Source of the DNA: an uncultured Eubacteriales bacterium
GTDB lineage: Bacteria > Bacillota > Clostridia > Christensenellales > Aristaeellaceae
Reading direction: 5' to 3'
NCBI GenBank assembly: GCA_902761755.1
Contig: CACWLP010000006.1
Location: 58,431-122,430, forward strand
DNA: 64,000 bases
This document shows positions 1 through 64,000 of the stretch, one piece after another. The notes beneath the pieces are model-generated. The model ran no database searches. It was not told the origin of the DNA and was given only the letters and a program-made list of their open reading frames with translations. Each line of letters starts with the position of its first letter. The stretch's first letter is position 1. The position numbers and the translations under genes are program-made.

Positions 1-252
1 GGTCTGTTCGACGCCCAGGGCCGGGCCGGCAAGGGCGTCAAATGCGTTTCCTTCAATAAATCCGGCTCCACCGGCACTTACCTGGCCGCCGCCGCCCGGA
101 TCACCGCGTCCCGGGCCTTCACCGTCCTCCAGCACGGCGGGCTCATGACCCCCATGATGAGCGATATGCTGCCCGTGCAGGACCTTGCCGACAAGGGCAA
201 GCCCACCGTCATGGCGGTGCTGGACGATATCGTGACCGATCTGATCCTGTAA
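1..252 (+). CDS. C-terminal end of DNA gyrase/topoisomerase IV subunit A-like protein (partial)
   Basis: Frame 1 is open from the first base to a TAA at 250-252, giving the last 83 residues of a protein whose start lies outside the window. It begins GLFDAQGRAGKGVKC and contains FNKSGSTGTYLAAAARI, then a run ending in KGKPTVMAVLDDIVTDLIL. The basic, glycine-rich RAGKGVK motif followed by beta-strand-like segments resembles the C-terminal beta-pinwheel of type II topoisomerase A subunits (the GyrA-box-like R-x-G-K-G region). That assignment is by motif recognition from a short fragment, so it is tentative. An intrinsic-terminator-like hairpin follows six bases after the stop. Confidence 0.5.
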   Translation, partial: GLFDAQGRAGKGVKCVSFNKSGSTGTYLAAAARITASRAFTVLQHGGLMTPMMSDMLPVQDLADKGKPTVMAVLDDIVTDLIL

Positions 253-257
253 AAAAC

Positions 258-280
258 AAGGGGCTGTTGCACAGCCCCTT
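258..280 (+). terminator. Hairpin after the topoisomerase-like gene
   Basis: A perfect 10-bp stem (258-267 with 271-280, 3-nt loop) starts just after the stop codon. It has no T tract of its own and is followed directly by the multi-hairpin element at 281-492. That element may have displaced the original T tract. Confidence 0.5.
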
Positions 281-492
281 CGATCAAATGGATCCTCCAT
301 TTGATCGACTTAATACGCCTTTTCCTCTCGTCCCTGCGGGACTCCCGGGCGTAAAAAGGCGCAAGGAAAGCATTTTTGCTCTCGCAGGGCATGCTCTGCT
401 TTAGCAAAAATGTTCCTCGCAGCGCACAGGCCGCTGCTGCGGATTCCGCTTGGAGGGGCTGCGGCCCCTCCAAGCCACCCCGTGGTTTTCTT
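281..492. repeat. Multi-hairpin repeat element C (diverged relative of elements A and B)
   Basis: No gene is visible between 253 and 596. The interval holds successive inverted repeats: 281-307 (ends CGATCAAATG/CATTTGATCG), about 318-353 (CGCCTTTT with AAAAAGGCG), about 370-412 (GCATTTTTGCT with AGCAAAAATG), a GC stem at about 418-440 and a perfect 11-bp stem at 449-459/464-474 with a TGCG loop. Read on the minus strand, the GGGGCcgcaGCCCC hairpin is followed by ATCCGCA, a hairpin and GAGGA, the same order as in the elements at 22475-22716 and 29871-30120. The stem sequence differs here but still pairs. Confidence 0.6.
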
Positions 493-546
493 TTTTCCCG
501 GTATTCACTGCTGCTCATTCTTCTATGAGAACCAATATCCCTGTAA

Positions 547-591
547 ACAAAGAGGATGTTGCAGATTGGCTTTACGCAACATCCTCTTTGT
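547..591 (-). terminator. Intrinsic terminator of the secreted amidase-like gene
   Basis: A perfect 16-bp stem (547-562 with 576-591, 13-nt loop) lies five bases beyond the stop of the leftward gene at 597. The stem ends in TTTGT on the minus strand. Its symmetry means it could also stop rightward transcription. Confidence 0.8.
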
Positions 592-596
592 GTGCA

Positions 597-1406
597 TCAT
601 TCCGCGAATACGATATCGTCCCGCAGGCGGTAAATGGTGGCCCCGCGGCCCTTTTTGCAGAACGCCTCCGCCCACCACCGGATGGGCTTTTCCGCGTCGA
701 ACTGCACCAGGCCATAGCGGATGCCGTCCTTCTTTTCGCCCTTCATGTTGCTGTCCATCCAATGCACGGAATCCGTTTCCGGGTCGTAATCCGCGATCAT
801 GACCGCGCTGTGGGCGCCCTTGCCGTAATAGTAATCCGCCGACATCTGGAAATAATCGCCCTTCTGCACCTGGCGCATCAAAGCCAGGGCCAGCTCCATA
901 TTTTCCGCCTTGGACAAATCCGTATCGTACAGGAACTGCGCCGCTACGACGAAGGGGTTCCCCTCCTCCGCGCTCACGTCCTTCCACCGGTAGCCGTACT
1001 GATAGGGCTTGCAGTCCTCCGCGGTCTGATTGGCCGGCACGGCCAGGCGGACGCCGGGGTATCCGGCCAGGCGATATTTGTCCGCGTTCTGGGCGAATAC
1101 ATAGGTGGTAAAATTCTTGCACACGTAAATGTCCCCGGCGTAGTGCGCCCGCTGCAGCTTTCCGCCGGCCTTTTCATACACCTGCCTGCCCGTTTCGATG
1201 TACCCGTCGATCAGCGCGTCCCGGGCGGATGCTTCTTCCGCTTCCCCGTCTTCCGGGACGGGCGCGGGCTCCGCATCGGGCGCCTGGGCAGGCGCCGCGG
1301 CGGCGCTGCCGTCCATGTGGATCTCCGCTTCCTCCGCATATGCCGCCGCAAGCAGCAACAGCCCCGCAAGCAGCAGCGGAAGCAGCCTTTTCCATCCCTT
1401 ACGCAT
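597..1406 (-). CDS. Secreted papain-fold cysteine amidase/peptidase-like protein
   Basis: 269 aa with a Sec signal peptide (RKGWKR, then a Leu/Ala core ending AYA before Glu25). An acidic Pro/Ala-rich linker runs to about residue 60. The globular part has Cys96 in YVCKNFTTYVF, His199 in KGAHSAVMI and Asp218 in HWMDSN, an order and spacing that resemble the Cys-His-polar triad of CHAP/NlpC-P60-type amidases (GDYFQMS precedes the His as in CHAP domains). The fold is inferred from motifs. A role in cell-wall or peptide hydrolysis outside the cell is likely, but the substrate is unknown. The start overlaps the end of the upstream AAA gene by 8 bp, so it is probably the last gene of that leftward operon. 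Confidence 0.6.
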   Translation of the reverse strand: MRKGWKRLLPLLLAGLLLLAAAYAEEAEIHMDGSAAAAPAQAPDAEPAPVPEDGEAEEASARDALIDGYIETGRQVYEKAGGKLQRAHYAGDIYVCKNFTTYVFAQNADKYRLAGYPGVRLAVPANQTAEDCKPYQYGYRWKDVSAEEGNPFVVAAQFLYDTDLSKAENMELALALMRQVQKGDYFQMSADYYYGKGAHSAVMIADYDPETDSVHWMDSNMKGEKKDGIRYGLVQFDAEKPIRWWAEAFCKKGRGATIYRLRDDIVFAE

Positions 1407-3306
1407 CCGCCCTCTTCTCCTTCTTCTCTCCTGCCGCGGCCGAAAGATCGTCCTCCGTCAGCTGCATCAGCGTTTCCCGGTTGATCTCTGTCCCGCCCCG
1501 GCTGAGCCGGTCCGCCTGGGCGGCGATGGCGCGCTCGAACAGGTTCCGCACGCCCCGGGCGTTGCCGAAGCCGGCGATATCCTGGCTTTCCTTTTCCAGG
1601 ATCTCTTTGAGCTTTGCTTCCGCGTCCTCCGCCAGGGTGTATCCGCTCTTGCCGCAGCGCATTTTGAAGATTTCCGTCATTTCCTCCACGGTGTAATCCG
1701 GGAAGTGCATGAAGCGGTTGAACCGGCTTTCCAGCCCGGGATTGGAATGAACGAATTCCTCCATCAGCTCCGTATACCCTGCCACGATCACCACCAGATC
1801 GTCCCGGTGGTCCTCCATGGCTTTGAGCAGGGTATCCACGGCCTCCTGGCCGTAATCCGTGCCGCCCCTGCGGGCGGTGAGGGCATAGGCTTCGTCGATG
1901 AACAGCACCCCGCCCAGGGCCTTTTCGATCACCTCGGCGGTCTTGATGGCGGTCTGCCCCACGTAGCCCGCCACCAGCCCGGACCGGTCCACCTCCACCA
2001 GATGGCCCTTCGATAAAACGCCCAAGCTTTTGTAGATCCGGCTCATAAGCCGCGCCACCATGGTTTTGCCCGTGCCGGGATTGCCGGAAAACACCATGTG
2101 CAGCGACAGGTCCGGCGTGGGCAGGCCGTGCTCCTTCCGGGCGCTGCAGATGCCGATCCAGTTGATCAGGCTGTCCACCTCGGATTTGATCCGGTCCAGC
2201 CCGATGTAATCGTGCAGCTCCTTTTTCAGATCCTCGATGTTCTCTGGCGGCTCCTCTTCATGCTGTTCCTTTTCTTCCGCCTTTTTTTCGCCGGCTGCCC
2301 CGGAAGCGTTCTTTCCGGCGGCGGGCGTTTTTTCTTCGCCCGTTCCCGGCGCTTTCATGCTTTCCGGCCGGATGCCCCACAGATCCTCGCTGAGCAGCTG
2401 CATCCGCTGGCGCAGCAGCCCCTGCATGATCTCGTTCTGCATGCGGATGATCTCGTCCTTGTTCTCCATAGCGCTCTCTCCCCCGTCCTTCGTCAGATAT
2501 TTCCTGACGGTGCTGATGCTCTCGTTCAGATCTTCCCAGCGGATGGAGCCGTCCGGCTGGAACGCGGTGGCTTCCAATGTAAAATCCCCCTGGTAGCCCG
2601 CTTGGGGCAAAAACGCGAACAGCCTGGCAAAGTCGATGTTTCCCCGGCCGATGAACAGTGTTTTCAAATGCCCCCAGGATGCGTAGGTGCCGTCGTAATC
2701 GTTGATGTGCATGTGCGCGATGTGCGCCCACAGCCAGCGGTTTTCCGGATCGTACAGCGCGTCCGTCTGGCCGTGAAAGGCCGCCAGCTTGGTATCCCAG
2801 GTAAACTGCGCGGCGGGATCCAGCGCCAGCAGCGCCCGGAAATGCGTCAGCGGATCCTGCCGGGTGCAGACCACGTTTTCCACCGTCAGCATCACGCCCC
2901 GGCGCTCCGCCTCTTCCTTCAGCCTGCCGTAAGCCGCCAGATGGTTTTCGATGCGCTGATCGGAGGGCTTGCCGTTCCACAGGTGCAGCACCATTTTTTC
3001 CGCGCCGATCTCCCGGGCGATCTCGCAGTTCACCCGGAAATCCGCAAAGGCCCGGTCGGTTTCCCCCTGATCGCCGGAGGACAGCTTTTCCCCCACGGTC
3101 TTTTCGCAGTGCATGGTGGGAAAGCTGAGGCCCAGCCCCCGCAGAAAGCGCGCCAGCCGCTCCCATTCGGGATACCAGCTGTCGTACATCATGAATTCAA
3201 AGCCGTCGCAATGCAGCTTCTCCCCGCAGCCTTCCAGCAGCCGGTAATCCCGCCCGTTGGGGCGTCCGAGCAATGCGCCGGTGGAGCACAGGATCCTTCC
3301 GCTCAT
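1399..3306 (-). CDS. Sugar-phosphate isomerase-like TIM barrel fused in frame to SpoVK/CbbX-type AAA ATPase
   Basis: The chosen ATG at 3306 overlaps the ABC-F stop (ATGA) and gives 635 aa. Residues 1 to about 275 are a xylose-isomerase-like TIM barrel (MSGRILCSTGALLG; candidate metal ligands in LTVENVV, FTWDTK, HMHINDYDG, FTLEAT). From Met280 the protein is a CbxX/CfqX (SpoVK-like) AAA ATPase: Walker A GNPGTGKT, Walker B GGVLFIDEAYAL, sensor region VIVAGYTELM, arginine-finger region NPGLESRF. A charged Glu/Lys linker precedes the ATPase core. The codons joining the halves (TKDGGESAMENKDE) contain no stop. A GGGGGAG sequence 8 nt before the ATG at 2467-2469 could let the 356-aa AAA protein (1399-2469) also start alone. 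The fusion is seen in sequence; its function is unknown. Confidence 0.75.
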   Translation of the reverse strand: MSGRILCSTGALLGRPNGRDYRLLEGCGEKLHCDGFEFMMYDSWYPEWERLARFLRGLGLSFPTMHCEKTVGEKLSSGDQGETDRAFADFRVNCEIAREIGAEKMVLHLWNGKPSDQRIENHLAAYGRLKEEAERRGVMLTVENVVCTRQDPLTHFRALLALDPAAQFTWDTKLAAFHGQTDALYDPENRWLWAHIAHMHINDYDGTYASWGHLKTLFIGRGNIDFARLFAFLPQAGYQGDFTLEATAFQPDGSIRWEDLNESISTVRKYLTKDGGESAMENKDEIIRMQNEIMQGLLRQRMQLLSEDLWGIRPESMKAPGTGEEKTPAAGKNASGAAGEKKAEEKEQHEEEPPENIEDLKKELHDYIGLDRIKSEVDSLINWIGICSARKEHGLPTPDLSLHMVFSGNPGTGKTMVARLMSRIYKSLGVLSKGHLVEVDRSGLVAGYVGQTAIKTAEVIEKALGGVLFIDEAYALTARRGGTDYGQEAVDTLLKAMEDHRDDLVVIVAGYTELMEEFVHSNPGLESRFNRFMHFPDYTVEEMTEIFKMRCGKSGYTLAEDAEAKLKEILEKESQDIAGFGNARGVRNLFERAIAAQADRLSRGGTEINRETLMQLTEDDLSAAAGEKKEKRADA

Positions 3307-5228
3307 GCTTCCGCCTCCGCCAGCGCTTCCTCCGCCTGCTCCCAAAGCGCGTAGGCCGCGGCTTGGGCGTCCTTGAGCCGCTGGTATTCCCGGGCGGCGG
3401 CGGCGGCCTTTTCCGGATTGGTATAAACTTCCGGGGTCGCCATGACCGCTTCCTGATCGCTGACCGCCTTTTCCGCGTCTGCCGCCGCCTGCTCCGCGGC
3501 CCGGACGTTTTCCTTGAGCGCCTTTAGCTGCTCCTTCGCCAGGCGGAGCTTTTTCTTTTCCTTGCCCGCCTCGGTGCGGGTCATGTCGGCAAACCGCGGG
3601 TCCTGGGCCGCCTGGTTTTTCTCCCATTGCAGCTTCCGCTGATAATCGTCGAAATTGCCCGGGTATTCCCGGATGCCTTCCTCTCCCAGCACCGCCACGC
3701 GGCCGGCGAAGCGGTTGATGAAATACCGGTCGTGGGAAACCGCCAGGATGGTGCCTTCAAAGCTCTCCAGCGCGTCCTCCAATACCTCGCGGCTGTCCAT
3801 GTCCAGGTGGTTGGTGGGTTCGTCCAGCAAAAGCAGATTGTCCTTGCGCAGCATCAGCTTCGTCAGGGCGACGCGCCCTTTTTCGCCGCCGGACAGGGTG
3901 CTTACAGGCATGAACACGTCCTCCCCCGTGAACAGGAACAGCCCCAGCGCGCCGCGCACCTGGTTCTGCTCCAGCCGGGGGAAATCGTCCCATACCTCGT
4001 CAAGCACGCTTTTTTCGGGATGCAGGCTTTCCTGCTTCTGATCGTAATAGCCTACGTCCACGTTGGCGCCCCAGCGGACGGCGCCGGCGTCCGGGCTTTC
4101 CTGGCCCACCAGGCATTTAAGCAGGGTGGATTTCCCGATGCCGTTGGGCCCGATCAGCGCCACCCGGTCCCCGGCGCGCAGGTTCAGATTCACGTGGGAA
4201 AACAGCGTCCTTTCCCCAAAGGCTTTTTTCATTTCCCGGATCTGCACCACGTCGTCCCCGGTGCGCCGCCCAGCCTCGAACCGGAAGCGCACCTGATGCT
4301 CGTCCTGGGGCTTTTCCAGCCGCTCGATCTTCTCCAGCCGTTTTTCCCGGCTTTCCGCCGCCTTGATGGATTTTTCCCGGTTGAAGGATTTATACCGGGC
4401 GATGATGGCTTCCTCCCGGGCGATCAGCTTCTGCTGCTGTTCCCAGGCCCGCATGCGGATCTCGAACCGCTGGGCCCGCTGGCGCATGTACGCGGTATAA
4501 TTCCCCTCGTACTGCTCCATGGTTCCCAGCAGCAATTCGCTCACGTGGGTGCATACCCGGTCCAGGAAATATCGGTCGTGGCTCACCACCAGCACGGTGC
4601 CCCGGTATTCCTTCAGATAGTTTTCCAGCCAGTCCAGCGCTTCCAGATCCAGGTGGTTGGTGGGCTCGTCCAGCAGCAGCAGATCGGGCTTCTGCAAAAG
4701 CAGCCTGGCCAGGGACAGGCGGGTCAGCTCCCCGCCGGACAAAAGCCGGGCGGGCTGATCGAACTGCTCCTTCCGGAAGCCCAGGCCGCTCAATACCCCC
4801 TGGATGGAGGACCGCCAGCCGTACCCGTCCGCCTTTTCAAATGCGTCGCTGAGCCGGGCGTAGGCGTCCCCCAGCCGCCGCAGGGCGGTTTCGTCCGCCC
4901 CGGCCATTTCCCTTTCAAGGGCCCGCAGCTTTTCCTCCATGGCGAATACGGGGGCGTATACCGCGCGCAGCTCCTCAAACACCGTATCGTCGCCCCGCGC
5001 CGCGTACTGCTGCTCCATATAGCCTACCCGCACGTCCCGGGCAAAGCCGACGCTGCCGCCGTCCGCTTGTTCCAATCCCGCCAGGATCCTCAGCAGCGTG
5101 GTTTTGCCGCAGCCGTTGACCCCCACCAGGGCCATGCGCTGCCCGTCCTGGAGGGTCAGATCCACGCCTTTGAGCACGGCGTTCCCGCCGTACGCTTTCT
5201 TAAGATCCCGTACTGAAAGAATAATCAT
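3303..5228 (-). CDS. ABC-F family ATPase (ribosome-associated, Uup/EttA type)
   Basis: 641 aa from the ATG at 5228, which has GGGAG 6 nt upstream; an upstream GTG at 5246 in the same frame lacks a Shine-Dalgarno. Two ABC domains are joined by a long charged linker. Walker A motifs are GVNGCGKTT and GPNGIGKST, both signatures read LSGGE, both Walker B/D-loops are DEPTNHLD, and there are no membrane segments. The last 110 residues are an Ala/Glu/Lys-rich coiled coil, as in Uup-like members. ABC-F proteins act on the ribosomal E site in translation quality control or antibiotic protection; which applies here cannot be told. It overlaps the downstream TIM-AAA gene by 4 bp. Confidence 0.9.
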   Translation of the reverse strand: MIILSVRDLKKAYGGNAVLKGVDLTLQDGQRMALVGVNGCGKTTLLRILAGLEQADGGSVGFARDVRVGYMEQQYAARGDDTVFEELRAVYAPVFAMEEKLRALEREMAGADETALRRLGDAYARLSDAFEKADGYGWRSSIQGVLSGLGFRKEQFDQPARLLSGGELTRLSLARLLLQKPDLLLLDEPTNHLDLEALDWLENYLKEYRGTVLVVSHDRYFLDRVCTHVSELLLGTMEQYEGNYTAYMRQRAQRFEIRMRAWEQQQKLIAREEAIIARYKSFNREKSIKAAESREKRLEKIERLEKPQDEHQVRFRFEAGRRTGDDVVQIREMKKAFGERTLFSHVNLNLRAGDRVALIGPNGIGKSTLLKCLVGQESPDAGAVRWGANVDVGYYDQKQESLHPEKSVLDEVWDDFPRLEQNQVRGALGLFLFTGEDVFMPVSTLSGGEKGRVALTKLMLRKDNLLLLDEPTNHLDMDSREVLEDALESFEGTILAVSHDRYFINRFAGRVAVLGEEGIREYPGNFDDYQRKLQWEKNQAAQDPRFADMTRTEAGKEKKKLRLAKEQLKALKENVRAAEQAAADAEKAVSDQEAVMATPEVYTNPEKAAAAAREYQRLKDAQAAAYALWEQAEEALAEAEA

Positions 5229-5304
5229 GTCCGCTCCCGGCGGCACGCCGCGCCGCCCGTCCGTCTGAAATCATCGGCCGCAGAACGGCCTTTTACGCAA
5301 AGAA

Positions 5305-5330
5305 AGGGCTGACGAACCGCCGTCAGCCCT
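5305..5330 (-). terminator. Intrinsic terminator after secG
   Basis: A 10-bp stem (5305-5314 with 5321-5330) lies just beyond the secG stop. It is followed on the minus strand by TTCTTTGCG. It separates secG from the ABC-F operon. Confidence 0.75.
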
Positions 5331-5349
5331 GAAGGATCCCGCGCGAAAA

Positions 5350-5598
5350 TCAGCCAGCGCTTTTGCTGACGAACAGCATCACCACTGCCAGGATCACAAA
5401 AACCGTAGCGGAAACCTTGGTGCCCATGGCCAGTTTGCCTTCCAGGGTATTGTTCTTATTCTTGCCGAAGAAGGTATCGCTGCCGCCGGTCAGGGCGCTC
5501 ATGCCGTCGTCGTCGCTGCTCTGCAGCAGTACGGTGACGATCATGATCAGGGCGGAAAGCACCATCAAAATGTTCAAAATCAGTTCAATTGCGCTCAT
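5350..5598 (-). CDS. secG: Preprotein translocase subunit SecG
   Basis: 82 aa, the usual SecG length. Two hydrophobic helices (about residues 4-25 and 59-78) flank a polar loop with LLQSSDDDGMSALTGGSDTFFGKNK, which matches the conserved SecG pattern (LLQ.....GL..a.gG....fG). SecG assists SecYE-SecA protein export at the membrane. The gene has its own promoter and terminator, so it is probably a monocistronic unit. Confidence 0.93.
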   Translation of the reverse strand: MSAIELILNILMVLSALIMIVTVLLQSSDDDGMSALTGGSDTFFGKNKNNTLEGKLAMGTKVSATVFVILAVVMLFVSKSAG

Positions 5599-5631
5599 GG
5601 ATCTTGTCCCTCCTTGAAATCAACAACGGGT

Positions 5632-5660
5632 ATTGTATCATACCGGATAATAAAATACAA
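5632..5660 (-). promoter_or_regulatory. secG promoter
   Basis: On the minus strand, TTGTAT (5655-5660) and TACAAT (5632-5637) are separated by 17 bp, upstream of an AAGGAGG Shine-Dalgarno and the secG ATG. Confidence 0.6.
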
Positions 5661-5707
5661 GCGTTTCCCGGAAAAAAAGTGAGCGGCGGATGTAAATCCT
5701 TTTTCCG

Positions 5708-7123
5708 TCAGCAGCTTTCCTCTTCCTCCGCCTCGGCGTGGATGCCCGTCTGGTCCCTTTCCCACCGGCTGGTGGCCACGAACCAGATGCCCAGCCCCAG
5801 GCTGATCAGCGACGCCGCCGGGCATGCCAGGCCCACGCCGGACAGCCCCCAGCCCAGCACCTTTCCAAACAGCACCGCCACGGGGATGCGCAGCAGCAGG
5901 CTGGACAGGGACCCGGTCAGCAGCGTGAACTTGGTATGCCCCGCGCCCATGATCAGGCCGTTGCAGCAGAACAGCACCGCCACGAACAGGAAATCAAAGC
6001 TGAAGGTCTTGATGTATTCCACGCCGTAGGCGCACACCTGCGGATCCTCGTTGAAAATGGATACGATCGTTTCCGGGGCGATCTGCACCAGGGCGAAAAG
6101 CGCCGCGGAAATGCTCAGGGCGATCACCGTGCCCACGTACAGGCTCTTTTTCGCGCGCTCATGCTTGCCCGCGCCGATATTCTGGGCGGCGAAGGCGCTG
6201 ACGGAGGAAGACATGGCCACCGCCGGCAGGATGGCGAAGGAATTGAATTTGCCCACCACGCCCACGGCGCCGGAGGCCTTCGCCGCGTCGTAGCCCAGGC
6301 TGCCCATGCCGTTGACCACGGCGGTCATCACCAGGAAGGACACGTTCACGATGATGCTCTGCACCGAGGAGGGGATGCCCAGCTTGATCATCAGGTTCAT
6401 CTTGTCCCTGTGGATCCGGAACGACCGCATCCTGAAATCGAAGATGAATTTGTTCCGGCTCAGATACAGGGCCGCCAGAATCAGGCTGATGCCCTGGGCG
6501 ATCACTGTGGCCCAGGCGGCGCCCGCGGCGCCCATGTTCTTCCCCTTCACCAGCCACAGGTCCAGGAAAACATTCACCACGCAGGCGACGCCCACGAAGA
6601 TCAGCGGCCGCACCGAATCCCCCAGCCCGCGCTGGATGGAGCTGATGGCGTTGTAGCCGAAAATGAACAGGGTGCCGCAGGTGCAGATGATCAGGTATGT
6701 TTTGGCGTGCTCATAGGCGTCCTCCGGCGTATTGAGCAGACGCAGCAGCGGATCCGCCAGCAGGATCATCAGCACCGTCAGCACCGCCCCGGCGATGCCC
6801 AGCATCGTGAACATGGTGCCCACCGTTTCGGAGGCGTCCTTCTGTTTTTTCGCGCCCACATACTGGCCCACCAGCACCGTGCCGGACACCGTCAGCCCGC
6901 TTACCATCATGGCCACCATGTGAGTGATCTGACTGCCGATGTTCACGCCGGAGAGGATCGGCGCGCACAATTCGGGCGTCGCCGCCGAATACCGGCCCAC
7001 CACCAGCATGTCCACCGCGCCGTAGAGCGCCTGGAGCACATTGGACAAAAGAAACGGCATGGAAAAGGCGACCATGCCCCGGGCGATGGGCCCCCGGGTG
7101 AAATCCCGCTGCACTGCGGCCAT
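5708..7123 (-). CDS. MATE family multidrug/cation antiporter
   Basis: 471 aa with about twelve hydrophobic segments. The N-terminus (FTRGPIARGMVAFSMPFLLSNVLQALYGAVDMLVVGR) is typical of MATE (MatE/NorM-like) exporters, and a second matching half begins near residue 240 (MNLMIKLGIPSSVQSIIVNVSFLV). Such proteins exchange Na+ or H+ for organic cations across the cytoplasmic membrane. The substrate cannot be read from sequence. It is a single gene, divergent from the hydrogenase operon across a 330-bp gap. Confidence 0.9.
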   Translation of the reverse strand: MAAVQRDFTRGPIARGMVAFSMPFLLSNVLQALYGAVDMLVVGRYSAATPELCAPILSGVNIGSQITHMVAMMVSGLTVSGTVLVGQYVGAKKQKDASETVGTMFTMLGIAGAVLTVLMILLADPLLRLLNTPEDAYEHAKTYLIICTCGTLFIFGYNAISSIQRGLGDSVRPLIFVGVACVVNVFLDLWLVKGKNMGAAGAAWATVIAQGISLILAALYLSRNKFIFDFRMRSFRIHRDKMNLMIKLGIPSSVQSIIVNVSFLVMTAVVNGMGSLGYDAAKASGAVGVVGKFNSFAILPAVAMSSSVSAFAAQNIGAGKHERAKKSLYVGTVIALSISAALFALVQIAPETIVSIFNEDPQVCAYGVEYIKTFSFDFLFVAVLFCCNGLIMGAGHTKFTLLTGSLSSLLLRIPVAVLFGKVLGWGLSGVGLACPAASLISLGLGIWFVATSRWERDQTGIHAEAEEEESC

Positions 7124-7453
7124 GCCTGCGCCTCCTCTTCTTCTTCAGTAAAAAACTTAACCATTTAACTTTATACGATCGGCGCGCAAATTGCAACCCG
7201 TTTTTCCGGTGATAATTCGGCCAGATTATTCATACCTTTGAACCGGGACGGTTTACGCCCGTAAAGTTAGTAAATTCTAACCAAAAACAGGGATTTTTCT
7301 GCGCAGTTTCCGCAAATTTCAGCAGATTTTTTTCATTTTGTTAGTGCATTTATCGGAGTTTTATGTTATGATGTAAGACGGTGCATAGGAAATCATCATC
7401 CGTGATGATGCTATCGGTCCCCAAGAACAATATTAAGGAGGTCTCACACTGTC
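7124..7453. promoter_or_regulatory. Divergent intergenic region and hydrogenase-operon promoter
   Basis: This AT-rich gap separates the MATE gene from the hydrogenase operon. A rightward promoter candidate is TTGTTA (7338-7343), 18 bp, TATGTT (7362-7367). An AAGGAGG (7435-7441) precedes the first ATG by 12 nt. A 16-bp palindrome GTTAGTAAATTCTAAC (7266-7281) lies about 55 bp upstream of the -35 and could be an operator. It does not match the usual Rex consensus well enough to name it. Confidence 0.45.
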
Positions 7454-7936
7454 ATGCCGGACATGAAAGACAAGTACGAACAGCTCGACCAGGTCATTGC
7501 CGAGCTCAAGGATCAGCCCGGCGCCCTGATGCCCGTGCTGCAGAAGGCGCAGGGCATCTTCGGCTGCGTGCCCATGGACGTTCAGAAGATCATCGCTGAG
7601 AAGCTGGGCGTCACGCTGAGCGAGGTATACGGCGTCGCCACGTTCTATTCCCAGTTCCGCCTGGAGCCCAACGGCAAGTACACCATCAGCGTGTGCCTGG
7701 GCACCGCCTGCTACGTCAAGGGCAGCCAGAAGGTGCTGGATCGCCTGAGCGAAGAGCTCAAGACCCCCGTGGGCAAAACTTCTCCGGACGGCCTGTTCAC
7801 CCTGAACGCCACCCGGTGCCTGGGCGCCTGTGGCCTGGCCCCCGTCATGACCATCAACGACGAGGTGTACGGCCGGCTGGTCCCGGACGATATCCCCGGC
7901 ATCCTGGCCAAGTACCGGGAGAAGGAACAGGCGTAA
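7454..7936 (+). CDS. hndA: Bifurcating hydrogenase NuoE-like [2Fe-2S] subunit (HndA/HydC type)
   Basis: 160 aa, the size of NuoE/HndA. A helical N-terminal part (LMPVLQKAQGIFGCVP.DVQKIIAEKLGV...VYGVATFYSQF) precedes a thioredoxin-like ferredoxin fold whose four cluster cysteines are visible: Cys81 and Cys86 (VCLGTACYVKG), Cys122 and Cys126 (RCLGACGLAP). The subunit relays electrons between the NuoF-like flavin subunit and the hydrogenase. It is the first gene of a five-gene operon, with an AAGGAGG ribosome site and only 3 bp before the next gene. Confidence 0.93.
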   Translation: MPDMKDKYEQLDQVIAELKDQPGALMPVLQKAQGIFGCVPMDVQKIIAEKLGVTLSEVYGVATFYSQFRLEPNGKYTISVCLGTACYVKGSQKVLDRLSEELKTPVGKTSPDGLFTLNATRCLGACGLAPVMTINDEVYGRLVPDDIPGILAKYREKEQA

Positions 7937-7939
7937 CCC

Positions 7940-8494
7940 ATGCGCGATCTGTCCCTGCACATTCTGGATCTGATGCAGAACAGCATCCGGGCCCAGGCAA
8001 AGACGGTTTCCCTGTCGGTATCGCTGGATGAAGAAGGCATGCTGACGCTGGCGATCGAAGACGACGGCACCGGCATGAGCGAGGAGCTCCTCTCCCGGGT
8101 CATGTCCCCCTTCGCCACCACCCGCACCACCCGCAAGGTGGGCCTGGGGATCCCCATGATGGCGGAAAACTGCCGTCTGGCCGGCGGCGATCTTTCCATA
8201 GAAAGCACGCTGGGCAAAGGCACCAAGCTCACCGCCACCCTGGATACCCGCTCCATCGACTGCCTGCCGCTGGGGGATCTGCCGGGCACCGTGGTGACCC
8301 TGGTCACCATGAACCCGGACAGGCCGGAGTTCATCCTGCGCTGCCGCTCCCCCAAGGGCGAAATGGAATTCGATACCCGGCAGATCCGTCAAGCGCTGCA
8401 GGGCGTGCCCCTCAACGAACCTGAAATCGCCGCATGGATGCAGGAATCCCTGCGCGAAGAAATCGAACCGATTTTTGGAGGTGTGATCCTATGA
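7940..8494 (+). CDS. Stand-alone HATPase_c (histidine-kinase-type ATPase) protein in hydrogenase operon
   Basis: 184 aa. A GHKL ATPase fold fills residues 1 to about 105: N-box DLMQNSIRA (Asn14), G1 EDDGTGM (40-46), F-box SPFATT, G2 GLGIPM (68-73) and GKGT (92-95). There is no HisKA dimerisation domain, phospho-acceptor His, sensor or membrane segment. The C-terminal 80 residues are of no recognised type. An anti-sigma-factor-like or regulatory kinase role is possible. Its place between hndA and hndB (4-bp overlap with hndB) points to a job tied to the hydrogenase. I recall similar ATPases in other clostridial hydrogenase operons but cannot verify that here. Confidence 0.75.
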   Translation: MRDLSLHILDLMQNSIRAQAKTVSLSVSLDEEGMLTLAIEDDGTGMSEELLSRVMSPFATTRTTRKVGLGIPMMAENCRLAGGDLSIESTLGKGTKLTATLDTRSIDCLPLGDLPGTVVTLVTMNPDRPEFILRCRSPKGEMEFDTRQIRQALQGVPLNEPEIAAWMQESLREEIEPIFGGVIL

Positions 8495-8868
8495 AGTCCC
8501 TGGCTGAACTGCAAGCCATCCGCGAGAAGACCCTGAACCGCATCAACCTGCGGAAAGAGGATGAAAGCGACGTGACCCGCGTGGTCATCGGCATGGCCAC
8601 CTGCGGCATCGCCGCCGGCGCCCGTCCCGTGATGCTCGCTTTCATGGATGAGATCAACAAGCGCGGGCTGAACCACGTCACCGTGTCCCAGACCGGCTGC
8701 ATCGGCATGTGCCGGCTGGAGCCCATGGTGGACGTGATCACCCCCGGCAACGAAAAGGTGACCTACGTCCACATGACCCCCGAAAAGGTGGGCCGCGTGG
8801 TGGCGGAACATATCGTCAACGGCCGTCCCGTGGAAGAATACACCATCGGCGCCGCCGAGGACAAGTAA
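8491..8868 (+). CDS. hndB: Hydrogenase thioredoxin-like [2Fe-2S] subunit (HndB type)
   Basis: 125 aa from ATG 8491, which overlaps the previous stop (ATGA) and has GGAGG about 9 nt upstream. The pattern MATCGIAAGARPVM followed by SQTGCIGMCRLEPMVDVITP (Cys38, Cys70, Cys74 visible) is characteristic of the HndB/(2Fe-2S) ferredoxin family in NADP-reducing and bifurcating hydrogenases. It probably acts as an electron-transfer subunit of the complex in the cytoplasm. Confidence 0.88.
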   Translation: MKSLAELQAIREKTLNRINLRKEDESDVTRVVIGMATCGIAAGARPVMLAFMDEINKRGLNHVTVSQTGCIGMCRLEPMVDVITPGNEKVTYVHMTPEKVGRVVAEHIVNGRPVEEYTIGAAEDK

Positions 8869-8904
8869 TCCATACCGCAGGAGAGAAGTAGGAGGAATTT
8901 GCTC

Positions 8905-10704
8905 ATGGACATCTATCGCGCTCACGTACTTTGCTGCGGCGGTACGGGCTGTACTTCGTCCGGCTCCGCCCAATTGATCGAGCGGTTTGAACAGAAAATC
9001 GCCGAGAACGGCCTGGAAAAGGAAGTCAAGGTCATCCGCACCGGCTGCTTCGGCCTGTGCGAAGCGGGCCCCGTGGTCATCGTTTACCCCGAAGGCACCT
9101 TCTATTCCCGGGTGAAGGTGGAAGACGTGGATGAAATCGTCTCCGAGCACCTGCTCAAGGGCCGCAAGGTGCAGCACCTGGTATACAGCGACCACGCCAC
9201 CCACGAACAGAACGCCAACAAGGCGCTGGCCGACATCAATTTCTATAAGCATCAGCACCGCATCGCCCTGCGCAACTGCGGCGTGATCGACCCCGAAAAC
9301 ATCGACGAATACCTGGCCTTCGACGGCTACAAGGCCCTGGAAAAGGCCCTGACCACCATGACGCGGGAACAGGTCATTGAAGAAGTGCTCAAATCCGGCC
9401 TGCGCGGGCGCGGCGGCGGCGGCTTCCCCACCGGCCTCAAATGGAAATTCGCGGCCGCTTCCCAGGCGGATCAGAAATACGTGGCCTGCAACGCCGACGA
9501 GGGCGACCCCGGCGCGTTCATGGACCGCTCCGTCCTGGAGGGCGATCCCCACGCCGTGCTGGAAGCCATGGCCATCGCCGGCTATGCCATCGGCGCCAGC
9601 GAAGGCTACATTTACGTCCGCGCCGAATACCCCATCGCCGTCAAGCGCCTGGAAATCGCCATCGGCCAGGCCCGGGATTACGGCCTGCTGGGCAAGAATA
9701 TTTTCGACACCGGCTTTGACTTCGACATCCAGATCCGTCTGGGCGCCGGCGCCTTCGTCTGCGGCGAAGAAACGGCCCTGATGCGGTCCATCGAAGGCAA
9801 GCGCGGCGAGCCCACCCCCCGTCCTCCCTTCCCCGCGGTGAAGGGCCTCTTCGCCAAGCCCACCATGCTCAACAACGTGGAAACCTACGCCAACGTGGCC
9901 CAGATCATCCTCAAGGGCGCGGACTGGTTCGCTTCCATGGGCACCGAAAAGAGCAAGGGCACCAAGGTGTTCGCTCTGGGCGGCAAGATCAACAACACGG
10001 GCCTGGTGGAAGTGCCCATGGGCACTCCCCTGCGCACCATCATTTACGATATCGGCGGCGGCATCCCCGGCGGCAAGAAGTTCAAGGCCGTGCAGACCGG
10101 CGGTCCCTCCGGCGGCTGCCTGCCCGCGGAGCTGCTGGACACCCCCGTGGATTACGATAACCTCATCGCCGCTGGCTCCATGATGGGCTCCGGCGGTATG
10201 ATCGTCATGGACGAGGATAACTGCATGGTGGATATCGCCCGCTTCTTCCTGGATTTCACCGTGGATGAAAGCTGCGGCAAGTGCGCTCCCTGCCGGATCG
10301 GCACCCGCCGGATGCTGGAGATCCTGCAGCGCATCGTCAGCGGCAAGGGTGAGGAAGGCGACATCGAAAAGCTGGAAAACCTGGCCAACACCATCAAGGC
10401 TACCGCCCTGTGCGGCCTGGGCCAGACCGCGCCCAACCCCGTCCTGTCCACCATCAAATTCTTCCGTCACGAATACGAGGCCCATATCCGGGATAAGAAG
10501 TGCCCCGCGCATCACTGCCAGGCCCTGCTGAGCTACGTGATCGATCCCGCCAAGTGCCGCGGCTGCACCGCCTGCGCCCGGGTCTGCCCCGGCGGCGCCA
10601 TTTCCGGCGAAGTGAAGCAGCCCCACGTCATCGATCCCGCCAAGTGCCTCAAGTGCGGCGCCTGCATGGAGAAGTGCCGCTTCGGCGCCATCTCGAAAGT
10701 CTGA
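8905..10704 (+). CDS. hndC: Bifurcating hydrogenase NuoF-like flavoprotein subunit (HndC/HydB type)
   Basis: 599 aa. The ATG at 8905 is 9 nt after AGGAGG; a TTG at 8899 is too close. Order of domains: thioredoxin-like [2Fe-2S] N-terminus (CCGGTGCTSSGS, RTGCFGLCEAGP), NuoF FMN/NADH core (LRGRGGGGFPTGLKW, GEETALMRSIEGKRGEPTPRPP), SLBB region (VPMGTPLRTIIYDIGGG), the [4Fe-4S] motif ESCGKCAPCRIGTRRM, and two C-terminal 4Fe-4S clusters (CRGCTACARVC, CLKCGACMEKC). It oxidises or reduces NAD(P)H and, in known bifurcating complexes, is the site where electrons are split with ferredoxin. Confidence 0.95.
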   Translation: MDIYRAHVLCCGGTGCTSSGSAQLIERFEQKIAENGLEKEVKVIRTGCFGLCEAGPVVIVYPEGTFYSRVKVEDVDEIVSEHLLKGRKVQHLVYSDHATHEQNANKALADINFYKHQHRIALRNCGVIDPENIDEYLAFDGYKALEKALTTMTREQVIEEVLKSGLRGRGGGGFPTGLKWKFAAASQADQKYVACNADEGDPGAFMDRSVLEGDPHAVLEAMAIAGYAIGASEGYIYVRAEYPIAVKRLEIAIGQARDYGLLGKNIFDTGFDFDIQIRLGAGAFVCGEETALMRSIEGKRGEPTPRPPFPAVKGLFAKPTMLNNVETYANVAQIILKGADWFASMGTEKSKGTKVFALGGKINNTGLVEVPMGTPLRTIIYDIGGGIPGGKKFKAVQTGGPSGGCLPAELLDTPVDYDNLIAAGSMMGSGGMIVMDEDNCMVDIARFFLDFTVDESCGKCAPCRIGTRRMLEILQRIVSGKGEEGDIEKLENLANTIKATALCGLGQTAPNPVLSTIKFFRHEYEAHIRDKKCPAHHCQALLSYVIDPAKCRGCTACARVCPGGAISGEVKQPHVIDPAKCLKCGACMEKCRFGAISKV

Positions 10705-10731
10705 TTCGTGCGAGCAAGGAGGAAAAACGAA

Positions 10732-12480
10732 ATGGAACAGATGATCAACCTTACGATTGATAATGTCAAGGTTTCCGTCCCTGCCGGCACGTCCGTCCTG
10801 GAGGCCGCCAAGCAGGCCGGGATCAATATTCCCACCCTCTGTTACCTGAAGGATATCAACGCCATCGGTGCCTGCCGTATGTGCGTGGTCAACGCCGGCG
10901 GGCGCGCATTGCAGGCCGCCTGCGTGTTGCCCGTCAGCGAGGGCATGAACGTGCAGACCAACACCCCCCAGATCCGCCAGTACCGCAGGAACCTGCTGGA
11001 GCTGGTGCTTTCCGCCCACGAGCAGAAGTGCCTCTCCTGCATCCGTTCCACCAACTGCGAATTGCAGAAGCTGTGCCGCGAGCTGGGCGTGGAAAACGGC
11101 GACAAGTACGCCGGCAAGCAGAACCAGTACGACATCGACGACGTGAGCCCCTCCATCGTCCGCGACAACAACAAGTGCATCCTGTGCCGCCGCTGCGTGG
11201 CCGTGTGCGCCAAGGTGCAGAACGTGGGCGTCATCGGGCCGGTGAACCGCGGCTTCGCCACCGCCATCGAATCCCCCTGGAACCTGAAGCTCAGCGATAT
11301 GCCCTGCATCAACTGCGGCCAGTGCATCACCGCCTGCCCCGTGGGCGCGCTGTATGAAAAGGATGAAACCAAAAAGGTATGGGATCTGCTGGCGGACAAT
11401 ACCAAGCACGTGGTGGTGCAGCCCGCGCCCGCCGTGCGCGCCGCCCTGGGCGAGGAATTCGGCCTTCCCATGGGCACCTCCGTCACCGGCAAGATGGCGG
11501 CCGCCCTGCGCCGCATGGGCTTCAATAAGGTGTTCGACACCGATTTCGGCGCGGACCTGACCATCCTGGAGGAAGCCACCGAGCTGGTGGGCCGGGTGAA
11601 GAACGGCGGCGTGCTGCCCATGATCACCTCCTGCTCCCCCGGCTGGATCAAGTTCTGCGAAACCTACTATCCGGACTTCATCCCCAACCTGAGCTCCTGC
11701 AAATCTCCCCATGAGATGCTGGGCGCCATCATCAAGAGCTACTACGCCGAAAAAGCCGGCATCGATCCCAAGGATATCGCCGTGGTCTCCGTGATGCCCT
11801 GCACCGCCAAGAAGTTCGAGGCGGACCGCGAGGAGCTGGCCGCCACCGGCTATCCGGATGTGGACGCCGTCATCACCACCCGCGAGCTGGCCCGGATGAT
11901 CAAGGAAGCGGGCATCGACTTTGTGAACCTGCCCGACGAGGATTTCGACAGCCTGCTGGGCGAATCCACCGGCGCGGCCGTCATCTTCGGCGCCACCGGC
12001 GGCGTGATGGAAGCGGCGCTGCGCACCGCCTATGAGACCATCACCGGAAAGACCCTGGAGGATGTGAACTTCACCGCCGTCCGCGGCGTGGAGGGCATCA
12101 AGGAAGCCACCATCCAGGTGGGCGACCTGCCCGTTTCCGTGGCGGTGGCCCATTCCACCGGCGCCGCCAGCAAACTGCTGGATATGGTGCGCTCCGGCGA
12201 AAAGAAGTACACCTTCATCGAAGTCATGGCCTGCCCCGGCGGCTGCGTCACCGGCGGCGGTCAGCCCATTGTGTCCAGCCAGGACAAGATGACCTGCGAT
12301 CCCAGGGTGGAGCGCGCCAAGGCCCTCTACGGCGAGGATGCCGGCAAGCCCAAGCGCAAGAGCCACGAGAACGCCGAGCTCAAGAAGCTCTACGACGAGT
12401 ATCTGGGCGCGCCCAACAGCGAAAAGGCGCATCACCTGCTGCACACCCATTACATCAAGCGGGAAAAGTACGTCAAGTAA
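10732..12480 (+). CDS. hndD: [FeFe]-hydrogenase catalytic subunit (HndD/HydA type)
   Basis: 582 aa from ATG 10732 with AAGGAGG 9 nt upstream. The N-terminus is a plant-type [2Fe-2S] domain (CYLKDINAIGACRMCVV), then a His-ligated 4Fe-4S motif (HEQKCLSC) and two 4Fe-4S clusters (CILCRRCVAVC, CINCGQCITACPVG). All three H-cluster signatures are intact: TSCSPGW (299-305), MPCTAKK (355-361) and MACPGGC from residue 499, followed by VTGGGQP. It makes or uses H2. With HndA-C it should form a cytoplasmic NAD(P)H- and ferredoxin-linked bifurcating hydrogenase. Maturases HydEFG are not in the window. Confidence 0.96.
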   Translation: MEQMINLTIDNVKVSVPAGTSVLEAAKQAGINIPTLCYLKDINAIGACRMCVVNAGGRALQAACVLPVSEGMNVQTNTPQIRQYRRNLLELVLSAHEQKCLSCIRSTNCELQKLCRELGVENGDKYAGKQNQYDIDDVSPSIVRDNNKCILCRRCVAVCAKVQNVGVIGPVNRGFATAIESPWNLKLSDMPCINCGQCITACPVGALYEKDETKKVWDLLADNTKHVVVQPAPAVRAALGEEFGLPMGTSVTGKMAAALRRMGFNKVFDTDFGADLTILEEATELVGRVKNGGVLPMITSCSPGWIKFCETYYPDFIPNLSSCKSPHEMLGAIIKSYYAEKAGIDPKDIAVVSVMPCTAKKFEADREELAATGYPDVDAVITTRELARMIKEAGIDFVNLPDEDFDSLLGESTGAAVIFGATGGVMEAALRTAYETITGKTLEDVNFTAVRGVEGIKEATIQVGDLPVSVAVAHSTGAASKLLDMVRSGEKKYTFIEVMACPGGCVTGGGQPIVSSQDKMTCDPRVERAKALYGEDAGKPKRKSHENAELKKLYDEYLGAPNSEKAHHLLHTHYIKREKYVK

Positions 12481-12490
12481 TTCCCGTCCC

Positions 12491-12530
12491 CTGCTGCCGC
12501 GCGGTCCCTCCGCCGGCAGCATTTTTATTT
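12491..12530 (+). terminator. Terminator of the hydrogenase operon
   Basis: Stem GCTGCCG/CGGCAGC with a 14-nt loop, followed by ATTTTTATTT. It ends eleven bases after the hndD stop begins its downstream region. Confidence 0.8.
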
Positions 12531-12553
12531 CAGATCAGAAAGGAAGGATCCGT

Positions 12554-13045
12554 ATGAAAAAAATCCTTTGCCTGGCGCTGCTTCTTTCCGTGGCGTTCTC
12601 CTGTGCCGCCAATGCGGAAATGAGCATCGACGGCGACGGCTGGTTCGACGGCGATTATCTCGGCTCCCTGATACTGATCGAAAACACGGGGCTGTGCTTC
12701 CGGCTGCCCGTGGGCTGGACGGACAGAACCATCAATGAAACCGAGCACGGATATGAGAATCTGGACGTGGGACTGACCCTCTACGTCAGCGCCATCCCGG
12801 AGGACCAGCTGCACGCCTTCGCTGACTACTGCAATAACGATCCCACCGAAAACAGCGCCGCCATCATCCTCCAGCAGGATCGCGACTGGCTGTTCATCCT
12901 GGACCCCAATGCCCAAACGGCGATCGGCATTACCTGGTGCGAGGGCTTTCCCGGCGGGATGGAGCTGTGCTTCGCCCATGTCTCCACCCCGGAGAAGCTG
13001 ACCCTTGTCCGTCAGATCATCAGCTCCGTCCAGTCCATTCCCTGA
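12554..13045 (+). CDS. Small secreted protein of unknown function
   Basis: 163 aa from ATG 12554, with AAAGGAAGGA upstream. A clear Sec signal peptide (MKKILCLALLLSVAFSCAANA, cleavage after ANA) is followed by a mixed alpha/beta domain of about 140 residues with LPVGW (as in small PsbP/lipoprotein-type domains that begin 'GLCFRLPVGWT'), two tryptophans and no cysteine pair of obvious role. I do not recognise the family. The 'fxlPxGW' start is common in secreted gut-clostridial proteins that carry a beta-sheet domain. It lies alone between two terminators. Confidence 0.7.
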   Translation: MKKILCLALLLSVAFSCAANAEMSIDGDGWFDGDYLGSLILIENTGLCFRLPVGWTDRTINETEHGYENLDVGLTLYVSAIPEDQLHAFADYCNNDPTENSAAIILQQDRDWLFILDPNAQTAIGITWCEGFPGGMELCFAHVSTPEKLTLVRQIISSVQSIP

Positions 13046-13060
13046 CGGATTCCAAATAAC

Positions 13061-13096
13061 AAAAACGCCGCCGGTTTCTGCCGGCGGTGTTTTTTG
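13061..13096. terminator. Bidirectional terminator between convergent genes
   Basis: A GC stem (CGCCGCCGG/CCGGCGGTG) is flanked by AAAAAC on the left and GTTTTTT on the right. It can serve both the rightward secreted-protein gene and the leftward galactosidase operon. Confidence 0.85.
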
Positions 13097-13098
13097 CG

Positions 13099-15126
13099 TC
13101 ATACTCTCAGGATCTTCACTTCGTATGGCGCGAATACCGTTTTTCCCTTCACGGTATCACCGGTTTCCGCATCCCTGCAGTCCGGCAGGCAGACGGTATT
13201 TTCCCGGGGCACGGTGTTCATCACGAACAGGAACCGTCCTTTGTTCCCCGCCCGCTCCGCGCACAGGAAGCCCCGGGGCAGATCCGGGATCAGGGGCGCG
13301 ATCCCCGCCTGCCGAATGGCCGTTTGGTAAAAATCCGTCAGGAAATCCATGCCCGTCCGGGCGGCGATGTAATACGCTTTGCCTTTTCCGAACGTATTCT
13401 CCGTCAGGACGGGGTATCCCCGATAAAAGCAATCCTCGTATTCCGAAAGCGCCTTCGCGCCCTCCGGATGGATCAGCGCGCAGAAATCCTTCGTTTCATA
13501 GCGCTTTCCCTGCCAGGTGAAATGGTTGCGCTGTGTTTCGTCCAGGGCGTCCGTTTCCTCGTCCCAGACGCCCAACACATCCTTCAGCGGCCCGGGAAAG
13601 CCGCCCATGAAGCACAGGTCCTCTTCGTTTACCCATCCGGAGCAGTAAGTGGATACGTACACGCCGCCCGCTTCCACGAAAGCGCGCACCTTTTCCGCAA
13701 AACCGGGCCTGAGCATATAGGTCATAGGCCCCGAAACCAGCCTGTATCCGGTCAGATCTGAGGTCTGGTCGATCACGTCCACCCCGATCCCGCAGCGGAG
13801 CATCGCCCCGTGATGGGCGATCACCGTCTGCTCATATCCCTTGTCCGGGTTCAGGCCGAACTGGGCGTCCCGCAGGATCCAGCGATTGTCCCAGTCGAAG
13901 AGGACGGCGGCCCTGTTTTCCGGCGCGCTGCCCGGTATGTCCCCCAGTGTTTTCAGCCTTTCCCCCACCCGGCATACCTCCCGGTACACCCGGTTATCCT
14001 CCCGTTCGTCGTGGCTCACCACCGCGCCGTGGAATTTTTCGCAGCTGCCCCGGCCCTTGCGGAACTGGAAATACTGCACCGTGTCCGACCCGTGAGCCAC
14101 GGCCTGCATGCCCTGGAGCATCAGCAGCCCCGGGCTGCGCAGGCGGTTCACCTCCTGCCAATTCACCGCGGAGGGCGAGGATTCCATCATCATGAAGGGC
14201 TTTCCCCCGCCCGCGCCCCGCATCAGATCGTGATTGAAGGCGGTATACGCCGCCACCTCGGCGTCGCGATCGTCGTTGGTCCACCGGGGATAATTGTCCC
14301 AGCTCACCCGGTCCAGCAGCTTTCCCAGATCAAAATAATTGATGTCCCAGAAAATTTCCATCAGGTTGGTGGTGCAGGGAATATGGGGCGTGATGCGCCT
14401 GAGCGGCTCCGTCTCCCAGCGGTACCATTCGCAGAACTGATCGCTTACGAACCGCCGCCAGGCGAGCTTCAGCCCGTGGCTGCACCCTTCCCCGATGGGC
14501 GACGGGCTTTCCACCTGGCCGAAGGAGGAATACCGGTGGCTCCAGAAGGTGTTCCACCATTGATCGTTCAGGTTTTCGATCTCCCCATAGCGGTCTTTCA
14601 GCCATACCCGGAATTTCTCCTGGCACAGCGGGCAGTGGCATTCCCCGCCCAGCTCGTTGGAAACGTGCCACATCCCCAGGGCGGGATGATCCTTGTACCG
14701 TTCCGCCAGCAGGGTATTGATGGCACGCACCTTTTCCCGGTACACCGGCGAGGACAGGCAATGGTTGTGCCGGTTGCCGAAGAGCTGCCGGCGGCGGTAT
14801 CCGTCCACCCGCAGCACCTCCGGGTACTTCTCCGCCATCCAGGGGGGCCTTGCGCCGCTGGGGGTGGCCAGCACCGCCTTCATGCCGTTTTCCGCCAGCA
14901 TGTCCATCACTTCGTCCAGCCATTCAAAGCGGTATTCGCCCTCCCTGGGCTCCAGCATGCTCCAGGAAAAAATCCCCACGGACAGGGTGTTGATCCCCGC
15001 CCGCCGGGCCAGCTCCATATCTTTTTTCCAGACCGTGTCCTTTTCCCGGATCCACTGCTCCGGGTTGTAATCCCCGCCGTAAAGGAAGGCGGGCAAATCC
15101 CGCATGACGGGCGGATACTGGGCCAT
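13099..15126 (-). CDS. GH42 family beta-galactosidase
   Basis: 675 aa, usual length for GH42. The N-terminus FLYGGDYNPEQW and the barrel segment ATPSGARPPWMAEKYPEVL are GH42 hallmarks. Glu158 in WHVSNELGG is the acid/base and Glu315 in FMMMESSPSAVNW the nucleophile. Cys123, Cys163, Cys165 and Cys168 match the structural zinc site of the family. The trimerisation (A4-type) and C-terminal beta domains follow. There is no signal peptide, so it should hydrolyse beta-galactosides inside the cell. It sits 18 bp after rluD with its own AAAGGAG and is probably the last gene of that operon. No sugar transporter is adjacent. Confidence 0.94.
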   Translation of the reverse strand: MAQYPPVMRDLPAFLYGGDYNPEQWIREKDTVWKKDMELARRAGINTLSVGIFSWSMLEPREGEYRFEWLDEVMDMLAENGMKAVLATPSGARPPWMAEKYPEVLRVDGYRRRQLFGNRHNHCLSSPVYREKVRAINTLLAERYKDHPALGMWHVSNELGGECHCPLCQEKFRVWLKDRYGEIENLNDQWWNTFWSHRYSSFGQVESPSPIGEGCSHGLKLAWRRFVSDQFCEWYRWETEPLRRITPHIPCTTNLMEIFWDINYFDLGKLLDRVSWDNYPRWTNDDRDAEVAAYTAFNHDLMRGAGGGKPFMMMESSPSAVNWQEVNRLRSPGLLMLQGMQAVAHGSDTVQYFQFRKGRGSCEKFHGAVVSHDEREDNRVYREVCRVGERLKTLGDIPGSAPENRAAVLFDWDNRWILRDAQFGLNPDKGYEQTVIAHHGAMLRCGIGVDVIDQTSDLTGYRLVSGPMTYMLRPGFAEKVRAFVEAGGVYVSTYCSGWVNEEDLCFMGGFPGPLKDVLGVWDEETDALDETQRNHFTWQGKRYETKDFCALIHPEGAKALSEYEDCFYRGYPVLTENTFGKGKAYYIAARTGMDFLTDFYQTAIRQAGIAPLIPDLPRGFLCAERAGNKGRFLFVMNTVPRENTVCLPDCRDAETGDTVKGKTVFAPYEVKILRV

Positions 15127-15144
15127 CGCGTTTTCTCCTTTGTT

Positions 15145-16011
15145 TTATTCGTTTCCGAAGGGACATTCCGCCGTAAAGCGCATCCTTTCGCCGGTGGCGG
15201 GGTGGGTGAATTCCAGGGAATAGGCGTGGAGCATGAGCCTGTCCGCCTTGGGCATGTTCCTGTGGCCGTACAGCGGGTCCCCCAGCACCGGATGGCCGAT
15301 AGACGCCATATGCACCCGGATCTGGTGGGTGCGGCCCGTTACGATGTGCACGTCCAGCAGCGTCCTGTCCGGGTATTCCCGCAGCACCTTCCATTCCGTC
15401 CTGGCCCAGCGCCCGTTTTCGTCCACCGCCATTTTTTTGCGGTCCGTCCTGCTGCGGCCGATGGGCTTTTCGATCACGCCTTCGCTTTCCCGCATCCTGC
15501 CGGATACCACGGCGCGGTAGTGTTTTTCCATTTTCCTGTCCGCCAGCTGGCAGGACAGGGCCTCGTGGGTCTTATCGTCCTTCGCCGCCAGCATGAGCCC
15601 GCTGGTGTCCTTGTCCAGCCGATGCACGATGCCGGGGCGCATCTCCCCGCCGATACCGCTGAGGCTGTCCAAATGAAACAGCAGCGCGTTCACCAGCGTG
15701 CCGTCGGCATTTCCCGCCGCCGGATGCACCACCATGCCGCAGGGCTTCACCACCACGGCCAGGTGCGCGTCCTGATAGAGGATCTCCAGGGGGATATCCT
15801 GGGCTTCGGCCCGGGGGGGCTTTGCCTCCGGCACGTCCAAAGTGATGATGCTCCCTGCCGGAGCCTTGAACGAGGGCTTGTCCTCCGTCCTGCCGTTCAC
15901 CGCCGCCCGGCCTTCCCGGATCAGCGCCGCCGCCCGGCTGCGGCTGATTTCCCCGTCCCGGGACAATGCCACGTCCAGCCTGTTCCCGCGTCCTTCGTAC
16001 GTTCGCTTCAT
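15145..16011 (-). CDS. rluD: RluD-family 23S rRNA pseudouridine synthase
   Basis: 288 aa from ATG 16011, which overlaps the lspA stop (ATGA) and has GGAG 8 nt upstream; a further in-frame ATG at 16023 lies inside lspA. Residues 1-60 are an S4 RNA-binding domain. The catalytic motif is GIVHRLDKDTSGLML with Asp133, and the fold continues with GRTHQIRVHMASIGHPVLGDPLYG. It isomerises uridines in large-subunit rRNA. The lspA-rluD neighbour pair is common in Firmicutes. Confidence 0.94.
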   Translation of the reverse strand: MKRTYEGRGNRLDVALSRDGEISRSRAAALIREGRAAVNGRTEDKPSFKAPAGSIITLDVPEAKPPRAEAQDIPLEILYQDAHLAVVVKPCGMVVHPAAGNADGTLVNALLFHLDSLSGIGGEMRPGIVHRLDKDTSGLMLAAKDDKTHEALSCQLADRKMEKHYRAVVSGRMRESEGVIEKPIGRSRTDRKKMAVDENGRWARTEWKVLREYPDRTLLDVHIVTGRTHQIRVHMASIGHPVLGDPLYGHRNMPKADRLMLHAYSLEFTHPATGERMRFTAECPFGNE

Positions 16012-16457
16012 CGCTTGCTCCAATCATTCTTCCGGAAAAGCAGGCTGACGGCGCAGAGGATCACGCCCGTCACCACCGCCGCGTCCGCCGCGTTGAAAAC
16101 GTAAAAATCCACGAACAGCAGTTCAAACATATCCCGCACGGACCCCAGCGCCAGCCTGTCCCACAGGTTGCCCAGGGCGCCGCCGGCGATCAGCGAAAGG
16201 CCGAACCGCCCCATGCCCGTCACCCGGATATCCCGCAGCAGATAAATGCACAGCGCCGCCAGCGCCAGGGACACCCCGGCGATCAGCAGCGCGTTTCCCT
16301 GCATCAGCCCCAGCGCCATGCCGGTGTTCCGGGCGGGCCGCAGGGCGATCACCCTGGGAATGAGCACCGCTTCCGTGTCCGATAAAAATGCCTTTACCGC
16401 CCAGTCGGCCGCCAGCGCCGCCAGCCCCGGGCAGATCCACGCCATCCATTTCTTCAT
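16008..16457 (-). CDS. lspA: Lipoprotein signal peptidase (signal peptidase II)
   Basis: 149 aa, four membrane helices. The catalytic aspartates are Asp109 (GSVRDMFEL) and Asp125 (FNAADAAVVTG), with the conserved NTGMALGL and GGALGNLWDR motifs. It cleaves prolipoprotein signal peptides after lipidation of the lipobox Cys; the lipoprotein at 26294-27727 would be one substrate. It lies between the DUF5665-like gene and rluD in a compact leftward operon. Confidence 0.94.
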   Translation of the reverse strand: MKKWMAWICPGLAALAADWAVKAFLSDTEAVLIPRVIALRPARNTGMALGLMQGNALLIAGVSLALAALCIYLLRDIRVTGMGRFGLSLIAGGALGNLWDRLALGSVRDMFELLFVDFYVFNAADAAVVTGVILCAVSLLFRKNDWSKR

Positions 16458-16473
16458 CCGTTTCTCATCCGTT

Positions 16474-16737
16474 TCACTGCAGCCGAAGCTGCACCAATTC
16501 TACCACCCGCGCCACGAAATCGCTGATCCCGGGCAGATTCCTTTGGGCCAGGTCCTGCAGGATGTACACCGCGGCCGCGCCCAGCAGCGCGAAGCCCACC
16601 ATGGTGCCCAGCCCCCGGGCCACTCCCTGCAGGAACGCATCCCGCAGCCGGGCGCGCCTGTCCGTTTCATAGCGCACGTATTCATCCAGCCGCAGCCTTT
16701 CCGCGGCGGCGATGAAGCGCTCCATCCTGTCCTGCAT
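16474..16737 (-). CDS. DUF5665-like small membrane protein
   Basis: 87 aa. A basic amphipathic N-terminus (RLRLDEYVRYETDRRARLRDAFLQGVARGLG) leads into one membrane helix (TMVGFALLGAAAVYILQDL) and a short tail (NLPGISDFVARVVELVQ). This layout matches the DUF5665 family as I remember it. Function is unknown. It is the first gene of the operon with lspA, rluD and the galactosidase. Confidence 0.65.
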   Translation of the reverse strand: MQDRMERFIAAAERLRLDEYVRYETDRRARLRDAFLQGVARGLGTMVGFALLGAAAVYILQDLAQRNLPGISDFVARVVELVQLRLQ

Positions 16738-16857
16738 TCCGCGTTCCTCCCGGGAATATTGTGCCCCGGGCCAGCTTCATTATAACAGGCGTTCCCCGCC
16801 CTTGCAAGCCGAACCCGCGCCGGCCCCCGGGAATATGATATTTTTGTACGGCAGTAT

Positions 16858-16886
16858 TTGACATACAGAAAAAAAACAGGTAAAAT
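16858..16886 (+). promoter_or_regulatory. Aspartate kinase promoter
   Basis: TTGACA (16858-16863), 17 bp, TAAAAT (16881-16886), about 30 bp upstream of the ATG. The leader is too short for a lysine riboswitch. Confidence 0.8.
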
Positions 16887-16918
16887 AATGATTTGAGATC
16901 AACGAGGAGTGACGACCG

Positions 16919-18229
16919 ATGATTGTGACGAAATTTGGCGGAAGTTCCCTGGCCGACGCCGGCCAGTTCAGGAAAGTAAAGCAAATCATGGAAATGGATC
17001 ACGAGCGCAAGTACGCGGTGCCCAGCGCCCCCGGCAAGCGCGGATCCGGCGACGATAAAGTAACCGATCTGCTCTACGCCTGCCATGCAGCGGCGGCGGA
17101 AGGCAAGCCTTTCAAGCATATTCTGGAGCGTATCCGCGCCCGGTTCGAGGAGATCCGCAGCGAACTTGCCCTCCAGGTGGATCTGGACGCGGAATTTGCC
17201 CGGATCGAAAAGGATATTGCTTCCGGCGCCTCCCGGGATTACGCCGCCAGCCGGGGCGAATACCTCAACGGCAAGCTGCTGGCCGCTTACCTGGAAATGC
17301 CCTTTGTGGACGCCAAAGACGCGGTGCGCTTCGACCGGGACGGGCGGCTGATGGAAGAGGAAACCAACGCGCTCCTGAGCGAAAAGCTGCACAGCCTGGC
17401 CCGGGCCGTGGTGCCCGGTTTTTACGGCGCGGATCCCGACGGCAATATCCGCACCTTCTCCCGGGGCGGCAGCGACGTTTCCGGCGCGCTGGTAGCCCGG
17501 GCGGTGAACGCCGATATTTACGAGAACTGGACCGACGTGACCGGCTTCCGCATGGCGGACCCCCGCATCGTCCCCGACGCCCAGTATATTTCCACCCTCA
17601 CCTACCGGGAGCTGCGGGAGCTCTCCTACATGGGCGCCAGCGTCCTGCACGAGGACGCCGTGTTCCCCGTGCGCAAGGCGGGCATCCCCACCAACATCCG
17701 CAACACCAACGATCCCAAGCATCCCGGCACCATGATCCGCGCCAACGCGGGCCAGGACAACGCCCACATCATCACCGGCATCGCCGGGCACAAGGGCTTT
17801 TCCATCGTATCCGTGGAAAAGGACATGATGAACGCGGAGCTGGGCTTCGGCCGCCGGGTGCTGCAGGCTTTCGAGGAATACGGCATCAGCTTTGAGCACC
17901 TGCCCACCGGCATCGACACCATGTGCGTGGTGGTGCACGAAAAAGAGCTGGCCCCCCACAAGGACGAGGTGCTCGCCCGGATTCGGGAGCTGGTCCAGCC
18001 GGACACCATCACCGTTTCCGATCATCTGGCCCTCATCGCCACCGTGGGCCGCGGCATGGTCCGCGCCTTCGGCACCGCCGCCCGGCTGTTCACCGCCATT
18101 TCCTCCCAGGGCATCTCCATCCGCACCATCGACCAGGGCTCCAGCGAGCTCAACATCATCGTGGGCGTGGACGAGGACGATTTCGAGGTCGCCGTCCGGG
18201 CCATCTACGACGCCTTCGTGCGCATGTGA
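16919..18229 (+). CDS. lysC: Aspartate kinase
   Basis: 436 aa from ATG 16919, with GAGGAG upstream. It starts with the kinase motif KFGGSSLAD and continues through the amino-acid-kinase fold (FSRGGSDVSGALVA, ENWTDVTGF, SYMGASVLHEDAVFPV). The C-terminal 130 residues form tandem ACT domains (IVSVEKDMM..., ALIATVGRGMVRAFGTAARLFTAISSQGISIRTIDQGSSELNIIVGV). It phosphorylates aspartate, the first step to lysine, threonine, methionine and diaminopimelate. The ACT pair implies allosteric amino-acid feedback. The Val-Pro-Ser-Ala-Pro-Gly segment replaces the more usual VvSApg. Monocistronic. Confidence 0.93.
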   Translation: MIVTKFGGSSLADAGQFRKVKQIMEMDHERKYAVPSAPGKRGSGDDKVTDLLYACHAAAAEGKPFKHILERIRARFEEIRSELALQVDLDAEFARIEKDIASGASRDYAASRGEYLNGKLLAAYLEMPFVDAKDAVRFDRDGRLMEEETNALLSEKLHSLARAVVPGFYGADPDGNIRTFSRGGSDVSGALVARAVNADIYENWTDVTGFRMADPRIVPDAQYISTLTYRELRELSYMGASVLHEDAVFPVRKAGIPTNIRNTNDPKHPGTMIRANAGQDNAHIITGIAGHKGFSIVSVEKDMMNAELGFGRRVLQAFEEYGISFEHLPTGIDTMCVVVHEKELAPHKDEVLARIRELVQPDTITVSDHLALIATVGRGMVRAFGTAARLFTAISSQGISIRTIDQGSSELNIIVGVDEDDFEVAVRAIYDAFVRM

Positions 18230-18250
18230 TTCCCTCTATTCGGCCCATTC

Positions 18251-18283
18251 CGGCACGGATCGCTTTGATCCGTGCCGTTTTTT
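18251..18283 (+). terminator. Terminator of aspartate kinase gene
   Basis: A perfect 11-bp stem (18251-18261 with 18267-18277) followed by TTTTTT. Confidence 0.9.
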
Positions 18284-18331
18284 GCGTCTTTTCCGTCTTT
18301 TCTATGCTCCCTGTTTTCTCTCCTCCCCGCC

Positions 18332-18360
18332 TTGACGAATTGGCATGGGATTGATATAAT
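18332..18360 (+). promoter_or_regulatory. Promoter of the 699-aa unknown gene
   Basis: TTGACG (18332-18337), 17 bp, TATAAT (18355-18360), about 50 bp before the ATG; TGGAGGGG is the ribosome site. Confidence 0.8.
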
Positions 18361-18409
18361 ATTTACATATGGGCATATCCTATTATTTTATTTATGGAGG
18401 GGTAAAACG

Positions 18410-20509
18410 ATGAACTTTCAGGGAAAAGCAGTGCTGGTTTATTTGGAGGAAGACAACATCCAGCGCGCTTACTTCCGCGTCCGGCCGCTAATGACGCAGG
18501 ACGGCCCTGTTGGGCCCATGGAAAAGGATTTTCCGGATGAGGGCTGCCTGCGCATCGTGCCGGACCGCAACGAACAGCACACCTTTAAGGACCGTATGCG
18601 CTCCCTGTGCGGGCTGTGCGTGGTGGATCTGCGCTTCTTCCAGCCCGACGCCAACAAGATCCGCACCAACAAGAACTACTCTCCCATGCGGGGCGAAATC
18701 AACCAATTCATCGTCTATTCCGACGCGGTCCGCGCCCTGCCGGAGGATCTGATCTATCAGGTGGTCACCGAAAACGAATGTGCGGAGGCGAAGACGCCTC
18801 TGGTCTTTATCCGCAGCGGCGCCAATATTCAGGGCCCCTTCCGCCGGCAGGACGGCCAGGCTGCCGGCGAAACCCGGCAGCTGCCGCCGGACAGCGCGGA
18901 GATCTTTTCCTTGCAGCTGGACGGGCAGGACCTGCTTTTCTACTGGCCTCACGCCGCGGAAGAGCCCCGCGCCGAAGCGCCCGCCGAGGCGGAAAGCGCG
19001 CCTGTGCAGCCCGCGCAGCCTGCGCAGGATGCTCCCGCGCCCGCCGCGCCCGTCAGCGCCTACGAGCAGATCCAGGCCATGGACGTGGGGGTCAGCGAAA
19101 ACGCCAATAAACTGCATGACGATCCCGCGCCGTCCCTGACGCCGCCCCCTGCCGCGAATTCCCAGCAGGACCGTCCTCTGGCCGGCACCCGGCTGTACCA
19201 GGCGCCTCAGCGCCCCGCCGCCCAGCGCCGGGCCCACAACCCCCTGATGGAGATCGTGGAGCGGGAGCGCTATGCCGGGCGGTACGAGGCCCCCGGCGCC
19301 ACCCTGCCCCAGACCGCGGAGCTCAAAAACGTGGACAACCCCGCCGATACCCTCAAGCGCGTATTGCAGAGCCTGTGGCAGACGCCGGAAACCCAGCGCC
19401 AGGCCATCGACGTGCTGCTCAGCCAGCCGGGCCTGCGCCAGTCGCTTTCCACCGCGCTGACCCACGAAACCAACGATCTGACCCTGGCCGCCATGCAAAG
19501 CCAACTGCAGGAAATGGAGGCGGAGCGCCTCATGACCTTGATGCAGCTGGACGATGCGAAAAAGAACCTCAAGGAAACCCGGGACGACGCCGTGGGCAAG
19601 CTGATGAACGCGGAGCAGAGGATGCTGGACGATCTGAAAGCCGCCCAGTCCGCCGCGCAGCAGGGCCTGGACGGCCTGAAAAAGGAGCTGGAGCCGCTCC
19701 GGGCCGAGGCGGAGGAAGCCCTTCAGAAGCTGCAGGGCGACCTGTCCGCTTCCCGCCGCCTGATCCTGCCCGCCCTGGGCCAGGACGCGGACAAGACGGA
19801 ATTGATCCGCCGCGTCAGCGACGCCTTCATCGCCGCCGGGTTCGTGCTGGAGGAGGGCGATGCGGAAGCGCTGCTCACCGCCTATGCCCTGAGCGAAGGC
19901 GATATCACCTTCTACGCCGACGCGGAGCCCGACGCCGTCCGCGCCATCCGCACCTTTGCCGCCGCCCTGGGCGTCGCGGCGGAGGACCGGGGGCCCATGG
20001 CCGAAGCCGTGATCCTGCCCGGCGGGGACGCGCCGGTGTTCCTGATGGGGTATCAGAATCACGTATCCCCGCTTCTGACCTGCTGCCTCCACGAAGGCGC
20101 CGAAGACCGGCGGGAGAATTATTTCACGCCCTCCTTCCCCTGCATTCCCGTGGCGGCGGATCTGAACGCGCTGCCCGGGGCCCTGCCGGCGTATGCGCCC
20201 GTGCGGAAAGAAGCGGTGTGCAGGGAAATGATCGCGGAAACGCCCCTGTCCGACGATACGAAAAACGTGATCCTTTCCCTGCGCCGGGCTATGCCCAAAT
20301 CCCGCCCCCTGCCGCTGGACGCGGTGGAGCAGATGTGCCGCTTCATCGCCTGCACCCAGAACACATTGAAGGGCGGCGTGGCCGAAGCCATCGACCGGGC
20401 GGTCTGCCTGTACGCCGCGCCGTACCTGGTGGGCACGGGCAAGCAGATGGAGGCAGTCAGGCCCCTGCTCTCCGCCATGCCCCGGACGTTGAAAGCCCTG
20501 AAATCCTGA
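18410..20509 (+). CDS. Large cytoplasmic protein of unknown function with central coiled coil
   Basis: 699 aa from ATG 18410, preceded by TGGAGGGG. No signal peptide or membrane segment. Residues 1-180 form a globular N-terminal part (MNFQGKAVLVYLEEDNIQRAYFRVRPLM). Residues about 183-290 are Ala/Pro/Gln-rich and probably disordered. About 357-443 is a strongly predicted coiled coil (QSQLQEMEAERLMTLMQLDDAKKNLKE, LKKELEPLRAEAEEALQKL). The last 200 residues are another globular part. I recognise no family. The mosaic (domain, disordered linker, coiled coil, domain) suggests a scaffold or DNA/RNA-associated factor, but this is only inference. One base separates it from the methyltransferase gene, so they are cotranscribed. 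Confidence 0.8.
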   Translation: MNFQGKAVLVYLEEDNIQRAYFRVRPLMTQDGPVGPMEKDFPDEGCLRIVPDRNEQHTFKDRMRSLCGLCVVDLRFFQPDANKIRTNKNYSPMRGEINQFIVYSDAVRALPEDLIYQVVTENECAEAKTPLVFIRSGANIQGPFRRQDGQAAGETRQLPPDSAEIFSLQLDGQDLLFYWPHAAEEPRAEAPAEAESAPVQPAQPAQDAPAPAAPVSAYEQIQAMDVGVSENANKLHDDPAPSLTPPPAANSQQDRPLAGTRLYQAPQRPAAQRRAHNPLMEIVERERYAGRYEAPGATLPQTAELKNVDNPADTLKRVLQSLWQTPETQRQAIDVLLSQPGLRQSLSTALTHETNDLTLAAMQSQLQEMEAERLMTLMQLDDAKKNLKETRDDAVGKLMNAEQRMLDDLKAAQSAAQQGLDGLKKELEPLRAEAEEALQKLQGDLSASRRLILPALGQDADKTELIRRVSDAFIAAGFVLEEGDAEALLTAYALSEGDITFYADAEPDAVRAIRTFAAALGVAAEDRGPMAEAVILPGGDAPVFLMGYQNHVSPLLTCCLHEGAEDRRENYFTPSFPCIPVAADLNALPGALPAYAPVRKEAVCREMIAETPLSDDTKNVILSLRRAMPKSRPLPLDAVEQMCRFIACTQNTLKGGVAEAIDRAVCLYAAPYLVGTGKQMEAVRPLLSAMPRTLKALKS

Positions 20510-20510
20510 T

Positions 20511-21308
20511 ATGTACGAAGTCATCACCAGCCTGCAGAATCCCCAGGTAAAAACCTGGCGCTCCCTGAACCGTTCCCGGAGCGCCCGGTTGGAAGCCGGC
20601 CTGTTTCTGGCCGAAGGGGAGCACATGGCGGGCGAAGCCCTGAAACAGCAGAAAGCCCAGGCGCTCTTGATCGATCAGCGCGCTCTGGACAAATACGACA
20701 TCCTGGCGGAAAATCCCCGGGGCGCTTCGGTGTATGTCCTCGCGGGCCACGTGATGGAGGCGCTCTCCGACGCCAAATCGCCCCAGGGCGTCATCGCCGT
20801 GTGCGCTTACCCCGCCCCTGCCGCGCCCTGCGGCAATCTCATCGCCGCTTTGAACGGCGTGCAGGACCCGGGCAACGTGGGCACGGTGATCCGCACCCTG
20901 GACGCCGCGGGCTTTTCCTGCCTGCTGACAGATGAAAAAACCGCGGACCCGTACGGCCCCAAGGCCCTGCGCGCCTCCATGGGCGGCGTGTTCCGGGTGC
21001 CCTGCGTGCAATGCCCGTCCCTGCCGGATACGCTGGAAGCGCTCAGGAACAGCGGCTTCGATATCCTGGCCGGGGATCTGCGGGGGGAGGATTTCTTCTC
21101 CCGGCGCAAAACCAACGACAAGGTCTGCATCGTGATCGGGAACGAAGGCCAGGGCATTTCCCCCGCCGTCATGGAAAAGGCCACGCTGCGCCTCCGGCTG
21201 CCCATTCCCGGCGGCGCGGAATCCCTGAACGCGGCGGTGGCCGCGGGCATCATGATCTACGACGTGCTGCGGGAAAAAATCAACGGATCAGATCCGTTTC
21301 GTCTATAA
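20511..21308 (+). CDS. TrmH/SpoU family RNA 2'-O-ribose methyltransferase
   Basis: 265 aa. A short N-terminal substrate-binding domain (NPQVKTWRSLNRSRSARLEAGLFLAEGEHM) precedes the SPOUT knot. Motif 1 is LNGVQDPGNVGTVIRTLDAAGF, motif 2 IVIGNEGQGIS, motif 3 LRLPIPGGAESLNAAVAAGIMIYD. This order marks SpoU enzymes such as RlmB or thiostrepton-resistance-type 23S rRNA methyltransferases. The target nucleotide cannot be inferred. It is translated directly after the 699-aa unknown. Confidence 0.92.
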   Translation: MYEVITSLQNPQVKTWRSLNRSRSARLEAGLFLAEGEHMAGEALKQQKAQALLIDQRALDKYDILAENPRGASVYVLAGHVMEALSDAKSPQGVIAVCAYPAPAAPCGNLIAALNGVQDPGNVGTVIRTLDAAGFSCLLTDEKTADPYGPKALRASMGGVFRVPCVQCPSLPDTLEALRNSGFDILAGDLRGEDFFSRRKTNDKVCIVIGNEGQGISPAVMEKATLRLRLPIPGGAESLNAAVAAGIMIYDVLREKINGSDPFRL

Positions 21309-21394
21309 ACAAAAACGCATAAATCTAAAGGGAATCCTCCCATCGTGTCGTAATCTGTATTCGTTAAACACTGTATGAAAAGGCGGTGGATGAA

Positions 21395-22417
21395 ATGAAA
21401 GCGGTATGCTTCGGTGAAATCATGCTCCGGCTCAATCCGGAAGGGTATCTGCGTTTTCCCCAGGCCAATAAGTTTGAGGCCAGCTACGGCGGCGGCGAAG
21501 CCAACGTCACGGTATCCCTGGCCAATTACGGCGATCAGGCGGCCTTCGTCACCGCCGTTCCGGCCCACGAGATCGGCCAGAACGCCGTCAACGCCCTGCG
21601 GCAGTACGGCGTGGATACCTCCATGATCCTGCGCCAGGGCCCGCGCCTGGGCATCTATTACTGCGAAAAGGGCGCGTCCCAGCGGGGCAGCAAGGTGATC
21701 TACGACCGGGCCGGCTCCTCCGTCGCCCTGTCCAAACGCGGTGATTACGACTGGGAAAAGATCTTCGACGGCGCCACCTGGTTCCACTTCACCGGCATCA
21801 CCCCCGCTCTGGGCGGCGAACTGCCGGAGATCTGCCTGGACGCGGTGAAAACCGCCAAGGCAAAGGGCCTCACCGTCAGCTGCGACCTCAATTACCGCGG
21901 CAAGCTGTGGACCCGGGAGCAGGCCGGCGAAACGATGAAAAAGCTGATGCCCTACGTGGACGTGTGCATCGCCAATGAAGAGGACGCCAAGGACGTGTTC
22001 GGCATCGCCGCGGCGAATACCGATATCAATTCCGGCAAGCTGGACCGGGACGGCTACGTTTCCGTGGCGCAGCAGCTGATGGACCGCTTCGGCTTCAAAT
22101 ATGTGGCCATCACCCTCCGGGGCAGCATCTCCGCCTCCGACAACAACTGGAGCGGCATGCTTTACGACGGAAAACAAGCCTATTTCGCCAAGAATTACCT
22201 CATCCACATAGTGGACCGGGTGGGCGGCGGCGACAGCTTCGGCGGCGGATTGATCCACGCCATCAACAAATGGCCCGGCGATCTCCAGGCTGTGATCGAA
22301 TTCGCGGTGGCGGCTTCCTGCCTCAAGCAGACCACCGAATTCGATTTTAACCTGGCCTCCGAAAAGGAAGTGCTGGCCCTGGCGGGCGGCAACGCCTCCG
22401 GCCGCGTGCAGCGGTAA
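21395..22417 (+). CDS. kdgK: PfkB-family sugar kinase, probably 2-keto-3-deoxygluconate kinase
   Basis: 340 aa from ATG 21395 (GGTGG 6 nt upstream; a GTG at 21386 is less likely). The start VCFGEIMLRLNPEGYLRF and substrate-site segment SYGGGEANVTVSLANYGDQAAFVTAVP are typical of KDG kinases. The ATP-binding/catalytic motif is RVGGGDSFGGGLIHAI, with the catalytic Asp in GGGDSFGGG. It would phosphorylate KDG from uronate breakdown to KDPG. The aldolase is not in the window, so the exact sugar is inferred. Confidence 0.85.
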   Translation: MKAVCFGEIMLRLNPEGYLRFPQANKFEASYGGGEANVTVSLANYGDQAAFVTAVPAHEIGQNAVNALRQYGVDTSMILRQGPRLGIYYCEKGASQRGSKVIYDRAGSSVALSKRGDYDWEKIFDGATWFHFTGITPALGGELPEICLDAVKTAKAKGLTVSCDLNYRGKLWTREQAGETMKKLMPYVDVCIANEEDAKDVFGIAAANTDINSGKLDRDGYVSVAQQLMDRFGFKYVAITLRGSISASDNNWSGMLYDGKQAYFAKNYLIHIVDRVGGGDSFGGGLIHAINKWPGDLQAVIEFAVAASCLKQTTEFDFNLASEKEVLALAGGNASGRVQR

Positions 22418-22436
22418 AACCGCACAGGGAATATAA

Positions 22437-22474
22437 AACAATCCGGGGAAATACCATTTTCCCCGGATTGTTTC
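22437..22474. terminator. Terminator copy 1 (kdgK side) of duplicated terminator pair A
   Basis: A 38-bp block with a stem of about 15 bp (core CCGGGGAAA/TTTTCCCCGG) ending in GTTTC. It is identical base for base to 22717-22754, and the two copies flank element A. Confidence 0.85.
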
Positions 22475-22716
22475 AGGGTGTCGACAAAGTCGACACCCTG
22501 CCATCGAAAGCCCGCTGAAGCAGGCTTTCGATGGTTCGCCCCGCGCTTTCTCATGCGAGAAGCGCGGGTTTCGGACGGCAATCCAAGGATTGCTCGTCCT
22601 CAGTCCATCTTCGTCATACTGACCGTTCCTCGGACCGGCAAACCCGGTCCTGCGGATGGTTGATGAAGGGGCCGAAGCCCCTTCATACTACCCCAAAGCA
22701 CTTTGTCGACATCCTC
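22475..22716. repeat. Multi-hairpin element A inserted between two identical terminators
   Basis: 242 bp without a plausible gene, in the 388-bp gap between convergent kdgK and clpB. Ends are inverted repeats of about 17 bp (22474-22490 and 22700-22716, core TGTCGACAAAGT). In order: a perfect 12-bp hairpin with AAA loop (22474-22500), a CCATCGAAAGCC hairpin (22501-22534), a CCCGCGCTT hairpin (about 22540-22568), a GGACG hairpin (about 22573-22599), the GGACCGG hairpin (about 22632-22650) and TGAAGGGGC with CGAA loop (22664-22685). MITE-like in form, but with far longer flanking duplication than usual target-site repeats. Confidence 0.85.
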
Positions 22717-22754
22717 AACAATCCGGGGAAATACCATTTTCCCCGGATTGTTTC
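22717..22754. terminator. Terminator copy 2 (clpB side) of duplicated terminator pair A
   Basis: Identical 38-bp copy of 22437-22474, offset by exactly 280 bp. It is the first hairpin met by leftward transcripts from clpB, so each convergent gene keeps one working copy. Confidence 0.85.
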
Positions 22755-22805
22755 GTTCAGCTTTTTTGCTGTTTTTTCAGTGTATGGCCGCGCCTGTTTT
22801 TTCGT

Positions 22806-25406
<2,601 letters not shown>

Positions 25407-25446
25407 ACGATCCCCTCCAATCGGGTAATCATTTCCGAAGGCAAAA

Positions 25447-25463
25447 GCTGACTTTCTTTGACC
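25447..25463 (-). promoter_or_regulatory. CtsR-like heat-shock operator of clpB
   Basis: On the minus strand the sequence reads GGTCAAAGAAAGTCAGC. The first heptad and central spacing match the CtsR consensus (GGTCAAA-NAN-RGTCAAA); the second half is partly degenerate. It lies ten bases downstream of the clpB -10, where binding would block transcription. No ctsR or CIRCE element is in the window. Confidence 0.6.
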
Positions 25464-25472
25464 TTCTTCTGT

Positions 25473-25500
25473 ATTTTACCACTTTTTTTTCCGCTGTCAA
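25473..25500 (-). promoter_or_regulatory. clpB promoter
   Basis: TTGACA (25495-25500) and TAAAAT (25473-25478) on the minus strand, 16-bp spacer containing a run of eight A. Confidence 0.8.
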
Positions 25501-25554
25501 GGGGTTTTCGCAACAATTTCTGCACTTTGGTGAATATCGTCGATCGGAAAATGA

Positions 25555-25583
25555 TTGTATTCAGAAAGAATTTATGTTATGAT
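25555..25583 (+). promoter_or_regulatory. Promoter of the HAD hydrolase gene
   Basis: TTGTAT (25555-25560), 17 bp, TATGAT (25578-25583), just upstream of GGAGG (25593-25597). Confidence 0.65.
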
Positions 25584-25606
25584 AGAAGATGTGGAGGTAT
25601 TTGGGG

Positions 25607-26203
25607 ATGGACGAACGTCTTTTGACGGCGGATACGATCGTATTGGACGTTGGGAATGTGCTGCTTACCTTCGATCCCCCTGCGGTGGCCGGCATTTTGC
25701 CCGAAGCATACCGCGGCAGGCTGTACGGCGCGCTGTTCGGGGAGACGCGCCTGTGGAGCAAATTCGATCTGGGGGCGGAATGCAGCGCAGCGGTCGCTCA
25801 GGAGGCTGCCCGGGCCGCGGGGCTCCCGGAGCAGAGCGCATGGGTAATGTACCTGCTTGAGCATTTTCCCGAAACCATGCTTCCCCTGCCCCTTTACGGC
25901 ATGATTCCGGAGCTGAAGGCCCTTGGAAAAAAGCTCTACGCCCTCACCAATTATCCGGAGCCGTCCTTTACCCTCACCTGCGCGCGTTTCCCTCTTTTGG
26001 ATCTTCTGGACGGCGCAGTGGTATCTTCCCGGGAAAAAACCGTGAAGCCAGATCCCGCCATCTACCGGATCCTGACCGCGCGCTATTCCCTCTCTCCCGC
26101 TTCCGCCCTGTTCATCGACGACACCGCCGCCAACGCGGACGCCGCCGCCCGGATGGGGTTCAGAACCTGGCATTACGCCGGAAACGACAGGATTTTCCAA
26201 TAA
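25607..26203 (+). CDS. HAD-superfamily hydrolase (YihX-like phosphatase)
   Basis: 198 aa; the ATG at 25607 is 9 nt after GGAGG, while an ATG at 25589 has no ribosome site. Motif I is VLDVGNVLLTF, where the second Asp of DxD is Gly, as in the YihX/HAD-IA subgroup. Motif II is YALTNYP, motif III Lys in REKTVKPDPAIY, motif IV FIDDTAANADAA. It is a cytoplasmic phosphatase of unknown substrate, possibly sugar phosphates as for YihX. Confidence 0.85.
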   Translation: MDERLLTADTIVLDVGNVLLTFDPPAVAGILPEAYRGRLYGALFGETRLWSKFDLGAECSAAVAQEAARAAGLPEQSAWVMYLLEHFPETMLPLPLYGMIPELKALGKKLYALTNYPEPSFTLTCARFPLLDLLDGAVVSSREKTVKPDPAIYRILTARYSLSPASALFIDDTAANADAAARMGFRTWHYAGNDRIFQ

Positions 26204-26293
26204 TATCCCCGATCTGCGGAACAAAACCGTCCGCCGATCCGTCTAAATAAACGGGATACCGTACAGGCACCCATTGGAAGGAAGGATGAAATC

Positions 26294-27727
26294 ATGAAGC
26301 AACGCCGTTTGCTCCTGGCCCTGATCGCGATGCTGGCGCTGTTCGCGCTGGTGCTCAGCGGCTGCTATGTCGCGCCAGACGACGTTTCCACCAGTCAGCA
26401 GACCGGGGACAACCTGAATTTCCCCACCCTCAATCCGGCCACCGCCGCGCCCACCAGCGCCCCTGCGCCCACGCAGACGCCTTCGGCGCAGCAGCTGCCC
26501 ACCAACCCCACCTCCACGCCCGACAATGTCACCGTCAACCTGCCTACGGGGGCCATCAATAACTGGACCACCATCGCCCCCCTCGCCACCCAGGCAGGCT
26601 CCACCGCCGGCCCCGTGACCCCACCGCCTACCAAAGGCCCCTCGCCCACGCCGCAGGGCTCCCTGAAGCTGGGCTCCACGGGCCAGGAAGTGCGCCAGAT
26701 CCAGCAGAAGCTGAAGGATCTGGGCTTCCTCAAGGGCAGCGTGGACGGCGATTTCGGCGAAGCCACCGAGAAGGCGGTCAAAGCCTTCCAGAAGCAGTAC
26801 GGATTGACGGTGGACGGCAAGGTGGGCCAGGAAACCCTGGCGAAGCTGGCCGGCGCCCGCGCCACGGCCAAGCCTGCCGTCACGCCCACGCCCAAGCCCT
26901 CGCCCACGCCCTCCTATGCGAATGTATACCTGCGCAAGGGCAATTCCGGCGCCCAGGTGAGGCAGCTGCAGAACCGTCTGATCACCCTGGGCTATCTCCG
27001 GGGCAAGGCCACCGGCGAATTTGACGACGCTACGGAATCCGCCGTCATCGCCTTCCAGAACCGCAACACCAGCTATGCCGACGGCGTGGCCGGCCCGGAA
27101 ACGCTGCGCGCACTGTATTCCTCCAATGCGAAAAAGACTTCTTCCCCTGCCGGCGTCATCGGCACTTCCCTGCGGGAAGGCGACGGCGGCGACGACGTGC
27201 GCCTGCTGCAGGAGCGGCTCAAGCGTCTGGGCTATTATTCCGGCAACGTGGACGGCGATTTCGGCGCCGGCACCGTGAACGCGGTCAAGGCCTTCCAGCG
27301 CCAGAACGGGCTGACGGCGGACGGCGTGGCCGGCAGCGGCACGCTGAGCCGTCTGTTCTCCTCCAGCGCGAAATCCTATACCGCGCCTTCGCCCACCCCG
27401 CGTCCCACCCCCACCAGGAAGCCCACCCCCACCCCGCGGGCCACGTCCACGCCTCTGCCTCCCAATATCTACGTGCTGGTCACGCCCGCGCCCGGCAACG
27501 ATTACGCCACCCTGCGCCGCGGCATGTACGGCACGCCCGTGCAGCAGATGCAGGAAGAGCTGAAAAAGCAGGGCTTCTACACCGGCGTGACCGACGGTTA
27601 CTTCGGCGAAGGCACGGAAAACGCCGTCAAGGCGTTCCAGCGGAGCAACGGCCTGTACGTGGACGGCGCGGCCGGCCCGGCTACGCTGCGCGTGCTCTAT
27701 GAAGGGGATTTCCCCTACGGATCCTGA
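26294..27727 (+). CDS. Lipoprotein with four peptidoglycan-binding domains
   Basis: 477 aa. Lipoprotein signal peptide with lipobox LVLSGC (Cys24). Four PG_binding_1 domains at about 125-186, 210-273, 291-355 and 405-470, each with the pattern LR.G..G..V..LQ..L..LGY..G..DG.FG..T..AV.AFQ...GL..DG..G..TL. They are separated by Thr/Pro linkers (PTPKPSPTP, PRPTPTRKPTPTP). No catalytic domain is present, so it is probably a wall-anchoring or structural protein on the outer face of the membrane. The linkers contain tandem short Pro-Thr repeats that may vary in length between strains. Confidence 0.92.
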   Translation: MKQRRLLLALIAMLALFALVLSGCYVAPDDVSTSQQTGDNLNFPTLNPATAAPTSAPAPTQTPSAQQLPTNPTSTPDNVTVNLPTGAINNWTTIAPLATQAGSTAGPVTPPPTKGPSPTPQGSLKLGSTGQEVRQIQQKLKDLGFLKGSVDGDFGEATEKAVKAFQKQYGLTVDGKVGQETLAKLAGARATAKPAVTPTPKPSPTPSYANVYLRKGNSGAQVRQLQNRLITLGYLRGKATGEFDDATESAVIAFQNRNTSYADGVAGPETLRALYSSNAKKTSSPAGVIGTSLREGDGGDDVRLLQERLKRLGYYSGNVDGDFGAGTVNAVKAFQRQNGLTADGVAGSGTLSRLFSSSAKSYTAPSPTPRPTPTRKPTPTPRATSTPLPPNIYVLVTPAPGNDYATLRRGMYGTPVQQMQEELKKQGFYTGVTDGYFGEGTENAVKAFQRSNGLYVDGAAGPATLRVLYEGDFPYGS

Positions 27728-27740
27728 TCCGGATCAGTCC

Positions 27741-27768
27741 CGGCAGGGGATTATTCCCCTGCCGTTTT
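27741..27768 (+). terminator. Terminator of the lipoprotein gene
   Basis: Stem CGGCAGGGG/CCCCTGCCG with a short AT-rich loop, followed by TTTT. Confidence 0.8.
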
Positions 27769-27771
27769 CAT

Positions 27772-27800
27772 TTGCAAGTTATTGACATATATGCTATACT
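27772..27800 (+). promoter_or_regulatory. Promoter of degV gene 1
   Basis: TTGCAA (27772-27777), 17 bp, TATACT (27795-27800). A nearby TTGACA at 27782 has no -10 at a suitable distance. Confidence 0.55.
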
Positions 27801-27862
27801 GATCCTGTTCCGCCTGATCAACCGGCATTCTCTGCATGCGGCACAGCAGAAAGGAGAGTCCT

Positions 27863-28744
27863 TTGAAAAGCTTTTCCATTTTTACAGATTCTTCTTCCAA
27901 TCTCACGCAGGATCTGGCCGAAGAAAACGATATTGCGATCATCCCCTTTCATTGCTATCCCGACGAGCATACCGAGATGGCCTGTTATGAGCCGGGAAAG
28001 CCCTTCGACGGCCATGCGTTTTACGAAGCCCTGCGCAAATCCGGCCCCATCCGCACCTCCATGGTGAATTCTTTCCAGTTCACCCAGGCGTTCGAGCCGG
28101 TGCTGAAGGCCGGGCAGGATATCCTGTATTTCGCCATGTCCAGCGGCATCAGCGGCACCTGCGCCGCCGCGGTCCAGGCCGCCGAAGCGCTCCAGAAAAA
28201 ATATCCCGACAGGACCGTCAAGGTGGTGGATACCATCGCCGCTTCCTTGGGCGAAGGCATCTTCCCCCTGAAAGCCGCCGGGATGCGGCGGGAAGGCGCG
28301 TCCCTGCAGGAATGCTTCGACTGGGCGGAATATCATAAGCGCCGCCTGTGCCAGTATTTCACGGTGGACGATTTATCCTACCTGCACAAGGGCGGACGCA
28401 TCTCCGTCCTCACCGCCCGGATCGGCGCCATCGCCAACATCAAGCCCATCCTGAAGGGCGATTCCGAAGGCAGGATCGTCAGCTGCGGAAAAGCCATCGG
28501 GCGGAAAAAATCCCTCCAGGCCCTGGCCGCCCTGTTTGCCAAGGAAGCCGTGTACGATCCCGACGAGATCGTGGCCATCTCCCACAGCGACAGCGAAGCG
28601 GACGCCAATTATCTGGCCGATCTGCTGCGGAAATCCCGGGATTTCAAGGACATCCTGATCCGCTGTTACGAGCCCTGCACCGGCTCCCACGCCGGGCCGG
28701 GCGCGGTGGCGCTGTTCTTCTTCGCCCCCGAACAGATCAAATAA
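27863..28744 (+). CDS. DegV family fatty-acid-binding protein (first copy)
   Basis: 293 aa from a TTG at 27863, with AAGGAG about 9 nt upstream. An upstream ATG at 27836 in the same frame has no ribosome site. The DegV fold is clear: IFTDSSSNLTQDLAEEN, SMVNSFQFTQAFEPVLKAGQDILYFAMSSGISGTCAAAVQAAE, VVDTIAASLGEG, LSYLHKGGRIS and a C-terminal CTGSHAGPGAVALFFF. DegV/FakB proteins bind a fatty acid for the FakA kinase. FakA is not in the window. A second DegV is at 59762-60604. Confidence 0.92.
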   Translation: MKSFSIFTDSSSNLTQDLAEENDIAIIPFHCYPDEHTEMACYEPGKPFDGHAFYEALRKSGPIRTSMVNSFQFTQAFEPVLKAGQDILYFAMSSGISGTCAAAVQAAEALQKKYPDRTVKVVDTIAASLGEGIFPLKAAGMRREGASLQECFDWAEYHKRRLCQYFTVDDLSYLHKGGRISVLTARIGAIANIKPILKGDSEGRIVSCGKAIGRKKSLQALAALFAKEAVYDPDEIVAISHSDSEADANYLADLLRKSRDFKDILIRCYEPCTGSHAGPGAVALFFFAPEQIK

Positions 28745-28763
28745 CCCCCCTTTGATCCCATCA

Positions 28764-28786
28764 TGCAGGCCGGGCCTGCATTTTTT
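28764..28786 (+). terminator. Terminator of degV gene 1
   Basis: Stem TGCAGGC/GCCTGCA with a short loop, followed by TTTTTT. Confidence 0.85.
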
Positions 28787-29047
28787 ATTGCAGATACAGG
28801 AACATGTATTCCCTTTTCCGTTTCTTTTCTTTGCCGCTTCCTGTCGATCCCCGTCCTCTCCCCTGTCGAATTCCAGCGAAGCAACGGTAGATCACCCGCT
28901 TTTCATTCTTTTGGTATTCATTTTATTGTATTTTCAATTCTTTTCGTTATAATTGTAATCGTTCTGTTCAAGCACACCGCGGATGCTGGAGAACGGTGCC
29001 GGGATCTGCCCCAGCCCGAGCCGAAAAATCGAAAGGAAGCGAATCCC
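28787..29047 (+). promoter_or_regulatory. spo0A upstream region with promoter and possible 0A box
   Basis: This gap holds no gene. TTGTAT (28926-28931), 16 bp, TATAAT (28948-28953) is a plausible vegetative promoter. TGTCGAA at 28864-28870 equals the core of the Spo0A-binding box known from Bacillus, consistent with autoregulation. A 7-bp match can arise by chance. GAAAGGAAG is the ribosome site. Confidence 0.5.
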
Positions 29048-29818
29048 ATGAATAAAATCCGGGTATTGATCGTAGACGACAATGAAGAATTACGGCTGAC
29101 CATGGCGCAATACCTGCGTCAGCAGCAGGAGATCGACGTAGTGGGCGAAGCGTCCAACGGCATGGACGCGCTCAAACAGGTGCGGGAAAAGAAAGCGGAC
29201 GTGATGCTGCTGGATATGATCATGCCGGCCCTGGATGGGTTCGGGGTGCTGACGCAGCTGCAGCGCCTCAGCGCCGATCAGCGGCCTTACGTCATTGCAG
29301 TCACAGCTCTGGGCCGGGATGATTTCATCCGCCGCGCGGTGGATCTGGGCGCGGTATACTACATGATCAAGCCCATCGACCTGCCCGTTTTGCTCGACAG
29401 AATCCGGGAGGTCGCCCGGGGCGGCCTGCCGGACAGCCCGCCGTCTGCTGCGCTGGGCGGTCCCGCCCTTTCCCTGGACGACCGGCTCAGCAACCTGTTC
29501 CTGGGCATGGGCATCCCCGCCCACATCAAAGGCTATCAGTATCTGCGGGAGGCCATCAAGCAGGTGATCGCCAACCCCGGCATGATCAACGGGATCACCA
29601 AGGAGCTTTACCCCGCCATCGCCCACCGCTTCGGCACTTCCTCCAGCAAGGTGGAGCGCGCCATCCGCCACGCCATCGAGGTCGCCTGGAGCCGCGGACG
29701 GGTGGACACGCTGAACAAGGCTTTCGGCTGCAGCGTCGCCCAGCCGGACGATAAGCCCACCAACGGCGAATTCATCGCCCTGATGGCGGATAAGCTGTCC
29801 CTGGAGCGCAGCGCGTGA
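29048..29818 (+). CDS. spo0A: Sporulation master response regulator Spo0A
   Basis: 256 aa from ATG 29048. The N-terminal receiver has acidic residues Asp10/Asp11, phospho-acceptor Asp56 (VMLLDMIMPALDG) and Lys in MIKPIDL. A linker leads to the Spo0A C-terminal DNA-binding domain with the family hallmark GMGIPAHIKGYQYLREAIKQV...KELYPAIAHRFGTSSSKVERAIRHAIEVAW. When phosphorylated it starts sporulation and controls stationary-phase genes. The stand-alone context (its usual neighbour spoIVB is absent) differs from Bacillus, where spoIVB precedes it. Confidence 0.97.
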   Translation: MNKIRVLIVDDNEELRLTMAQYLRQQQEIDVVGEASNGMDALKQVREKKADVMLLDMIMPALDGFGVLTQLQRLSADQRPYVIAVTALGRDDFIRRAVDLGAVYYMIKPIDLPVLLDRIREVARGGLPDSPPSAALGGPALSLDDRLSNLFLGMGIPAHIKGYQYLREAIKQVIANPGMINGITKELYPAIAHRFGTSSSKVERAIRHAIEVAWSRGRVDTLNKAFGCSVAQPDDKPTNGEFIALMADKLSLERSA

Positions 29819-29838
29819 CCCTCCTCACCATACAAACA

Positions 29839-29870
29839 AAACCGCCGTCCCGGAAAAGTAACGGCGGTTT
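29839..29870. terminator. Terminator copy 1 (spo0A side) of duplicated terminator pair B
   Basis: Stem AAACCGCCGT (29839-29848) with ACGGCGGTTT (29861-29870), 12-nt loop. 30 of 32 bases equal those at 30121-30152; both differences are in the loop. Confidence 0.85.
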
Positions 29871-30120
29871 CAGACTATCGACAAAGTGCCTTAGGGTAGT
29901 ATGAAGGGGCCGCAGCCCCTTCATCAACCATCCGCAGGACCGGGTTCGCCGGTCCGAGGAGCGGTCCTTGACCGCTTCCTCTATCAATTTATGGCCGTAA
30001 AAAGAGCATCTCCGGGCATACTTGCTCGGAGATGCTTTTTTTACAATAAATTGATGTGTCGAAGGAAAGGACGGTTTTTCGGCCTTTCCTTCGCAGGGTG
30101 TCGACTTTGTCGACACCCTG
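29871..30120. repeat. Multi-hairpin element B, opposite orientation to A, between two near-identical terminators
   Basis: 250 bp in the gap between convergent spo0A and the 81-aa gene; no other gene lies in 29819-30166. It is an inverted homologue of element A: TCGACAAAGT end (about 29878-29887), TGAAGGGGC hairpin (29902-29923), the ATCCGCA-hairpin-GAGGA block (29929-29962) and a terminal perfect 12-bp hairpin with TTT loop (30094-30120), the reverse complement of A's first hairpin. The centre differs: a GAGCATCTCCG/CGGAGATGCT hairpin with a T run (about 30003-30042), bracketed by ATCAATTTAT/ATAAATTGAT, and a GAAGGAAAGG/CCTTTCCTTC hairpin (about 30061-30092). Confidence 0.85.
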
Positions 30121-30152
30121 AAACCGCCGTCCCGGAAACGGAACGGCGGTTT
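30121..30152. terminator. Terminator copy 2 of duplicated terminator pair B
   Basis: AAACCGCCGT (30121-30130) pairs with ACGGCGGTTT (30143-30152). It serves the leftward two-gene unit that ends at 30167 and lies 282 bp from copy 1. Confidence 0.85.
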
Positions 30153-30166
30153 TCTTATTTTTCTGC

Positions 30167-30412
30167 TTATTTGCCCAGGCCCAGGAATTTCTTGATCTTA
30201 TCCAGCAATCCGCCCTTCTTCGTCAGATCGCCCAGATTCAGCTTGCTCATGACCAGCTTGATGATGCTCTGCACGATATTGTCATCCAGCTTGATGCCCA
30301 GCAGGTCGGTGACGGTCTTGGTAGGATCGGATTTGAACTTGGAGATCATTTCATTGTTGCCGGTGAGCTTGGATACCACTTGCTCCGCATATTTGCTGAT
30401 ATCTTCGGACAT
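30167..30412 (-). CDS. 81-aa small protein with Gly-Gly and cationic amphipathic C-terminus
   Basis: The ATG at 30412 overlaps the stop of the DUF1508 gene by one base (TAATG). The N-terminal 60 residues are helical and charged (MSEDISKYAEQVVSKLTGNNEMISKFKSDPTK...). ISKFKSDPTKTVTDLLGI loosely recalls NHLP/Nif11-type leader sequences. Then TKKGG (Gly67-Gly68) precedes LLDKIKKFLGLGK, a short basic amphipathic helix. This could be a leader-plus-peptide precursor, a small structural protein or neither. No exporter or modification gene is adjacent. Family not recognised. Confidence 0.65.
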   Translation of the reverse strand: MSEDISKYAEQVVSKLTGNNEMISKFKSDPTKTVTDLLGIKLDDNIVQSIIKLVMSKLNLGDLTKKGGLLDKIKKFLGLGK

Positions 30413-30789
30413 TATTTCTGCTCCTCCATTTCTTCCTTGGATTCAGACGCGTTCTTCCGGACGGATTCGATGCCGTTCAGGCAGCTCTTCAGGGCGGTAT
30501 ACCCTTCGGACGCGCAAATGTTCTGCCCGTTCTTCGCCTTCAGGCGGAAGCGGAATTCCCCGGCATTGTCCGTATACACTTCAAATTTCGGATGCTTCTG
30601 CACCTGGTAGCCTTCTTTTGTCTGGTCCTCCAAATTGGCGGCAGAGGCATTCCTGCGCACGGAATCAATGCCGGCCCGGCAGGTCTTGAGGCTCTTATAC
30701 ATCTGGGACGTGGCGATGGTTTCGCCGTTTCCCGCTTTCAGGCGGAAGCTGTATTTTCCGTTCTTTTCCCGAATGGTAAACTTGCCCAT
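30412..30789 (-). CDS. Tandem DUF1508 (YegP-like) protein
   Basis: 125 aa from ATG 30789 with GGGAG upstream. Two repeats of the 50-60-residue DUF1508 fold: GKFTIREKNGKYSFRLKAGNGETIATSQMYKSLKTCRAGIDSVRRNA and PKFEVYTDNAGEFRFRLKAKNGQNICASEGYTALKSCLNGIESVRKNA. YegP-type proteins are small, cytoplasmic and of unclear function, sometimes linked to stress. It is coupled to the 81-aa gene through overlapping stop and start codons. Confidence 0.88.
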   Translation of the reverse strand: MGKFTIREKNGKYSFRLKAGNGETIATSQMYKSLKTCRAGIDSVRRNASAANLEDQTKEGYQVQKHPKFEVYTDNAGEFRFRLKAKNGQNICASEGYTALKSCLNGIESVRKNASESKEEMEEQK

Positions 30790-30811
30790 GTGATAACGCT
30801 CCCTTCGTTTT

Positions 30812-30845
30812 TTTATATTGTAACAATGTTTCGCCAAAAATTCAA
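30812..30845 (-). promoter_or_regulatory. Promoter of the DUF1508/81-aa operon
   Basis: On the minus strand TTGAAT, 17 bp, TACAAT, immediately upstream of the GGGAG ribosome site. Confidence 0.65.
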
Positions 30846-30941
30846 TAATATTTCCAAATTTTTATCAAAAAATACATGCCGCCAGCATTTCCCCCGGCCT
30901 TTTTTCTCTCCTGATTTTACAGTTTCCGCGTGTCCTCCGCA

Positions 30942-30970
30942 TTGACAATCCGGGTGGATTGGATTATGAT
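30942..30970 (+). promoter_or_regulatory. Promoter of the SdrD-B-like protein gene
   Basis: TTGACA (30942-30947), 17 bp, TATGAT (30965-30970); TGGAGG follows before the ATG at 31006. Confidence 0.8.
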
Positions 30971-31005
30971 GGAATATGGAATTTTGTGATCTGGAGGCTG
31001 TCTGT

Positions 31006-34000
31006 ATGCGTACGCTGCTTCGGAACGGGCTGATCTTTTTTCTGCTGATCCTCGCGCTGCTTCCACTTGCCGTGCTTTCCGCTTCCGCGGAGGGAACCGG
31101 CCGGGTGGAAGGCACCGTCTGGCTGGACCGGACGCTGGACGGGCTGTTCGTTAACGAACGGGGCATCGAAGACGTCAGGCTGACGCTGCAAAAAAGCACC
31201 GGAGGAGAAAAGCCCGCCATTGCCGGCAATAAATCCACCAACAAGGACGGATTTTATTTCTTCGACGGCCTGGAGGACGGCGAATACCGCCTGGTGATCG
31301 AGCTGCCCAAAGACTGCAGCTTCACCATTCACGGCCTGGACAGCCAGGCCCTGCCCGCCCAGGGCCGCTACAGCTACACCGATTATTTCACCGTTTCCGG
31401 CGGAAAGGTGCAGACGGTCAACGTGGGCGCCACCTTCGGCCGCTGCTCCGCCTCCTTTATCGCATTTGAAGACGAAAACCTGAACTCCGGCCGCATGTCC
31501 AGCGAAGCGCTGATCCGCAACGTCGGGGTGGAATTGATCTATCCCTTCGACGGGCGGGAATACGTGGTGGCCACCGCCGTCACGGACAAGCAGGGCCAGG
31601 CGGTGTTCCTGGAACTCACCCCCAACGTCACCTATTTCGTCCGGGCCTCCCTGCCCGAAAACCTGGTGATCGGCCCCATGGGCGAAAAGATCAGCACCTA
31701 CTATAACTGCTTCCATCCCGATGAAGCGGGCGGCGGCTATTCCGATCCCTTCGTCCTGCGGCCCCGGGAATCCATCGGTATGGGCATCGGCCTGGTGCGC
31801 ACCGGTTCCCTGACCGGCACCGCCTGGTACGATGAAAACAACAACGGCCTCTGGGACGCTCAGGAGCGCGGCCTCACCGAAGCGGCGATCACCCTCCGGT
31901 CCGATTCCCTTGGCCTGAGCAGAAAAACCCAGCCCGACGCTGCCGGCAATTATTCGTTTACCGGCCTGCAGCCCGGGGATTACAAGCTGGAATTCGTCCT
32001 TCCCGAAGGCATGATCTTCACCTACCCCGGCGAATCCCTCCTGTCCGACATCGCTTCCAAAGGCAGCTTCGGCGTATCGGTGCTGGTGGACGTCACCACC
32101 CCCGTTTCCCAGGTGGGCGCCATGCCCGCCTGCACGCTGGACCTGGCCCTTTATGAAGACAAGAACCTGAACGGCGCCTGGGACGAGGGCGAGCCCGGTC
32201 TTCCCGGCGCTTCCGTTACCGCCAGTCAGGCGGGCAAAGCGGTGGAAAACCTGATCTCCGATCCGGACGGCAAGGTGCACTTCAACGCCCTGCGGGGCGG
32301 GGACGCCGTGATTTCTCTTTCCCTTCCCGACGGCTTCCTGCTGACGCCGGATGAGAGCGCCCTCTTTGCGTTCACCGGCGCCCAGAGCACCGCCGACGCC
32401 ACCGTGACGCTGAGCAGCACGGAGGAGCTCCCCCTGCTCTCCGCCGCCGTCACCCAGGCCGCCGCCATCCGCGGCATCCTGTTTGAAGATCCCGTCAACC
32501 TGGGGCTGTATCAGGAGGATTATCCCCTCCTGTCCGGTTTCACGGTGCAGGCCGTGGATGAAGACGGCACCGTGGCAGCCTCCGCTTCCACGGAGGACGG
32601 CGCGTACACCCTCTATCCCCTGCTCCCGGGCTTCTATACCGTCCGGTTCCTCCTCAACGACCCGTACGTGGCCGCGCCTTATGCCGCGGACGAAGCCCCG
32701 ACCGGCAGCAGCGTCATGACCCAGACCCCCGAATACGGGGAAACCGATCCCCTCTCCCTGGACCCCGGCCAGCTGGTGTCCGATGTGAACGGCGCGGTGT
32801 TCCGGGCCGGCACGGTGGACGGCGTGGTGGCCCTGGAGGGGGCCGAGGGCGGCCTCAGCGGCGTCACGGTGACGCTGCTGGATACGTCGGGCCAGAGCGT
32901 GTCTGATTTCTCCTACGGCGTTACGGACGATTCCGGCGCGTTCCTGATCAAGGGCGTGCTGCCCGGCACCTATCAGCTTTCCTACGCCCTGCCCGAAAAC
33001 GGCGCGTTCACCCAGCCCATGACCGAAGAAATGACCTGCCTGAGCGATTCCTTCACCGCGGAAAGCGGATCCGAGATCCATATGCCGGAGCTGCGGGGCG
33101 TCTATACGTCCGAGCTGTCCGGCCCCGTCCTTTCCGACGTGGAGGAGCCCATTCCCGTCCGCCTGACGCTCACCTCCCAGGCCACGGGCGAAACGCTTCA
33201 GCAGGAAGTGCACGGCGGAGAAAGCTATCGCTTCGCGCACCTGCGCCCCGGCGTGTACACCGTGCAGGCGGAGCTTCCGGAAGGCATGGTGTTCGGCGAA
33301 AGCGTGGAGGGGCTGTTCTCCATGATCCCCGACCGCACCGCCTCCATGGAACTGGATTTCCCCATGGGCGTAAACCGCCTGAACGCCGGGCTGCGCGCCG
33401 CCGTTCCGGTGGATCTGCGCGGCGTGGTTTATCTGGACGCCGACAGCTCCGCCACCCTGGACGACGACGAATCCGGCGCGGAGGGCCGCACGCTGTATCT
33501 GAGCGGCCACGATCTTTCCTTCACCCAGACCACCGACGGCGAAGGCCGCTTTGCCTTTGAGCAGCTGCCTCCCGGCGAATATACCCTGTCCGTCCCGCTG
33601 GAGGATAACGAGATCCTGGTGGGCGTCTCCCACCAGGCGGATCAGTCCTGGGCTCTGTCCGTGCAGGCGGAAGCCGGGACGAATCTGGAGATCCCCCTGC
33701 TGCAGTACGCAAGGGTGGAGGGCGCCGTATGGAACATGGACAGCAGCCTCGCTCAGGTGGGCGGCATCTCCGTGGTGCTGTCCGACGGCAGCGGCACCAA
33801 GTTAGACGTCCAGGAAACGGATGAAACCGGCGCTTTCGCTTTTGACGGCCTGCTGCCCGGCAGTTACTCCCTCTCCGCCAAGCTGCCGGAGGGATACCTC
33901 TTCGCCCGCAGCCAGGACGCCGTCGCCCGGGCCAGCTTCGTTCAAAGCCAGCCCGACGGGTCCAGCGTGTCCCTTCCCTTTGACGTGGCCATGGGCGACA

Positions 34001-34455
34001 CCGTCACCGGCACGGACATCGGCATGGGCGCCATGGGCCAGCTGGGCGACCGGGCCTGGCTGGACGAAAACGGGAACGGCCTGCAGGATCTGGGCGAGCC
34101 AGACATGCCCGGCATCGTGATCGAGCTGTATCAGCACGGCGAATTCGCCGCCTCCGCCGTTACGGACGTATACGGGCGCTACCTGTTCACCGATCTGTAT
34201 CCCGGCGAATACGAAATGCGCGTCACGTTGCACAAAGAGCTCAAGCCCACCGTGCAGAATGCCGACTTCCCCCTGCTCAACAGCGTGCTGCCCCAGCAGG
34301 CGGGCGAAACCGTCACCGTGCAGGGCGTCGTGGTGCCCAGCGGCAGCCATAACCTGCACTGCGATCTGGGCTTCCAGCTGGTGAAGAAGGGCGTCTATCC
34401 CGCCGCCATGGATACCATCCCCGTAAAAGACTGGCGGCCGTACAGCGAACGCTGA
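31006..34455 (+). CDS. Large secreted SdrD B-like (prealbumin-fold) repeat protein
   Basis: 1149 aa from ATG 31006. Signal peptide MRTLLRNG... ending ASAEG. At least eight Cna_B/SdrD_B-like modules follow, each starting GTVWLDRT/GTAWYDENNNGLWDAQERGL/GDRAWLDENGNGLQDLGEPDMPG and closing with Y.F..L.PG.Y.L...LP.. . Several have the DxNxNGxxD calcium-loop pattern. There is no LPXTG, no membrane anchor and no recognised wall-binding module at the C-terminus (it ends MDTIPVKDWRPYSER), so it is probably released or held by partners. Adhesion or surface scaffolding is likely by family. It is followed 17 bp later by the ComEA-like gene. Confidence 0.9.
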   Translation: MRTLLRNGLIFFLLILALLPLAVLSASAEGTGRVEGTVWLDRTLDGLFVNERGIEDVRLTLQKSTGGEKPAIAGNKSTNKDGFYFFDGLEDGEYRLVIELPKDCSFTIHGLDSQALPAQGRYSYTDYFTVSGGKVQTVNVGATFGRCSASFIAFEDENLNSGRMSSEALIRNVGVELIYPFDGREYVVATAVTDKQGQAVFLELTPNVTYFVRASLPENLVIGPMGEKISTYYNCFHPDEAGGGYSDPFVLRPRESIGMGIGLVRTGSLTGTAWYDENNNGLWDAQERGLTEAAITLRSDSLGLSRKTQPDAAGNYSFTGLQPGDYKLEFVLPEGMIFTYPGESLLSDIASKGSFGVSVLVDVTTPVSQVGAMPACTLDLALYEDKNLNGAWDEGEPGLPGASVTASQAGKAVENLISDPDGKVHFNALRGGDAVISLSLPDGFLLTPDESALFAFTGAQSTADATVTLSSTEELPLLSAAVTQAAAIRGILFEDPVNLGLYQEDYPLLSGFTVQAVDEDGTVAASASTEDGAYTLYPLLPGFYTVRFLLNDPYVAAPYAADEAPTGSSVMTQTPEYGETDPLSLDPGQLVSDVNGAVFRAGTVDGVVALEGAEGGLSGVTVTLLDTSGQSVSDFSYGVTDDSGAFLIKGVLPGTYQLSYALPENGAFTQPMTEEMTCLSDSFTAESGSEIHMPELRGVYTSELSGPVLSDVEEPIPVRLTLTSQATGETLQQEVHGGESYRFAHLRPGVYTVQAELPEGMVFGESVEGLFSMIPDRTASMELDFPMGVNRLNAGLRAAVPVDLRGVVYLDADSSATLDDDESGAEGRTLYLSGHDLSFTQTTDGEGRFAFEQLPPGEYTLSVPLEDNEILVGVSHQADQSWALSVQAEAGTNLEIPLLQYARVEGAVWNMDSSLAQVGGISVVLSDGSGTKLDVQETDETGAFAFDGLLPGSYSLSAKLPEGYLFARSQDAVARASFVQSQPDGSSVSLPFDVAMGDTVTGTDIGMGAMGQLGDRAWLDENGNGLQDLGEPDMPGIVIELYQHGEFAASAVTDVYGRYLFTDLYPGEYEMRVTLHKELKPTVQNADFPLLNSVLPQQAGETVTVQGVVVPSGSHNLHCDLGFQLVKKGVYPAAMDTIPVKDWRPYSER

Positions 34456-34472
34456 CGAAAAGCCAGACGGCG

Positions 34473-34874
34473 ATGGCAGCCGAATCGATCAAAACGGAAA
34501 AGCAGCAGGCGCGCTCCCTGTGGGGAACACGCCTGCTTTTATTGCTCTGCGCGGTTTTTCTGGGCGCGGCGGCCGGGTATTGCGGGATCGAGTATCTGCT
34601 TTCCCTCCGCAGGCCCGTTTCCGTCCTTTCCGCGGAGCCCGCCCGGGCGTTGCCGGCAAATCCGGAGGAAACGCCCCGGATGAACGTGAACGAAGCCGGG
34701 GTCCCGGAACTGCAGCAGGCCCGGGGCATCGGCCCCGCCCTGGCCCAGGCCATCGTGGATTACCGGGAAAAATTGGGCGGCTTCTATTACCTGGAAGAGC
34801 TCATGGACGTGAGCGGCATCGGAAGCGAGCGCTTCTCTGCCCTCAGGGAGCTGTTTTCCTGCCCGGAGGAATGA
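34473..34874 (+). CDS. ComEA-like helix-hairpin-helix DNA-binding membrane protein
   Basis: 133 aa. A short basic N-terminus and one membrane helix (TRLLLLLCAVFLGAAAGYCG) anchor it; a linker leads to a ComEA-type HhH domain (MNVNEAGVPELQQARGIGPALAQAIVDYREKLGGFYYLEELMDVSGIGSERFSALRELF). In competent bacteria such a protein binds incoming DNA for ComEC, which is at 37623-39911. The SLBB domain of longer ComEAs is absent. The ribosome site is weak, and the 3' end overlaps the ParB gene on the other strand by 32 bp. Confidence 0.82.
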   Translation: MAAESIKTEKQQARSLWGTRLLLLLCAVFLGAAAGYCGIEYLLSLRRPVSVLSAEPARALPANPEETPRMNVNEAGVPELQQARGIGPALAQAIVDYREKLGGFYYLEELMDVSGIGSERFSALRELFSCPEE

Positions 34875-35676
34875 GGCTTTTCTTGATCCGGATTTTCATT
34901 TCGGTCCATTCCCCGTCCTCCCGGATCTCCAGAACAGCGTTCATTCCGGTGTCCTGCATCTGCCTGACCACGCTTTTGACGGCGTTCACATAGAGCCGCG
35001 GATCCCTTGCCAGGGAGATCACCTTCCTTTCGGGCGGCGGCACGGGAAGCCTTTTCTGCATTCGCATGACCAGCGCTTCCGTTTCCCGGACGGTCAGATG
35101 CTGCTGCGCCGCCAGCTGCGCAGCCCTTGCCCGGGCTGGCCCGTCCGGCAGGGAGAGCAGCGCCCGCGCGTGGCGTTCGCTCAATCCCTCTTCAAACAGA
35201 TACCGGCGGATTTCCGGGGACAGGCGCAGCAGCCGCAGTTTATTGGCCACGCCGGATGGGCTTCTGCCGATGCGCCGGGCCAGAGCGTCCTGGGTCATGC
35301 CCCTTTTGATCAGATCGGCGTAGGCCTCCGCCTCTTCAAAATAATGCAGGTTTTCCCTCTGCAGGTTTTCGATCAGCGCCATTTCGGCGCTTTCTTTGTC
35401 TGTGGCGGGCAGGATGAAAGCGTCGATATGGGTGCATCCCAGGATCTGGCAGGCCCGGAAGCGCCTTTCTCCCATGATGATCTCATATCCGCCCTCCGTT
35501 TCCCGTACGGTAATGGGCTGCAGCAGCCCGTGCTGCCGGATGGAGGATGCCAATTCCAGCAGCGCCATTTCCCCGAATTCCTTCCGGGGCTGACCGGGAT
35601 TGGGCCGGATCCTGTCCATCTCCAGCGAGCATACCGCCCGCCCCGGCGTTTCCCGCGTCTCCTTCAGTACGCTCAT
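34843..35676 (-). CDS. ParB/RepB/Spo0J family protein, probably Noc
   Basis: 277 aa from ATG 35676, with AAGGAGG upstream. ParB N-domain has MDRIRPNPGQPRKEF and MGERRFRACQILG; the HTH is MTQDALARRIGRSPSGVANKLRLLRLSPEIRRYLFEEGLSERHARALLSLP. Basic C-terminal tail. The rsmG-ParB order matches the noc locus of Bacillus, so a nucleoid-occlusion role is more likely than chromosome partition, but no ParA is adjacent to help decide. A parS/NBS site cannot be confirmed by eye. Confidence 0.85.
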   Translation of the reverse strand: MSVLKETRETPGRAVCSLEMDRIRPNPGQPRKEFGEMALLELASSIRQHGLLQPITVRETEGGYEIIMGERRFRACQILGCTHIDAFILPATDKESAEMALIENLQRENLHYFEEAEAYADLIKRGMTQDALARRIGRSPSGVANKLRLLRLSPEIRRYLFEEGLSERHARALLSLPDGPARARAAQLAAQQHLTVRETEALVMRMQKRLPVPPPERKVISLARDPRLYVNAVKSVVRQMQDTGMNAVLEIREDGEWTEMKIRIKKSLIPPGRKTAP

Positions 35677-35802
35677 TCTTTTTCCTCCTTGGCAGCTCTG
35701 TCCATCCTGCGAATCGAGCGCGGCCCGTCTTCCCTTGCGCCCTCCCCCAGGCATCCGGGCAGGCGCGCCGCGCTCTTGCCTTTCCACTTCTGCGTACAGA
35801 AA

Positions 35803-35842
35803 GAAACCTCCTGCCGCGTTCCTCTGCGCGTCAGGAGGTTTC
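35803..35842 (-). terminator. Terminator of the walJ-rsmG operon
   Basis: A perfect 11-bp stem (35803-35813 with 35832-35842) followed on the minus strand by TTTCTGT. It lies between rsmG and the ParB gene, so these are separate units. The rest of 35677-35802 shows no gene. Confidence 0.8.
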
Positions 35843-35879
35843 ATATGCCGTGATTCGCGGTTTTTTTCTCGTTTCACTG

Positions 35880-36596
35880 TCAGGTTTTCGTTTTTTTCAG
35901 CGGACGCTTGGCGGGGATGCCGTTTTTCCGCGGATACTGGGGAACGGTTTTTTCCCATTTCCGGATCACCGCCAGGGTGTGCCGCGTATCATCCGGGCCG
36001 ATTTCGGCGATCCTCTCTATTCTGCCTCCCAGCAGCATTGCCGCCGCTTCCCCGTCCTCCATTTCTTCCCGGACGCCCGGGCCCTTCCAGCAAATCGCCG
36101 CGCCGCCCACCTTCACCAACGGCAGCAGGTATTCGCACAGCAGGTTCAGCGGAGCCACCGCCCGGGCCGCCGCCCGGTCGAACTGTTCCCGGTACCGCCC
36201 GTCCTGGCCCGCGATCTCCGCCCGGGACTGCAGGACCTCCACGTTCTCAAGGCCCAGCGCTTCCTTCACTGCCGTCAGAAACCCGCAGCGCTTCCCCTGG
36301 GCCTCCAGCAGCGTCAGCTTCAGATCCGGCCTGGCGATGGCCAGCGGCAGCCCGGGAAAGCCCGCGCCGCTGCCTACGTCGACGATCCGGGCGCCTTGAG
36401 GAAACAGCTCCTTTTCCCGCAGCGGCAGCAGGGAATCCAGAAAATGCCGCCGCACCGTGTCCTGCTCGGATACGTTGGTCAGGTCCATCCTGGTGTTCCA
36501 GTCCAAGAGCATGTCCCGGTACCGGCCCATCAGCGCCAGCCTGTCCTCCGGTATCCGGATCCCCGCCGCATCCAGCGTCCGCCGCAGCTCCTCCAT
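35880..36596 (-). CDS. rsmG: 16S rRNA (guanine-N7) methyltransferase RsmG
   Basis: 238 aa. GidB fold: NTRMDLTNVSEQDTVRRHFLDSL, SAM-binding motif IVDVGSGAGFPGLPLAIARPDLKLTLLEAQGKRCGFL, and FDRAAARAVAPLNLLCEYLLPLVKVGG. It methylates G527 (E. coli numbering) of 16S rRNA. The ATG follows one base after the holA stop. Confidence 0.94.
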   Translation of the reverse strand: MEELRRTLDAAGIRIPEDRLALMGRYRDMLLDWNTRMDLTNVSEQDTVRRHFLDSLLPLREKELFPQGARIVDVGSGAGFPGLPLAIARPDLKLTLLEAQGKRCGFLTAVKEALGLENVEVLQSRAEIAGQDGRYREQFDRAAARAVAPLNLLCEYLLPLVKVGGAAICWKGPGVREEMEDGEAAAMLLGGRIERIAEIGPDDTRHTLAVIRKWEKTVPQYPRKNGIPAKRPLKKTKT

Positions 36597-36597
36597 G

Positions 36598-37626
36598 TCA
36601 GCTTCCTTTCCCGATGGCCATTATCCGCAGCATCACCGTTTCCAGCGATCCCGCCTCCGCCATCTGCCCGCTTTTTACCTGGTATTCCATATCCAGGCAC
36701 CACTGCGCCATGTCCCCCAGCTGCTCCAGGGTGTAGGCCCGGGCCATCTCCAGATTCCTGCGCACCGCAAAGGGCGGGATGCCCGCTTTCCCGGCGATCT
36801 GCCCCTGCTGCATCCCGGCGGCGGCCATCGCCCTGACGGACCGAAGCAGCCTGCACTGCCTTCCCAGCAGGGACAGAAGCATCAGCCTGTCCTCGCCGTC
36901 CCGAAGCAGGGCGGAAAGCATGTTCATCGCTTTGGTCCCCTGGCCGCCCAGCAGCGCGTCCGTCATATCGTAGATCCTGTACTCGGTAGATTTCACGCAG
37001 ATATCGGCGATATCCTTTTCCGTGATCTCCTCCCGGTCCCCCGCGCAGGCGCACAGCTTGCCCAGCTCCTGGTACAAAAGCGTCAGGTTCCGCCCGGCGG
37101 AAAACCACAGCCGCTGGCACGCGCCCAGGCTGATTTTTTTCCCTTCCTTTTTCAGCGTCGAGGCGATCCACTGGGCCAGCTCCCTGTCCTCCAGGGGATC
37201 GAAGGACACCGTAACGGCCTTTTTTTTCAGCGCCTGATACAGCTTTTTCCGTCCGTCCGCCTTTCCCCGCAGGAAAAACACCATGCACACCGTGTCCGGC
37301 AGCCGATCCAGGTATTCGTTCAGCCGCTTCACCGCCTCATCCTCGTCGTAATCCTTGGCTTTGCCGGCGAGCAGCATGGCGCTGTCCCGGATCTCCAGAA
37401 AACGCCTGTCGCTCATGAAGGGCAGCGTTTCCGCCGCAGCGATCAGTTCGTCCGGCGCCGGATCCGTCAGGCGGGTGTCGTTCATGGCCGCAAAATCTCC
37501 CCCCGCGATCTTGTGCCGCAGGGTCCGAAGGGCGGTTTCCTTGATGAACTCTTCTTCTCCCTCAAACAGATAGCACCGGGCAATTTCGCCTCTTTTAACG
37601 GCGGCGAACAGTTCCGAATGATTCAT
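36598..37626 (-). CDS. holA: DNA polymerase III delta subunit
   Basis: 342 aa, the usual HolA length. CYLFEGEEEFIKETALRTLRHKI at the N-terminus and the three-domain AAA-like layout fit; sequence conservation in this family is low. It loads the beta clamp with the gamma/tau and delta-prime subunits. It overlaps comEC by 4 bp; comEC-holA is a well-known order in Firmicutes and supports the call. Confidence 0.9.
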   Translation of the reverse strand: MNHSELFAAVKRGEIARCYLFEGEEEFIKETALRTLRHKIAGGDFAAMNDTRLTDPAPDELIAAAETLPFMSDRRFLEIRDSAMLLAGKAKDYDEDEAVKRLNEYLDRLPDTVCMVFFLRGKADGRKKLYQALKKKAVTVSFDPLEDRELAQWIASTLKKEGKKISLGACQRLWFSAGRNLTLLYQELGKLCACAGDREEITEKDIADICVKSTEYRIYDMTDALLGGQGTKAMNMLSALLRDGEDRLMLLSLLGRQCRLLRSVRAMAAAGMQQGQIAGKAGIPPFAVRRNLEMARAYTLEQLGDMAQWCLDMEYQVKSGQMAEAGSLETVMLRIMAIGKGS

Positions 37627-39911
37627 TGCAACTCCTCAAGAAACGTCGTGATCTGCGCATTTCCCTTCCGGCAGCGGACGGATACCGCCCCGGTTTTCCC
37701 CGTAATGAACGTTTTCGCTCCCGCGGCCGCCAGCCTTTCCAGCGTATCGGGATGGGGCAGCCTTACGTCCCGGCCGCTGGCGGAAACGATGGCGATCCGC
37801 GCTTCCACAGTCTCAAGGAAGCCGGAAAGGGTGCTGCTTTTGCTGCCGTGGTGCGCCACCTTCAGGATGTCCGCGTCCCGGGCGGCGTACCCTTCGTACT
37901 CTCCCGGCATGTCGCTGCAGTACAGCAGCTTCACGCCGTCCAGATCCCACAGCATGGTCATGGAATACCGGTTGGCATCCTGCCCAGGGCGCACCCGGCC
38001 ATGCTCGGGCCACAGCACGGTCATTTCCGTCCGCCCGGTGCGTATTTCGTCCCCGGCGGCCAGGTGCTCAATGGGCACGCCCATGCCCCGCAGCTCTTCC
38101 AGCAGCGAAAGGGCCTGTCCGTCCGCTTCCTGCTCTTCCGCGCCCTCCGGCAAATACACCGCGCCGATGGGCACCCGCTCATCCATCAGCTGCCTTAATC
38201 CTCCGCAGTGATCCATGTGCAGATGCGTCAGGATCAGCCGATCCGCCTTCCTGCCCTCCGAAAGCAGAAACGCCGCGGTATCCCCGCCGTAGTCCCCGGC
38301 ATCGATCACCGCCGTTTCGGGCCCGTCCAGGATCAGGGCGCTGTCCGCCTGGCCCACGGAAAGCTGCACGTACCGCACGTCCCGGCATACCGTCAGCCGC
38401 CAAACGCCGAACGCCGCGCACAGGATCAGCGCCGCCGCGGCCGCCTTTCGCTTTCCGGGCCATACGGTGTAACGCGTAGCCAGCAGCGCGGCGCATACCA
38501 GGGCGATCACGCAGTACCAGGGCAGGGCCGGCACCCTCACCGTGGCGAAGGGCAAGTTGCCCGCCGCCTTCACCGCCTCCGTGATCCAGGCGGACGCCAT
38601 TCCCAGCGGCGCGCCCAGCCATTGCCCCGCCTGCAGCCATACGCAGCCCACGGCGAACACCGCCAGATACGCGGGGATCAGCACGCCGAACAGCGCGCAC
38701 ACCAGCGGGTTGATGAACAGCCCGATCAGGGACAGCCGGTGAAAGATCTGGGCGGTGGGGAGCGCCGCGCCCAGGGTGGCCGCCAGGCTGACGCCGGCGT
38801 ATTCCCGCGGGATCCGCGGCCATTTCCTCTCCATCCAGGGTAGGATCAGCTCGATCCCCAGCACCGCGCAGAAGGAAAGCTGGAATCCCGCCGAAAACAG
38901 ATCCAGCGGGCGGAAAAGGAGGATCAGCAGAAACGCGGCGGACAGGGCGGTGAGCCTGTCACCGGCCCGGCGGACCAGCCGCCGGACGCCGGCAATCAGC
39001 AGCAGGACAGACGCCCGCACCACCGGCGCGGGAAAGTCCAGCACCGCGCTGTATAGCAGCAGGAACCCCGCCAGCACCCCGAACCGCGCCCGGGGTGAAA
39101 GCAAGCGCCGCAGCGGCAGCATCAGCACCGCCGCCAGCAGCGCCACGTGCAACCCGGATACCGTCAGGATGTGGGCGGCGCCCGCATCGGTAAAGCCCCG
39201 CACCGTCTCCCGGGGCAAATCGTTCTTCTCCCCGATGAGCAGCGCCTTGGCCAGATCGCTCCCCGCGCCGAACACTGCGTCCAGCCGCCGGATGACCGCC
39301 TGCCGCGCCCGGTAAAGCAGCGAAGCCGCGCCGCGGCCCGGATGCCCGTCCACCGTCAGATCGCCGTTCCCGGAAACTCCCGCCGCCGCCCCGTGCTGCA
39401 TCAGAAACATCCTGAAATCGAAGCCGTAAGGGTTTTCCTGCCCCCGGGGATGATACAGCGTGCCCTCAAAGCGCACTTGGTCCCCCTCCCGGGGCAGCGC
39501 TTCCGTTTCCTCCCTGGGCCTGTACGTCCAGTATACCTTGGAAAGCCGCTCTTCGCCCTCCGGCCCGGACAGCGTTACGCCGGTCAGATACCCCGCCGCC
39601 GTGCCGTCCTCCCGCAAGGTCATGTCCGCCGTCAGGACGCCCGTTACGGTATATTTGCCCTCCGGGGGCAATGCCGGGTGCAACGCCGCGCCGGACGCAA
39701 GCACGCCCAGGCACAGCATCGCTCCCATCACGCCAATAATTCGTCTTCGTCCGATCCGGGGCAGCAGCGCCGCCGCGATCAGGCATACCGCAAATCCCGC
39801 GGTGTATACCGCCGGATGCCAGGGCAGACGCGCGCCCGCTCCGATCCCGGCCCCGTACGCCGCCGCGATGGCGGCCAGCGGCCTTTGGTGATGAAACGGG
39901 CGCACCTTCAC
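37623..39911 (-). CDS. comEC: DNA uptake channel ComEC/Rec2
   Basis: 762 aa. Two N-terminal helices, a DUF4131-like OB region, a multi-span competence domain (AHILTVSGLHVALLAAVLMLPLRRLL, about ten helices in all) and a C-terminal metallo-beta-lactamase domain with ILTHLHMDHCGGLRQLM and VAHHGSKSSTLSGFLE. ComEC conducts single-stranded DNA across the membrane. Overlaps of 4 bp exist on both sides. The protein looks full length, which with ComEA-like and ComF genes nearby supports at least part of a competence system. Confidence 0.94.
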   Translation of the reverse strand: MKVRPFHHQRPLAAIAAAYGAGIGAGARLPWHPAVYTAGFAVCLIAAALLPRIGRRRIIGVMGAMLCLGVLASGAALHPALPPEGKYTVTGVLTADMTLREDGTAAGYLTGVTLSGPEGEERLSKVYWTYRPREETEALPREGDQVRFEGTLYHPRGQENPYGFDFRMFLMQHGAAAGVSGNGDLTVDGHPGRGAASLLYRARQAVIRRLDAVFGAGSDLAKALLIGEKNDLPRETVRGFTDAGAAHILTVSGLHVALLAAVLMLPLRRLLSPRARFGVLAGFLLLYSAVLDFPAPVVRASVLLLIAGVRRLVRRAGDRLTALSAAFLLILLFRPLDLFSAGFQLSFCAVLGIELILPWMERKWPRIPREYAGVSLAATLGAALPTAQIFHRLSLIGLFINPLVCALFGVLIPAYLAVFAVGCVWLQAGQWLGAPLGMASAWITEAVKAAGNLPFATVRVPALPWYCVIALVCAALLATRYTVWPGKRKAAAAALILCAAFGVWRLTVCRDVRYVQLSVGQADSALILDGPETAVIDAGDYGGDTAAFLLSEGRKADRLILTHLHMDHCGGLRQLMDERVPIGAVYLPEGAEEQEADGQALSLLEELRGMGVPIEHLAAGDEIRTGRTEMTVLWPEHGRVRPGQDANRYSMTMLWDLDGVKLLYCSDMPGEYEGYAARDADILKVAHHGSKSSTLSGFLETVEARIAIVSASGRDVRLPHPDTLERLAAAGAKTFITGKTGAVSVRCRKGNAQITTFLEELQ

Positions 39912-40615
39912 AGTGCGATCACCTCTCCCGCCTGCACGGCGCAGGCATCCGGGAAAAGCGCGCGGGCTTCCTGTTCCAGGGAAGACGGTTCATGCCGCAC
40001 CGGGAGATGGGTGAGCAGCAGCCGCTTCGCCTTGGCCTCCAGCGCCAGCCTTGCCGCCCCCGCCGCGCTCAGGTGGGGCTTTTGTTCCGTCCATTCGCTT
40101 TCCAGGAACGCCGCGTCCGCCAGCAGCACGTCGGCGTCAGCGGCAAACTGCGCAAGCCCCGGGCAGGTATTCGTATCCCCGGTGAACACCAGCGTTTTTT
40201 CCCCGTCCGTGATCCGCAGGGCCCGGCAGGGCACCGGATGCCGCACCGGGAACGCCGTGACGGTCAAGCCCCCAATCCGCAATGCTTCCGGGTACGGCGA
40301 TGCCCGGTAGGCGCTCTCCTCCAGAACAGACCGGAGTTTGGATTGATCCTCCCCGGGCAGATACAAGGGCAGTTCCTTCCCGGCGATTTCCAGGTAATAC
40401 CGCATCACCAGCAGGTCCGCCGCATGGTCGAAATGCAGATGCGTCAGCAAAACCGCCGAAAGGGACGCCGGATCGCATTTCTGCATCAGCCGGCCAAGCA
40501 CGCCGCTGCCGCAGTCCATCAGCAGCCTCGTTTCCCCGCTTTCCACCAGATAGCCGCTGGTAGTCCCGCCGGCGCAGGGATAAGGCCCGTGGCATCCAAG
40601 CACATGTAACCGCAT
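39908..40615 (-). CDS. MBL-fold hydrolase (RNase Z/ElaC-like)
   Basis: 235 aa. Metallo-beta-lactamase motif LLTHLHFDHAADL, with a second His in FPVRHPVP, Asp in VFTGDTNTC and His in LLTHLPVRHEP. The N-terminus MRLHVLGCHGPYPCAGGTTSGYLVE is typical of the RNase Z-like beta-lactamase subgroup of Firmicutes. Substrate unknown. It is cotranslated with comEC (4-bp overlap). Confidence 0.88.
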   Translation of the reverse strand: MRLHVLGCHGPYPCAGGTTSGYLVESGETRLLMDCGSGVLGRLMQKCDPASLSAVLLTHLHFDHAADLLVMRYYLEIAGKELPLYLPGEDQSKLRSVLEESAYRASPYPEALRIGGLTVTAFPVRHPVPCRALRITDGEKTLVFTGDTNTCPGLAQFAADADVLLADAAFLESEWTEQKPHLSAAGAARLALEAKAKRLLLTHLPVRHEPSSLEQEARALFPDACAVQAGEVIAL

Positions 40616-40628
40616 ACATTGATCCCCT

Positions 40629-41432
40629 TTACGTTCCGATCTCGAATTTCCGGCTCACCCGATCCCGCCAGGCGACGCCCAGGCCGATGTCTTCGTTGAG
40701 CCGCACGCCCGCCTGGGACAGCCGGCGCACCGCCGTATCCAGCGCCAGCTCCGGCGTGTTGTTTTCCCCGCTCAGATGCCCCAGCAGCACCTGCCGCACC
40801 CCGGATTCGCACAGCGCAAGCAGCGCTTCGGCGCTGTCGCCGTTGGAAAGATGCCCGCGGCTGCCCAGGATGCGCTGCTTGAGCTGCAGGGGATAATGGG
40901 GATTGCGCCGCAGCATGTCCGGGTCGTGGTTGCTTTCCAGCAGCAGCACTTCGGTGCCCGCCAGGGTCCTGAGGATCTGCTTGGTCATGTGCCCGATATC
41001 CGTGGCCGTAGCCACGCTGTGGGCCGCGCAGAACACCCGGTAGCCCACCGGCTCCGCCGCGTCATGGGGAATGGCGAAGGGCAGCAGGGCCAGATCGCCG
41101 ATGTAAAAATCCTCGCCGGTCTGCACGATCCTGCGGCAGCCGGGCGGGATATCCCCCACGCTGCGGGCCATGCCGTTCCAGGTGCCTTCGTTGGCGTATA
41201 CGGGAATATGGTATTTCCGGCTCAGGATGCCCACGCCCTTGACGTGGTCGCTGTGCTCGTGGGTCACGGCGATGCCGCTGAGCATTTCCGGCAGCACGCC
41301 GATCTCCCTGAGCGCGTTTTCGATGCTGCGCCCGGCCATGCCGGCGTCGATCAGGATGCGGGTGTCCCCTCCGGAGATATACAGCGCGTTCCCGCTGCTC
41401 CCGCTGAACAGCGGGCAGAATGTCAGTTTCAT
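40629..41432 (-). CDS. walJ: MBL-fold exonuclease of the YycJ/WalJ family
   Basis: 267 aa from ATG 41432. FCPLFSGSSGNALYISGGDTRILIDAGMAGRSIENAL and AVTHEHSDHVKGVGILSRKYHIPVYAN are WalJ/YycJ signatures. This family has 5'-exonuclease activity and is usually next to walRK, which is not present here. It is the first gene of the walJ-MBL-comEC-holA-rsmG operon. Confidence 0.88.
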   Translation of the reverse strand: MKLTFCPLFSGSSGNALYISGGDTRILIDAGMAGRSIENALREIGVLPEMLSGIAVTHEHSDHVKGVGILSRKYHIPVYANEGTWNGMARSVGDIPPGCRRIVQTGEDFYIGDLALLPFAIPHDAAEPVGYRVFCAAHSVATATDIGHMTKQILRTLAGTEVLLLESNHDPDMLRRNPHYPLQLKQRILGSRGHLSNGDSAEALLALCESGVRQVLLGHLSGENNTPELALDTAVRRLSQAGVRLNEDIGLGVAWRDRVSRKFEIGT

Positions 41433-41471
41433 GCCTGCGCCTTTCCGATCCTCAAAGCAGATTTCCCCTTC

Positions 41472-41500
41472 ATTATAATCAAATCCGCATTTTTTGGCAA
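41472..41500 (-). promoter_or_regulatory. Promoter of the walJ-comEC-holA-rsmG operon
   Basis: TTGCCA (41495-41500) and TATAAT (41472-41477) on the minus strand, 17-bp spacer. The -35 lies within a few bases of the comF stop. Confidence 0.75.
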
Positions 41501-41506
41501 GGCGCG

Positions 41507-42247
41507 CTACTGGCTTCTGCGGTATACCACCGCCGAAACCGCCAGGCACACCTTCCCCGCCCCGGCCTCTTTCAGCGCCCGGGCGCAGTCTGCGGCGGTG
41601 CTGCCGCTGGTGCGCACGTCGTCCACCAGCAAGATCCGCTTTCCCGTCAGGTCCTCTCCGCAGGAAAAGGCTCCCGCCACGTTCTTCTGCCTTTTGCCGA
41701 AGGGCATCCTGCTCTGTGGCTTCACGTACCGATCCCGCCGCAGTACATCCCGGACGGGGATGCCCGTCCGGCGCGAGATCTCCGCGCCCAGCAGCAGCGC
41801 CTGGTTGAACCCCCGCCGCCGCAGCCTGCGCGGATGCAGCGGCACGGGCACGATCCAGTCAAAATCCGTATCCCGCAGGGCGTCAGCCGTTTCCCGCCCC
41901 AGCAGCGTCCCCGCCTCGCCGCAGGAATGAAACTTGAACGCGTGCACCAGCCGCCGCGCCTCCGCCTGATACCGGTAGGGAGCGTAAACGGCGCCCACGT
42001 CCCGCATGGCGGGAGATTTGCAAAAGGCGCACCTTTCTCCCTTTTTCACCGGCGACAGGCATTTCTCGCAGGCCGAGGTCGGCACCCGCAGCTCTTCCAG
42101 GCGTCCCCTGCACTTATCGCACAGGCCGTCCTCCTCATCCGCCCGCCGGGGATCGCCGCAGCACAGGCAGCAGGCGCCCCGGGGAAACAGCCCATCCGCC
42201 GCCCAGCTGCCGATCCGCCGGAGCATTTTTCTCATCCCGCCGCCCAT
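41507..42247 (-). CDS. comF: ComF family protein
   Basis: 246 aa. N-terminal zinc-finger cysteines (CCLCCG, CDKC, CEKC, CAFC), then a phosphoribosyltransferase fold with WIVPVPLHPRRLRRRGFNQALLLG and the PRPP loop ILLVDDVRTSGSTAADCA. ComF is a cytoplasmic late-competence factor in transformable bacteria. An alternative ATG at 42235 lacks a good ribosome site. Confidence 0.93.
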   Translation of the reverse strand: MGGGMRKMLRRIGSWAADGLFPRGACCLCCGDPRRADEEDGLCDKCRGRLEELRVPTSACEKCLSPVKKGERCAFCKSPAMRDVGAVYAPYRYQAEARRLVHAFKFHSCGEAGTLLGRETADALRDTDFDWIVPVPLHPRRLRRRGFNQALLLGAEISRRTGIPVRDVLRRDRYVKPQSRMPFGKRQKNVAGAFSCGEDLTGKRILLVDDVRTSGSTAADCARALKEAGAGKVCLAVSAVVYRRSQ

Positions 42248-42270
42248 TTTTTCTCAACTCCCCTCCCCGG

Positions 42271-42299
42271 ATTATAGCACCGCGCAGCAAATCTGTAAA
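42271..42299 (-). promoter_or_regulatory. comF promoter
   Basis: TTTACA (42294-42299) and TATAAT (42271-42276) on the minus strand with 17-bp spacing, followed by GGGGAGGGGAG. Confidence 0.7.
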
Positions 42300-42346
42300 T
42301 TCCCGCGAAACGCGCAGGAAACCCACGGTATTCCGGTCATTTTTTC

Positions 42347-42375
42347 TTGACACCGAAGTACAAAAAATGTACAAT
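42347..42375 (+). promoter_or_regulatory. Promoter of the GntR-led operon
   Basis: TTGACA (42347-42352), 17 bp, TACAAT (42370-42375). The GntR operator candidate starts four bases downstream of the -10. Confidence 0.85.
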
Positions 42376-42378
42376 AAA

Positions 42379-42388
42379 TTGTATACAA
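42379..42388 (+). promoter_or_regulatory. GntR/FCD-type operator candidate
   Basis: TTGTATACAA is a perfect 10-bp palindrome and, with the preceding A, matches the classical FadR/FCD-type GntR motif (ATTGTATACAAT-like). It covers the expected transcription start, so binding should repress. The gene immediately downstream encodes such a GntR protein, which implies autoregulation. Confidence 0.7.
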
Positions 42389-42409
42389 CCAAGGATGAGG
42401 AGGATGTTC

Positions 42410-43090
42410 ATGGCTTATCAGACCTTCGATCCCGGCCTGGAAAACCGCCCGATCCGGGACATTGCCTATGAGCAGCTCAAGCACGCCATTATCACCGGCC
42501 AGATCCCCGCCGGCAGCCGCATCGTGGAAACGGTGTACGCGGACCAGCTGCACATCAGCCGCACGCCCCTGCGGGAAGCGCTGCGCAAGCTGGAACGGGA
42601 CGGCCTGGTGGAATACGTGCTGCACCGGGGCGTGGTGGTCCGCGCCTTCACCATCGACGATATCGACGAGATCTTCACCATCCGCAACGCCATGATGATG
42701 CTGATCCTGCCCTCCGTGGTGGAAAACGTGACGGACGAGGCCCTCGCCCGGCTGCGGGAGATCCTCAAGGAAATGGACGTGGCCCAGGAGAAGGCCGACG
42801 CGGACGCGCTGGCGGTGCTGAACCGGGAGTTCCACGGCAGCATCGAGCACCTGTCCGATAAGCTGCGCATCCTGCGGGTCATCGACAGCCAGGAGGAATA
42901 CATCAAGCGCTTCTCCGCCCTGGCCATCGCCAGCGTGGTGCGCCGCTCCAACGCCCACCAGGAGCATCACCAGATGGTGGCGCTGCTGGAGAACCGGGAC
43001 CTGGAAGGGCTCAAGAAACTGATGCACCATCACCTGGAGGAGAGCAAGGAAACCTGCCTTGCCGCCGTCCGGGAAAAGCATTACAGCTGA
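42410..43090 (+). CDS. GntR family (FCD subgroup) transcriptional regulator
   Basis: 226 aa from ATG 42410 (GGAGG 6 nt upstream; ATG 42404 abuts it). Winged helix: IRDIAYEQLKHAIITGQIPAGSRIVETVYADQLHISRTPLREALRKLERDGLVEYVLHRGVVVRAF. The all-helical FCD domain carries candidate metal/ligand residues NREFHGSIEHLSD, HQEHHQM and MHHHLEE. Ligand unknown; FCD regulators usually sense organic or amino acids. It opens an eight-gene unit running to 52341. Confidence 0.92.
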   Translation: MAYQTFDPGLENRPIRDIAYEQLKHAIITGQIPAGSRIVETVYADQLHISRTPLREALRKLERDGLVEYVLHRGVVVRAFTIDDIDEIFTIRNAMMMLILPSVVENVTDEALARLREILKEMDVAQEKADADALAVLNREFHGSIEHLSDKLRILRVIDSQEEYIKRFSALAIASVVRRSNAHQEHHQMVALLENRDLEGLKKLMHHHLEESKETCLAAVREKHYS

Positions 43091-43102
43091 TGGGAGGGCT
43101 TT

Positions 43103-44869
43103 ATGGAAAGCACGTGGGATCTGTCCGTCCTGTACCGGGGGTTTGACGACCCGGAAATCGAAAAGGATTTTGCCCGGCTGAAGGAATGCTGCGGGCAGAT
43201 GAAAGCCGTCTTTGCCGGCGATCCGCTCCCGGCGCTGGAAAACGCCGTGGACATTATGGAGGAAATCTATCGCCTTTCCTCTTCCCTGGGCAGCTTCGCC
43301 GGCCTCACCCTGGCCGCCGACGCCGCCTGCGAGCCCGCCCAGCAGCTCATGGACCGGCTGATGGTCTTTTCCGTGCAGATTTCTCTGGTCTCCTCGGAAA
43401 TGACCCGCTATATCGGCGGACTTCAGGACCTGGAAAGCCTGATCGCCGGCAGCGAAAAGCTGCGCCGGGTGGATTTCATGCTGCGGCGCAGCCGGGAGGA
43501 AGCAAGGCATCTGATGGCCCCGGAGATCGAGGAATGGATGCTGAAAATGTCCCTGTCCGGGGGCGAGGCGTTCTCTACCCTCCGGGACAAGCTGGACGCC
43601 ACCGTCACCGTGGATTACCGGGGCGAAAAGCTGCCCCTTTCCGCCGTCCGCAGCAAGGCTTACGATCCCGATCCCCAGGTGCGCAAGGACGCCTACGAAG
43701 CGGAGATCGCCGCCTACCCCAAAATCGAGATCCCCATGGCTGCCTGCCTGAACGGCGTCAAGGGCGAAGCGCTGACCATGGCCGAGGCCATGCACTTTGA
43801 TTCCGTGCTGGACCGGTCCCTCTTCAACAACAACATGGACCGGGAGACCCTGGACGCCATGCTCGGCGCCATCCGGGAATCCCTGCCGGCCTTCCGGCGC
43901 TACCTGCGCAAGAAAGGCGAGATCCTGGGCCACAAAAACGGCCTGCCCTTCTATGATCTGTTCGCTCCCATCGCCCCCAAGGGCTATACTCCCAAAACCT
44001 ACACCATCGAAGAGGCCCGGGAAAAGCTGCTGACCGAAATGGGCAAGTTCACCCCGGACATGGCGGCCTTCATGGACCACGCCTTCCGGAACCGCTGGAT
44101 CGACGTCTATCCCCGGGAGGGCAAAAGCGGCGGCGCTTTCTGCGCCGGGCTGCACCACCTGGACCAGAGCCGGGTGCTCACCAATTTTGCCGGCTCTTTC
44201 TCCGACGTGAGCACCCTGGCCCACGAGCTGGGCCACGCCTGGCACAACCGCTGCATGGCCGGCCTGCCCGCCTGCATGACCGATACACCCATGCCCCTGG
44301 CGGAAACCGCTTCCATTTTCAACGAGACGCTGCTGGCGGAAGCGGCCATGGCCCAGGCCGGGAAGGAAGAACAATTCTCCCTGCTGGAAGGCCGCCTGAT
44401 GGAGATCACCCAGGTGATCGTGGATATTTACAGCCGGTATCTGTTTGAAACCGCCGTGATCGAGCAGCGAAAGGAACGCACGCTGTCCGCACAGGAGCTC
44501 CGGCAGCTGATGCTGGACGCTCAGGAGCAGAGCTACGGCGACGGCCTGGACCCGGAAATCCGCCATCCCTACATGTGGGCCTGCAAGAGCCACTATTACA
44601 GCCCGGGCTACGCCTTCTACAATTTCCCCTACGCCTTCGGCCAGCTTTTCGGCCAGGGCATGTATGAAAAATACCGCGTCCAGGGCGCCGCGTTCGTGCC
44701 CAAATACAATCAGCTGCTGCGCTGCTGCGGCTCCATGCCGGTCAAGGACGTGGCGCGGCAAATGGACATCGACGTGGGCAGCGTTTCCTTCTGGCGGGAA
44801 GCGCTTGCCGGCTACGAAAAGGAGATCGACCGGTTCATCGCCCTGGCGGATGAGCTGATGCCCCAATAA
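43103..44869 (+). CDS. M3 family oligoendopeptidase (PepF type)
   Basis: 588 aa, usual size. Zinc motif HELGH (His374, Glu375, His378) within STLAHELGHAWHNRCM, with the third ligand Glu in ASIFNETLLAEA. No signal peptide, so it digests short peptides in the cytoplasm. It is 12 bp after the GntR gene and 19 bp before the Lrp gene. Its place with an aminotransferase and an Lrp regulator suggests peptide and amino-acid use. Confidence 0.93.
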   Translation: MESTWDLSVLYRGFDDPEIEKDFARLKECCGQMKAVFAGDPLPALENAVDIMEEIYRLSSSLGSFAGLTLAADAACEPAQQLMDRLMVFSVQISLVSSEMTRYIGGLQDLESLIAGSEKLRRVDFMLRRSREEARHLMAPEIEEWMLKMSLSGGEAFSTLRDKLDATVTVDYRGEKLPLSAVRSKAYDPDPQVRKDAYEAEIAAYPKIEIPMAACLNGVKGEALTMAEAMHFDSVLDRSLFNNNMDRETLDAMLGAIRESLPAFRRYLRKKGEILGHKNGLPFYDLFAPIAPKGYTPKTYTIEEAREKLLTEMGKFTPDMAAFMDHAFRNRWIDVYPREGKSGGAFCAGLHHLDQSRVLTNFAGSFSDVSTLAHELGHAWHNRCMAGLPACMTDTPMPLAETASIFNETLLAEAAMAQAGKEEQFSLLEGRLMEITQVIVDIYSRYLFETAVIEQRKERTLSAQELRQLMLDAQEQSYGDGLDPEIRHPYMWACKSHYYSPGYAFYNFPYAFGQLFGQGMYEKYRVQGAAFVPKYNQLLRCCGSMPVKDVARQMDIDVGSVSFWREALAGYEKEIDRFIALADELMPQ

Positions 44870-44888
44870 ACGCAAAGGAGATTCGTTT

Positions 44889-45380
44889 ATGCAGTCTTTG
44901 AAAGCGCAGATCCTGGAGATCCTCAGTGAGGATTGCCGCACGCCCCTGGAGCGCATCGCCGTAATGACCGGGGCGGAAATGGAAAAGGTGGCCCAGGCCA
45001 TCGACGAACTGGAGCGCGACCGGGTGATCTTGCAGTACTCTCCCGTCATCAACTGGGACCGGACGGACCGGGAACGGGTGGAGGCCATGATCGAAGTGAG
45101 GGTGACCCCTCAGCGGGATATGGGCTTCGACGCCATCGCGGGCCGCATTTACCGCTTCCAGGAGGTCAAAAGCGTGTTCCTCATGAGCGGCAGCTACGAC
45201 CTGCTGGTGCTGGTGGAGGCCCGGACGCTGAAGGAACTGGCCCTCTTCGTTTCCGAAAAGCTCAGCCCCCTGGAATCCGTCACCGGCACGTCCACCAGCT
45301 TCGTCCTCAAGCGCTATAAGCAGGACGGCGTGATTTTCGTGGGCGAAAGCACGGACAAGAGATTGGCGGTGTCGCCGTGA
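44889..45380 (+). CDS. Lrp/AsnC family transcriptional regulator
   Basis: 163 aa with AAAGGAG upstream. Short HTH (QILEILSEDCRTPLERIAVMTGAEMEKVAQAIDELERDRVILQYSPVINW) and a RAM/ACT-like C-domain (VEAMIEVRVTPQRDMGFDAIAGRIYRFQEVKSVFLMSGSYDLLVLVEA). Likely senses an amino acid and controls transport or metabolism. Overlaps the aminotransferase start (GTGA) by 4 bp, a pairing common in Firmicutes. Confidence 0.92.
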   Translation: MQSLKAQILEILSEDCRTPLERIAVMTGAEMEKVAQAIDELERDRVILQYSPVINWDRTDRERVEAMIEVRVTPQRDMGFDAIAGRIYRFQEVKSVFLMSGSYDLLVLVEARTLKELALFVSEKLSPLESVTGTSTSFVLKRYKQDGVIFVGESTDKRLAVSP

Positions 45381-46549
45381 GCGAGCGTTTTGTCAGCCCC
45401 CGGGTCGCCCAGGTGCCCCCCAGCGGCATCCGGCGGTTCTTCGATATCGCCGGCACCATGAAGGACGCCATTTCCCTGGGCGTGGGCGAGCCGGATTTCG
45501 TGACGCCCTACCACATCCGTTCCGCCGCCATCGACAGCCTCCTGGACGGCGAAACCCAGTATACCCCCAACCGGGGCCTTCTTTCCCTGCGGAAGGAAAT
45601 ATCCGAATACCTGCGCCTCCGTTTCGGGGTATCCTATGATCCGGAAAAGGAGATCCTGGTCACCGTGGGGGCCAGCGAAGCCATCGACCTGGCGCTACGG
45701 GTCAGCCTCCGCCCCGGGGACGAGGTGATTTTGCCGGACCCCGGTTACGTCAGTTACGCGCCCTGTGTAACCCTGGCAGGCGGCACGCCCGTGCCCGTGC
45801 CCACCCGGGCGGAAGACGAGTTCCGCATCACCGCGGCCGAAATCGACGCCGCGGCCACCCCCCGCACCCGGGCGCTGATCCTGCCCTATCCCAACAATCC
45901 CACCGGCGCGGTAATGACCCGGGATGAGCTGGTGAAAATCGCAAAGGTGGCCCGGGACCGGGATCTGTTGGTCATCAGCGACGAGATCTACGCCGAGCTC
46001 ACCTACGACGGGGAAAAGATCGCCTTTTCCTCCCTGCCCGGCATGATGGAGCGCACGGTGCTCATCAACGGCTTCTCGAAAGCCTTCGCCATGACGGGCT
46101 GGCGGCTGGGCTACGCCTGCGGGCCGGAAGCGATCCTGTCCCAGATGAACAAGATCCACCAGTACGCCATCATGTGCGCTCCCCGGCAGGCCCAGGTGGC
46201 CGGGGTGCAGGCCCTGAAAAAGAACCGGGAGAACGGCTACGAGGACGTGGAAACCATGCGCCGCAGCTACGACCGGCGGCGGCGGGTGATGCTGGACGCT
46301 TTTCGGAAAATGGGGCTTTCCTGCTTTGAGCCCCGGGGCGCTTTTTACTGCTTCCCCTCCATCCGGGAAACCGGCCTCACCAGCGAAGAATTCTGCACCC
46401 GTCTGCTGAAGGAGCACAAAGTGGTCTGCGTGCCCGGGGACGCCTTCGGCGCGTCCGGCCAGGGGCACATCCGCTGCTGCTACGCCACCGACATGCACAA
46501 AATGCTGGAAGCCTTTTCCCGGATGGAGCAATTCATCCGCACACTGTAA
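45377..46549 (+). CDS. Class I/II pyridoxal-phosphate aminotransferase (PatA/AspC-like)
   Basis: 390 aa from a GTG at 45377. The fold-type I markers are present: GVGEPDF, LPYPNNPTGAVM, SDEIYAELTYDG, the PLP Lys235 in INGFSKAFAMTGWRLGYACGP, and the C-terminal Arg in GQGHIRCCYA. It transfers amino groups between amino acids and 2-oxo acids; substrate not resolved. Lrp-aminotransferase coupling suggests regulation by amino-acid level. Confidence 0.92.
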   Translation: MSERFVSPRVAQVPPSGIRRFFDIAGTMKDAISLGVGEPDFVTPYHIRSAAIDSLLDGETQYTPNRGLLSLRKEISEYLRLRFGVSYDPEKEILVTVGASEAIDLALRVSLRPGDEVILPDPGYVSYAPCVTLAGGTPVPVPTRAEDEFRITAAEIDAAATPRTRALILPYPNNPTGAVMTRDELVKIAKVARDRDLLVISDEIYAELTYDGEKIAFSSLPGMMERTVLINGFSKAFAMTGWRLGYACGPEAILSQMNKIHQYAIMCAPRQAQVAGVQALKKNRENGYEDVETMRRSYDRRRRVMLDAFRKMGLSCFEPRGAFYCFPSIRETGLTSEEFCTRLLKEHKVVCVPGDAFGASGQGHIRCCYATDMHKMLEAFSRMEQFIRTL

Positions 46550-46564
46550 ACGCAGGAGGACGCC

Positions 46565-47755
46565 ATGCGCAGATTCTGGACCTTATTCGTCGCTCTGATC
46601 CTGGCGGCGTCATTGTGCGCCGTTTTCGTGCAGGCGGAGGACACGGAGGAGGAAATCTCCCTTCACGCCCTGGAGCACGCCCCCACCCCGGCGCCGGATC
46701 CCAACGCCACCCCCGGCCCCACCGAAGTGCCGCCGCCCACCCCGGAGCCCGTGCTTCAGGCCGACGGCAGCATTGAAATCACCATTACCGCCGTGGGCGA
46801 CGTGACCATCGGCTGGGACGTGGAGCATGAGCGCCAGGGAAGCGGCCTGTTCGACAAGGAGCTCAAGCGTCAGGGCGGCGACCCGAATTTCATTTTCCGC
46901 AACGTAAAAGAGATTTTCGAGGGCGACGATCTCACCATCGCCAATTTCGAGGGCGTTCTGGCCGACGATACCGTCACCGTCCGCAAAAAGGGCAACAACC
47001 ACTTCCGCTTCGTGGGCGATCCCGCCTATGCCCAGGTGCTCCTTTCCAACGGCGTGGAAGCCGTCACCATGGAGAATAACCACATCGCCGATTTCGGCCA
47101 GGCGGGGATCCTGTCCACCGCGAACGCCATCGAAAGCACGGGGGTCGTCTGGGCCAACAAGGACCATATGGGCGTTTTTGAAACCCAGGGCTTCCGCATC
47201 GGCCTGCTGGCCTACTGCATGGTGGAGCCCCTCAATTCCAGCGAAAACCCCGACGAGCTGCGGGAAACCGCGGTCAGGGATATTGCCGCCGCCCGGGAAA
47301 CCTGCGATCTGGTCATCGTCAGCTTCCACTGGGGCAAGGAAAAGGATTACGCGCCCCGGGATTACCAGATCATGCTGGGCCACGCCGCCGTGGACGCGGG
47401 GGCGGACCTGGTGCTGGGCCATCACAGCCACCGCATCAATCCCATCGAGTGCTACAACGGCAAATACATCGTCTATTCCCTGGCCAACTGCTCCTTCGCC
47501 GGCAACAACAAGCCCGACGATATGTTCACCTACATTTTCCAGACCCGTTTCCGCATCAAGAACGGGGAGATCGTGGGCAACCCCTTCCGCATCATCCCCT
47601 GCCGCATCTCCTCCCGCAAGGACTACAACGATTTCATCATCACGCCGCTGACGGACGCTTCCAACATCAACACCGTCATGCTTTCCCTCACCAACCGGGA
47701 AAACACCAAAAAGCTGCCCGACGCCATGAAGGAATACCCCATGGAATGGCAGTAA
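46565..47755 (+). CDS. Secreted CapA/PgsA-like metallophosphatase-fold protein
   Basis: 396 aa with AGGAGG upstream. Signal peptide ending VQAED, a Pro/Thr-rich linker (APTPAPDPNATPGPTEVPPPTPEP), then the CapA fold: ITAVGDVTIGWDVE, DLTIANFEGVLAD, VTMENNHIADFGQAGILSTANAIES, VIVSFHWGKEKDYAPRDYQIMLGHAAVDAGADLVLGHHSHRINPIE. In Bacillus, CapA/PgsA is part of poly-gamma-glutamate export; here no capB/capC is present, so a different or uncharacterised surface role is more likely. Confidence 0.88.
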   Translation: MRRFWTLFVALILAASLCAVFVQAEDTEEEISLHALEHAPTPAPDPNATPGPTEVPPPTPEPVLQADGSIEITITAVGDVTIGWDVEHERQGSGLFDKELKRQGGDPNFIFRNVKEIFEGDDLTIANFEGVLADDTVTVRKKGNNHFRFVGDPAYAQVLLSNGVEAVTMENNHIADFGQAGILSTANAIESTGVVWANKDHMGVFETQGFRIGLLAYCMVEPLNSSENPDELRETAVRDIAAARETCDLVIVSFHWGKEKDYAPRDYQIMLGHAAVDAGADLVLGHHSHRINPIECYNGKYIVYSLANCSFAGNNKPDDMFTYIFQTRFRIKNGEIVGNPFRIIPCRISSRKDYNDFIITPLTDASNINTVMLSLTNRENTKKLPDAMKEYPMEWQ

Positions 47756-47787
47756 ACCATCAATAGAATTGCAAAGGATGATCCCCG

Positions 47788-48678
47788 GTGCACGCACGCA
47801 TCCTGTTTCTGTCCGCAGAAAACAATTTGTCCCCGGCCTGCACGTGGGCCCAGCAGATCCTGACGGAAATATCCGCCGCCTTCGGCCATTCCTTTTCTTT
47901 TCTGGAAGGCCGGGCGGAAGCGCCGCTGTCCGACGGCGCGGTATCGGCCTGCCAGAAATGCCAGGCTGTTTTTCTCGCGGACGCGGATCATCCCGCCGCC
48001 CAGGAGCTGTACGACGAATTTGACCTGCCCCTGGCCGTCCGCCTGATTTCCCTGCCCGCCGCCCTCTGCGGCAGGCACGAAGCCCCGGTGCGCGCGGTGC
48101 TGGCCCAGGTGCTTTCCCTGGATGAGGATACCCGCCGCGCCGCTCTGCGCCAGGCCTGCGCCCTGGCCGGAGAGGAAGGGCTGCCCCTCGCCCACGTTCC
48201 CCCTGCCGGCGCCGCAAAAGCGGCCTGGACGGCGGAGATCTACGCCGCCGCGCAGGCCGAAGCCCTGGATCCCCGGGAAGCGGCCAGGCGGCTCATCCTC
48301 TCCCCCGATTCCCTGGGGCTGTGCCTGTGCTCGCCCTATGCCGGCGGCATCCTCCTGGCCGCAGCCTCCGCCCTGTATGCGGACCGCTGCCTCGTGTACG
48401 ATTCCGCCTGGGACGGAACGGCGGGGGTGTACGCCCCGGCGCTTTCGGATGCGGAAAGCCCCATCGCCCTGTACTCCACCGCCGCGGCGGTGGCCGCCCT
48501 GCTGCGCCGTTCCCTGGGGCTTTCCCGGGAGGCGGACTGCGTGCTGGCCACGCTGGATAACGTTCTGGCCGCTCCGGGCGAAACGCCCCAGAGCACCCTG
48601 GACCTGCTCTGCAGTCAGATCGCCGTGGCGGGGGCCCTGGCCGGTTTTTCCCATCCCTCTGAAGGAGAAAACGCATGA
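47788..48678 (+). CDS. Degenerate isopropylmalate/isocitrate-dehydrogenase-fold protein (probable pseudoenzyme)
   Basis: 296 aa from a GTG at 47788. Segments line up in order with LeuB: ILFLSAENNLSPA (residues 5-17) with the GDGIGPE loop; PLSDGAVSACQKCQAVFLAD (46-65) with the PLPPxTxExCxxADAVLxG strand; LYDEFDLPLAVRLISLP with LRKxxxLFxNLRP; LCLCSPYAGGILLAAASAL (178-196) with LLCSNLFGDILSDEA; and GVYAPALSDAESPIALYSTAAAVAALLRRSLGL (213-245) with [37 protein letters not shown]. The metal-binding Asps of GDILSD are Gly/Leu, and the catalytic Lys motif (DKANV) reads HVPPAGA. Catalysis is therefore unlikely. It overlaps the ABC gene start by 4 bp. Homology is inferred by eye. Confidence 0.6.
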   Translation: MHARILFLSAENNLSPACTWAQQILTEISAAFGHSFSFLEGRAEAPLSDGAVSACQKCQAVFLADADHPAAQELYDEFDLPLAVRLISLPAALCGRHEAPVRAVLAQVLSLDEDTRRAALRQACALAGEEGLPLAHVPPAGAAKAAWTAEIYAAAQAEALDPREAARRLILSPDSLGLCLCSPYAGGILLAAASALYADRCLVYDSAWDGTAGVYAPALSDAESPIALYSTAAAVAALLRRSLGLSREADCVLATLDNVLAAPGETPQSTLDLLCSQIAVAGALAGFSHPSEGENA

Positions 48679-50456
48679 TTTTCGGCAAATATATCAACCG
48701 CTTTTATCTGAAATACGGGCATTTGCTGCTGCTGGGCCTTTTATCCCTGGTGACGGTGGACTCCCTGCAGCTGGTGATCCCGAATCTTTATCAGATGCTG
48801 GTCAACGGCGTGAACGACGGCTTCGTTACCGTAAACGGCGTCCGCACGGCCTTCGATCTGGATTTCCTGCTCAGCTCCGTCTGCATGCCCATGGTATGGG
48901 TGATCCTTTCCATCGTGGCGGGCAGGTTCCTTTGGCGCGTGATGTTTTTCGGCGCGGCCATCCGGGTGGAAACGGACCTGCGGGAGCAGATGTTCGATCA
49001 CGTCCGATTCCTCAGCCGGGAATATTACCAGGTCAACAAGGTGGGCAGCCTCATGAGCCTGTTTACCAACGATCTGGATACCGTGCAGGAGTGCTTCGGC
49101 TGGGGCGTGATGATGTTCTTCGACGCCCTGCTGCTGGGGGTGCTGGCGGTGCGCAAAATGTTCCTGATGAACCCGGTGCTCTCCCTGCTCACATTGATAC
49201 CCATGGCGCTGCTGCTGTGCTGCTCCACGGTGGTAGGCCGCAACATGAAGCGCAAATGGGACATCCGCCAGGCCGCCTTCTCCTCCCTGAGCGATTTTGC
49301 CCAGGAAAGCTTTTCCGGCATCGCGGTGATCAAGGCCTTCGTCAAGGAAACCAAAGAACTGATGGCCTTCAAAAAGATCAACGTGAAAAACGAGGACGCC
49401 AACGTGGCCCATACGAAAGCCGCGGTGCTGCTGCGCATCCTGGTGACGCTGTTCGTGGAAAGCGTGATCTGCATCATCCTGGGCTACGGCGGCTATCTGG
49501 TGTACAACGGCCGGTTCAACGCGGGCCAGCTGGTGGAATTCATCGGGTATTTCACCGCCGTGGTTTGGCCCATCATGGCCGTTTCCGAGCTCATCGACAT
49601 GACCTCCCGGGGCAAGGCGTCCCTGGACCGCATCAGCACCCTGCTGGACGCGGAGCAGACCGTGAAGGACCGGCCCGGCGCCGCGCCCCTTGAATCCATC
49701 CGCGGGGATATCGAGTTCCGGCATCTCACCTTCCGCTACCCCGACGGCGAATTCGACGCCCTGCGGGACGTGTCCTTCACCATCCATGCCGGGGAAAACG
49801 TGGGCCTGGTGGGCAAAACCGGCTCCGGCAAAACCACGCTGGTGGACCTGATCCTGCGCACCTACAACGTGCCGGACGGCACGCTGTTTATCGACGGGCA
49901 CGACGTGAATACCGTCACCATCCATTCCCTGCGGGAAGGCTGCGCCTACGTGCCCCAGGATAACTTCCTCTTCTCCGACACCATCGAAAACAACATTGGC
50001 TTCGGCGTGGAGGGCTGCGATGCGGACGCCGTTTCCCGCGCCGCCGTGCTGGCGGACGTGCACGACAACATCGTGGAATTCCAGGACGGATACAAGACCG
50101 TGCTGGGCGAGCGCGGCGTCACCGTGTCCGGCGGGCAGAAGCAGCGCATCTCCATCGCCCGGGCGCTGATGAAGGACGCGCCCATCCTGATCCTGGACGA
50201 TTCCGTGTCCGCGGTGGACACGAAAACGGAGAAGAATATCCTTTCCGGCCTGAAGGAGACCCGCCGCGGGAAAACCACCATCCTCATCGCTCACCGCATT
50301 TCCACCATCGAGCGCATGGACAAGATCCTTTTCATCGACGACGGCCGCCTGACCGCCGTGGGCACGCACGAAGCGCTGTACGCCTCCTGCCCCGCCTACC
50401 GGAAAATGGTGGAGCTGCAGAAGCTGGAAGAGGAAGGGGGCGGCATGCATGCGTGA
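48675..50456 (+). CDS. ABC exporter half-transporter, subunit 1 (degenerate catalytic site)
   Basis: 593 aa: six-helix type I exporter membrane domain, then an ATPase with Walker A GKTGSGKT (380-387), signature VSGGQ (484-488) and Walker B ILILDDSV where Asp509 replaces the catalytic Glu. This is the pattern of the degenerate-site subunit of heterodimeric exporters (BmrC/TM287-like). It is paired with the next gene by an 8-bp overlap. Probable drug, lipid or peptide export. Confidence 0.92.
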   Translation: MIFGKYINRFYLKYGHLLLLGLLSLVTVDSLQLVIPNLYQMLVNGVNDGFVTVNGVRTAFDLDFLLSSVCMPMVWVILSIVAGRFLWRVMFFGAAIRVETDLREQMFDHVRFLSREYYQVNKVGSLMSLFTNDLDTVQECFGWGVMMFFDALLLGVLAVRKMFLMNPVLSLLTLIPMALLLCCSTVVGRNMKRKWDIRQAAFSSLSDFAQESFSGIAVIKAFVKETKELMAFKKINVKNEDANVAHTKAAVLLRILVTLFVESVICIILGYGGYLVYNGRFNAGQLVEFIGYFTAVVWPIMAVSELIDMTSRGKASLDRISTLLDAEQTVKDRPGAAPLESIRGDIEFRHLTFRYPDGEFDALRDVSFTIHAGENVGLVGKTGSGKTTLVDLILRTYNVPDGTLFIDGHDVNTVTIHSLREGCAYVPQDNFLFSDTIENNIGFGVEGCDADAVSRAAVLADVHDNIVEFQDGYKTVLGERGVTVSGGQKQRISIARALMKDAPILILDDSVSAVDTKTEKNILSGLKETRRGKTTILIAHRISTIERMDKILFIDDGRLTAVGTHEALYASCPAYRKMVELQKLEEEGGGMHA

Positions 50457-52341
50457 GTATCTGCCCATCCTCATCGTGGCCGTCATCATCGGCCTGTTTT
50501 CCGTGGGCTTCCTGGCGGCTTACCTGCTGGAAAAAAACAAGAAGGAATCCATGGGCTTCGACCGGCACATGGAGGACCGGGAGATCGTCCGCCGTCTGCT
50601 GCGCTACGCCAGGCCCTACCGCCGGCAGTTCCTGACGGTGTTCTTCATCATGCTCTTCTCCATCGTGTACGATCTGGCCTCCCCCCTGCTGGTGGGGCAC
50701 ATCGAGGAAACGGTGAAGGGCAAATTTGAGCTTCCCTACCTTTTTTCCATCGTGGCGGTCTACGCCGGCATCCTGATCGTCAGCCTGGTGTGCACCTATC
50801 TCCAGTCCATGATGCTGCAGAAAACGGGCCAGAAGATCCTCTCCGCCATCCGGCAGGATACCTTCGTCCACATCGAATCCCTCTCCCACGAGCAGCTGAA
50901 TAACCTGCCCGTGGGCAAGCTGGTCACCCGCGTCAGCAACGACCCCAACGCCATTTCCTTCATGTTCACCAACATCCTGATCAACCTGATCAAAAACGTG
51001 ATGGTGGTGTTCGGGGTGCTGGGGGCCATGCTGTCGCTGAATAAGGCGCTGACGCTGATGGTGCTGTGCTTCGTGCCCTTCGTGGTGCTGTTCACCATCA
51101 TTTTCCGCAAATTCTCCCGCAAGGTGCACCGCGCCGTCAACGACGCCACCACCGCCATCAATACCTACCTGTCCGAAAACCTCTCCGGCATGAAGATCAC
51201 CCAGATCTTCAACCGCGAGGACCGCAAAATGGCGGATTTCACCGAAAAGAGCCGCCAGCTCAAGCGGGCCAAGTATGCCCGGATGCTGGTATTCGGCATC
51301 TTCCGGCCCCTGGTGTACATGCTCTATATTTCCTGCACCCTGTGCCTTTTCTACCTGGGCGGCCGCGCGGTGATCGAGGGTCAGTCCCCCCTGGGCCAGG
51401 CCGTCACCTCCGGGGTGCTGGTGAGCTTCTACATGTACATCTCCCGTTTCTTCAACCCCATCCAGACCCTGGCGGAGCAGTTCGATCAGCTGCAGCGCTC
51501 CTTCGCCTCCGCGGAAAAGATCTTCACCATCCTGGATATGGAGCCGGAAATCGTGGACGCCCCGGACGCCGTGGAGCTTCCCGAGATCCGCGGGGAAATC
51601 GAATTTCAGGACGTATGGTTCTCCTATAAGCCGGACGAATGGGTGCTCAAGGGCGTGTCCTTCCATATCATGCCCCGGCAGACGGTGGCGTTCGTGGGGG
51701 CCACGGGCTCCGGGAAGAGCACCATCCTGTCCCTGATCTGCCGGAATTACGATATCCAGAAGGGCCGCATCCTCATCGACGGCCGGGACATCCGCACCAT
51801 CAAGCTCTCCTGCCTGCGCCGGCATTTCGGCCAGATGCTGCAGGATGTGTTCCTCTTTTCCGGCACCATCCGCAGCAACATCGTCCTCCGGGACGAAACC
51901 ATGACGGATCAGGAAGTCATGGCCGCGTGCCGGTACGTGAACGCCGATTCCTTCATCAACCGCCTGGAAAAGGGCCTGGACGAGCCGGTGCGGGAGCGGG
52001 GCAACAATTTCTCCGCCGGCCAGCGGCAGCTTCTCTCCTTCGCCCGCACCATCATCCACAAGCCCTCCGTGGTGATCCTGGACGAGGCCACCGCCAATAT
52101 CGACACGGAAACGGAGCTTCTGATCCAGGATTCCCTGGAAAAGATCAGGAACATCGGCACTATGCTCATCGTGGCCCATCGCCTCTCCACCATCCAGCAC
52201 GCGGACAACATCATCGTCCTCTCCGGGGGCGCCATCACCGAGCAGGGCACCCATCAGGAGCTGCTGCACCGCCACGGGCAGTACTATCAGCTTTACACGC
52301 TGCAATTCCATCAGCAGCAGCTGCTGCGCTCCGAGGGCTGA
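50449..52341 (+). CDS. ABC exporter half-transporter, subunit 2 (canonical Walker B)
   Basis: 630 aa. An extra N-terminal membrane helix (YLPILIVAVIIGLFSVGFLAAYLLEKNKK) precedes the six-helix exporter domain. The ATPase has Walker A GATGSGKST, signature FSAGQ (521-525, non-canonical) and Walker B VVILDEAT with catalytic Glu546. Together with subunit 1 this gives one competent and one degenerate site. It is the last gene of the GntR-led unit; a 303-bp gap follows. Confidence 0.92.
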   Translation: MREYLPILIVAVIIGLFSVGFLAAYLLEKNKKESMGFDRHMEDREIVRRLLRYARPYRRQFLTVFFIMLFSIVYDLASPLLVGHIEETVKGKFELPYLFSIVAVYAGILIVSLVCTYLQSMMLQKTGQKILSAIRQDTFVHIESLSHEQLNNLPVGKLVTRVSNDPNAISFMFTNILINLIKNVMVVFGVLGAMLSLNKALTLMVLCFVPFVVLFTIIFRKFSRKVHRAVNDATTAINTYLSENLSGMKITQIFNREDRKMADFTEKSRQLKRAKYARMLVFGIFRPLVYMLYISCTLCLFYLGGRAVIEGQSPLGQAVTSGVLVSFYMYISRFFNPIQTLAEQFDQLQRSFASAEKIFTILDMEPEIVDAPDAVELPEIRGEIEFQDVWFSYKPDEWVLKGVSFHIMPRQTVAFVGATGSGKSTILSLICRNYDIQKGRILIDGRDIRTIKLSCLRRHFGQMLQDVFLFSGTIRSNIVLRDETMTDQEVMAACRYVNADSFINRLEKGLDEPVRERGNNFSAGQRQLLSFARTIIHKPSVVILDEATANIDTETELLIQDSLEKIRNIGTMLIVAHRLSTIQHADNIIVLSGGAITEQGTHQELLHRHGQYYQLYTLQFHQQQLLRSEG

Positions 52342-52353
52342 CGGCCGCCGCGC

Positions 52354-52382
52354 TTGCCAAACAAAGCTGATGATGGTATAAT
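52354..52382 (+). promoter_or_regulatory. Promoter upstream of the tandem repeat and tldD
   Basis: TTGCCA (52354-52359), 17 bp, TATAAT (52377-52382). Transcription from here would read through the three repeat units into tldD, giving a leader of about 255 nt. Confidence 0.7.
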
Positions 52383-52389
52383 TACGAAT

Positions 52390-52620
52390 AACGAGGCAAC
52401 CGGCGCGGCAGCGCGGTTGGCCGTCCTGCCGGCTTCCGAAGGAAAAGACGGCAGGCGTTATGATTGATTTAACGAGGCAACCGGCGCAAAGCGCGGTTGG
52501 CCGTCCTGCCGGCTCCCGAAGGGAAAGACGGCAGGCGTTATGATTGATTTAACGAGGCAACCGGCGCGAAGCGCGGTTGGCCGTCCTGCCGGTTCCCGAA
52601 GGGGAAGACGGCAGGCGTTA
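52390..52620 (+). repeat. Three-copy tandem structured repeat (about 80-bp unit) in tldD leader
   Basis: Units start at 52390, 52471 and 52551 (81, 80 and about 70 bp; the last lacks the trailing TGATTGATTT). Each unit has two hairpins: CAACCGGCGC with GCGCGGTTG around a 3-4-nt loop, and CCTGCCG with CGGCAGG around TTCCCGAAGGGGAA-like loops. Each unit begins AACGAGGC and closes GCAGGCGTTA, so its ends also pair. Substitutions between units fall mainly in loops. No coding is apparent. It fills the 303-bp gap 52342-52644. Confidence 0.85.
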
Positions 52621-52644
52621 AAAGAAAAGGAGGATCGTTTTTCT

Positions 52645-54042
52645 ATGCCTTTCTCTTCGTATCTCAACGGAAAACGGAAGGACTGCGCGGAGCTGGTGCA
52701 GGCCCTGGGCCGGTATTTCCCCTACGTCAGCATCCTGGGCACCGACGTGCGCAGCACGTCGGTCCGGGCGGACAAGCGCACCACCGCCGTCCAGGAAGGC
52801 AGGGGAGAATGTGGGTTCGTGGTGAAAATGAACGACGGGCGCGCATTTTTCGAGTATTCCCTGGACGATATTTCCGGCGATAAAGCCGCCCTTGCGGACC
52901 GCATCCGCGCCGCCGTGGCAACGGACGCGGCGCTCTCGGCGCGCATGATCGCCCCCGGCCCCATCGACGATACGCCCATGCAGCAGGATTTCCTCCGGGA
53001 AACGGATTTCACCGATTACAGCGACGCGGACCTGCTGAAAACATGCCAGGAGCTGGTGAAGGAAATGGGCGAAAAGGACCAGCGCGTCCTCAACGCCTTT
53101 GCCGTGCTGCAGTTCTTCACCTGCTCCAAGCTGTTCGTCACCAGAAACCGCCATCTCAGCCAGCATTACGGCTGGGCCAACGGCCATCTGATCGTGATGT
53201 TCGGCGGGGACAAAATGGTGCAGGCCCGGCACACCGAGGGCGCGGACAAGCTGAGCGAAATCATCTCCGCCCTGCGCGCCCATACCGCCAGCGTCGTTGA
53301 CCTGGCCGAGCACCTCACCCATGCCACCCCCATCGAGCCCGGCATTTACGACGTGATCACCGATCCCTCCATCACCGGCCTCATCGCCCACGAAGCCTTC
53401 GGCCACGGGGTGGAAATGGATCAGTTCGTCAAGGACCGCGCCCTGGCCAAGCACTGCATGGGCCAGTACGTGGCCTCCCCCATTTCCAACATGCACGACG
53501 GAGCGGCGGCCACCCATTCCGTAGCCTCCTACTTCTTCGACGACGACGGCGTGCTGGCCCACGATACCCAGATCATCAAGGATGGCATCCTCACCGCCGG
53601 CCTGTCCGATCTGGCCAGCGCCGCCCAGCTGGGCGCCGCCCCCACCGGCAACGGCCGCCGGGATTCCTACAAGCGCAAGGCCTACGCCCGCATGACCAAC
53701 ACCTTCTTTGAGCCGGGCAAGGATAAGCTGGAGGATATGATCGCCTCCGTGAAGCACGGCTACATGCTCTTTGAAACCAACAACGGCATGGAGGACCCGA
53801 AAAACTGGCAGATCCAGTGCACCGCGGAATACGGCATCGAGATCGTGGACGGCAAGCTCACCGATCATTACGTGTCCCCCGTGGTGATGAGCGGCTTCGT
53901 GCCCGATCTGCTCAAGTCCATTTCCATGATCTCCGATCAGAGCACGGTCATCGGCTCCGGCATGTGCGGCAAGGGCTACAAGGAATGGGTGCGGGTGGCC
54001 GACGGCGGGCCGCACCTGAAAGTGAGGGTGAAGCTGGGATGA
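52645..54042 (+). CDS. tldD: TldD family metalloprotease
   Basis: 465 aa from ATG 52645 (AAAGGAGG upstream). The zinc motif HEAFGH (His249, Glu250, His254) sits in GLIAHEAFGHGVEMDQFVKDRA, characteristic of TldD. The C-terminal part has the PmbA/TldD beta-sandwich (FEPGKDKLEDMIASVKHGYML, GSGMCGKGYKEWVRVADGGPHLKV). TldD with TldE degrades unfolded peptides and matures some microcins. It overlaps tldE by 4 bp. Confidence 0.92.
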   Translation: MPFSSYLNGKRKDCAELVQALGRYFPYVSILGTDVRSTSVRADKRTTAVQEGRGECGFVVKMNDGRAFFEYSLDDISGDKAALADRIRAAVATDAALSARMIAPGPIDDTPMQQDFLRETDFTDYSDADLLKTCQELVKEMGEKDQRVLNAFAVLQFFTCSKLFVTRNRHLSQHYGWANGHLIVMFGGDKMVQARHTEGADKLSEIISALRAHTASVVDLAEHLTHATPIEPGIYDVITDPSITGLIAHEAFGHGVEMDQFVKDRALAKHCMGQYVASPISNMHDGAAATHSVASYFFDDDGVLAHDTQIIKDGILTAGLSDLASAAQLGAAPTGNGRRDSYKRKAYARMTNTFFEPGKDKLEDMIASVKHGYMLFETNNGMEDPKNWQIQCTAEYGIEIVDGKLTDHYVSPVVMSGFVPDLLKSISMISDQSTVIGSGMCGKGYKEWVRVADGGPHLKVRVKLG

Positions 54043-55316
54043 CGAACATCATTGAATTATTGAAAAAGAACGGCGGCATCAGCGCCTGGCGCGTCAGCGA
54101 AACCGCCACAAAATCCTATGAGCTGTTTTTCGTGCACAGGCAGCTGGAAACCGTCCGCGCCACCGATACCCTGGATACCATGGTGACCGTATACGTGGAT
54201 CACGACGGCTGCCGGGGGGATTCCACGTTCGCCGTGTCCGCCGCGCTGACGGATGCGGAAGCGGAAGAAAAGATCGACGCCGCGGTCCGGCGCGCCGGTC
54301 TGGTGTCAAATCCGCCCTATGCCCTGCCCGAAGGCGGAACGCTCCGGGCCGAGCTGCCCACCAACATGCAGGACGAAGACCCCAAAGCCCTGGGCCGGAA
54401 GATCGCGGACGCCGTCTTCGCCGCGGACAGCGTGCCCGGCGGCAGCATCAACGCCTGCGAGATCTTCCTCTACCGGGATACCCTGCACGTCCGCAACAGC
54501 GGCGGCGTGGACAAGACCCAGGTGACCCACCGGGTCATGATCGAGGCCATCCCCACCTTTACGGATGAGAAGCAGTCCGTGGAGCTGTACGAGGATTACC
54601 GCTTCACCGTCTTCGATCCCGGCAAAATCACCGCGGAGATCGCCCGGAAAATGGCCGAGGTGCGGGACCGGGTGATCGCCGAAAAGCCGCAGACGCCCCT
54701 GAAAACCCGGGTGCTGCTGCGTCCCCACGAGATCCGCGGCATGTGCGAGGAGCTTTCCTGGGCCCTGAGCTACAACGCGGTCTACTCCCACGCCACCCCC
54801 TTCCATCTGGGCGACGATCTGCAGGAGGGCGGCGACGGCGACAGGCTGACCCTCACCATGCGCGGCGTGGTGGAAGGCAGCGAGGATTCCGCTTTCTTCG
54901 ATGAGGACGGCACGGCCCTCACCGATACCTGCGTCATCGACAAGGGCGTGGTGAAGAACAATCACGGCTCCAGCCGCTACGGCCAGTACCTGAACGTGGA
55001 GCGCCCCAGCGGAATCATGAACTGCCTGGAGCTGAACGCGGGCACCGTATCCGAAGCCGAATTGAAAAGCGCCCCGTATCTGGAATGCGTGTCCCTCTCC
55101 GGGCTGCAGATGGATCTGTTCAGCGATTACATCGGCGGCGAGATCCGCCTGGCGTACTGGTTCGACGGCAGGGAAACCCGCCCCGTCACCGGCATCACCA
55201 TGAGCGGAAAGCTCAGCGACGTGATGAAGCATCTGCGGCTTTCCCGGGAAACCGTGGTGGACGGCGCGTATCAGGGCCCCGCCCTGCTGCTGATGCCGGA
55301 AATGACGGTTTTGTGA
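54039..55316 (+). CDS. pmbA: TldE/PmbA family partner subunit
   Basis: 425 aa from ATG 54039, overlapping the tldD stop. It has the PmbA fold (NGGISAWRVSETATKSYELFFVHRQLET; GIMNCLELNAGTVSEAELKSAPYLECVSLSGLQMDLFSDYIGGEIRLAYWF) and no HExxxH, as expected for the non-catalytic TldE partner. It forms a heterodimer with TldD. Confidence 0.9.
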   Translation: MTNIIELLKKNGGISAWRVSETATKSYELFFVHRQLETVRATDTLDTMVTVYVDHDGCRGDSTFAVSAALTDAEAEEKIDAAVRRAGLVSNPPYALPEGGTLRAELPTNMQDEDPKALGRKIADAVFAADSVPGGSINACEIFLYRDTLHVRNSGGVDKTQVTHRVMIEAIPTFTDEKQSVELYEDYRFTVFDPGKITAEIARKMAEVRDRVIAEKPQTPLKTRVLLRPHEIRGMCEELSWALSYNAVYSHATPFHLGDDLQEGGDGDRLTLTMRGVVEGSEDSAFFDEDGTALTDTCVIDKGVVKNNHGSSRYGQYLNVERPSGIMNCLELNAGTVSEAELKSAPYLECVSLSGLQMDLFSDYIGGEIRLAYWFDGRETRPVTGITMSGKLSDVMKHLRLSRETVVDGAYQGPALLLMPEMTVL

Positions 55317-55337
55317 TGCTTTTGAAACAGTTTGGAC

Positions 55338-55366
55338 TTGATTATAACCGGAAAATATTGTATAAT
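55338..55366 (+). promoter_or_regulatory. HU gene promoter
   Basis: TTGATT (55338-55343), 17 bp, TATAAT (55361-55366). Confidence 0.7.
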
Positions 55367-55419
55367 ACTGGAAAAGGGAATCTTTTCCCGGAATCTGTGC
55401 AAAAGAAAGGATGCGTACC

Positions 55420-55710
55420 ATGAATAAGACTGAGCTGATCGAAAAAGTATCTTCCACCGCTGAAATCACCAAGGCGGAAGCCATGAAAGTCGTCAACGCT
55501 ACCCTGGAAGGCATCACCGAAGGCCTGGTGGCCGACGGCAAGGTGGTGCTGGTGGGCTTCGGCACCTTTGAAGTGCGTACCCGCACCGCCCGTGCCGGCC
55601 GCAATCCCCGCACCGGCGAGCAGATCAAGATCAAGGCGTCCCGCGTGCCCGCCTTCAAGCCCGGCAAGGACATGAAAGAAACCGTCAACAAGAAAGCCAA
55701 GAAAAAGTAA
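55420..55710 (+). CDS. hup: HU family nucleoid protein
   Basis: 96 aa. The ATG at 55420 is 9 nt after AAAGG; an ATG at 55411 abuts it and is unlikely. The HU fold is complete: MNKTELIEKVSSTAEITKAEAMKVVNATLEGITEGLVADGKVVLVGFGTFEVRTRTARAGRNPRTGEQIKIKASRVPAFKPGKDMKETV, with the RNPRTGE arm tip and the DNA-intercalating Pro. A lysine-rich tail follows. It bends and packages DNA. Confidence 0.95.
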   Translation: MNKTELIEKVSSTAEITKAEAMKVVNATLEGITEGLVADGKVVLVGFGTFEVRTRTARAGRNPRTGEQIKIKASRVPAFKPGKDMKETVNKKAKKK

Positions 55711-55730
55711 GCGGCGCATCCCGCCTGCCC

Positions 55731-55758
55731 GGCGCTCCTTCGGGGGCGCTTTTTCTGT
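55731..55758 (+). terminator. HU gene terminator
   Basis: GGCGCTCC/GGGGGCGC hairpin followed by TTTTTC. Confidence 0.75.
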
Positions 55759-55761
55759 GCA

Positions 55762-55805
55762 AAAAAACGCCCCTCCGCGCAGGCAGAGGGACGCTGTTCC
55801 TTTTT
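55762..55805 (-). terminator. Terminator of the C11 protease gene
   Basis: On the minus strand, GCGTCCCTC/GAGGGGCGT with a 10-nt loop, followed by TTTTTT, just beyond the stop at 55810. Confidence 0.8.
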
Positions 55806-55809
55806 TCCG

Positions 55810-58623
55810 TTATCTTCCTACCACCGGCGTCCAGTAGGTCTGATTGTAAATATCCGTGAACCGGTAGGTCACCAGCGTTTTGGAAGCATCCGGCAGTTCC
55901 ATGTTCCCGATCACATTGCCGGTCCTCTTCAGGGTGGTTTCATTGCCGAACTCGTAACCGTTCTCAAGATTCTGGCCGTAATCGTACAGATTCGCGATGA
56001 ACTGCATGGGCAGCTCCTGGCGACCCTGCCCGTGCTCGCTTTCAAAGTCAAACAGCTCATCCAGCGTCACGGCCTTTGCCACGGTCTCCGTTTCTCCTTT
56101 CACGTATTCGTAGCGGATGCCGATGATCTGGCTGTCGCCGGTGTCGTTGCTGGTGGCCAGCAGCAGATTCACCCGGTCGCCGTCCACCAGGGCGGGCACC
56201 CGGCCCACGGCGTACCATGCGCCGCTTTCGTCCTGGGCAAAGCCTTCGCTGTAATAGGCCACCACCTGGCCGTTCACGCTCATCCAGGTGCCGTCCATGT
56301 CCGCCACCATCCGGCCCTGACCGTCAAAATGGAACAGGGTGTCGAGGCCCAGATCCACGTATCCCTTGCCGTTGTCGTAGAATACGTTCTGCTCTGCCTT
56401 GGAGACCATGGCCCACTGTTCAACAGGCAGCTCCAGCACCCAATCGTTGCCCGCCTGACGGAACACCAGCTTCGTCGCGTCCAGCCGGTTCTTTTTCAGG
56501 TACTTTTCCAATTCCGCCTTGTCCATGGGCTGATCCGCCAGGAAGGCCGTGTTGCTGCCGTCCAGGCCGCCCACCCGGCCGTAGCCGCCGCCCAGGAACG
56601 CGCTGAGCAGTTCGCCCACCAGATCGTCCCCGCTGCCGGAAGAGGTATCATACCCGCCGAACAGCGACGGCATCGCCGAGCCGCCGTAGCTGCTCACCGC
56701 CTGGCCGCTGGCTTCCACGCTGGCAAAATCGCGGATGGCCTGGGAATAGCTGCTGTCCATGCCGATGGCGGCGTAGGTGCTCACCGCCTTGTCCACGTTG
56801 CGCACCTGCTGGTACGGGAAGTAAACGGACAGGCCGTGGGCATTGGAGATGTTGTTGATCCGGTTGTATTTCACGGCGCCCCGCAGCGCGGAGGCCAGGG
56901 CGCGGCTCTCCTGAGTGTTCAGGTTGAAGCACAGATCCGTCAGGTCCACCTGGTCGATGCGGTTGGACGAGGCGAATTCCCGGCTGCCGTTGCGGGCGTT
57001 GGATACGGCCCTGTATTCCTGATTGCTGATCAGGCTGGAAATGGACTGGGAGAACGCTTTCAGCCTGGACGGCACCGTATGGGAAAGCTCCGCCAGGTCG
57101 ATCACCGACAGGGTGGTTTTCTGCCCCCGGCATTCGCTGCCGCAGTGCTTCACAAAATCATCGGCGATCCGCTGGCCCAATTCCAGGGTGGATACGCTGC
57201 TGTTCCTTCCCAGCATGGTCAGCCAGTCGGTGTAATACCAGCCGATGCCCGGCTCCGTTTCCTCGGAAGCGATCAGGTAGTCGGCGTAGTCGCTGGCCAT
57301 CAGCGCGGTTTCCACCGTGGCCATCAGGCAGGCGTCAAAGCCGATGAAATCAAACTTCACGCCGCCCTGTTCAAACGCGGTCTTCAGCCCCGCCAGGCTC
57401 ATGCTGCCGCTGCGGGTGTTGTTCTCGTCGTAGCCGTATCCGCTCACCGAACCGCAGCCGTGATCCCACAGGATCAGGCCGTAGCGGCTGGCCGGGAAAT
57501 TCTGGGCGCAGTACTGAATGAAGGCGGTGAGGGTCTTAGGATCGGTCATGGCGCTGTTGCCGGCGTTGTCCACCAGGCAGTCCATCCTGCCTCCCGCCAC
57601 CTGCCACACCTGATTGCGGTTGGCCTGCACCAGGTTGTTCCGCCACTGCTTGCTGCCGCCGGTGAAAATGATAACCCGCACGTTATTGCCGTAGTTGGCG
57701 CTCAGCATTTCCTGCAGGTCCTTGGTGCCCATGGCGCTGCGGGATTCCAGATCCGCCCCGCACATATAGATCATCACCGTTACGGTATCCTGGCCCTTGC
57801 CCAAGGGCTTGGTGTATTTCGGCCGGCTGCCGCTGGCCACGGTGGTATCCAGAACGCCGTTGCGCACGCTGGTATCCAGATCCACGGCGCCTACGGAATT
57901 GATGCTGGCCGGGGCGCTGTATCCCGTCTGCTGGCCGTACCAGCTGTTATTCCCCAGCATCTGCTGCAGCAGCGCGTCGCTGTTGGAAGCGGTCTGGGGC
58001 GCCGCCGTGGGCTTTGTTGCGGTGTTCCCTCCGTTATTGCCGGCAGGCGCGGATGTGGGCAGCTGTACGGTGCCTGCGCCGTCCGTGCTCTGCTGATCGC
58101 CGCCGAACAGCCCGCCCCGCAGCAGGAAGAAAACCACCAGCGCCAGCACGATCAGCAGGATGGGGCTCATGCCCTTCTTCCCGCTGCCGCCGCTGCTGCT
58201 GCCGCCGCCGCCCAGCAAGCCGCCCAGCAGCCCGCCCATGCCGCTGCCGCTTTGCTGGGAGGAAACCGGCCTTTCGCTGCCGCTGAACATGGATGCGCTC
58301 TGCTGCGGCTTGCTCTGGGCCTGCTGGGTGCTGCTCTGCTGCTGCGTGCTTTGGGGCTTCTGCGCGGCGCCGCCCAGCTGCGCGAACGGAAAGGACGCGC
58401 TGCTTTGAGGCCGCTGAGCGCTGGATTGCTGCTGCGCGGGCTGCTGGGCGGGCTGCTGCGCCTGGGGCGCCTGGCCCTGGCTGAGCACCTGTTCTTTTCT
58501 TCCCTCGTAGTCTTCGCCGCCGGAAACGTCCGCGCCCAGGCCTTCGCCGTGGGTCTGCATACTTTCTTCCGTCGCTTTGCCGATAATTTTCTTTTTGCGG
58601 TTCATCGGTCCATTGCCTTGCAT
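55810..58623 (-). CDS. Membrane-anchored clostripain-like (C11) cysteine protease
   Basis: 937 aa from the ATG at 58623, which is 7 nt after AAAAGGGG; ATG 58629 is too close to it. A Gln/Ser-rich low-complexity cytoplasmic N-terminus (QQPAQQPAQQQSSAQ) leads to a glycine/serine stretch, one membrane helix (about 153-172, SPILLIVLALVVFFLLRGGLF), then a C11 peptidase domain: MIYMCGADLE, catalytic His388 in LILWDHGCGS and Cys432 in FIGFDACLMATVETAL. An unknown C-terminal half of about 380 residues follows (WALELPVEQWAMV..., YSEGFAQDESGAWYAVG). Clostripains cleave after Arg. It has no Sec cleavage site, so it stays anchored with the protease outside. Confidence 0.9.
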   Translation of the reverse strand: MQGNGPMNRKKKIIGKATEESMQTHGEGLGADVSGGEDYEGRKEQVLSQGQAPQAQQPAQQPAQQQSSAQRPQSSASFPFAQLGGAAQKPQSTQQQSSTQQAQSKPQQSASMFSGSERPVSSQQSGSGMGGLLGGLLGGGGSSSGGSGKKGMSPILLIVLALVVFFLLRGGLFGGDQQSTDGAGTVQLPTSAPAGNNGGNTATKPTAAPQTASNSDALLQQMLGNNSWYGQQTGYSAPASINSVGAVDLDTSVRNGVLDTTVASGSRPKYTKPLGKGQDTVTVMIYMCGADLESRSAMGTKDLQEMLSANYGNNVRVIIFTGGSKQWRNNLVQANRNQVWQVAGGRMDCLVDNAGNSAMTDPKTLTAFIQYCAQNFPASRYGLILWDHGCGSVSGYGYDENNTRSGSMSLAGLKTAFEQGGVKFDFIGFDACLMATVETALMASDYADYLIASEETEPGIGWYYTDWLTMLGRNSSVSTLELGQRIADDFVKHCGSECRGQKTTLSVIDLAELSHTVPSRLKAFSQSISSLISNQEYRAVSNARNGSREFASSNRIDQVDLTDLCFNLNTQESRALASALRGAVKYNRINNISNAHGLSVYFPYQQVRNVDKAVSTYAAIGMDSSYSQAIRDFASVEASGQAVSSYGGSAMPSLFGGYDTSSGSGDDLVGELLSAFLGGGYGRVGGLDGSNTAFLADQPMDKAELEKYLKKNRLDATKLVFRQAGNDWVLELPVEQWAMVSKAEQNVFYDNGKGYVDLGLDTLFHFDGQGRMVADMDGTWMSVNGQVVAYYSEGFAQDESGAWYAVGRVPALVDGDRVNLLLATSNDTGDSQIIGIRYEYVKGETETVAKAVTLDELFDFESEHGQGRQELPMQFIANLYDYGQNLENGYEFGNETTLKRTGNVIGNMELPDASKTLVTYRFTDIYNQTYWTPVVGR

Positions 58624-58762
58624 GCTCATTCCCCTTTTCAGTTTCCTGCGGTTCCGGCCCGGAACCCCATCATATTTTTATTCATTATAGCACGCTTTTG
58701 CCCCGCCGTCATCTTTTTTCTTTGATTTTCTCCCAAAAAACACAAAAAAGGCCGTTCCCGAA

Positions 58763-58791
58763 TTGACAAGAACGAATAAATCCGTTATAGT
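58763..58791 (+). promoter_or_regulatory. Promoter of secreted-protein gene 58845
   Basis: TTGACA (58763-58768), 17 bp, TATAGT (58786-58791); AAGGAGG precedes the ATG. Confidence 0.8.
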
Positions 58792-58844
58792 GAATTACAG
58801 AAATCTCAAACCGGCATTTCAAAAATATAAGGAGGATCTCATCC

Positions 58845-59534
58845 ATGAAGAAAACCGTATGCCTGGTTCTTGCCGTGCTGCTGCTGTGCCTGGGCGCCGC
58901 GGCGTCCGCTTCCGAAAACACGTTTGATCTGAAGCCCCTGCAGGAGAATCAATACCTGACCATCGACGTGAATGAGGAACAAAACGTCGCTTTCGTGGAG
59001 AGCTTCCTCCAAGCCGGCGACACCGCCTTTTCCCACAAGGGCGAATCCGACAGCAAATACAGCTTCACCTGGTTTGATCTGCTGATATTGAACTACGGCG
59101 ACGAAAGCAGCGCTTTCCCCGTCATGCGGCTCTGGGTGGAGGTTTGCACCAAGGATGTGAAATACGATTTCGATTCCATCACCTTCACCATCGATGGCAA
59201 AGCTTACACCTTTACCGGCCTTTACAGCGCCGATTTCGTGGAGGAGGGAGAAGGCGGCGAAAACCTGCAGCGGATGCTGCTCAAATTCGGCACTGAAAAC
59301 CTGGAATTTCTCGTGGCCCTGGAAGCGCTGTTCCAAGGCACCAGCTCCTACGAAGAGCTGATGGCCATTTCCATCCCCGTGGTGCTCCACGGCACCGAGG
59401 ACGTTTCCACGGAAATGGGCGGCGCCATGCTGATGGACTTCATGGCCATCGAGGACGCATATTTCAGCTGCAACGGCGCTTCCTATCTGTCTCTGGCCGC
59501 CAGCACCCCCATGACTGTTGCCGACGCGGAATGA
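58845..59534 (+). CDS. Secreted protein of unknown function
   Basis: 229 aa. Signal peptide MKKTVCLVLAVLLLCLGAAASASE. The mature part is acidic, with a beta-rich segment (FTWFDLLILNYGDESSAFPVMRLWVEVCTKDVKYDFDSITFTIDGKAYTFTG) that recalls an Ig/beta-sandwich, then a helical region. One cysteine pair is possible (Cys in VEVCTKD and FSCNGAS). No family recognised. It is a single gene with its own strong promoter and terminator, divergent from the C11 protease. Confidence 0.75.
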   Translation: MKKTVCLVLAVLLLCLGAAASASENTFDLKPLQENQYLTIDVNEEQNVAFVESFLQAGDTAFSHKGESDSKYSFTWFDLLILNYGDESSAFPVMRLWVEVCTKDVKYDFDSITFTIDGKAYTFTGLYSADFVEEGEGGENLQRMLLKFGTENLEFLVALEALFQGTSSYEELMAISIPVVLHGTEDVSTEMGGAMLMDFMAIEDAYFSCNGASYLSLAASTPMTVADAE

Positions 59535-59549
59535 TCCAACGCGCAAAGC

Positions 59550-59582
59550 AAAGCCCCGCCACTTTCGTGACGGGGCTTTTTG
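59550..59582 (+). terminator. Terminator of secreted-protein gene 58845
   Basis: AAGCCCCG stem with CGGGGCTT, inner CAC/GTG, followed by TTTT. It ends at the tRNA CCA end. Confidence 0.85.
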
Positions 59583-59657
59583 GCGCGCCCTGGGGGATTC
59601 GAACCCACGACCTTTTGATTCGTAGTCAAACACTCTATCCAGCTGAGCTAAGGGCGC
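59581..59657 (-). tRNA. tRNA-Arg(ACG)
   Basis: 77 nt including an encoded CCA at 59581-59583. On the minus strand: acceptor GCGCCCT/AGGGCGC, D-arm TTAGCTCAGCTGGATAGAG, anticodon stem TTTGA/TCAAA with loop CTACGAA (anticodon ACG), T-arm GGTTCGAATCC. The A at position 34 should be converted to inosine, reading CGU/CGC/CGA. Confidence 0.95.
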
Positions 59658-59761
59658 ATGGGCTGCTCTCTCAAGCAGCCTGTACAGTATAGCAAATTCC
59701 CCGGGAAAAAGCAATACCTTTTTCCTGAAAAATTTTCATCCGCGCAGGGTGCGCTTCCCGG

Positions 59762-60604
59762 TTATTTGGTAATGAACAGAATGCCCAGGGTGCCCGGCCC
59801 GCAGTGGCAGGAAACGGTGCAGCCCGCGTCGGTTTCGATGATCTCCATAAATTCCGCATACTTCCGGATGGTTTCCCGGGCCATCTGCACGGCGCCGTCG
59901 TCCACCGGGGTATGGGTGATGAAGATCCGGTCCAGCCGCAGGTCCTTCCGGTCCTTCAGGCAATCCTTCACGTATTTTTCCACGCACTTGTCGAAGCTGC
60001 CCCGGTATTTGTCCGCCATGCCCATGCTCCCGTCCCGGACGGCGATGCAGGGCTTGATTTTCAGCAGCTTTCCCCCCAGGGCCGCCACCGCGGAGCACCG
60101 GCCGCCTTTCTGCATGTAATCCAGCCGGTCCAGGATAAAGCTGGCGCGCACCCGGCTGCGCAGGGCGTTCAGATTGCTGCAGATCTCCTGGGCGCCCATG
60201 CCCTGCCGGGCCAGCTGCGCCGCCTCCACCACCAGATGCCCCTGGCCGCTGGACAGGTTCTGGCTGTCCACCACGTATACGTTGGAAAATGCGGAGGCCG
60301 CGATGGTGGCGTTCTGGTAGCACGCGGAAAAGCCGGAGCCGATGGTGATGTGGATCACCGCGTCGTATTCCCCGGCGTATTTCGCGAACACCGTCTTGTA
60401 ATCGTCCACGTTCACCGCCGAGGTGCTGCACAGGGCGCCGCCCCGCTCCACGTGGGAAAAAATGTCCTGGGGCTGGATGTCCTCGCCGTCCCGGTACATT
60501 TTCCCGTCCATGATGACCGACAGGGGGATCAGGCCGATCTCATACTTTTCCAGCAGCTCCGGCGACAGATCGCAGGTGCTGTCCGATGTGATTTTCACGC
60601 TCAT
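59762..60604 (-). CDS. DegV family fatty-acid-binding protein (second copy)
   Basis: 280 aa from ATG 60604 with AGAGGT upstream. ITSDSTCDLSPELLEKYEIGLIPLSVIMDGKMYRDGEDIQPQDIFSHV, STSAVNVDDYKTVF, HITIGSGFSACYQNATIAA and HCGPGTLGILFITK match DegV/FakB. It is closer to the classical DegV length and pattern than the copy at 27863. FakB paralogues often differ in the fatty acid they hold. Confidence 0.92.
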   Translation of the reverse strand: MSVKITSDSTCDLSPELLEKYEIGLIPLSVIMDGKMYRDGEDIQPQDIFSHVERGGALCSTSAVNVDDYKTVFAKYAGEYDAVIHITIGSGFSACYQNATIAASAFSNVYVVDSQNLSSGQGHLVVEAAQLARQGMGAQEICSNLNALRSRVRASFILDRLDYMQKGGRCSAVAALGGKLLKIKPCIAVRDGSMGMADKYRGSFDKCVEKYVKDCLKDRKDLRLDRIFITHTPVDDGAVQMARETIRKYAEFMEIIETDAGCTVSCHCGPGTLGILFITK

Positions 60605-60650
60605 GTCTGTACCTCTTTTTCGTCCGTTTTTATCAACGCCGTCAAGAAAT

Positions 60651-60679
60651 ATTATAGCACGCTTTTCTTTCCCTGTCAC
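60651..60679 (-). promoter_or_regulatory. Promoter of degV gene 2
   Basis: GTGACA (60674-60679) and TATAAT (60651-60656) on the minus strand, 17 bp apart, in the gap after murI. Confidence 0.7.
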
Positions 60680-60691
60680 TGGGGAAAAAAC

Positions 60692-61456
60692 TCACGCATG
60701 CAGCAGCTTTTCCATGCTTTCCAGCGCATCCCGGCCGCCGGAGGAAAGCAATTCCACGCTTCCTTCGCTTCCGGCGGGCGCTCTCAGGCCCATTTCCTCC
60801 AGCCTGGTTTTCAGCTGCCGCACCGTGCCTTCGTTGCCGTCGATCAGCGGCACCCCCGGCAGCAGCCGATTCAGCACGGGCCGCAGGAATACATAGTGGG
60901 TGCAGCCCAGCACCACCGCGTCGATCTGCCGCGACGCATACGGCCCGATCTGGCGCATCAGGTATGCTTCCAGCGCCGGCCCGTCCGTTTCCAGCCGCTC
61001 CACGAATTCCATCAGCCCCGGGCAGGGCAGGGATACCACGCCGTCCCCGTAGCGGGCCATCAGGCGGGCGTATTTCTCCCCGGCGATGGTGCCCGGCGTG
61101 GCCAGGGAGAGGATAACGCCGCCCCTGCGCAGCAGCGATGCCGGCTTCAGCGCCGGTTCCATGCCGATGATGGGCAGATGCGGATAAGCGGCGCGCAGGC
61201 CCGCGGCTGCGGCGCTGGTGGCAGTATTGCAGGCGATCACGATGGCTTTGCATCCCCGTTCCAGCAGCATTTCCACCGCCTGCCGGGAAAGCGCCTGCAC
61301 CTGTTCCCGGCTCTTTGTGCCGTAGGGCGCGTTGAGGGTATCGCCAAAAAAGAGAAAACGCTCCTGGGGAAGCTCCCTGACCGCTTCCCGCAGTACGCTG
61401 ATCCCCCCCACGCCGCTGTCGAACATCCCCACCGGCGCGCGATTATTCTCTGTCAT
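60692..61456 (-). CDS. murI: Glutamate racemase
   Basis: 254 aa from ATG 61456 (AGGTGA upstream). MFDSGVGGISVLREAVRELP, FFGDTLNAPYGTKS, the first catalytic Cys76 in VIACNTATSAAA and second Cys185 in VLGCTHYVFL. It makes D-glutamate for peptidoglycan. It is 5 bp after the membrane-protein gene and closes the gpr-spoIIP operon. Confidence 0.95.
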   Translation of the reverse strand: MTENNRAPVGMFDSGVGGISVLREAVRELPQERFLFFGDTLNAPYGTKSREQVQALSRQAVEMLLERGCKAIVIACNTATSAAAAGLRAAYPHLPIIGMEPALKPASLLRRGGVILSLATPGTIAGEKYARLMARYGDGVVSLPCPGLMEFVERLETDGPALEAYLMRQIGPYASRQIDAVVLGCTHYVFLRPVLNRLLPGVPLIDGNEGTVRQLKTRLEEMGLRAPAGSEGSVELLSSGGRDALESMEKLLHA

Positions 61457-61461
61457 CTTCT

Positions 61462-62061
61462 TCACCTGCGTTCGTTCTCCGGCGCCTTGCGCACCCACGC
61501 AGCCAGCGCGTCCAGATCCTGATGGGAAAAGCAGCGGAATTCCCGGCTGCGTCCGTCTTCCGTCAGCACCGTGACCAGACGCTTTTCCGGCTCCTCCCGG
61601 TCGTTCTCCGGCTGGGTCAGCACCGCCCGGATGGCGCGTTTGGGCAGCGGCGCCATGCAGACCCGCTGCGGGTCCAGCCGGCAGGGGCTCAGATACCGGA
61701 TCAGAAGGAAATCCCGCGTCAGCACGAAAGCGCCCCGGTCGTCGCAGAAGACATCCGCGCTTTCGTCGATCTGATCCAGCACCTTTTCCGTTTCGCCGAT
61801 CCGCGCGGCATCCTGGCCGAAGGGCGTTTTCCGGATCAGCCGCCGCCGGTCGGTCAGCACCAGGAACCAGCCCGCCGCGCCCAGGCAGCCGATACCCAGC
61901 AGCCAGGCGGCGGTGACAACGTCCTTCCTGTCCGCCCCTGTGGAAATCAGGATCGCTCCCGCCAGGGACGCGGCGACCAGCACCGCCGAAAACGTCCACG
62001 CCGTCACGCGCAGCACGCCCCGGTATTCCCTTCTCATTTCCTTTGCGGAAAAATCCTTCAT
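61462..62061 (-). CDS. Two-helix membrane protein of unknown function
   Basis: 199 aa from ATG 62061 (GGAAGGGG upstream). Basic N-terminus, two adjacent membrane helices (about 20-62: AWTFSAVLVAASLAGAILIS and AAWLLGIGCLGAAGWFLVL), then a cytoplasmic beta-rich domain ending in SREFRCFSHQDLDALAAWVRK, which resembles YcxB/bPH-like domains. Function unknown; its place between spoIIP and murI is not informative. Confidence 0.7.
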   Translation of the reverse strand: MKDFSAKEMRREYRGVLRVTAWTFSAVLVAASLAGAILISTGADRKDVVTAAWLLGIGCLGAAGWFLVLTDRRRLIRKTPFGQDAARIGETEKVLDQIDESADVFCDDRGAFVLTRDFLLIRYLSPCRLDPQRVCMAPLPKRAIRAVLTQPENDREEPEKRLVTVLTEDGRSREFRCFSHQDLDALAAWVRKAPENERR

Positions 62062-62113
62062 GCCGCCCCTTCCCTTCCGGATCAGTATACCACAAAAAGG
62101 CGGCGCGCGCAAA

Positions 62114-62866
62114 TCATTCCACGGCATCCAGATACCGGCAGATCGCCCAGGCCAGCGGCTCCGCGGCCCGCAGCGCTTCCGGCAGGGTGTTTTTGTTGTT
62201 CCCCACCTCGATGAGCAGGCTGGGCGTGGCCGCCTGCTGGTTATACCGCCCGGATTTCAGCGCTACGCCCCTGCACAGGCCTTCCGCCCGCTGGTTCAGC
62301 GCGTCGCTGAGGGCCCGGCCCACCGTTTCGTTCTTTTCCCATTCCGGCTTTTCGTCAAAATCCGTCCCGGTGCCTTTTCCCACCAGGATCAGGATCCGCG
62401 CCGACGGAAGCCCGTCCACGGGCACGGTATTTTCCCCGTTGCCCCGGGAATAGGAATCCCGGTGCAGATCGATATACAGGTCGTACCCTTCCTCCGCCGC
62501 CCGGGCGATCCCCTCCAGGGAACGGGAATAGGCGGTGGACAGCCGGGGCGGCTCGTACGCAGCGGTATCGTGATTCACTTCCACCCCCGCAGCGCGCAGA
62601 TGCCGAGCCAGCTCCTCCCCTACGCGCACGATATTATACCGTTCGTCCGCCGTGCGCCACGCCTCCGTCTGCTGATAGCGGTTCTCCGCATCCGGCTCGT
62701 AGGCTTCGTAGGTATGCGTGTGGTAAATATACACCCGCCGGGGCGCTTTGGGGATGGCGGAAACGGAGATCACCTCCATGGTGAATCCGGCGTTTTCCGC
62801 AAGACCCAGGACGCACCAGAACGCCGCCGCCACCGCCGCGGCCCAGTAAACGCACCGCTTGCTCAT
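62114..62866 (-). CDS. spoIIP: Stage II sporulation protein P (SpoIIP) amidase/endopeptidase
   Basis: 250 aa, shorter than Bacillus SpoIIP mainly at the N-terminus. Membrane anchor or signal at residues 5-23, then VYIYHTHTYEAYEP (zinc His), DLYIDLHRDSYSRG (zinc His) and LLIEVGNNKNTLPEA (catalytic Glu). SpoIIP cuts peptidoglycan during engulfment. It lies 29 bp after gpr, the order also found in Bacillus. Confidence 0.93.
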   Translation of the reverse strand: MSKRCVYWAAAVAAAFWCVLGLAENAGFTMEVISVSAIPKAPRRVYIYHTHTYEAYEPDAENRYQQTEAWRTADERYNIVRVGEELARHLRAAGVEVNHDTAAYEPPRLSTAYSRSLEGIARAAEEGYDLYIDLHRDSYSRGNGENTVPVDGLPSARILILVGKGTGTDFDEKPEWEKNETVGRALSDALNQRAEGLCRGVALKSGRYNQQAATPSLLIEVGNNKNTLPEALRAAEPLAWAICRYLDAVE

Positions 62867-62895
62867 CCTTTCACCTCATAACAGGATATGCGCGT

Positions 62896-63822
62896 TTACA
62901 TGCCGTCATGCGAAAGGATCCGGATTTCTTCTTCCGAAAGCCTGGGCTGCAGCGCCATGTTCAGCCCGTCCGCCAGGATCATGGCGACCCTGCCCACCAG
63001 TTCGTCCACCTCCCGGGGCGTCACCACCATTTCTCCCAGCCCCGTTTTTACCACCTTATCCGTCAGCGCATCCAGCGCCGGGGCATGCTCCTCCTCCGCG
63101 AGCCCCATATCCGAAAGCAGCAATGTCAGCGCGTCCCGGGCGATCACCGCGGCGTAAACCACCATGGGCACCCCCACCGCGATCACCGGCACTCCCAGCG
63201 TTTCCCGGGTCAGCCCCCGGCGGTGGTTGCCCACGCCGCTGCCCGGCTGGATGCCCGTATCGGTGATCTGCACGGTGGTGCAGATGCGCCCGCTTTCCCG
63301 GGCGGCCAGGGCGTCGATGGCGATGACCGCGGCGGGGCGGGCTTTTTCCACGGTGCCCTTCACGATCTCCGCCGTTTCCATGCCCGTCACCCCCAGCACC
63401 CCCGGCGCGATGGCGCACACGCCCCGCAATCGCCCCTGCAGCCCCTCCGGTTCCGTGCCTTTCAGATGCCGCGTCACCATCATGCTCTCCACCACCCGGC
63501 TGCCCAGGGCGTCCGCCGTCACGTGCCTGTTTCCCAATCCCACCACCATCACGTCCCCGAAGGGCGGCAGCAGCGGCCTTACCGCGTCCGCCACGGCCCG
63601 GGAAAGCGCGCGCCGCTCCTCAGCTTCCGCCCCCAGGATCCGGGGATGGCACAGCGTCACGTACTCCCCCCGGGGCTTTCCCAGGGCTTTTTCCGCTTCT
63701 TCCGTTTCGATCGCCACGTGGATCTCCTCGATGCTGCCGCGGCGGTAAGTGCGGCTCATCACGCCTGCCGTTCCCTCCGCCAGCGCCCGGCTTTCCATGG
63801 CCAGATCCGTTCTAATCTGCAT
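62896..63822 (-). CDS. gpr: Germination protease GPR (spore protease)
   Basis: 308 aa from ATG 63822 with GGAGGAGGG upstream. The N-terminus MQIRTDLAMES has the TDLAxE self-processing motif. VVGLGNRHVTADALGSRVVESMMVTRHL and QITDTGIQPGSGVGNHRRGLTRETLGVPVIAVGVP are GPR signatures. It degrades small acid-soluble spore proteins at germination, so this organism should make true endospores. No clear sigma-G promoter could be read upstream. Confidence 0.95.
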   Translation of the reverse strand: MQIRTDLAMESRALAEGTAGVMSRTYRRGSIEEIHVAIETEEAEKALGKPRGEYVTLCHPRILGAEAEERRALSRAVADAVRPLLPPFGDVMVVGLGNRHVTADALGSRVVESMMVTRHLKGTEPEGLQGRLRGVCAIAPGVLGVTGMETAEIVKGTVEKARPAAVIAIDALAARESGRICTTVQITDTGIQPGSGVGNHRRGLTRETLGVPVIAVGVPMVVYAAVIARDALTLLLSDMGLAEEEHAPALDALTDKVVKTGLGEMVVTPREVDELVGRVAMILADGLNMALQPRLSEEEIRILSHDGM

Positions 63823-63885
63823 ATTCCGCCCTCCTCCGTTTTAATCTGAACGGCGGCAGGGGCTTCTATGCGGTTTGGGGCATGC

Positions 63886-63904
63886 AAAAACCCGGCGGGC
63901 TTTT
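63886..63904 (-). terminator. Short terminator-like hairpin upstream of gpr
   Basis: AAAAACCCG/GCGGGCTTTT is a small symmetric hairpin with A and T runs. It probably ends a leftward gene that lay to the right before the insertion-sequence end arrived. Confidence 0.45.
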
Positions 63905-64000
63905 GAACTGGCCCCCGTCAAGAGGACAGTGAAACAAAAAACAATATTGGAACAAGAAGTCTCTGGCAACCAACATGAGTTGCCAGGGATTTTCTACATG
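63904..64000. mobile_element. Terminal end of a probable IS3-like insertion sequence (runs off the window)
   Basis: From 63904 the sequence begins TGAACTGGCCCCCGTCAAGA, then GGACAGTG; this resembles the TGAACTG-CCCC-GTCAA-GGACA type of inverted repeat that I associate with IS3-family elements. It differs in base composition from the neighbouring genes. A perfect 8-bp hairpin (63963-63970/63979-63986) follows. No transposase is visible inside the window and I cannot tell whether this is the left or right end. It abuts the hairpin at 63886-63904. Confidence 0.45.

Follow-up and report, generated by a model that had tools for sequence, protein, structure and literature searches.

The closest described systems are IS1272, which is placed in the IS1182 family, and TnSha1. 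Newly inserted IS1272 replaced the inverted repeats of its target and generated no duplication, which was attributed to joining at a cruciform's 3' feet (Wan 2017, PMC5678879). Joining at the 5' feet, which would duplicate the stem-loop at both ends of the element, was drawn in the same paper as an alternative, hypothetical pathway (pathway b of Fig 13). The same kind of target was reported for TnSha1 together with IS1272, including some terminators confirmed by RNA-seq, and partial loss of the hairpin was described (Furi 2016, PMC4923244). As these accounts present them, IS1272 and TnSha1 resemble the element described below in the transposase family proposed for it (IS1182), in terminal repeats of about 16 bp and in a hairpin target that has no fixed sequence and is often a terminator; they differ in that the stem-loop is deleted without duplication, whereas here the whole stem-loop is duplicated. 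Bacterial MITEs in general (for a review, PMC10969869) are similarly short and repeated, with terminal repeats and a flanking duplication and without a transposase, but the duplication here is a whole hairpin of 18-37 bp and the element is a chain of near-perfect palindromes. REP/BIME palindromes (PMC2817692) are also intergenic, palindromic and present in many copies, but they are not known to have a flanking copy of a host terminator. Our search of the open-licence literature recovered IS1272 as a hairpin-targeting element and did not recover whole-hairpin duplication as an observed outcome. The transposases associated with REP/BIME palindromes are of the tyrosine (HUH) type. For IS1182, the direct repeats given in ISfinder span 0-60 bp, so that long duplications may already be catalogued without having been read as whole hairpins. 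Hairpin-targeting IS1182 elements and MITEs are both already known.

The element lies between the convergent spo0A and an 81-aa gene in the window, which is the whole 64,000-nucleotide stretch analyzed here, and its features are given in Table 1 along with those of a sister element. Judged by its sequence, 29871-30120 is a non-autonomous element (MITE) between two copies of one terminator-type hairpin. It is short and multi-copy, its terminal inverted repeats are CAGGGTGTCGACAAAG and CAGACTATCGACAAAG, and its left-to-right orientation is that of the minus strand. The two window copies have four overlapping ORFs, none with a Pfam match, and both target duplications and sites without the element were found (own genome, genus loci, relatives). 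The initial annotation had the two 32-bp terminator-type hairpins sharing 30 of 32 bases with both differences in the loop; we obtained the same result, and both mismatches fall inside the region closed by the 10-bp outer stem. The differences appear to alter pairing within the hairpin and could also have been produced by one palindrome-specific repair event; from the mismatches, it is possible that this copy is older than the one at 22437-22753. At another copy in the same genome (C33:1387-1618), the letters of the hairpin copies match better by eye when one copy is inverted. Hairpin-templated repair may have edited the flanking copies at both C33:1387-1618 and 29839-30152.

Table 1. Coordinates of the two elements and their flanking hairpins in the window
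Feature	Position	Strand	Remarks
Terminator hairpin, target duplication copy 1	29839..29870	.	30/32 vs copy 2; A-rich tract outside, left
MITE, 250 bp, hairpin chain	29871..30120	-	homologues in own genome and genus; ssDNA fold z -14.7
Right terminal repeat CAGACTATCGACAAAG, outer end first	29871..29886	+	14/16 vs IS1182-family end
Left end: terminal repeat and its own inverted copy, 27-nt palindrome CAGGGTGTCGACAAAGTCGACACCCTG	30094..30120	-	paired changes among variants
Terminator hairpin, target duplication copy 2	30121..30152	.	30/32 vs copy 1; T-rich tract outside, right
Terminator hairpin of sister element, copy 1	22437..22473	.	37/37
Sister MITE, 243 bp, other centre	22474..22716	+	homologous ends
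Terminator hairpin of sister element, copy 2	22717..22753	.	37/37

The insert had also been described as a reverse-oriented homologue, at both ends, of a stretch at 22475-22716 with a differing centre. Our comparison with 22474-22716 bears this out: in reverse orientation, an arm of 98 nt at one end is 89% complementary and an arm of 60 nt at the other end is 82% complementary, and the centres differ. The copies at the sister locus are indeed identical, as had been claimed, but the limits given for it (22437-22754) needed correction to those in Table 1, with the element starting at 22474; the C at this position is most plausibly the element's first base and not part of the duplication. When all of the window was scanned for direct repeats of a hairpin at a spacing of 120-420 bp, the two MITE loci were returned together with a tandem array at 52410 that is unrelated to them, and a 30-base end motif occurred twice in the window with up to 3 mismatches, compared to 0.00 expected (100 shuffles). 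This array (52410-52649) has three 80-bp units in tandem, all of which contain a hairpin, and lies directly ahead of an apparent gene start.

The initial annotation read the two loci as one kind of element inserted twice and bracketed by a duplicated terminator, and it proposed a genome-wide search for paired terminators with inserts. The genome is a 2.2-Mb draft of 46 contigs that is 73% complete, in which blast with the first element as the query gave 59 partial matches; after reading the flanks, we count about 30 copies in several subfamilies, most of which start with the palindrome CAGGGTGTCGACAAAGTCGACACCCTG or a variant and finish with CTTTGTCGACAGTCTG or a variant. By our count, 18 of the 92 contig ends of the draft fall inside copies, as expected for near-identical repeats. 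We compared the flanks of 23 left ends and 22 right ends, all against all, a set that leaves out fragments with no recognizable end (e.g., C24:8613 and C8:45676) and that had been cleared of left palindromes read in mirror image and of one spurious match to a right end (C5). The same hairpin was present on both sides in 10 of the 11 copies with both ends on one contig, with identities of 17/22, 19/20, 22/22, 23/24, 25/25, 26/28, 27/27, 27/27, 30/32 and 37/37, in agreement with the proposed reading. The eleventh copy (C8:19770-20019) has a hairpin on the right only, and in C22 and C4:123991 the left end is lost and the hairpin is absent on one side. Nine left ends belong to copies cut by contig ends, and six of them each pair with one right end on another contig via the same hairpin (19/19, 23/24, 25/27, 26/26, 27/28 and 30/30), in further agreement. 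The left ends at C10, C2 and C6:4474 have no recognizable right end, the repeated hairpin being visible by eye at C6:4474. The flanking hairpin differs from locus to locus. The doubled hairpins suggest six contig joins in this draft, and such hairpins can bridge broken draft assemblies.

We further analyzed what is duplicated, using 43 duplications (16 paired in the own genome, 21 from the genus and 6 from IS elements). A hairpin with both feet within 2 nt spans 38 of the 43, compared to a mean of 0.5 and a maximum of 3 in shuffles; by set, foot-to-foot spans were found in 16/16 own-genome duplications, which like five of the six IS repeats were unfiltered, and in 16/21 genus duplications, which had been pre-filtered for hairpins. 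The duplications range from 18 to 37 bp in length. Hairpins with a stem score of at least 8 adjoin 17 of the 23 left ends and 16 of the 22 right ends, compared to 77 of 5000 random window positions, and palindromic targets are a trait reported for some members of the IS1182 family. In a crude test, A-runs were found ahead of the left hairpin in 16/22 and T-runs after the right hairpin in only 10/20, so that not every target is a demonstrated terminator; many targets, not all, look like intrinsic terminators. The A- and T-tracts sit outside the doubled hairpins. Loss of the stem-loop without duplication, the IS1272 type of product, is not what these copies display, the stem-loop being present twice in 10 of 11 two-ended copies.

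The distribution among relatives was evaluated with the second element, which found matches at E <=0.001 in 28 of 28 other genomes of the genus, in 4 of 31 genomes from other genera of the family and in 1 of 40 from other families of the order. Viral contigs, searched with one pattern, and plasmids, searched with one distant blastn, gave no match. Among 60 loci from genus relatives, 21 contain direct repeats of a hairpin at a spacing of 120-420 bp, compared to 0 of 21 same-genus control loci (64,760 bp). The count of 21 is hairpin-filtered; unfiltered direct repeats of at least 18 bp occur at 24 of the 60 loci, three of them weak hairpins. The remaining 39 loci gave no hairpin repeat, and several of these are partial copies or stop at a contig end. 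Two observations had been named in advance as speaking against the insertion reading, namely that most terminators of the genome are duplicated without inserts and that inserts never share ends. Neither was made, since the control loci lack such repeats at this spacing and the insert ends are common across copies. These data also bear on the proposal that slippage or recombination had doubled the terminator before the insert was there, the insert being a later or chance event. Palindromes are unstable and two loci alone could be local accidents, but the duplication adjoins the element ends at locus after locus and the controls have no hairpin direct repeats, so this order of events is already contradicted and we give it almost no credence.

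We attempted to find sites without the element in relatives. We read the surroundings of the 81-aa gene in 22 genomes, the own genome among them, and found the spo0A end in 5 of the 22; among those loci the convergent pair is kept only in the own genome and in L200, where the intergenic region holds by eye one terminator of other sequence and no MITE. What follows spo0A in L204, L208 and L211 is other sequence. At 22 loci read by eye downstream of clpB, relatives mostly have one terminator of other sequence, and MITE-like sequence was seen there in G019. The spo0A/81-aa and clpB loci of relatives are not exact empty sites, and we therefore searched across the genus with the joined flanks of five insertions. 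Two insertion sites have the terminator single in a relative. At the first, the terminator AAGACCGGTTCCGACCGGTCTT is doubled around the MITE in G006, whereas G003 has a lone copy with a loop 1 base shorter, the same T-tract and the same downstream region but a different upstream region. G026 has both flanks of this site and a single, partly decayed hairpin without the MITE, with about 120 bp of other sequence upstream of the hairpin. At the second site, another terminator is doubled in G014 and one similar hairpin follows the same upstream gene in G007, where the downstream sequence differs. At a third site, four relatives have neither the MITE nor the hairpin, and an insert of another kind is present in G014 and G020. 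At the terminator occupied by a MITE in G010 (L196), two other species have a different insert of about 100 bp (L285 in G020 and L310 in G014); it starts with a sequence like CTTCCCCTTGAGGGGAAG and also lies between copies of the hairpin of that site. One locus (L141) has what looks like a MITE inside the hairpin of another MITE, which is suggestive only.

The element itself folds as a chain of hairpins (ssDNA -81.6 kcal/mol, z -14.7). In an alignment of 17 copies (A2), chosen for their flanking repeats and position, at least one sequence was changed on both sides in 40 of 75 predicted pairs. With six doubtful pairs left out, the 1162 pair cells comprised 1095 Watson-Crick, 18 G-U and 49 other combinations. 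For the left palindrome, 5 of 12 pairs were changed on both sides and the covariation was reached by 0 of 500 shuffles, in a sample biased by the choice of its 10 left ends for palindromicity. A search of the whole window against Rfam at the gathering score returned only a tRNA (59584-59657), leaving the MITE without a family. The strong fold and the changes on both sides of pairs would suit a structured regulatory RNA or DNA element held between two working terminators, and not a transposon. Such an element would not be expected to have a different flanking hairpin at each locus or targets that are single in relatives; G-U cells are not in excess over other non-pairs, there is no Rfam family, and the duplications already contradict this explanation, which we regard as very improbable. 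As G-U pairs are not in excess, the pattern suggests palindromes that are maintained as DNA, whether through selection or through hairpin-templated repair, more than it suggests selection on an RNA.

We searched for a transposase that might move the element. No IS1182-type transposase (PF13751, NF033551) was found on any contig of the own 73%-complete draft. Matches to IS1182-family transposases were present in 15 of 29 genus genomes and exceeded the curated cut-off in two, and in both of these strong hits the flanking direct repeats are whole hairpins, of 22 and 33 bp. One such transposase, searched in named genomes, gave 30 loci, mostly in MAGs labelled Clostridia or Clostridiales, two of which are the two strong genus elements again. 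Five of the transposases scored 419-443 bits against NF033551 (cut-off 270) and contain Pfam DUF772 and DDE_Tnp_1_6. A hairpin with a stem score of at least 6 adjoins 27 of 27 IS ends, compared to 308 of 2000 random positions, and 25 of 27 at a score of at least 8; the tested ends come from 19 of the 30 loci and are those that were found by pattern and had 25 bp or more of flanking sequence. For L224, this test put the right end at an incorrect site further inside; its true duplication was seen separately. The same hairpin flanks both sides in 6 of 10 two-sided IS copies (L220, L221, L222, L224, L227 and L232+L238). L232 and L238 (JAFUHB010000247.1) form one IS1182 copy split by another insertion, and its outer hairpins are still the same. 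The other four copies (L225, L228, L230 and L231) have a different hairpin on each side, which recombination between copies or chimeric assembly would explain, or which may reflect another outcome of insertion. By eye, a hairpin followed by T's lies just inside the left end of the L220-L231 elements and could keep transcription that starts outside from reaching the transposase gene.

The L220-L231 elements resemble the MITE in their ends, their hairpin targets and the duplication of the whole hairpin, and differ from it in carrying a transposase, in their length of about 1.5 kb and in an interior that looks unrelated. Six MITE ends agree with the best of 19 IS ends at 12-15 of 16 bases, a level equalled by 0-8 of 20,000 shuffles, so the MITE has IS1182-like ends. 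In L228-L231, moreover, the left terminal repeat is by eye the 5' arm of a hairpin, the same design as the palindromic left end of the MITE. These similarities have to be weighed against the possibility that a mobile element with whole-hairpin duplication was moved by an enzyme outside the IS1182 family, such as another hairpin-reading transposase or integrase, perhaps lost from the draft. An own genome that yielded no IS1182 transposase and an interior unrelated to the IS elements would fit such an enzyme; the end similarity, the shared left-end hairpin design and the same targets and duplications in the IS1182 elements of the genus argue against it, and we consider it unlikely.

We consider it highly probable that 29871-30120 is a MITE moved in trans by a DDE transposase of the IS1182 family that targets the shape of a hairpin, joins at its 5' foot and thereby has the whole hairpin copied. 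This reading draws on the many loci with different targets, the near foot-to-foot duplications and the single-copy targets in relatives, together with IS1182-like ends and IS1182 relatives that use the same target type and duplicate it. The transposase would pick a terminator-type hairpin by its shape and join the two 3' ends of the element at the 5' foot of the hairpin, one per strand, at a stage when the palindrome is probably extruded as a cruciform. When the long staggered gap is filled, the whole hairpin would be copied, so that identical hairpins come to lie on both sides of the insertion and the A- and T-tracts outside them. Since the hairpin would be copied whole, spo0A and the 81-aa gene would each retain a hairpin and its tract beyond the MITE, and termination would probably be preserved for both convergent genes.

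The product observed is the one predicted for the 5'-foot pathway, from which we infer that in this lineage IS1182-type transposases act at the 5' foot and mobilize the MITE in trans. The broader proposal is that attack at the 5' foot, and not at the 3' foot, turned the destructive replacement of IS1272 into duplication in this transposase lineage and allowed the genus to be seeded with MITEs that are strings of near-perfect palindromes; we judge it about evenly balanced. Hairpin extrusion is perhaps part of how such MITEs move. If the proposal is true, this is a transposon that aims at the hairpins of gene ends and yet leaves a complete terminator to both neighbours. The loci described here provide natural evidence for an outcome that had hitherto only been drawn, in which integration is guided by structure and the target hairpin is duplicated in full. 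Set beside IS1272, which deletes its target, they raise the testable question of what sets attack at the 5' foot or the 3' foot within one transposase family, and they highlight how a mobile element might settle in a functional site and leave it intact.
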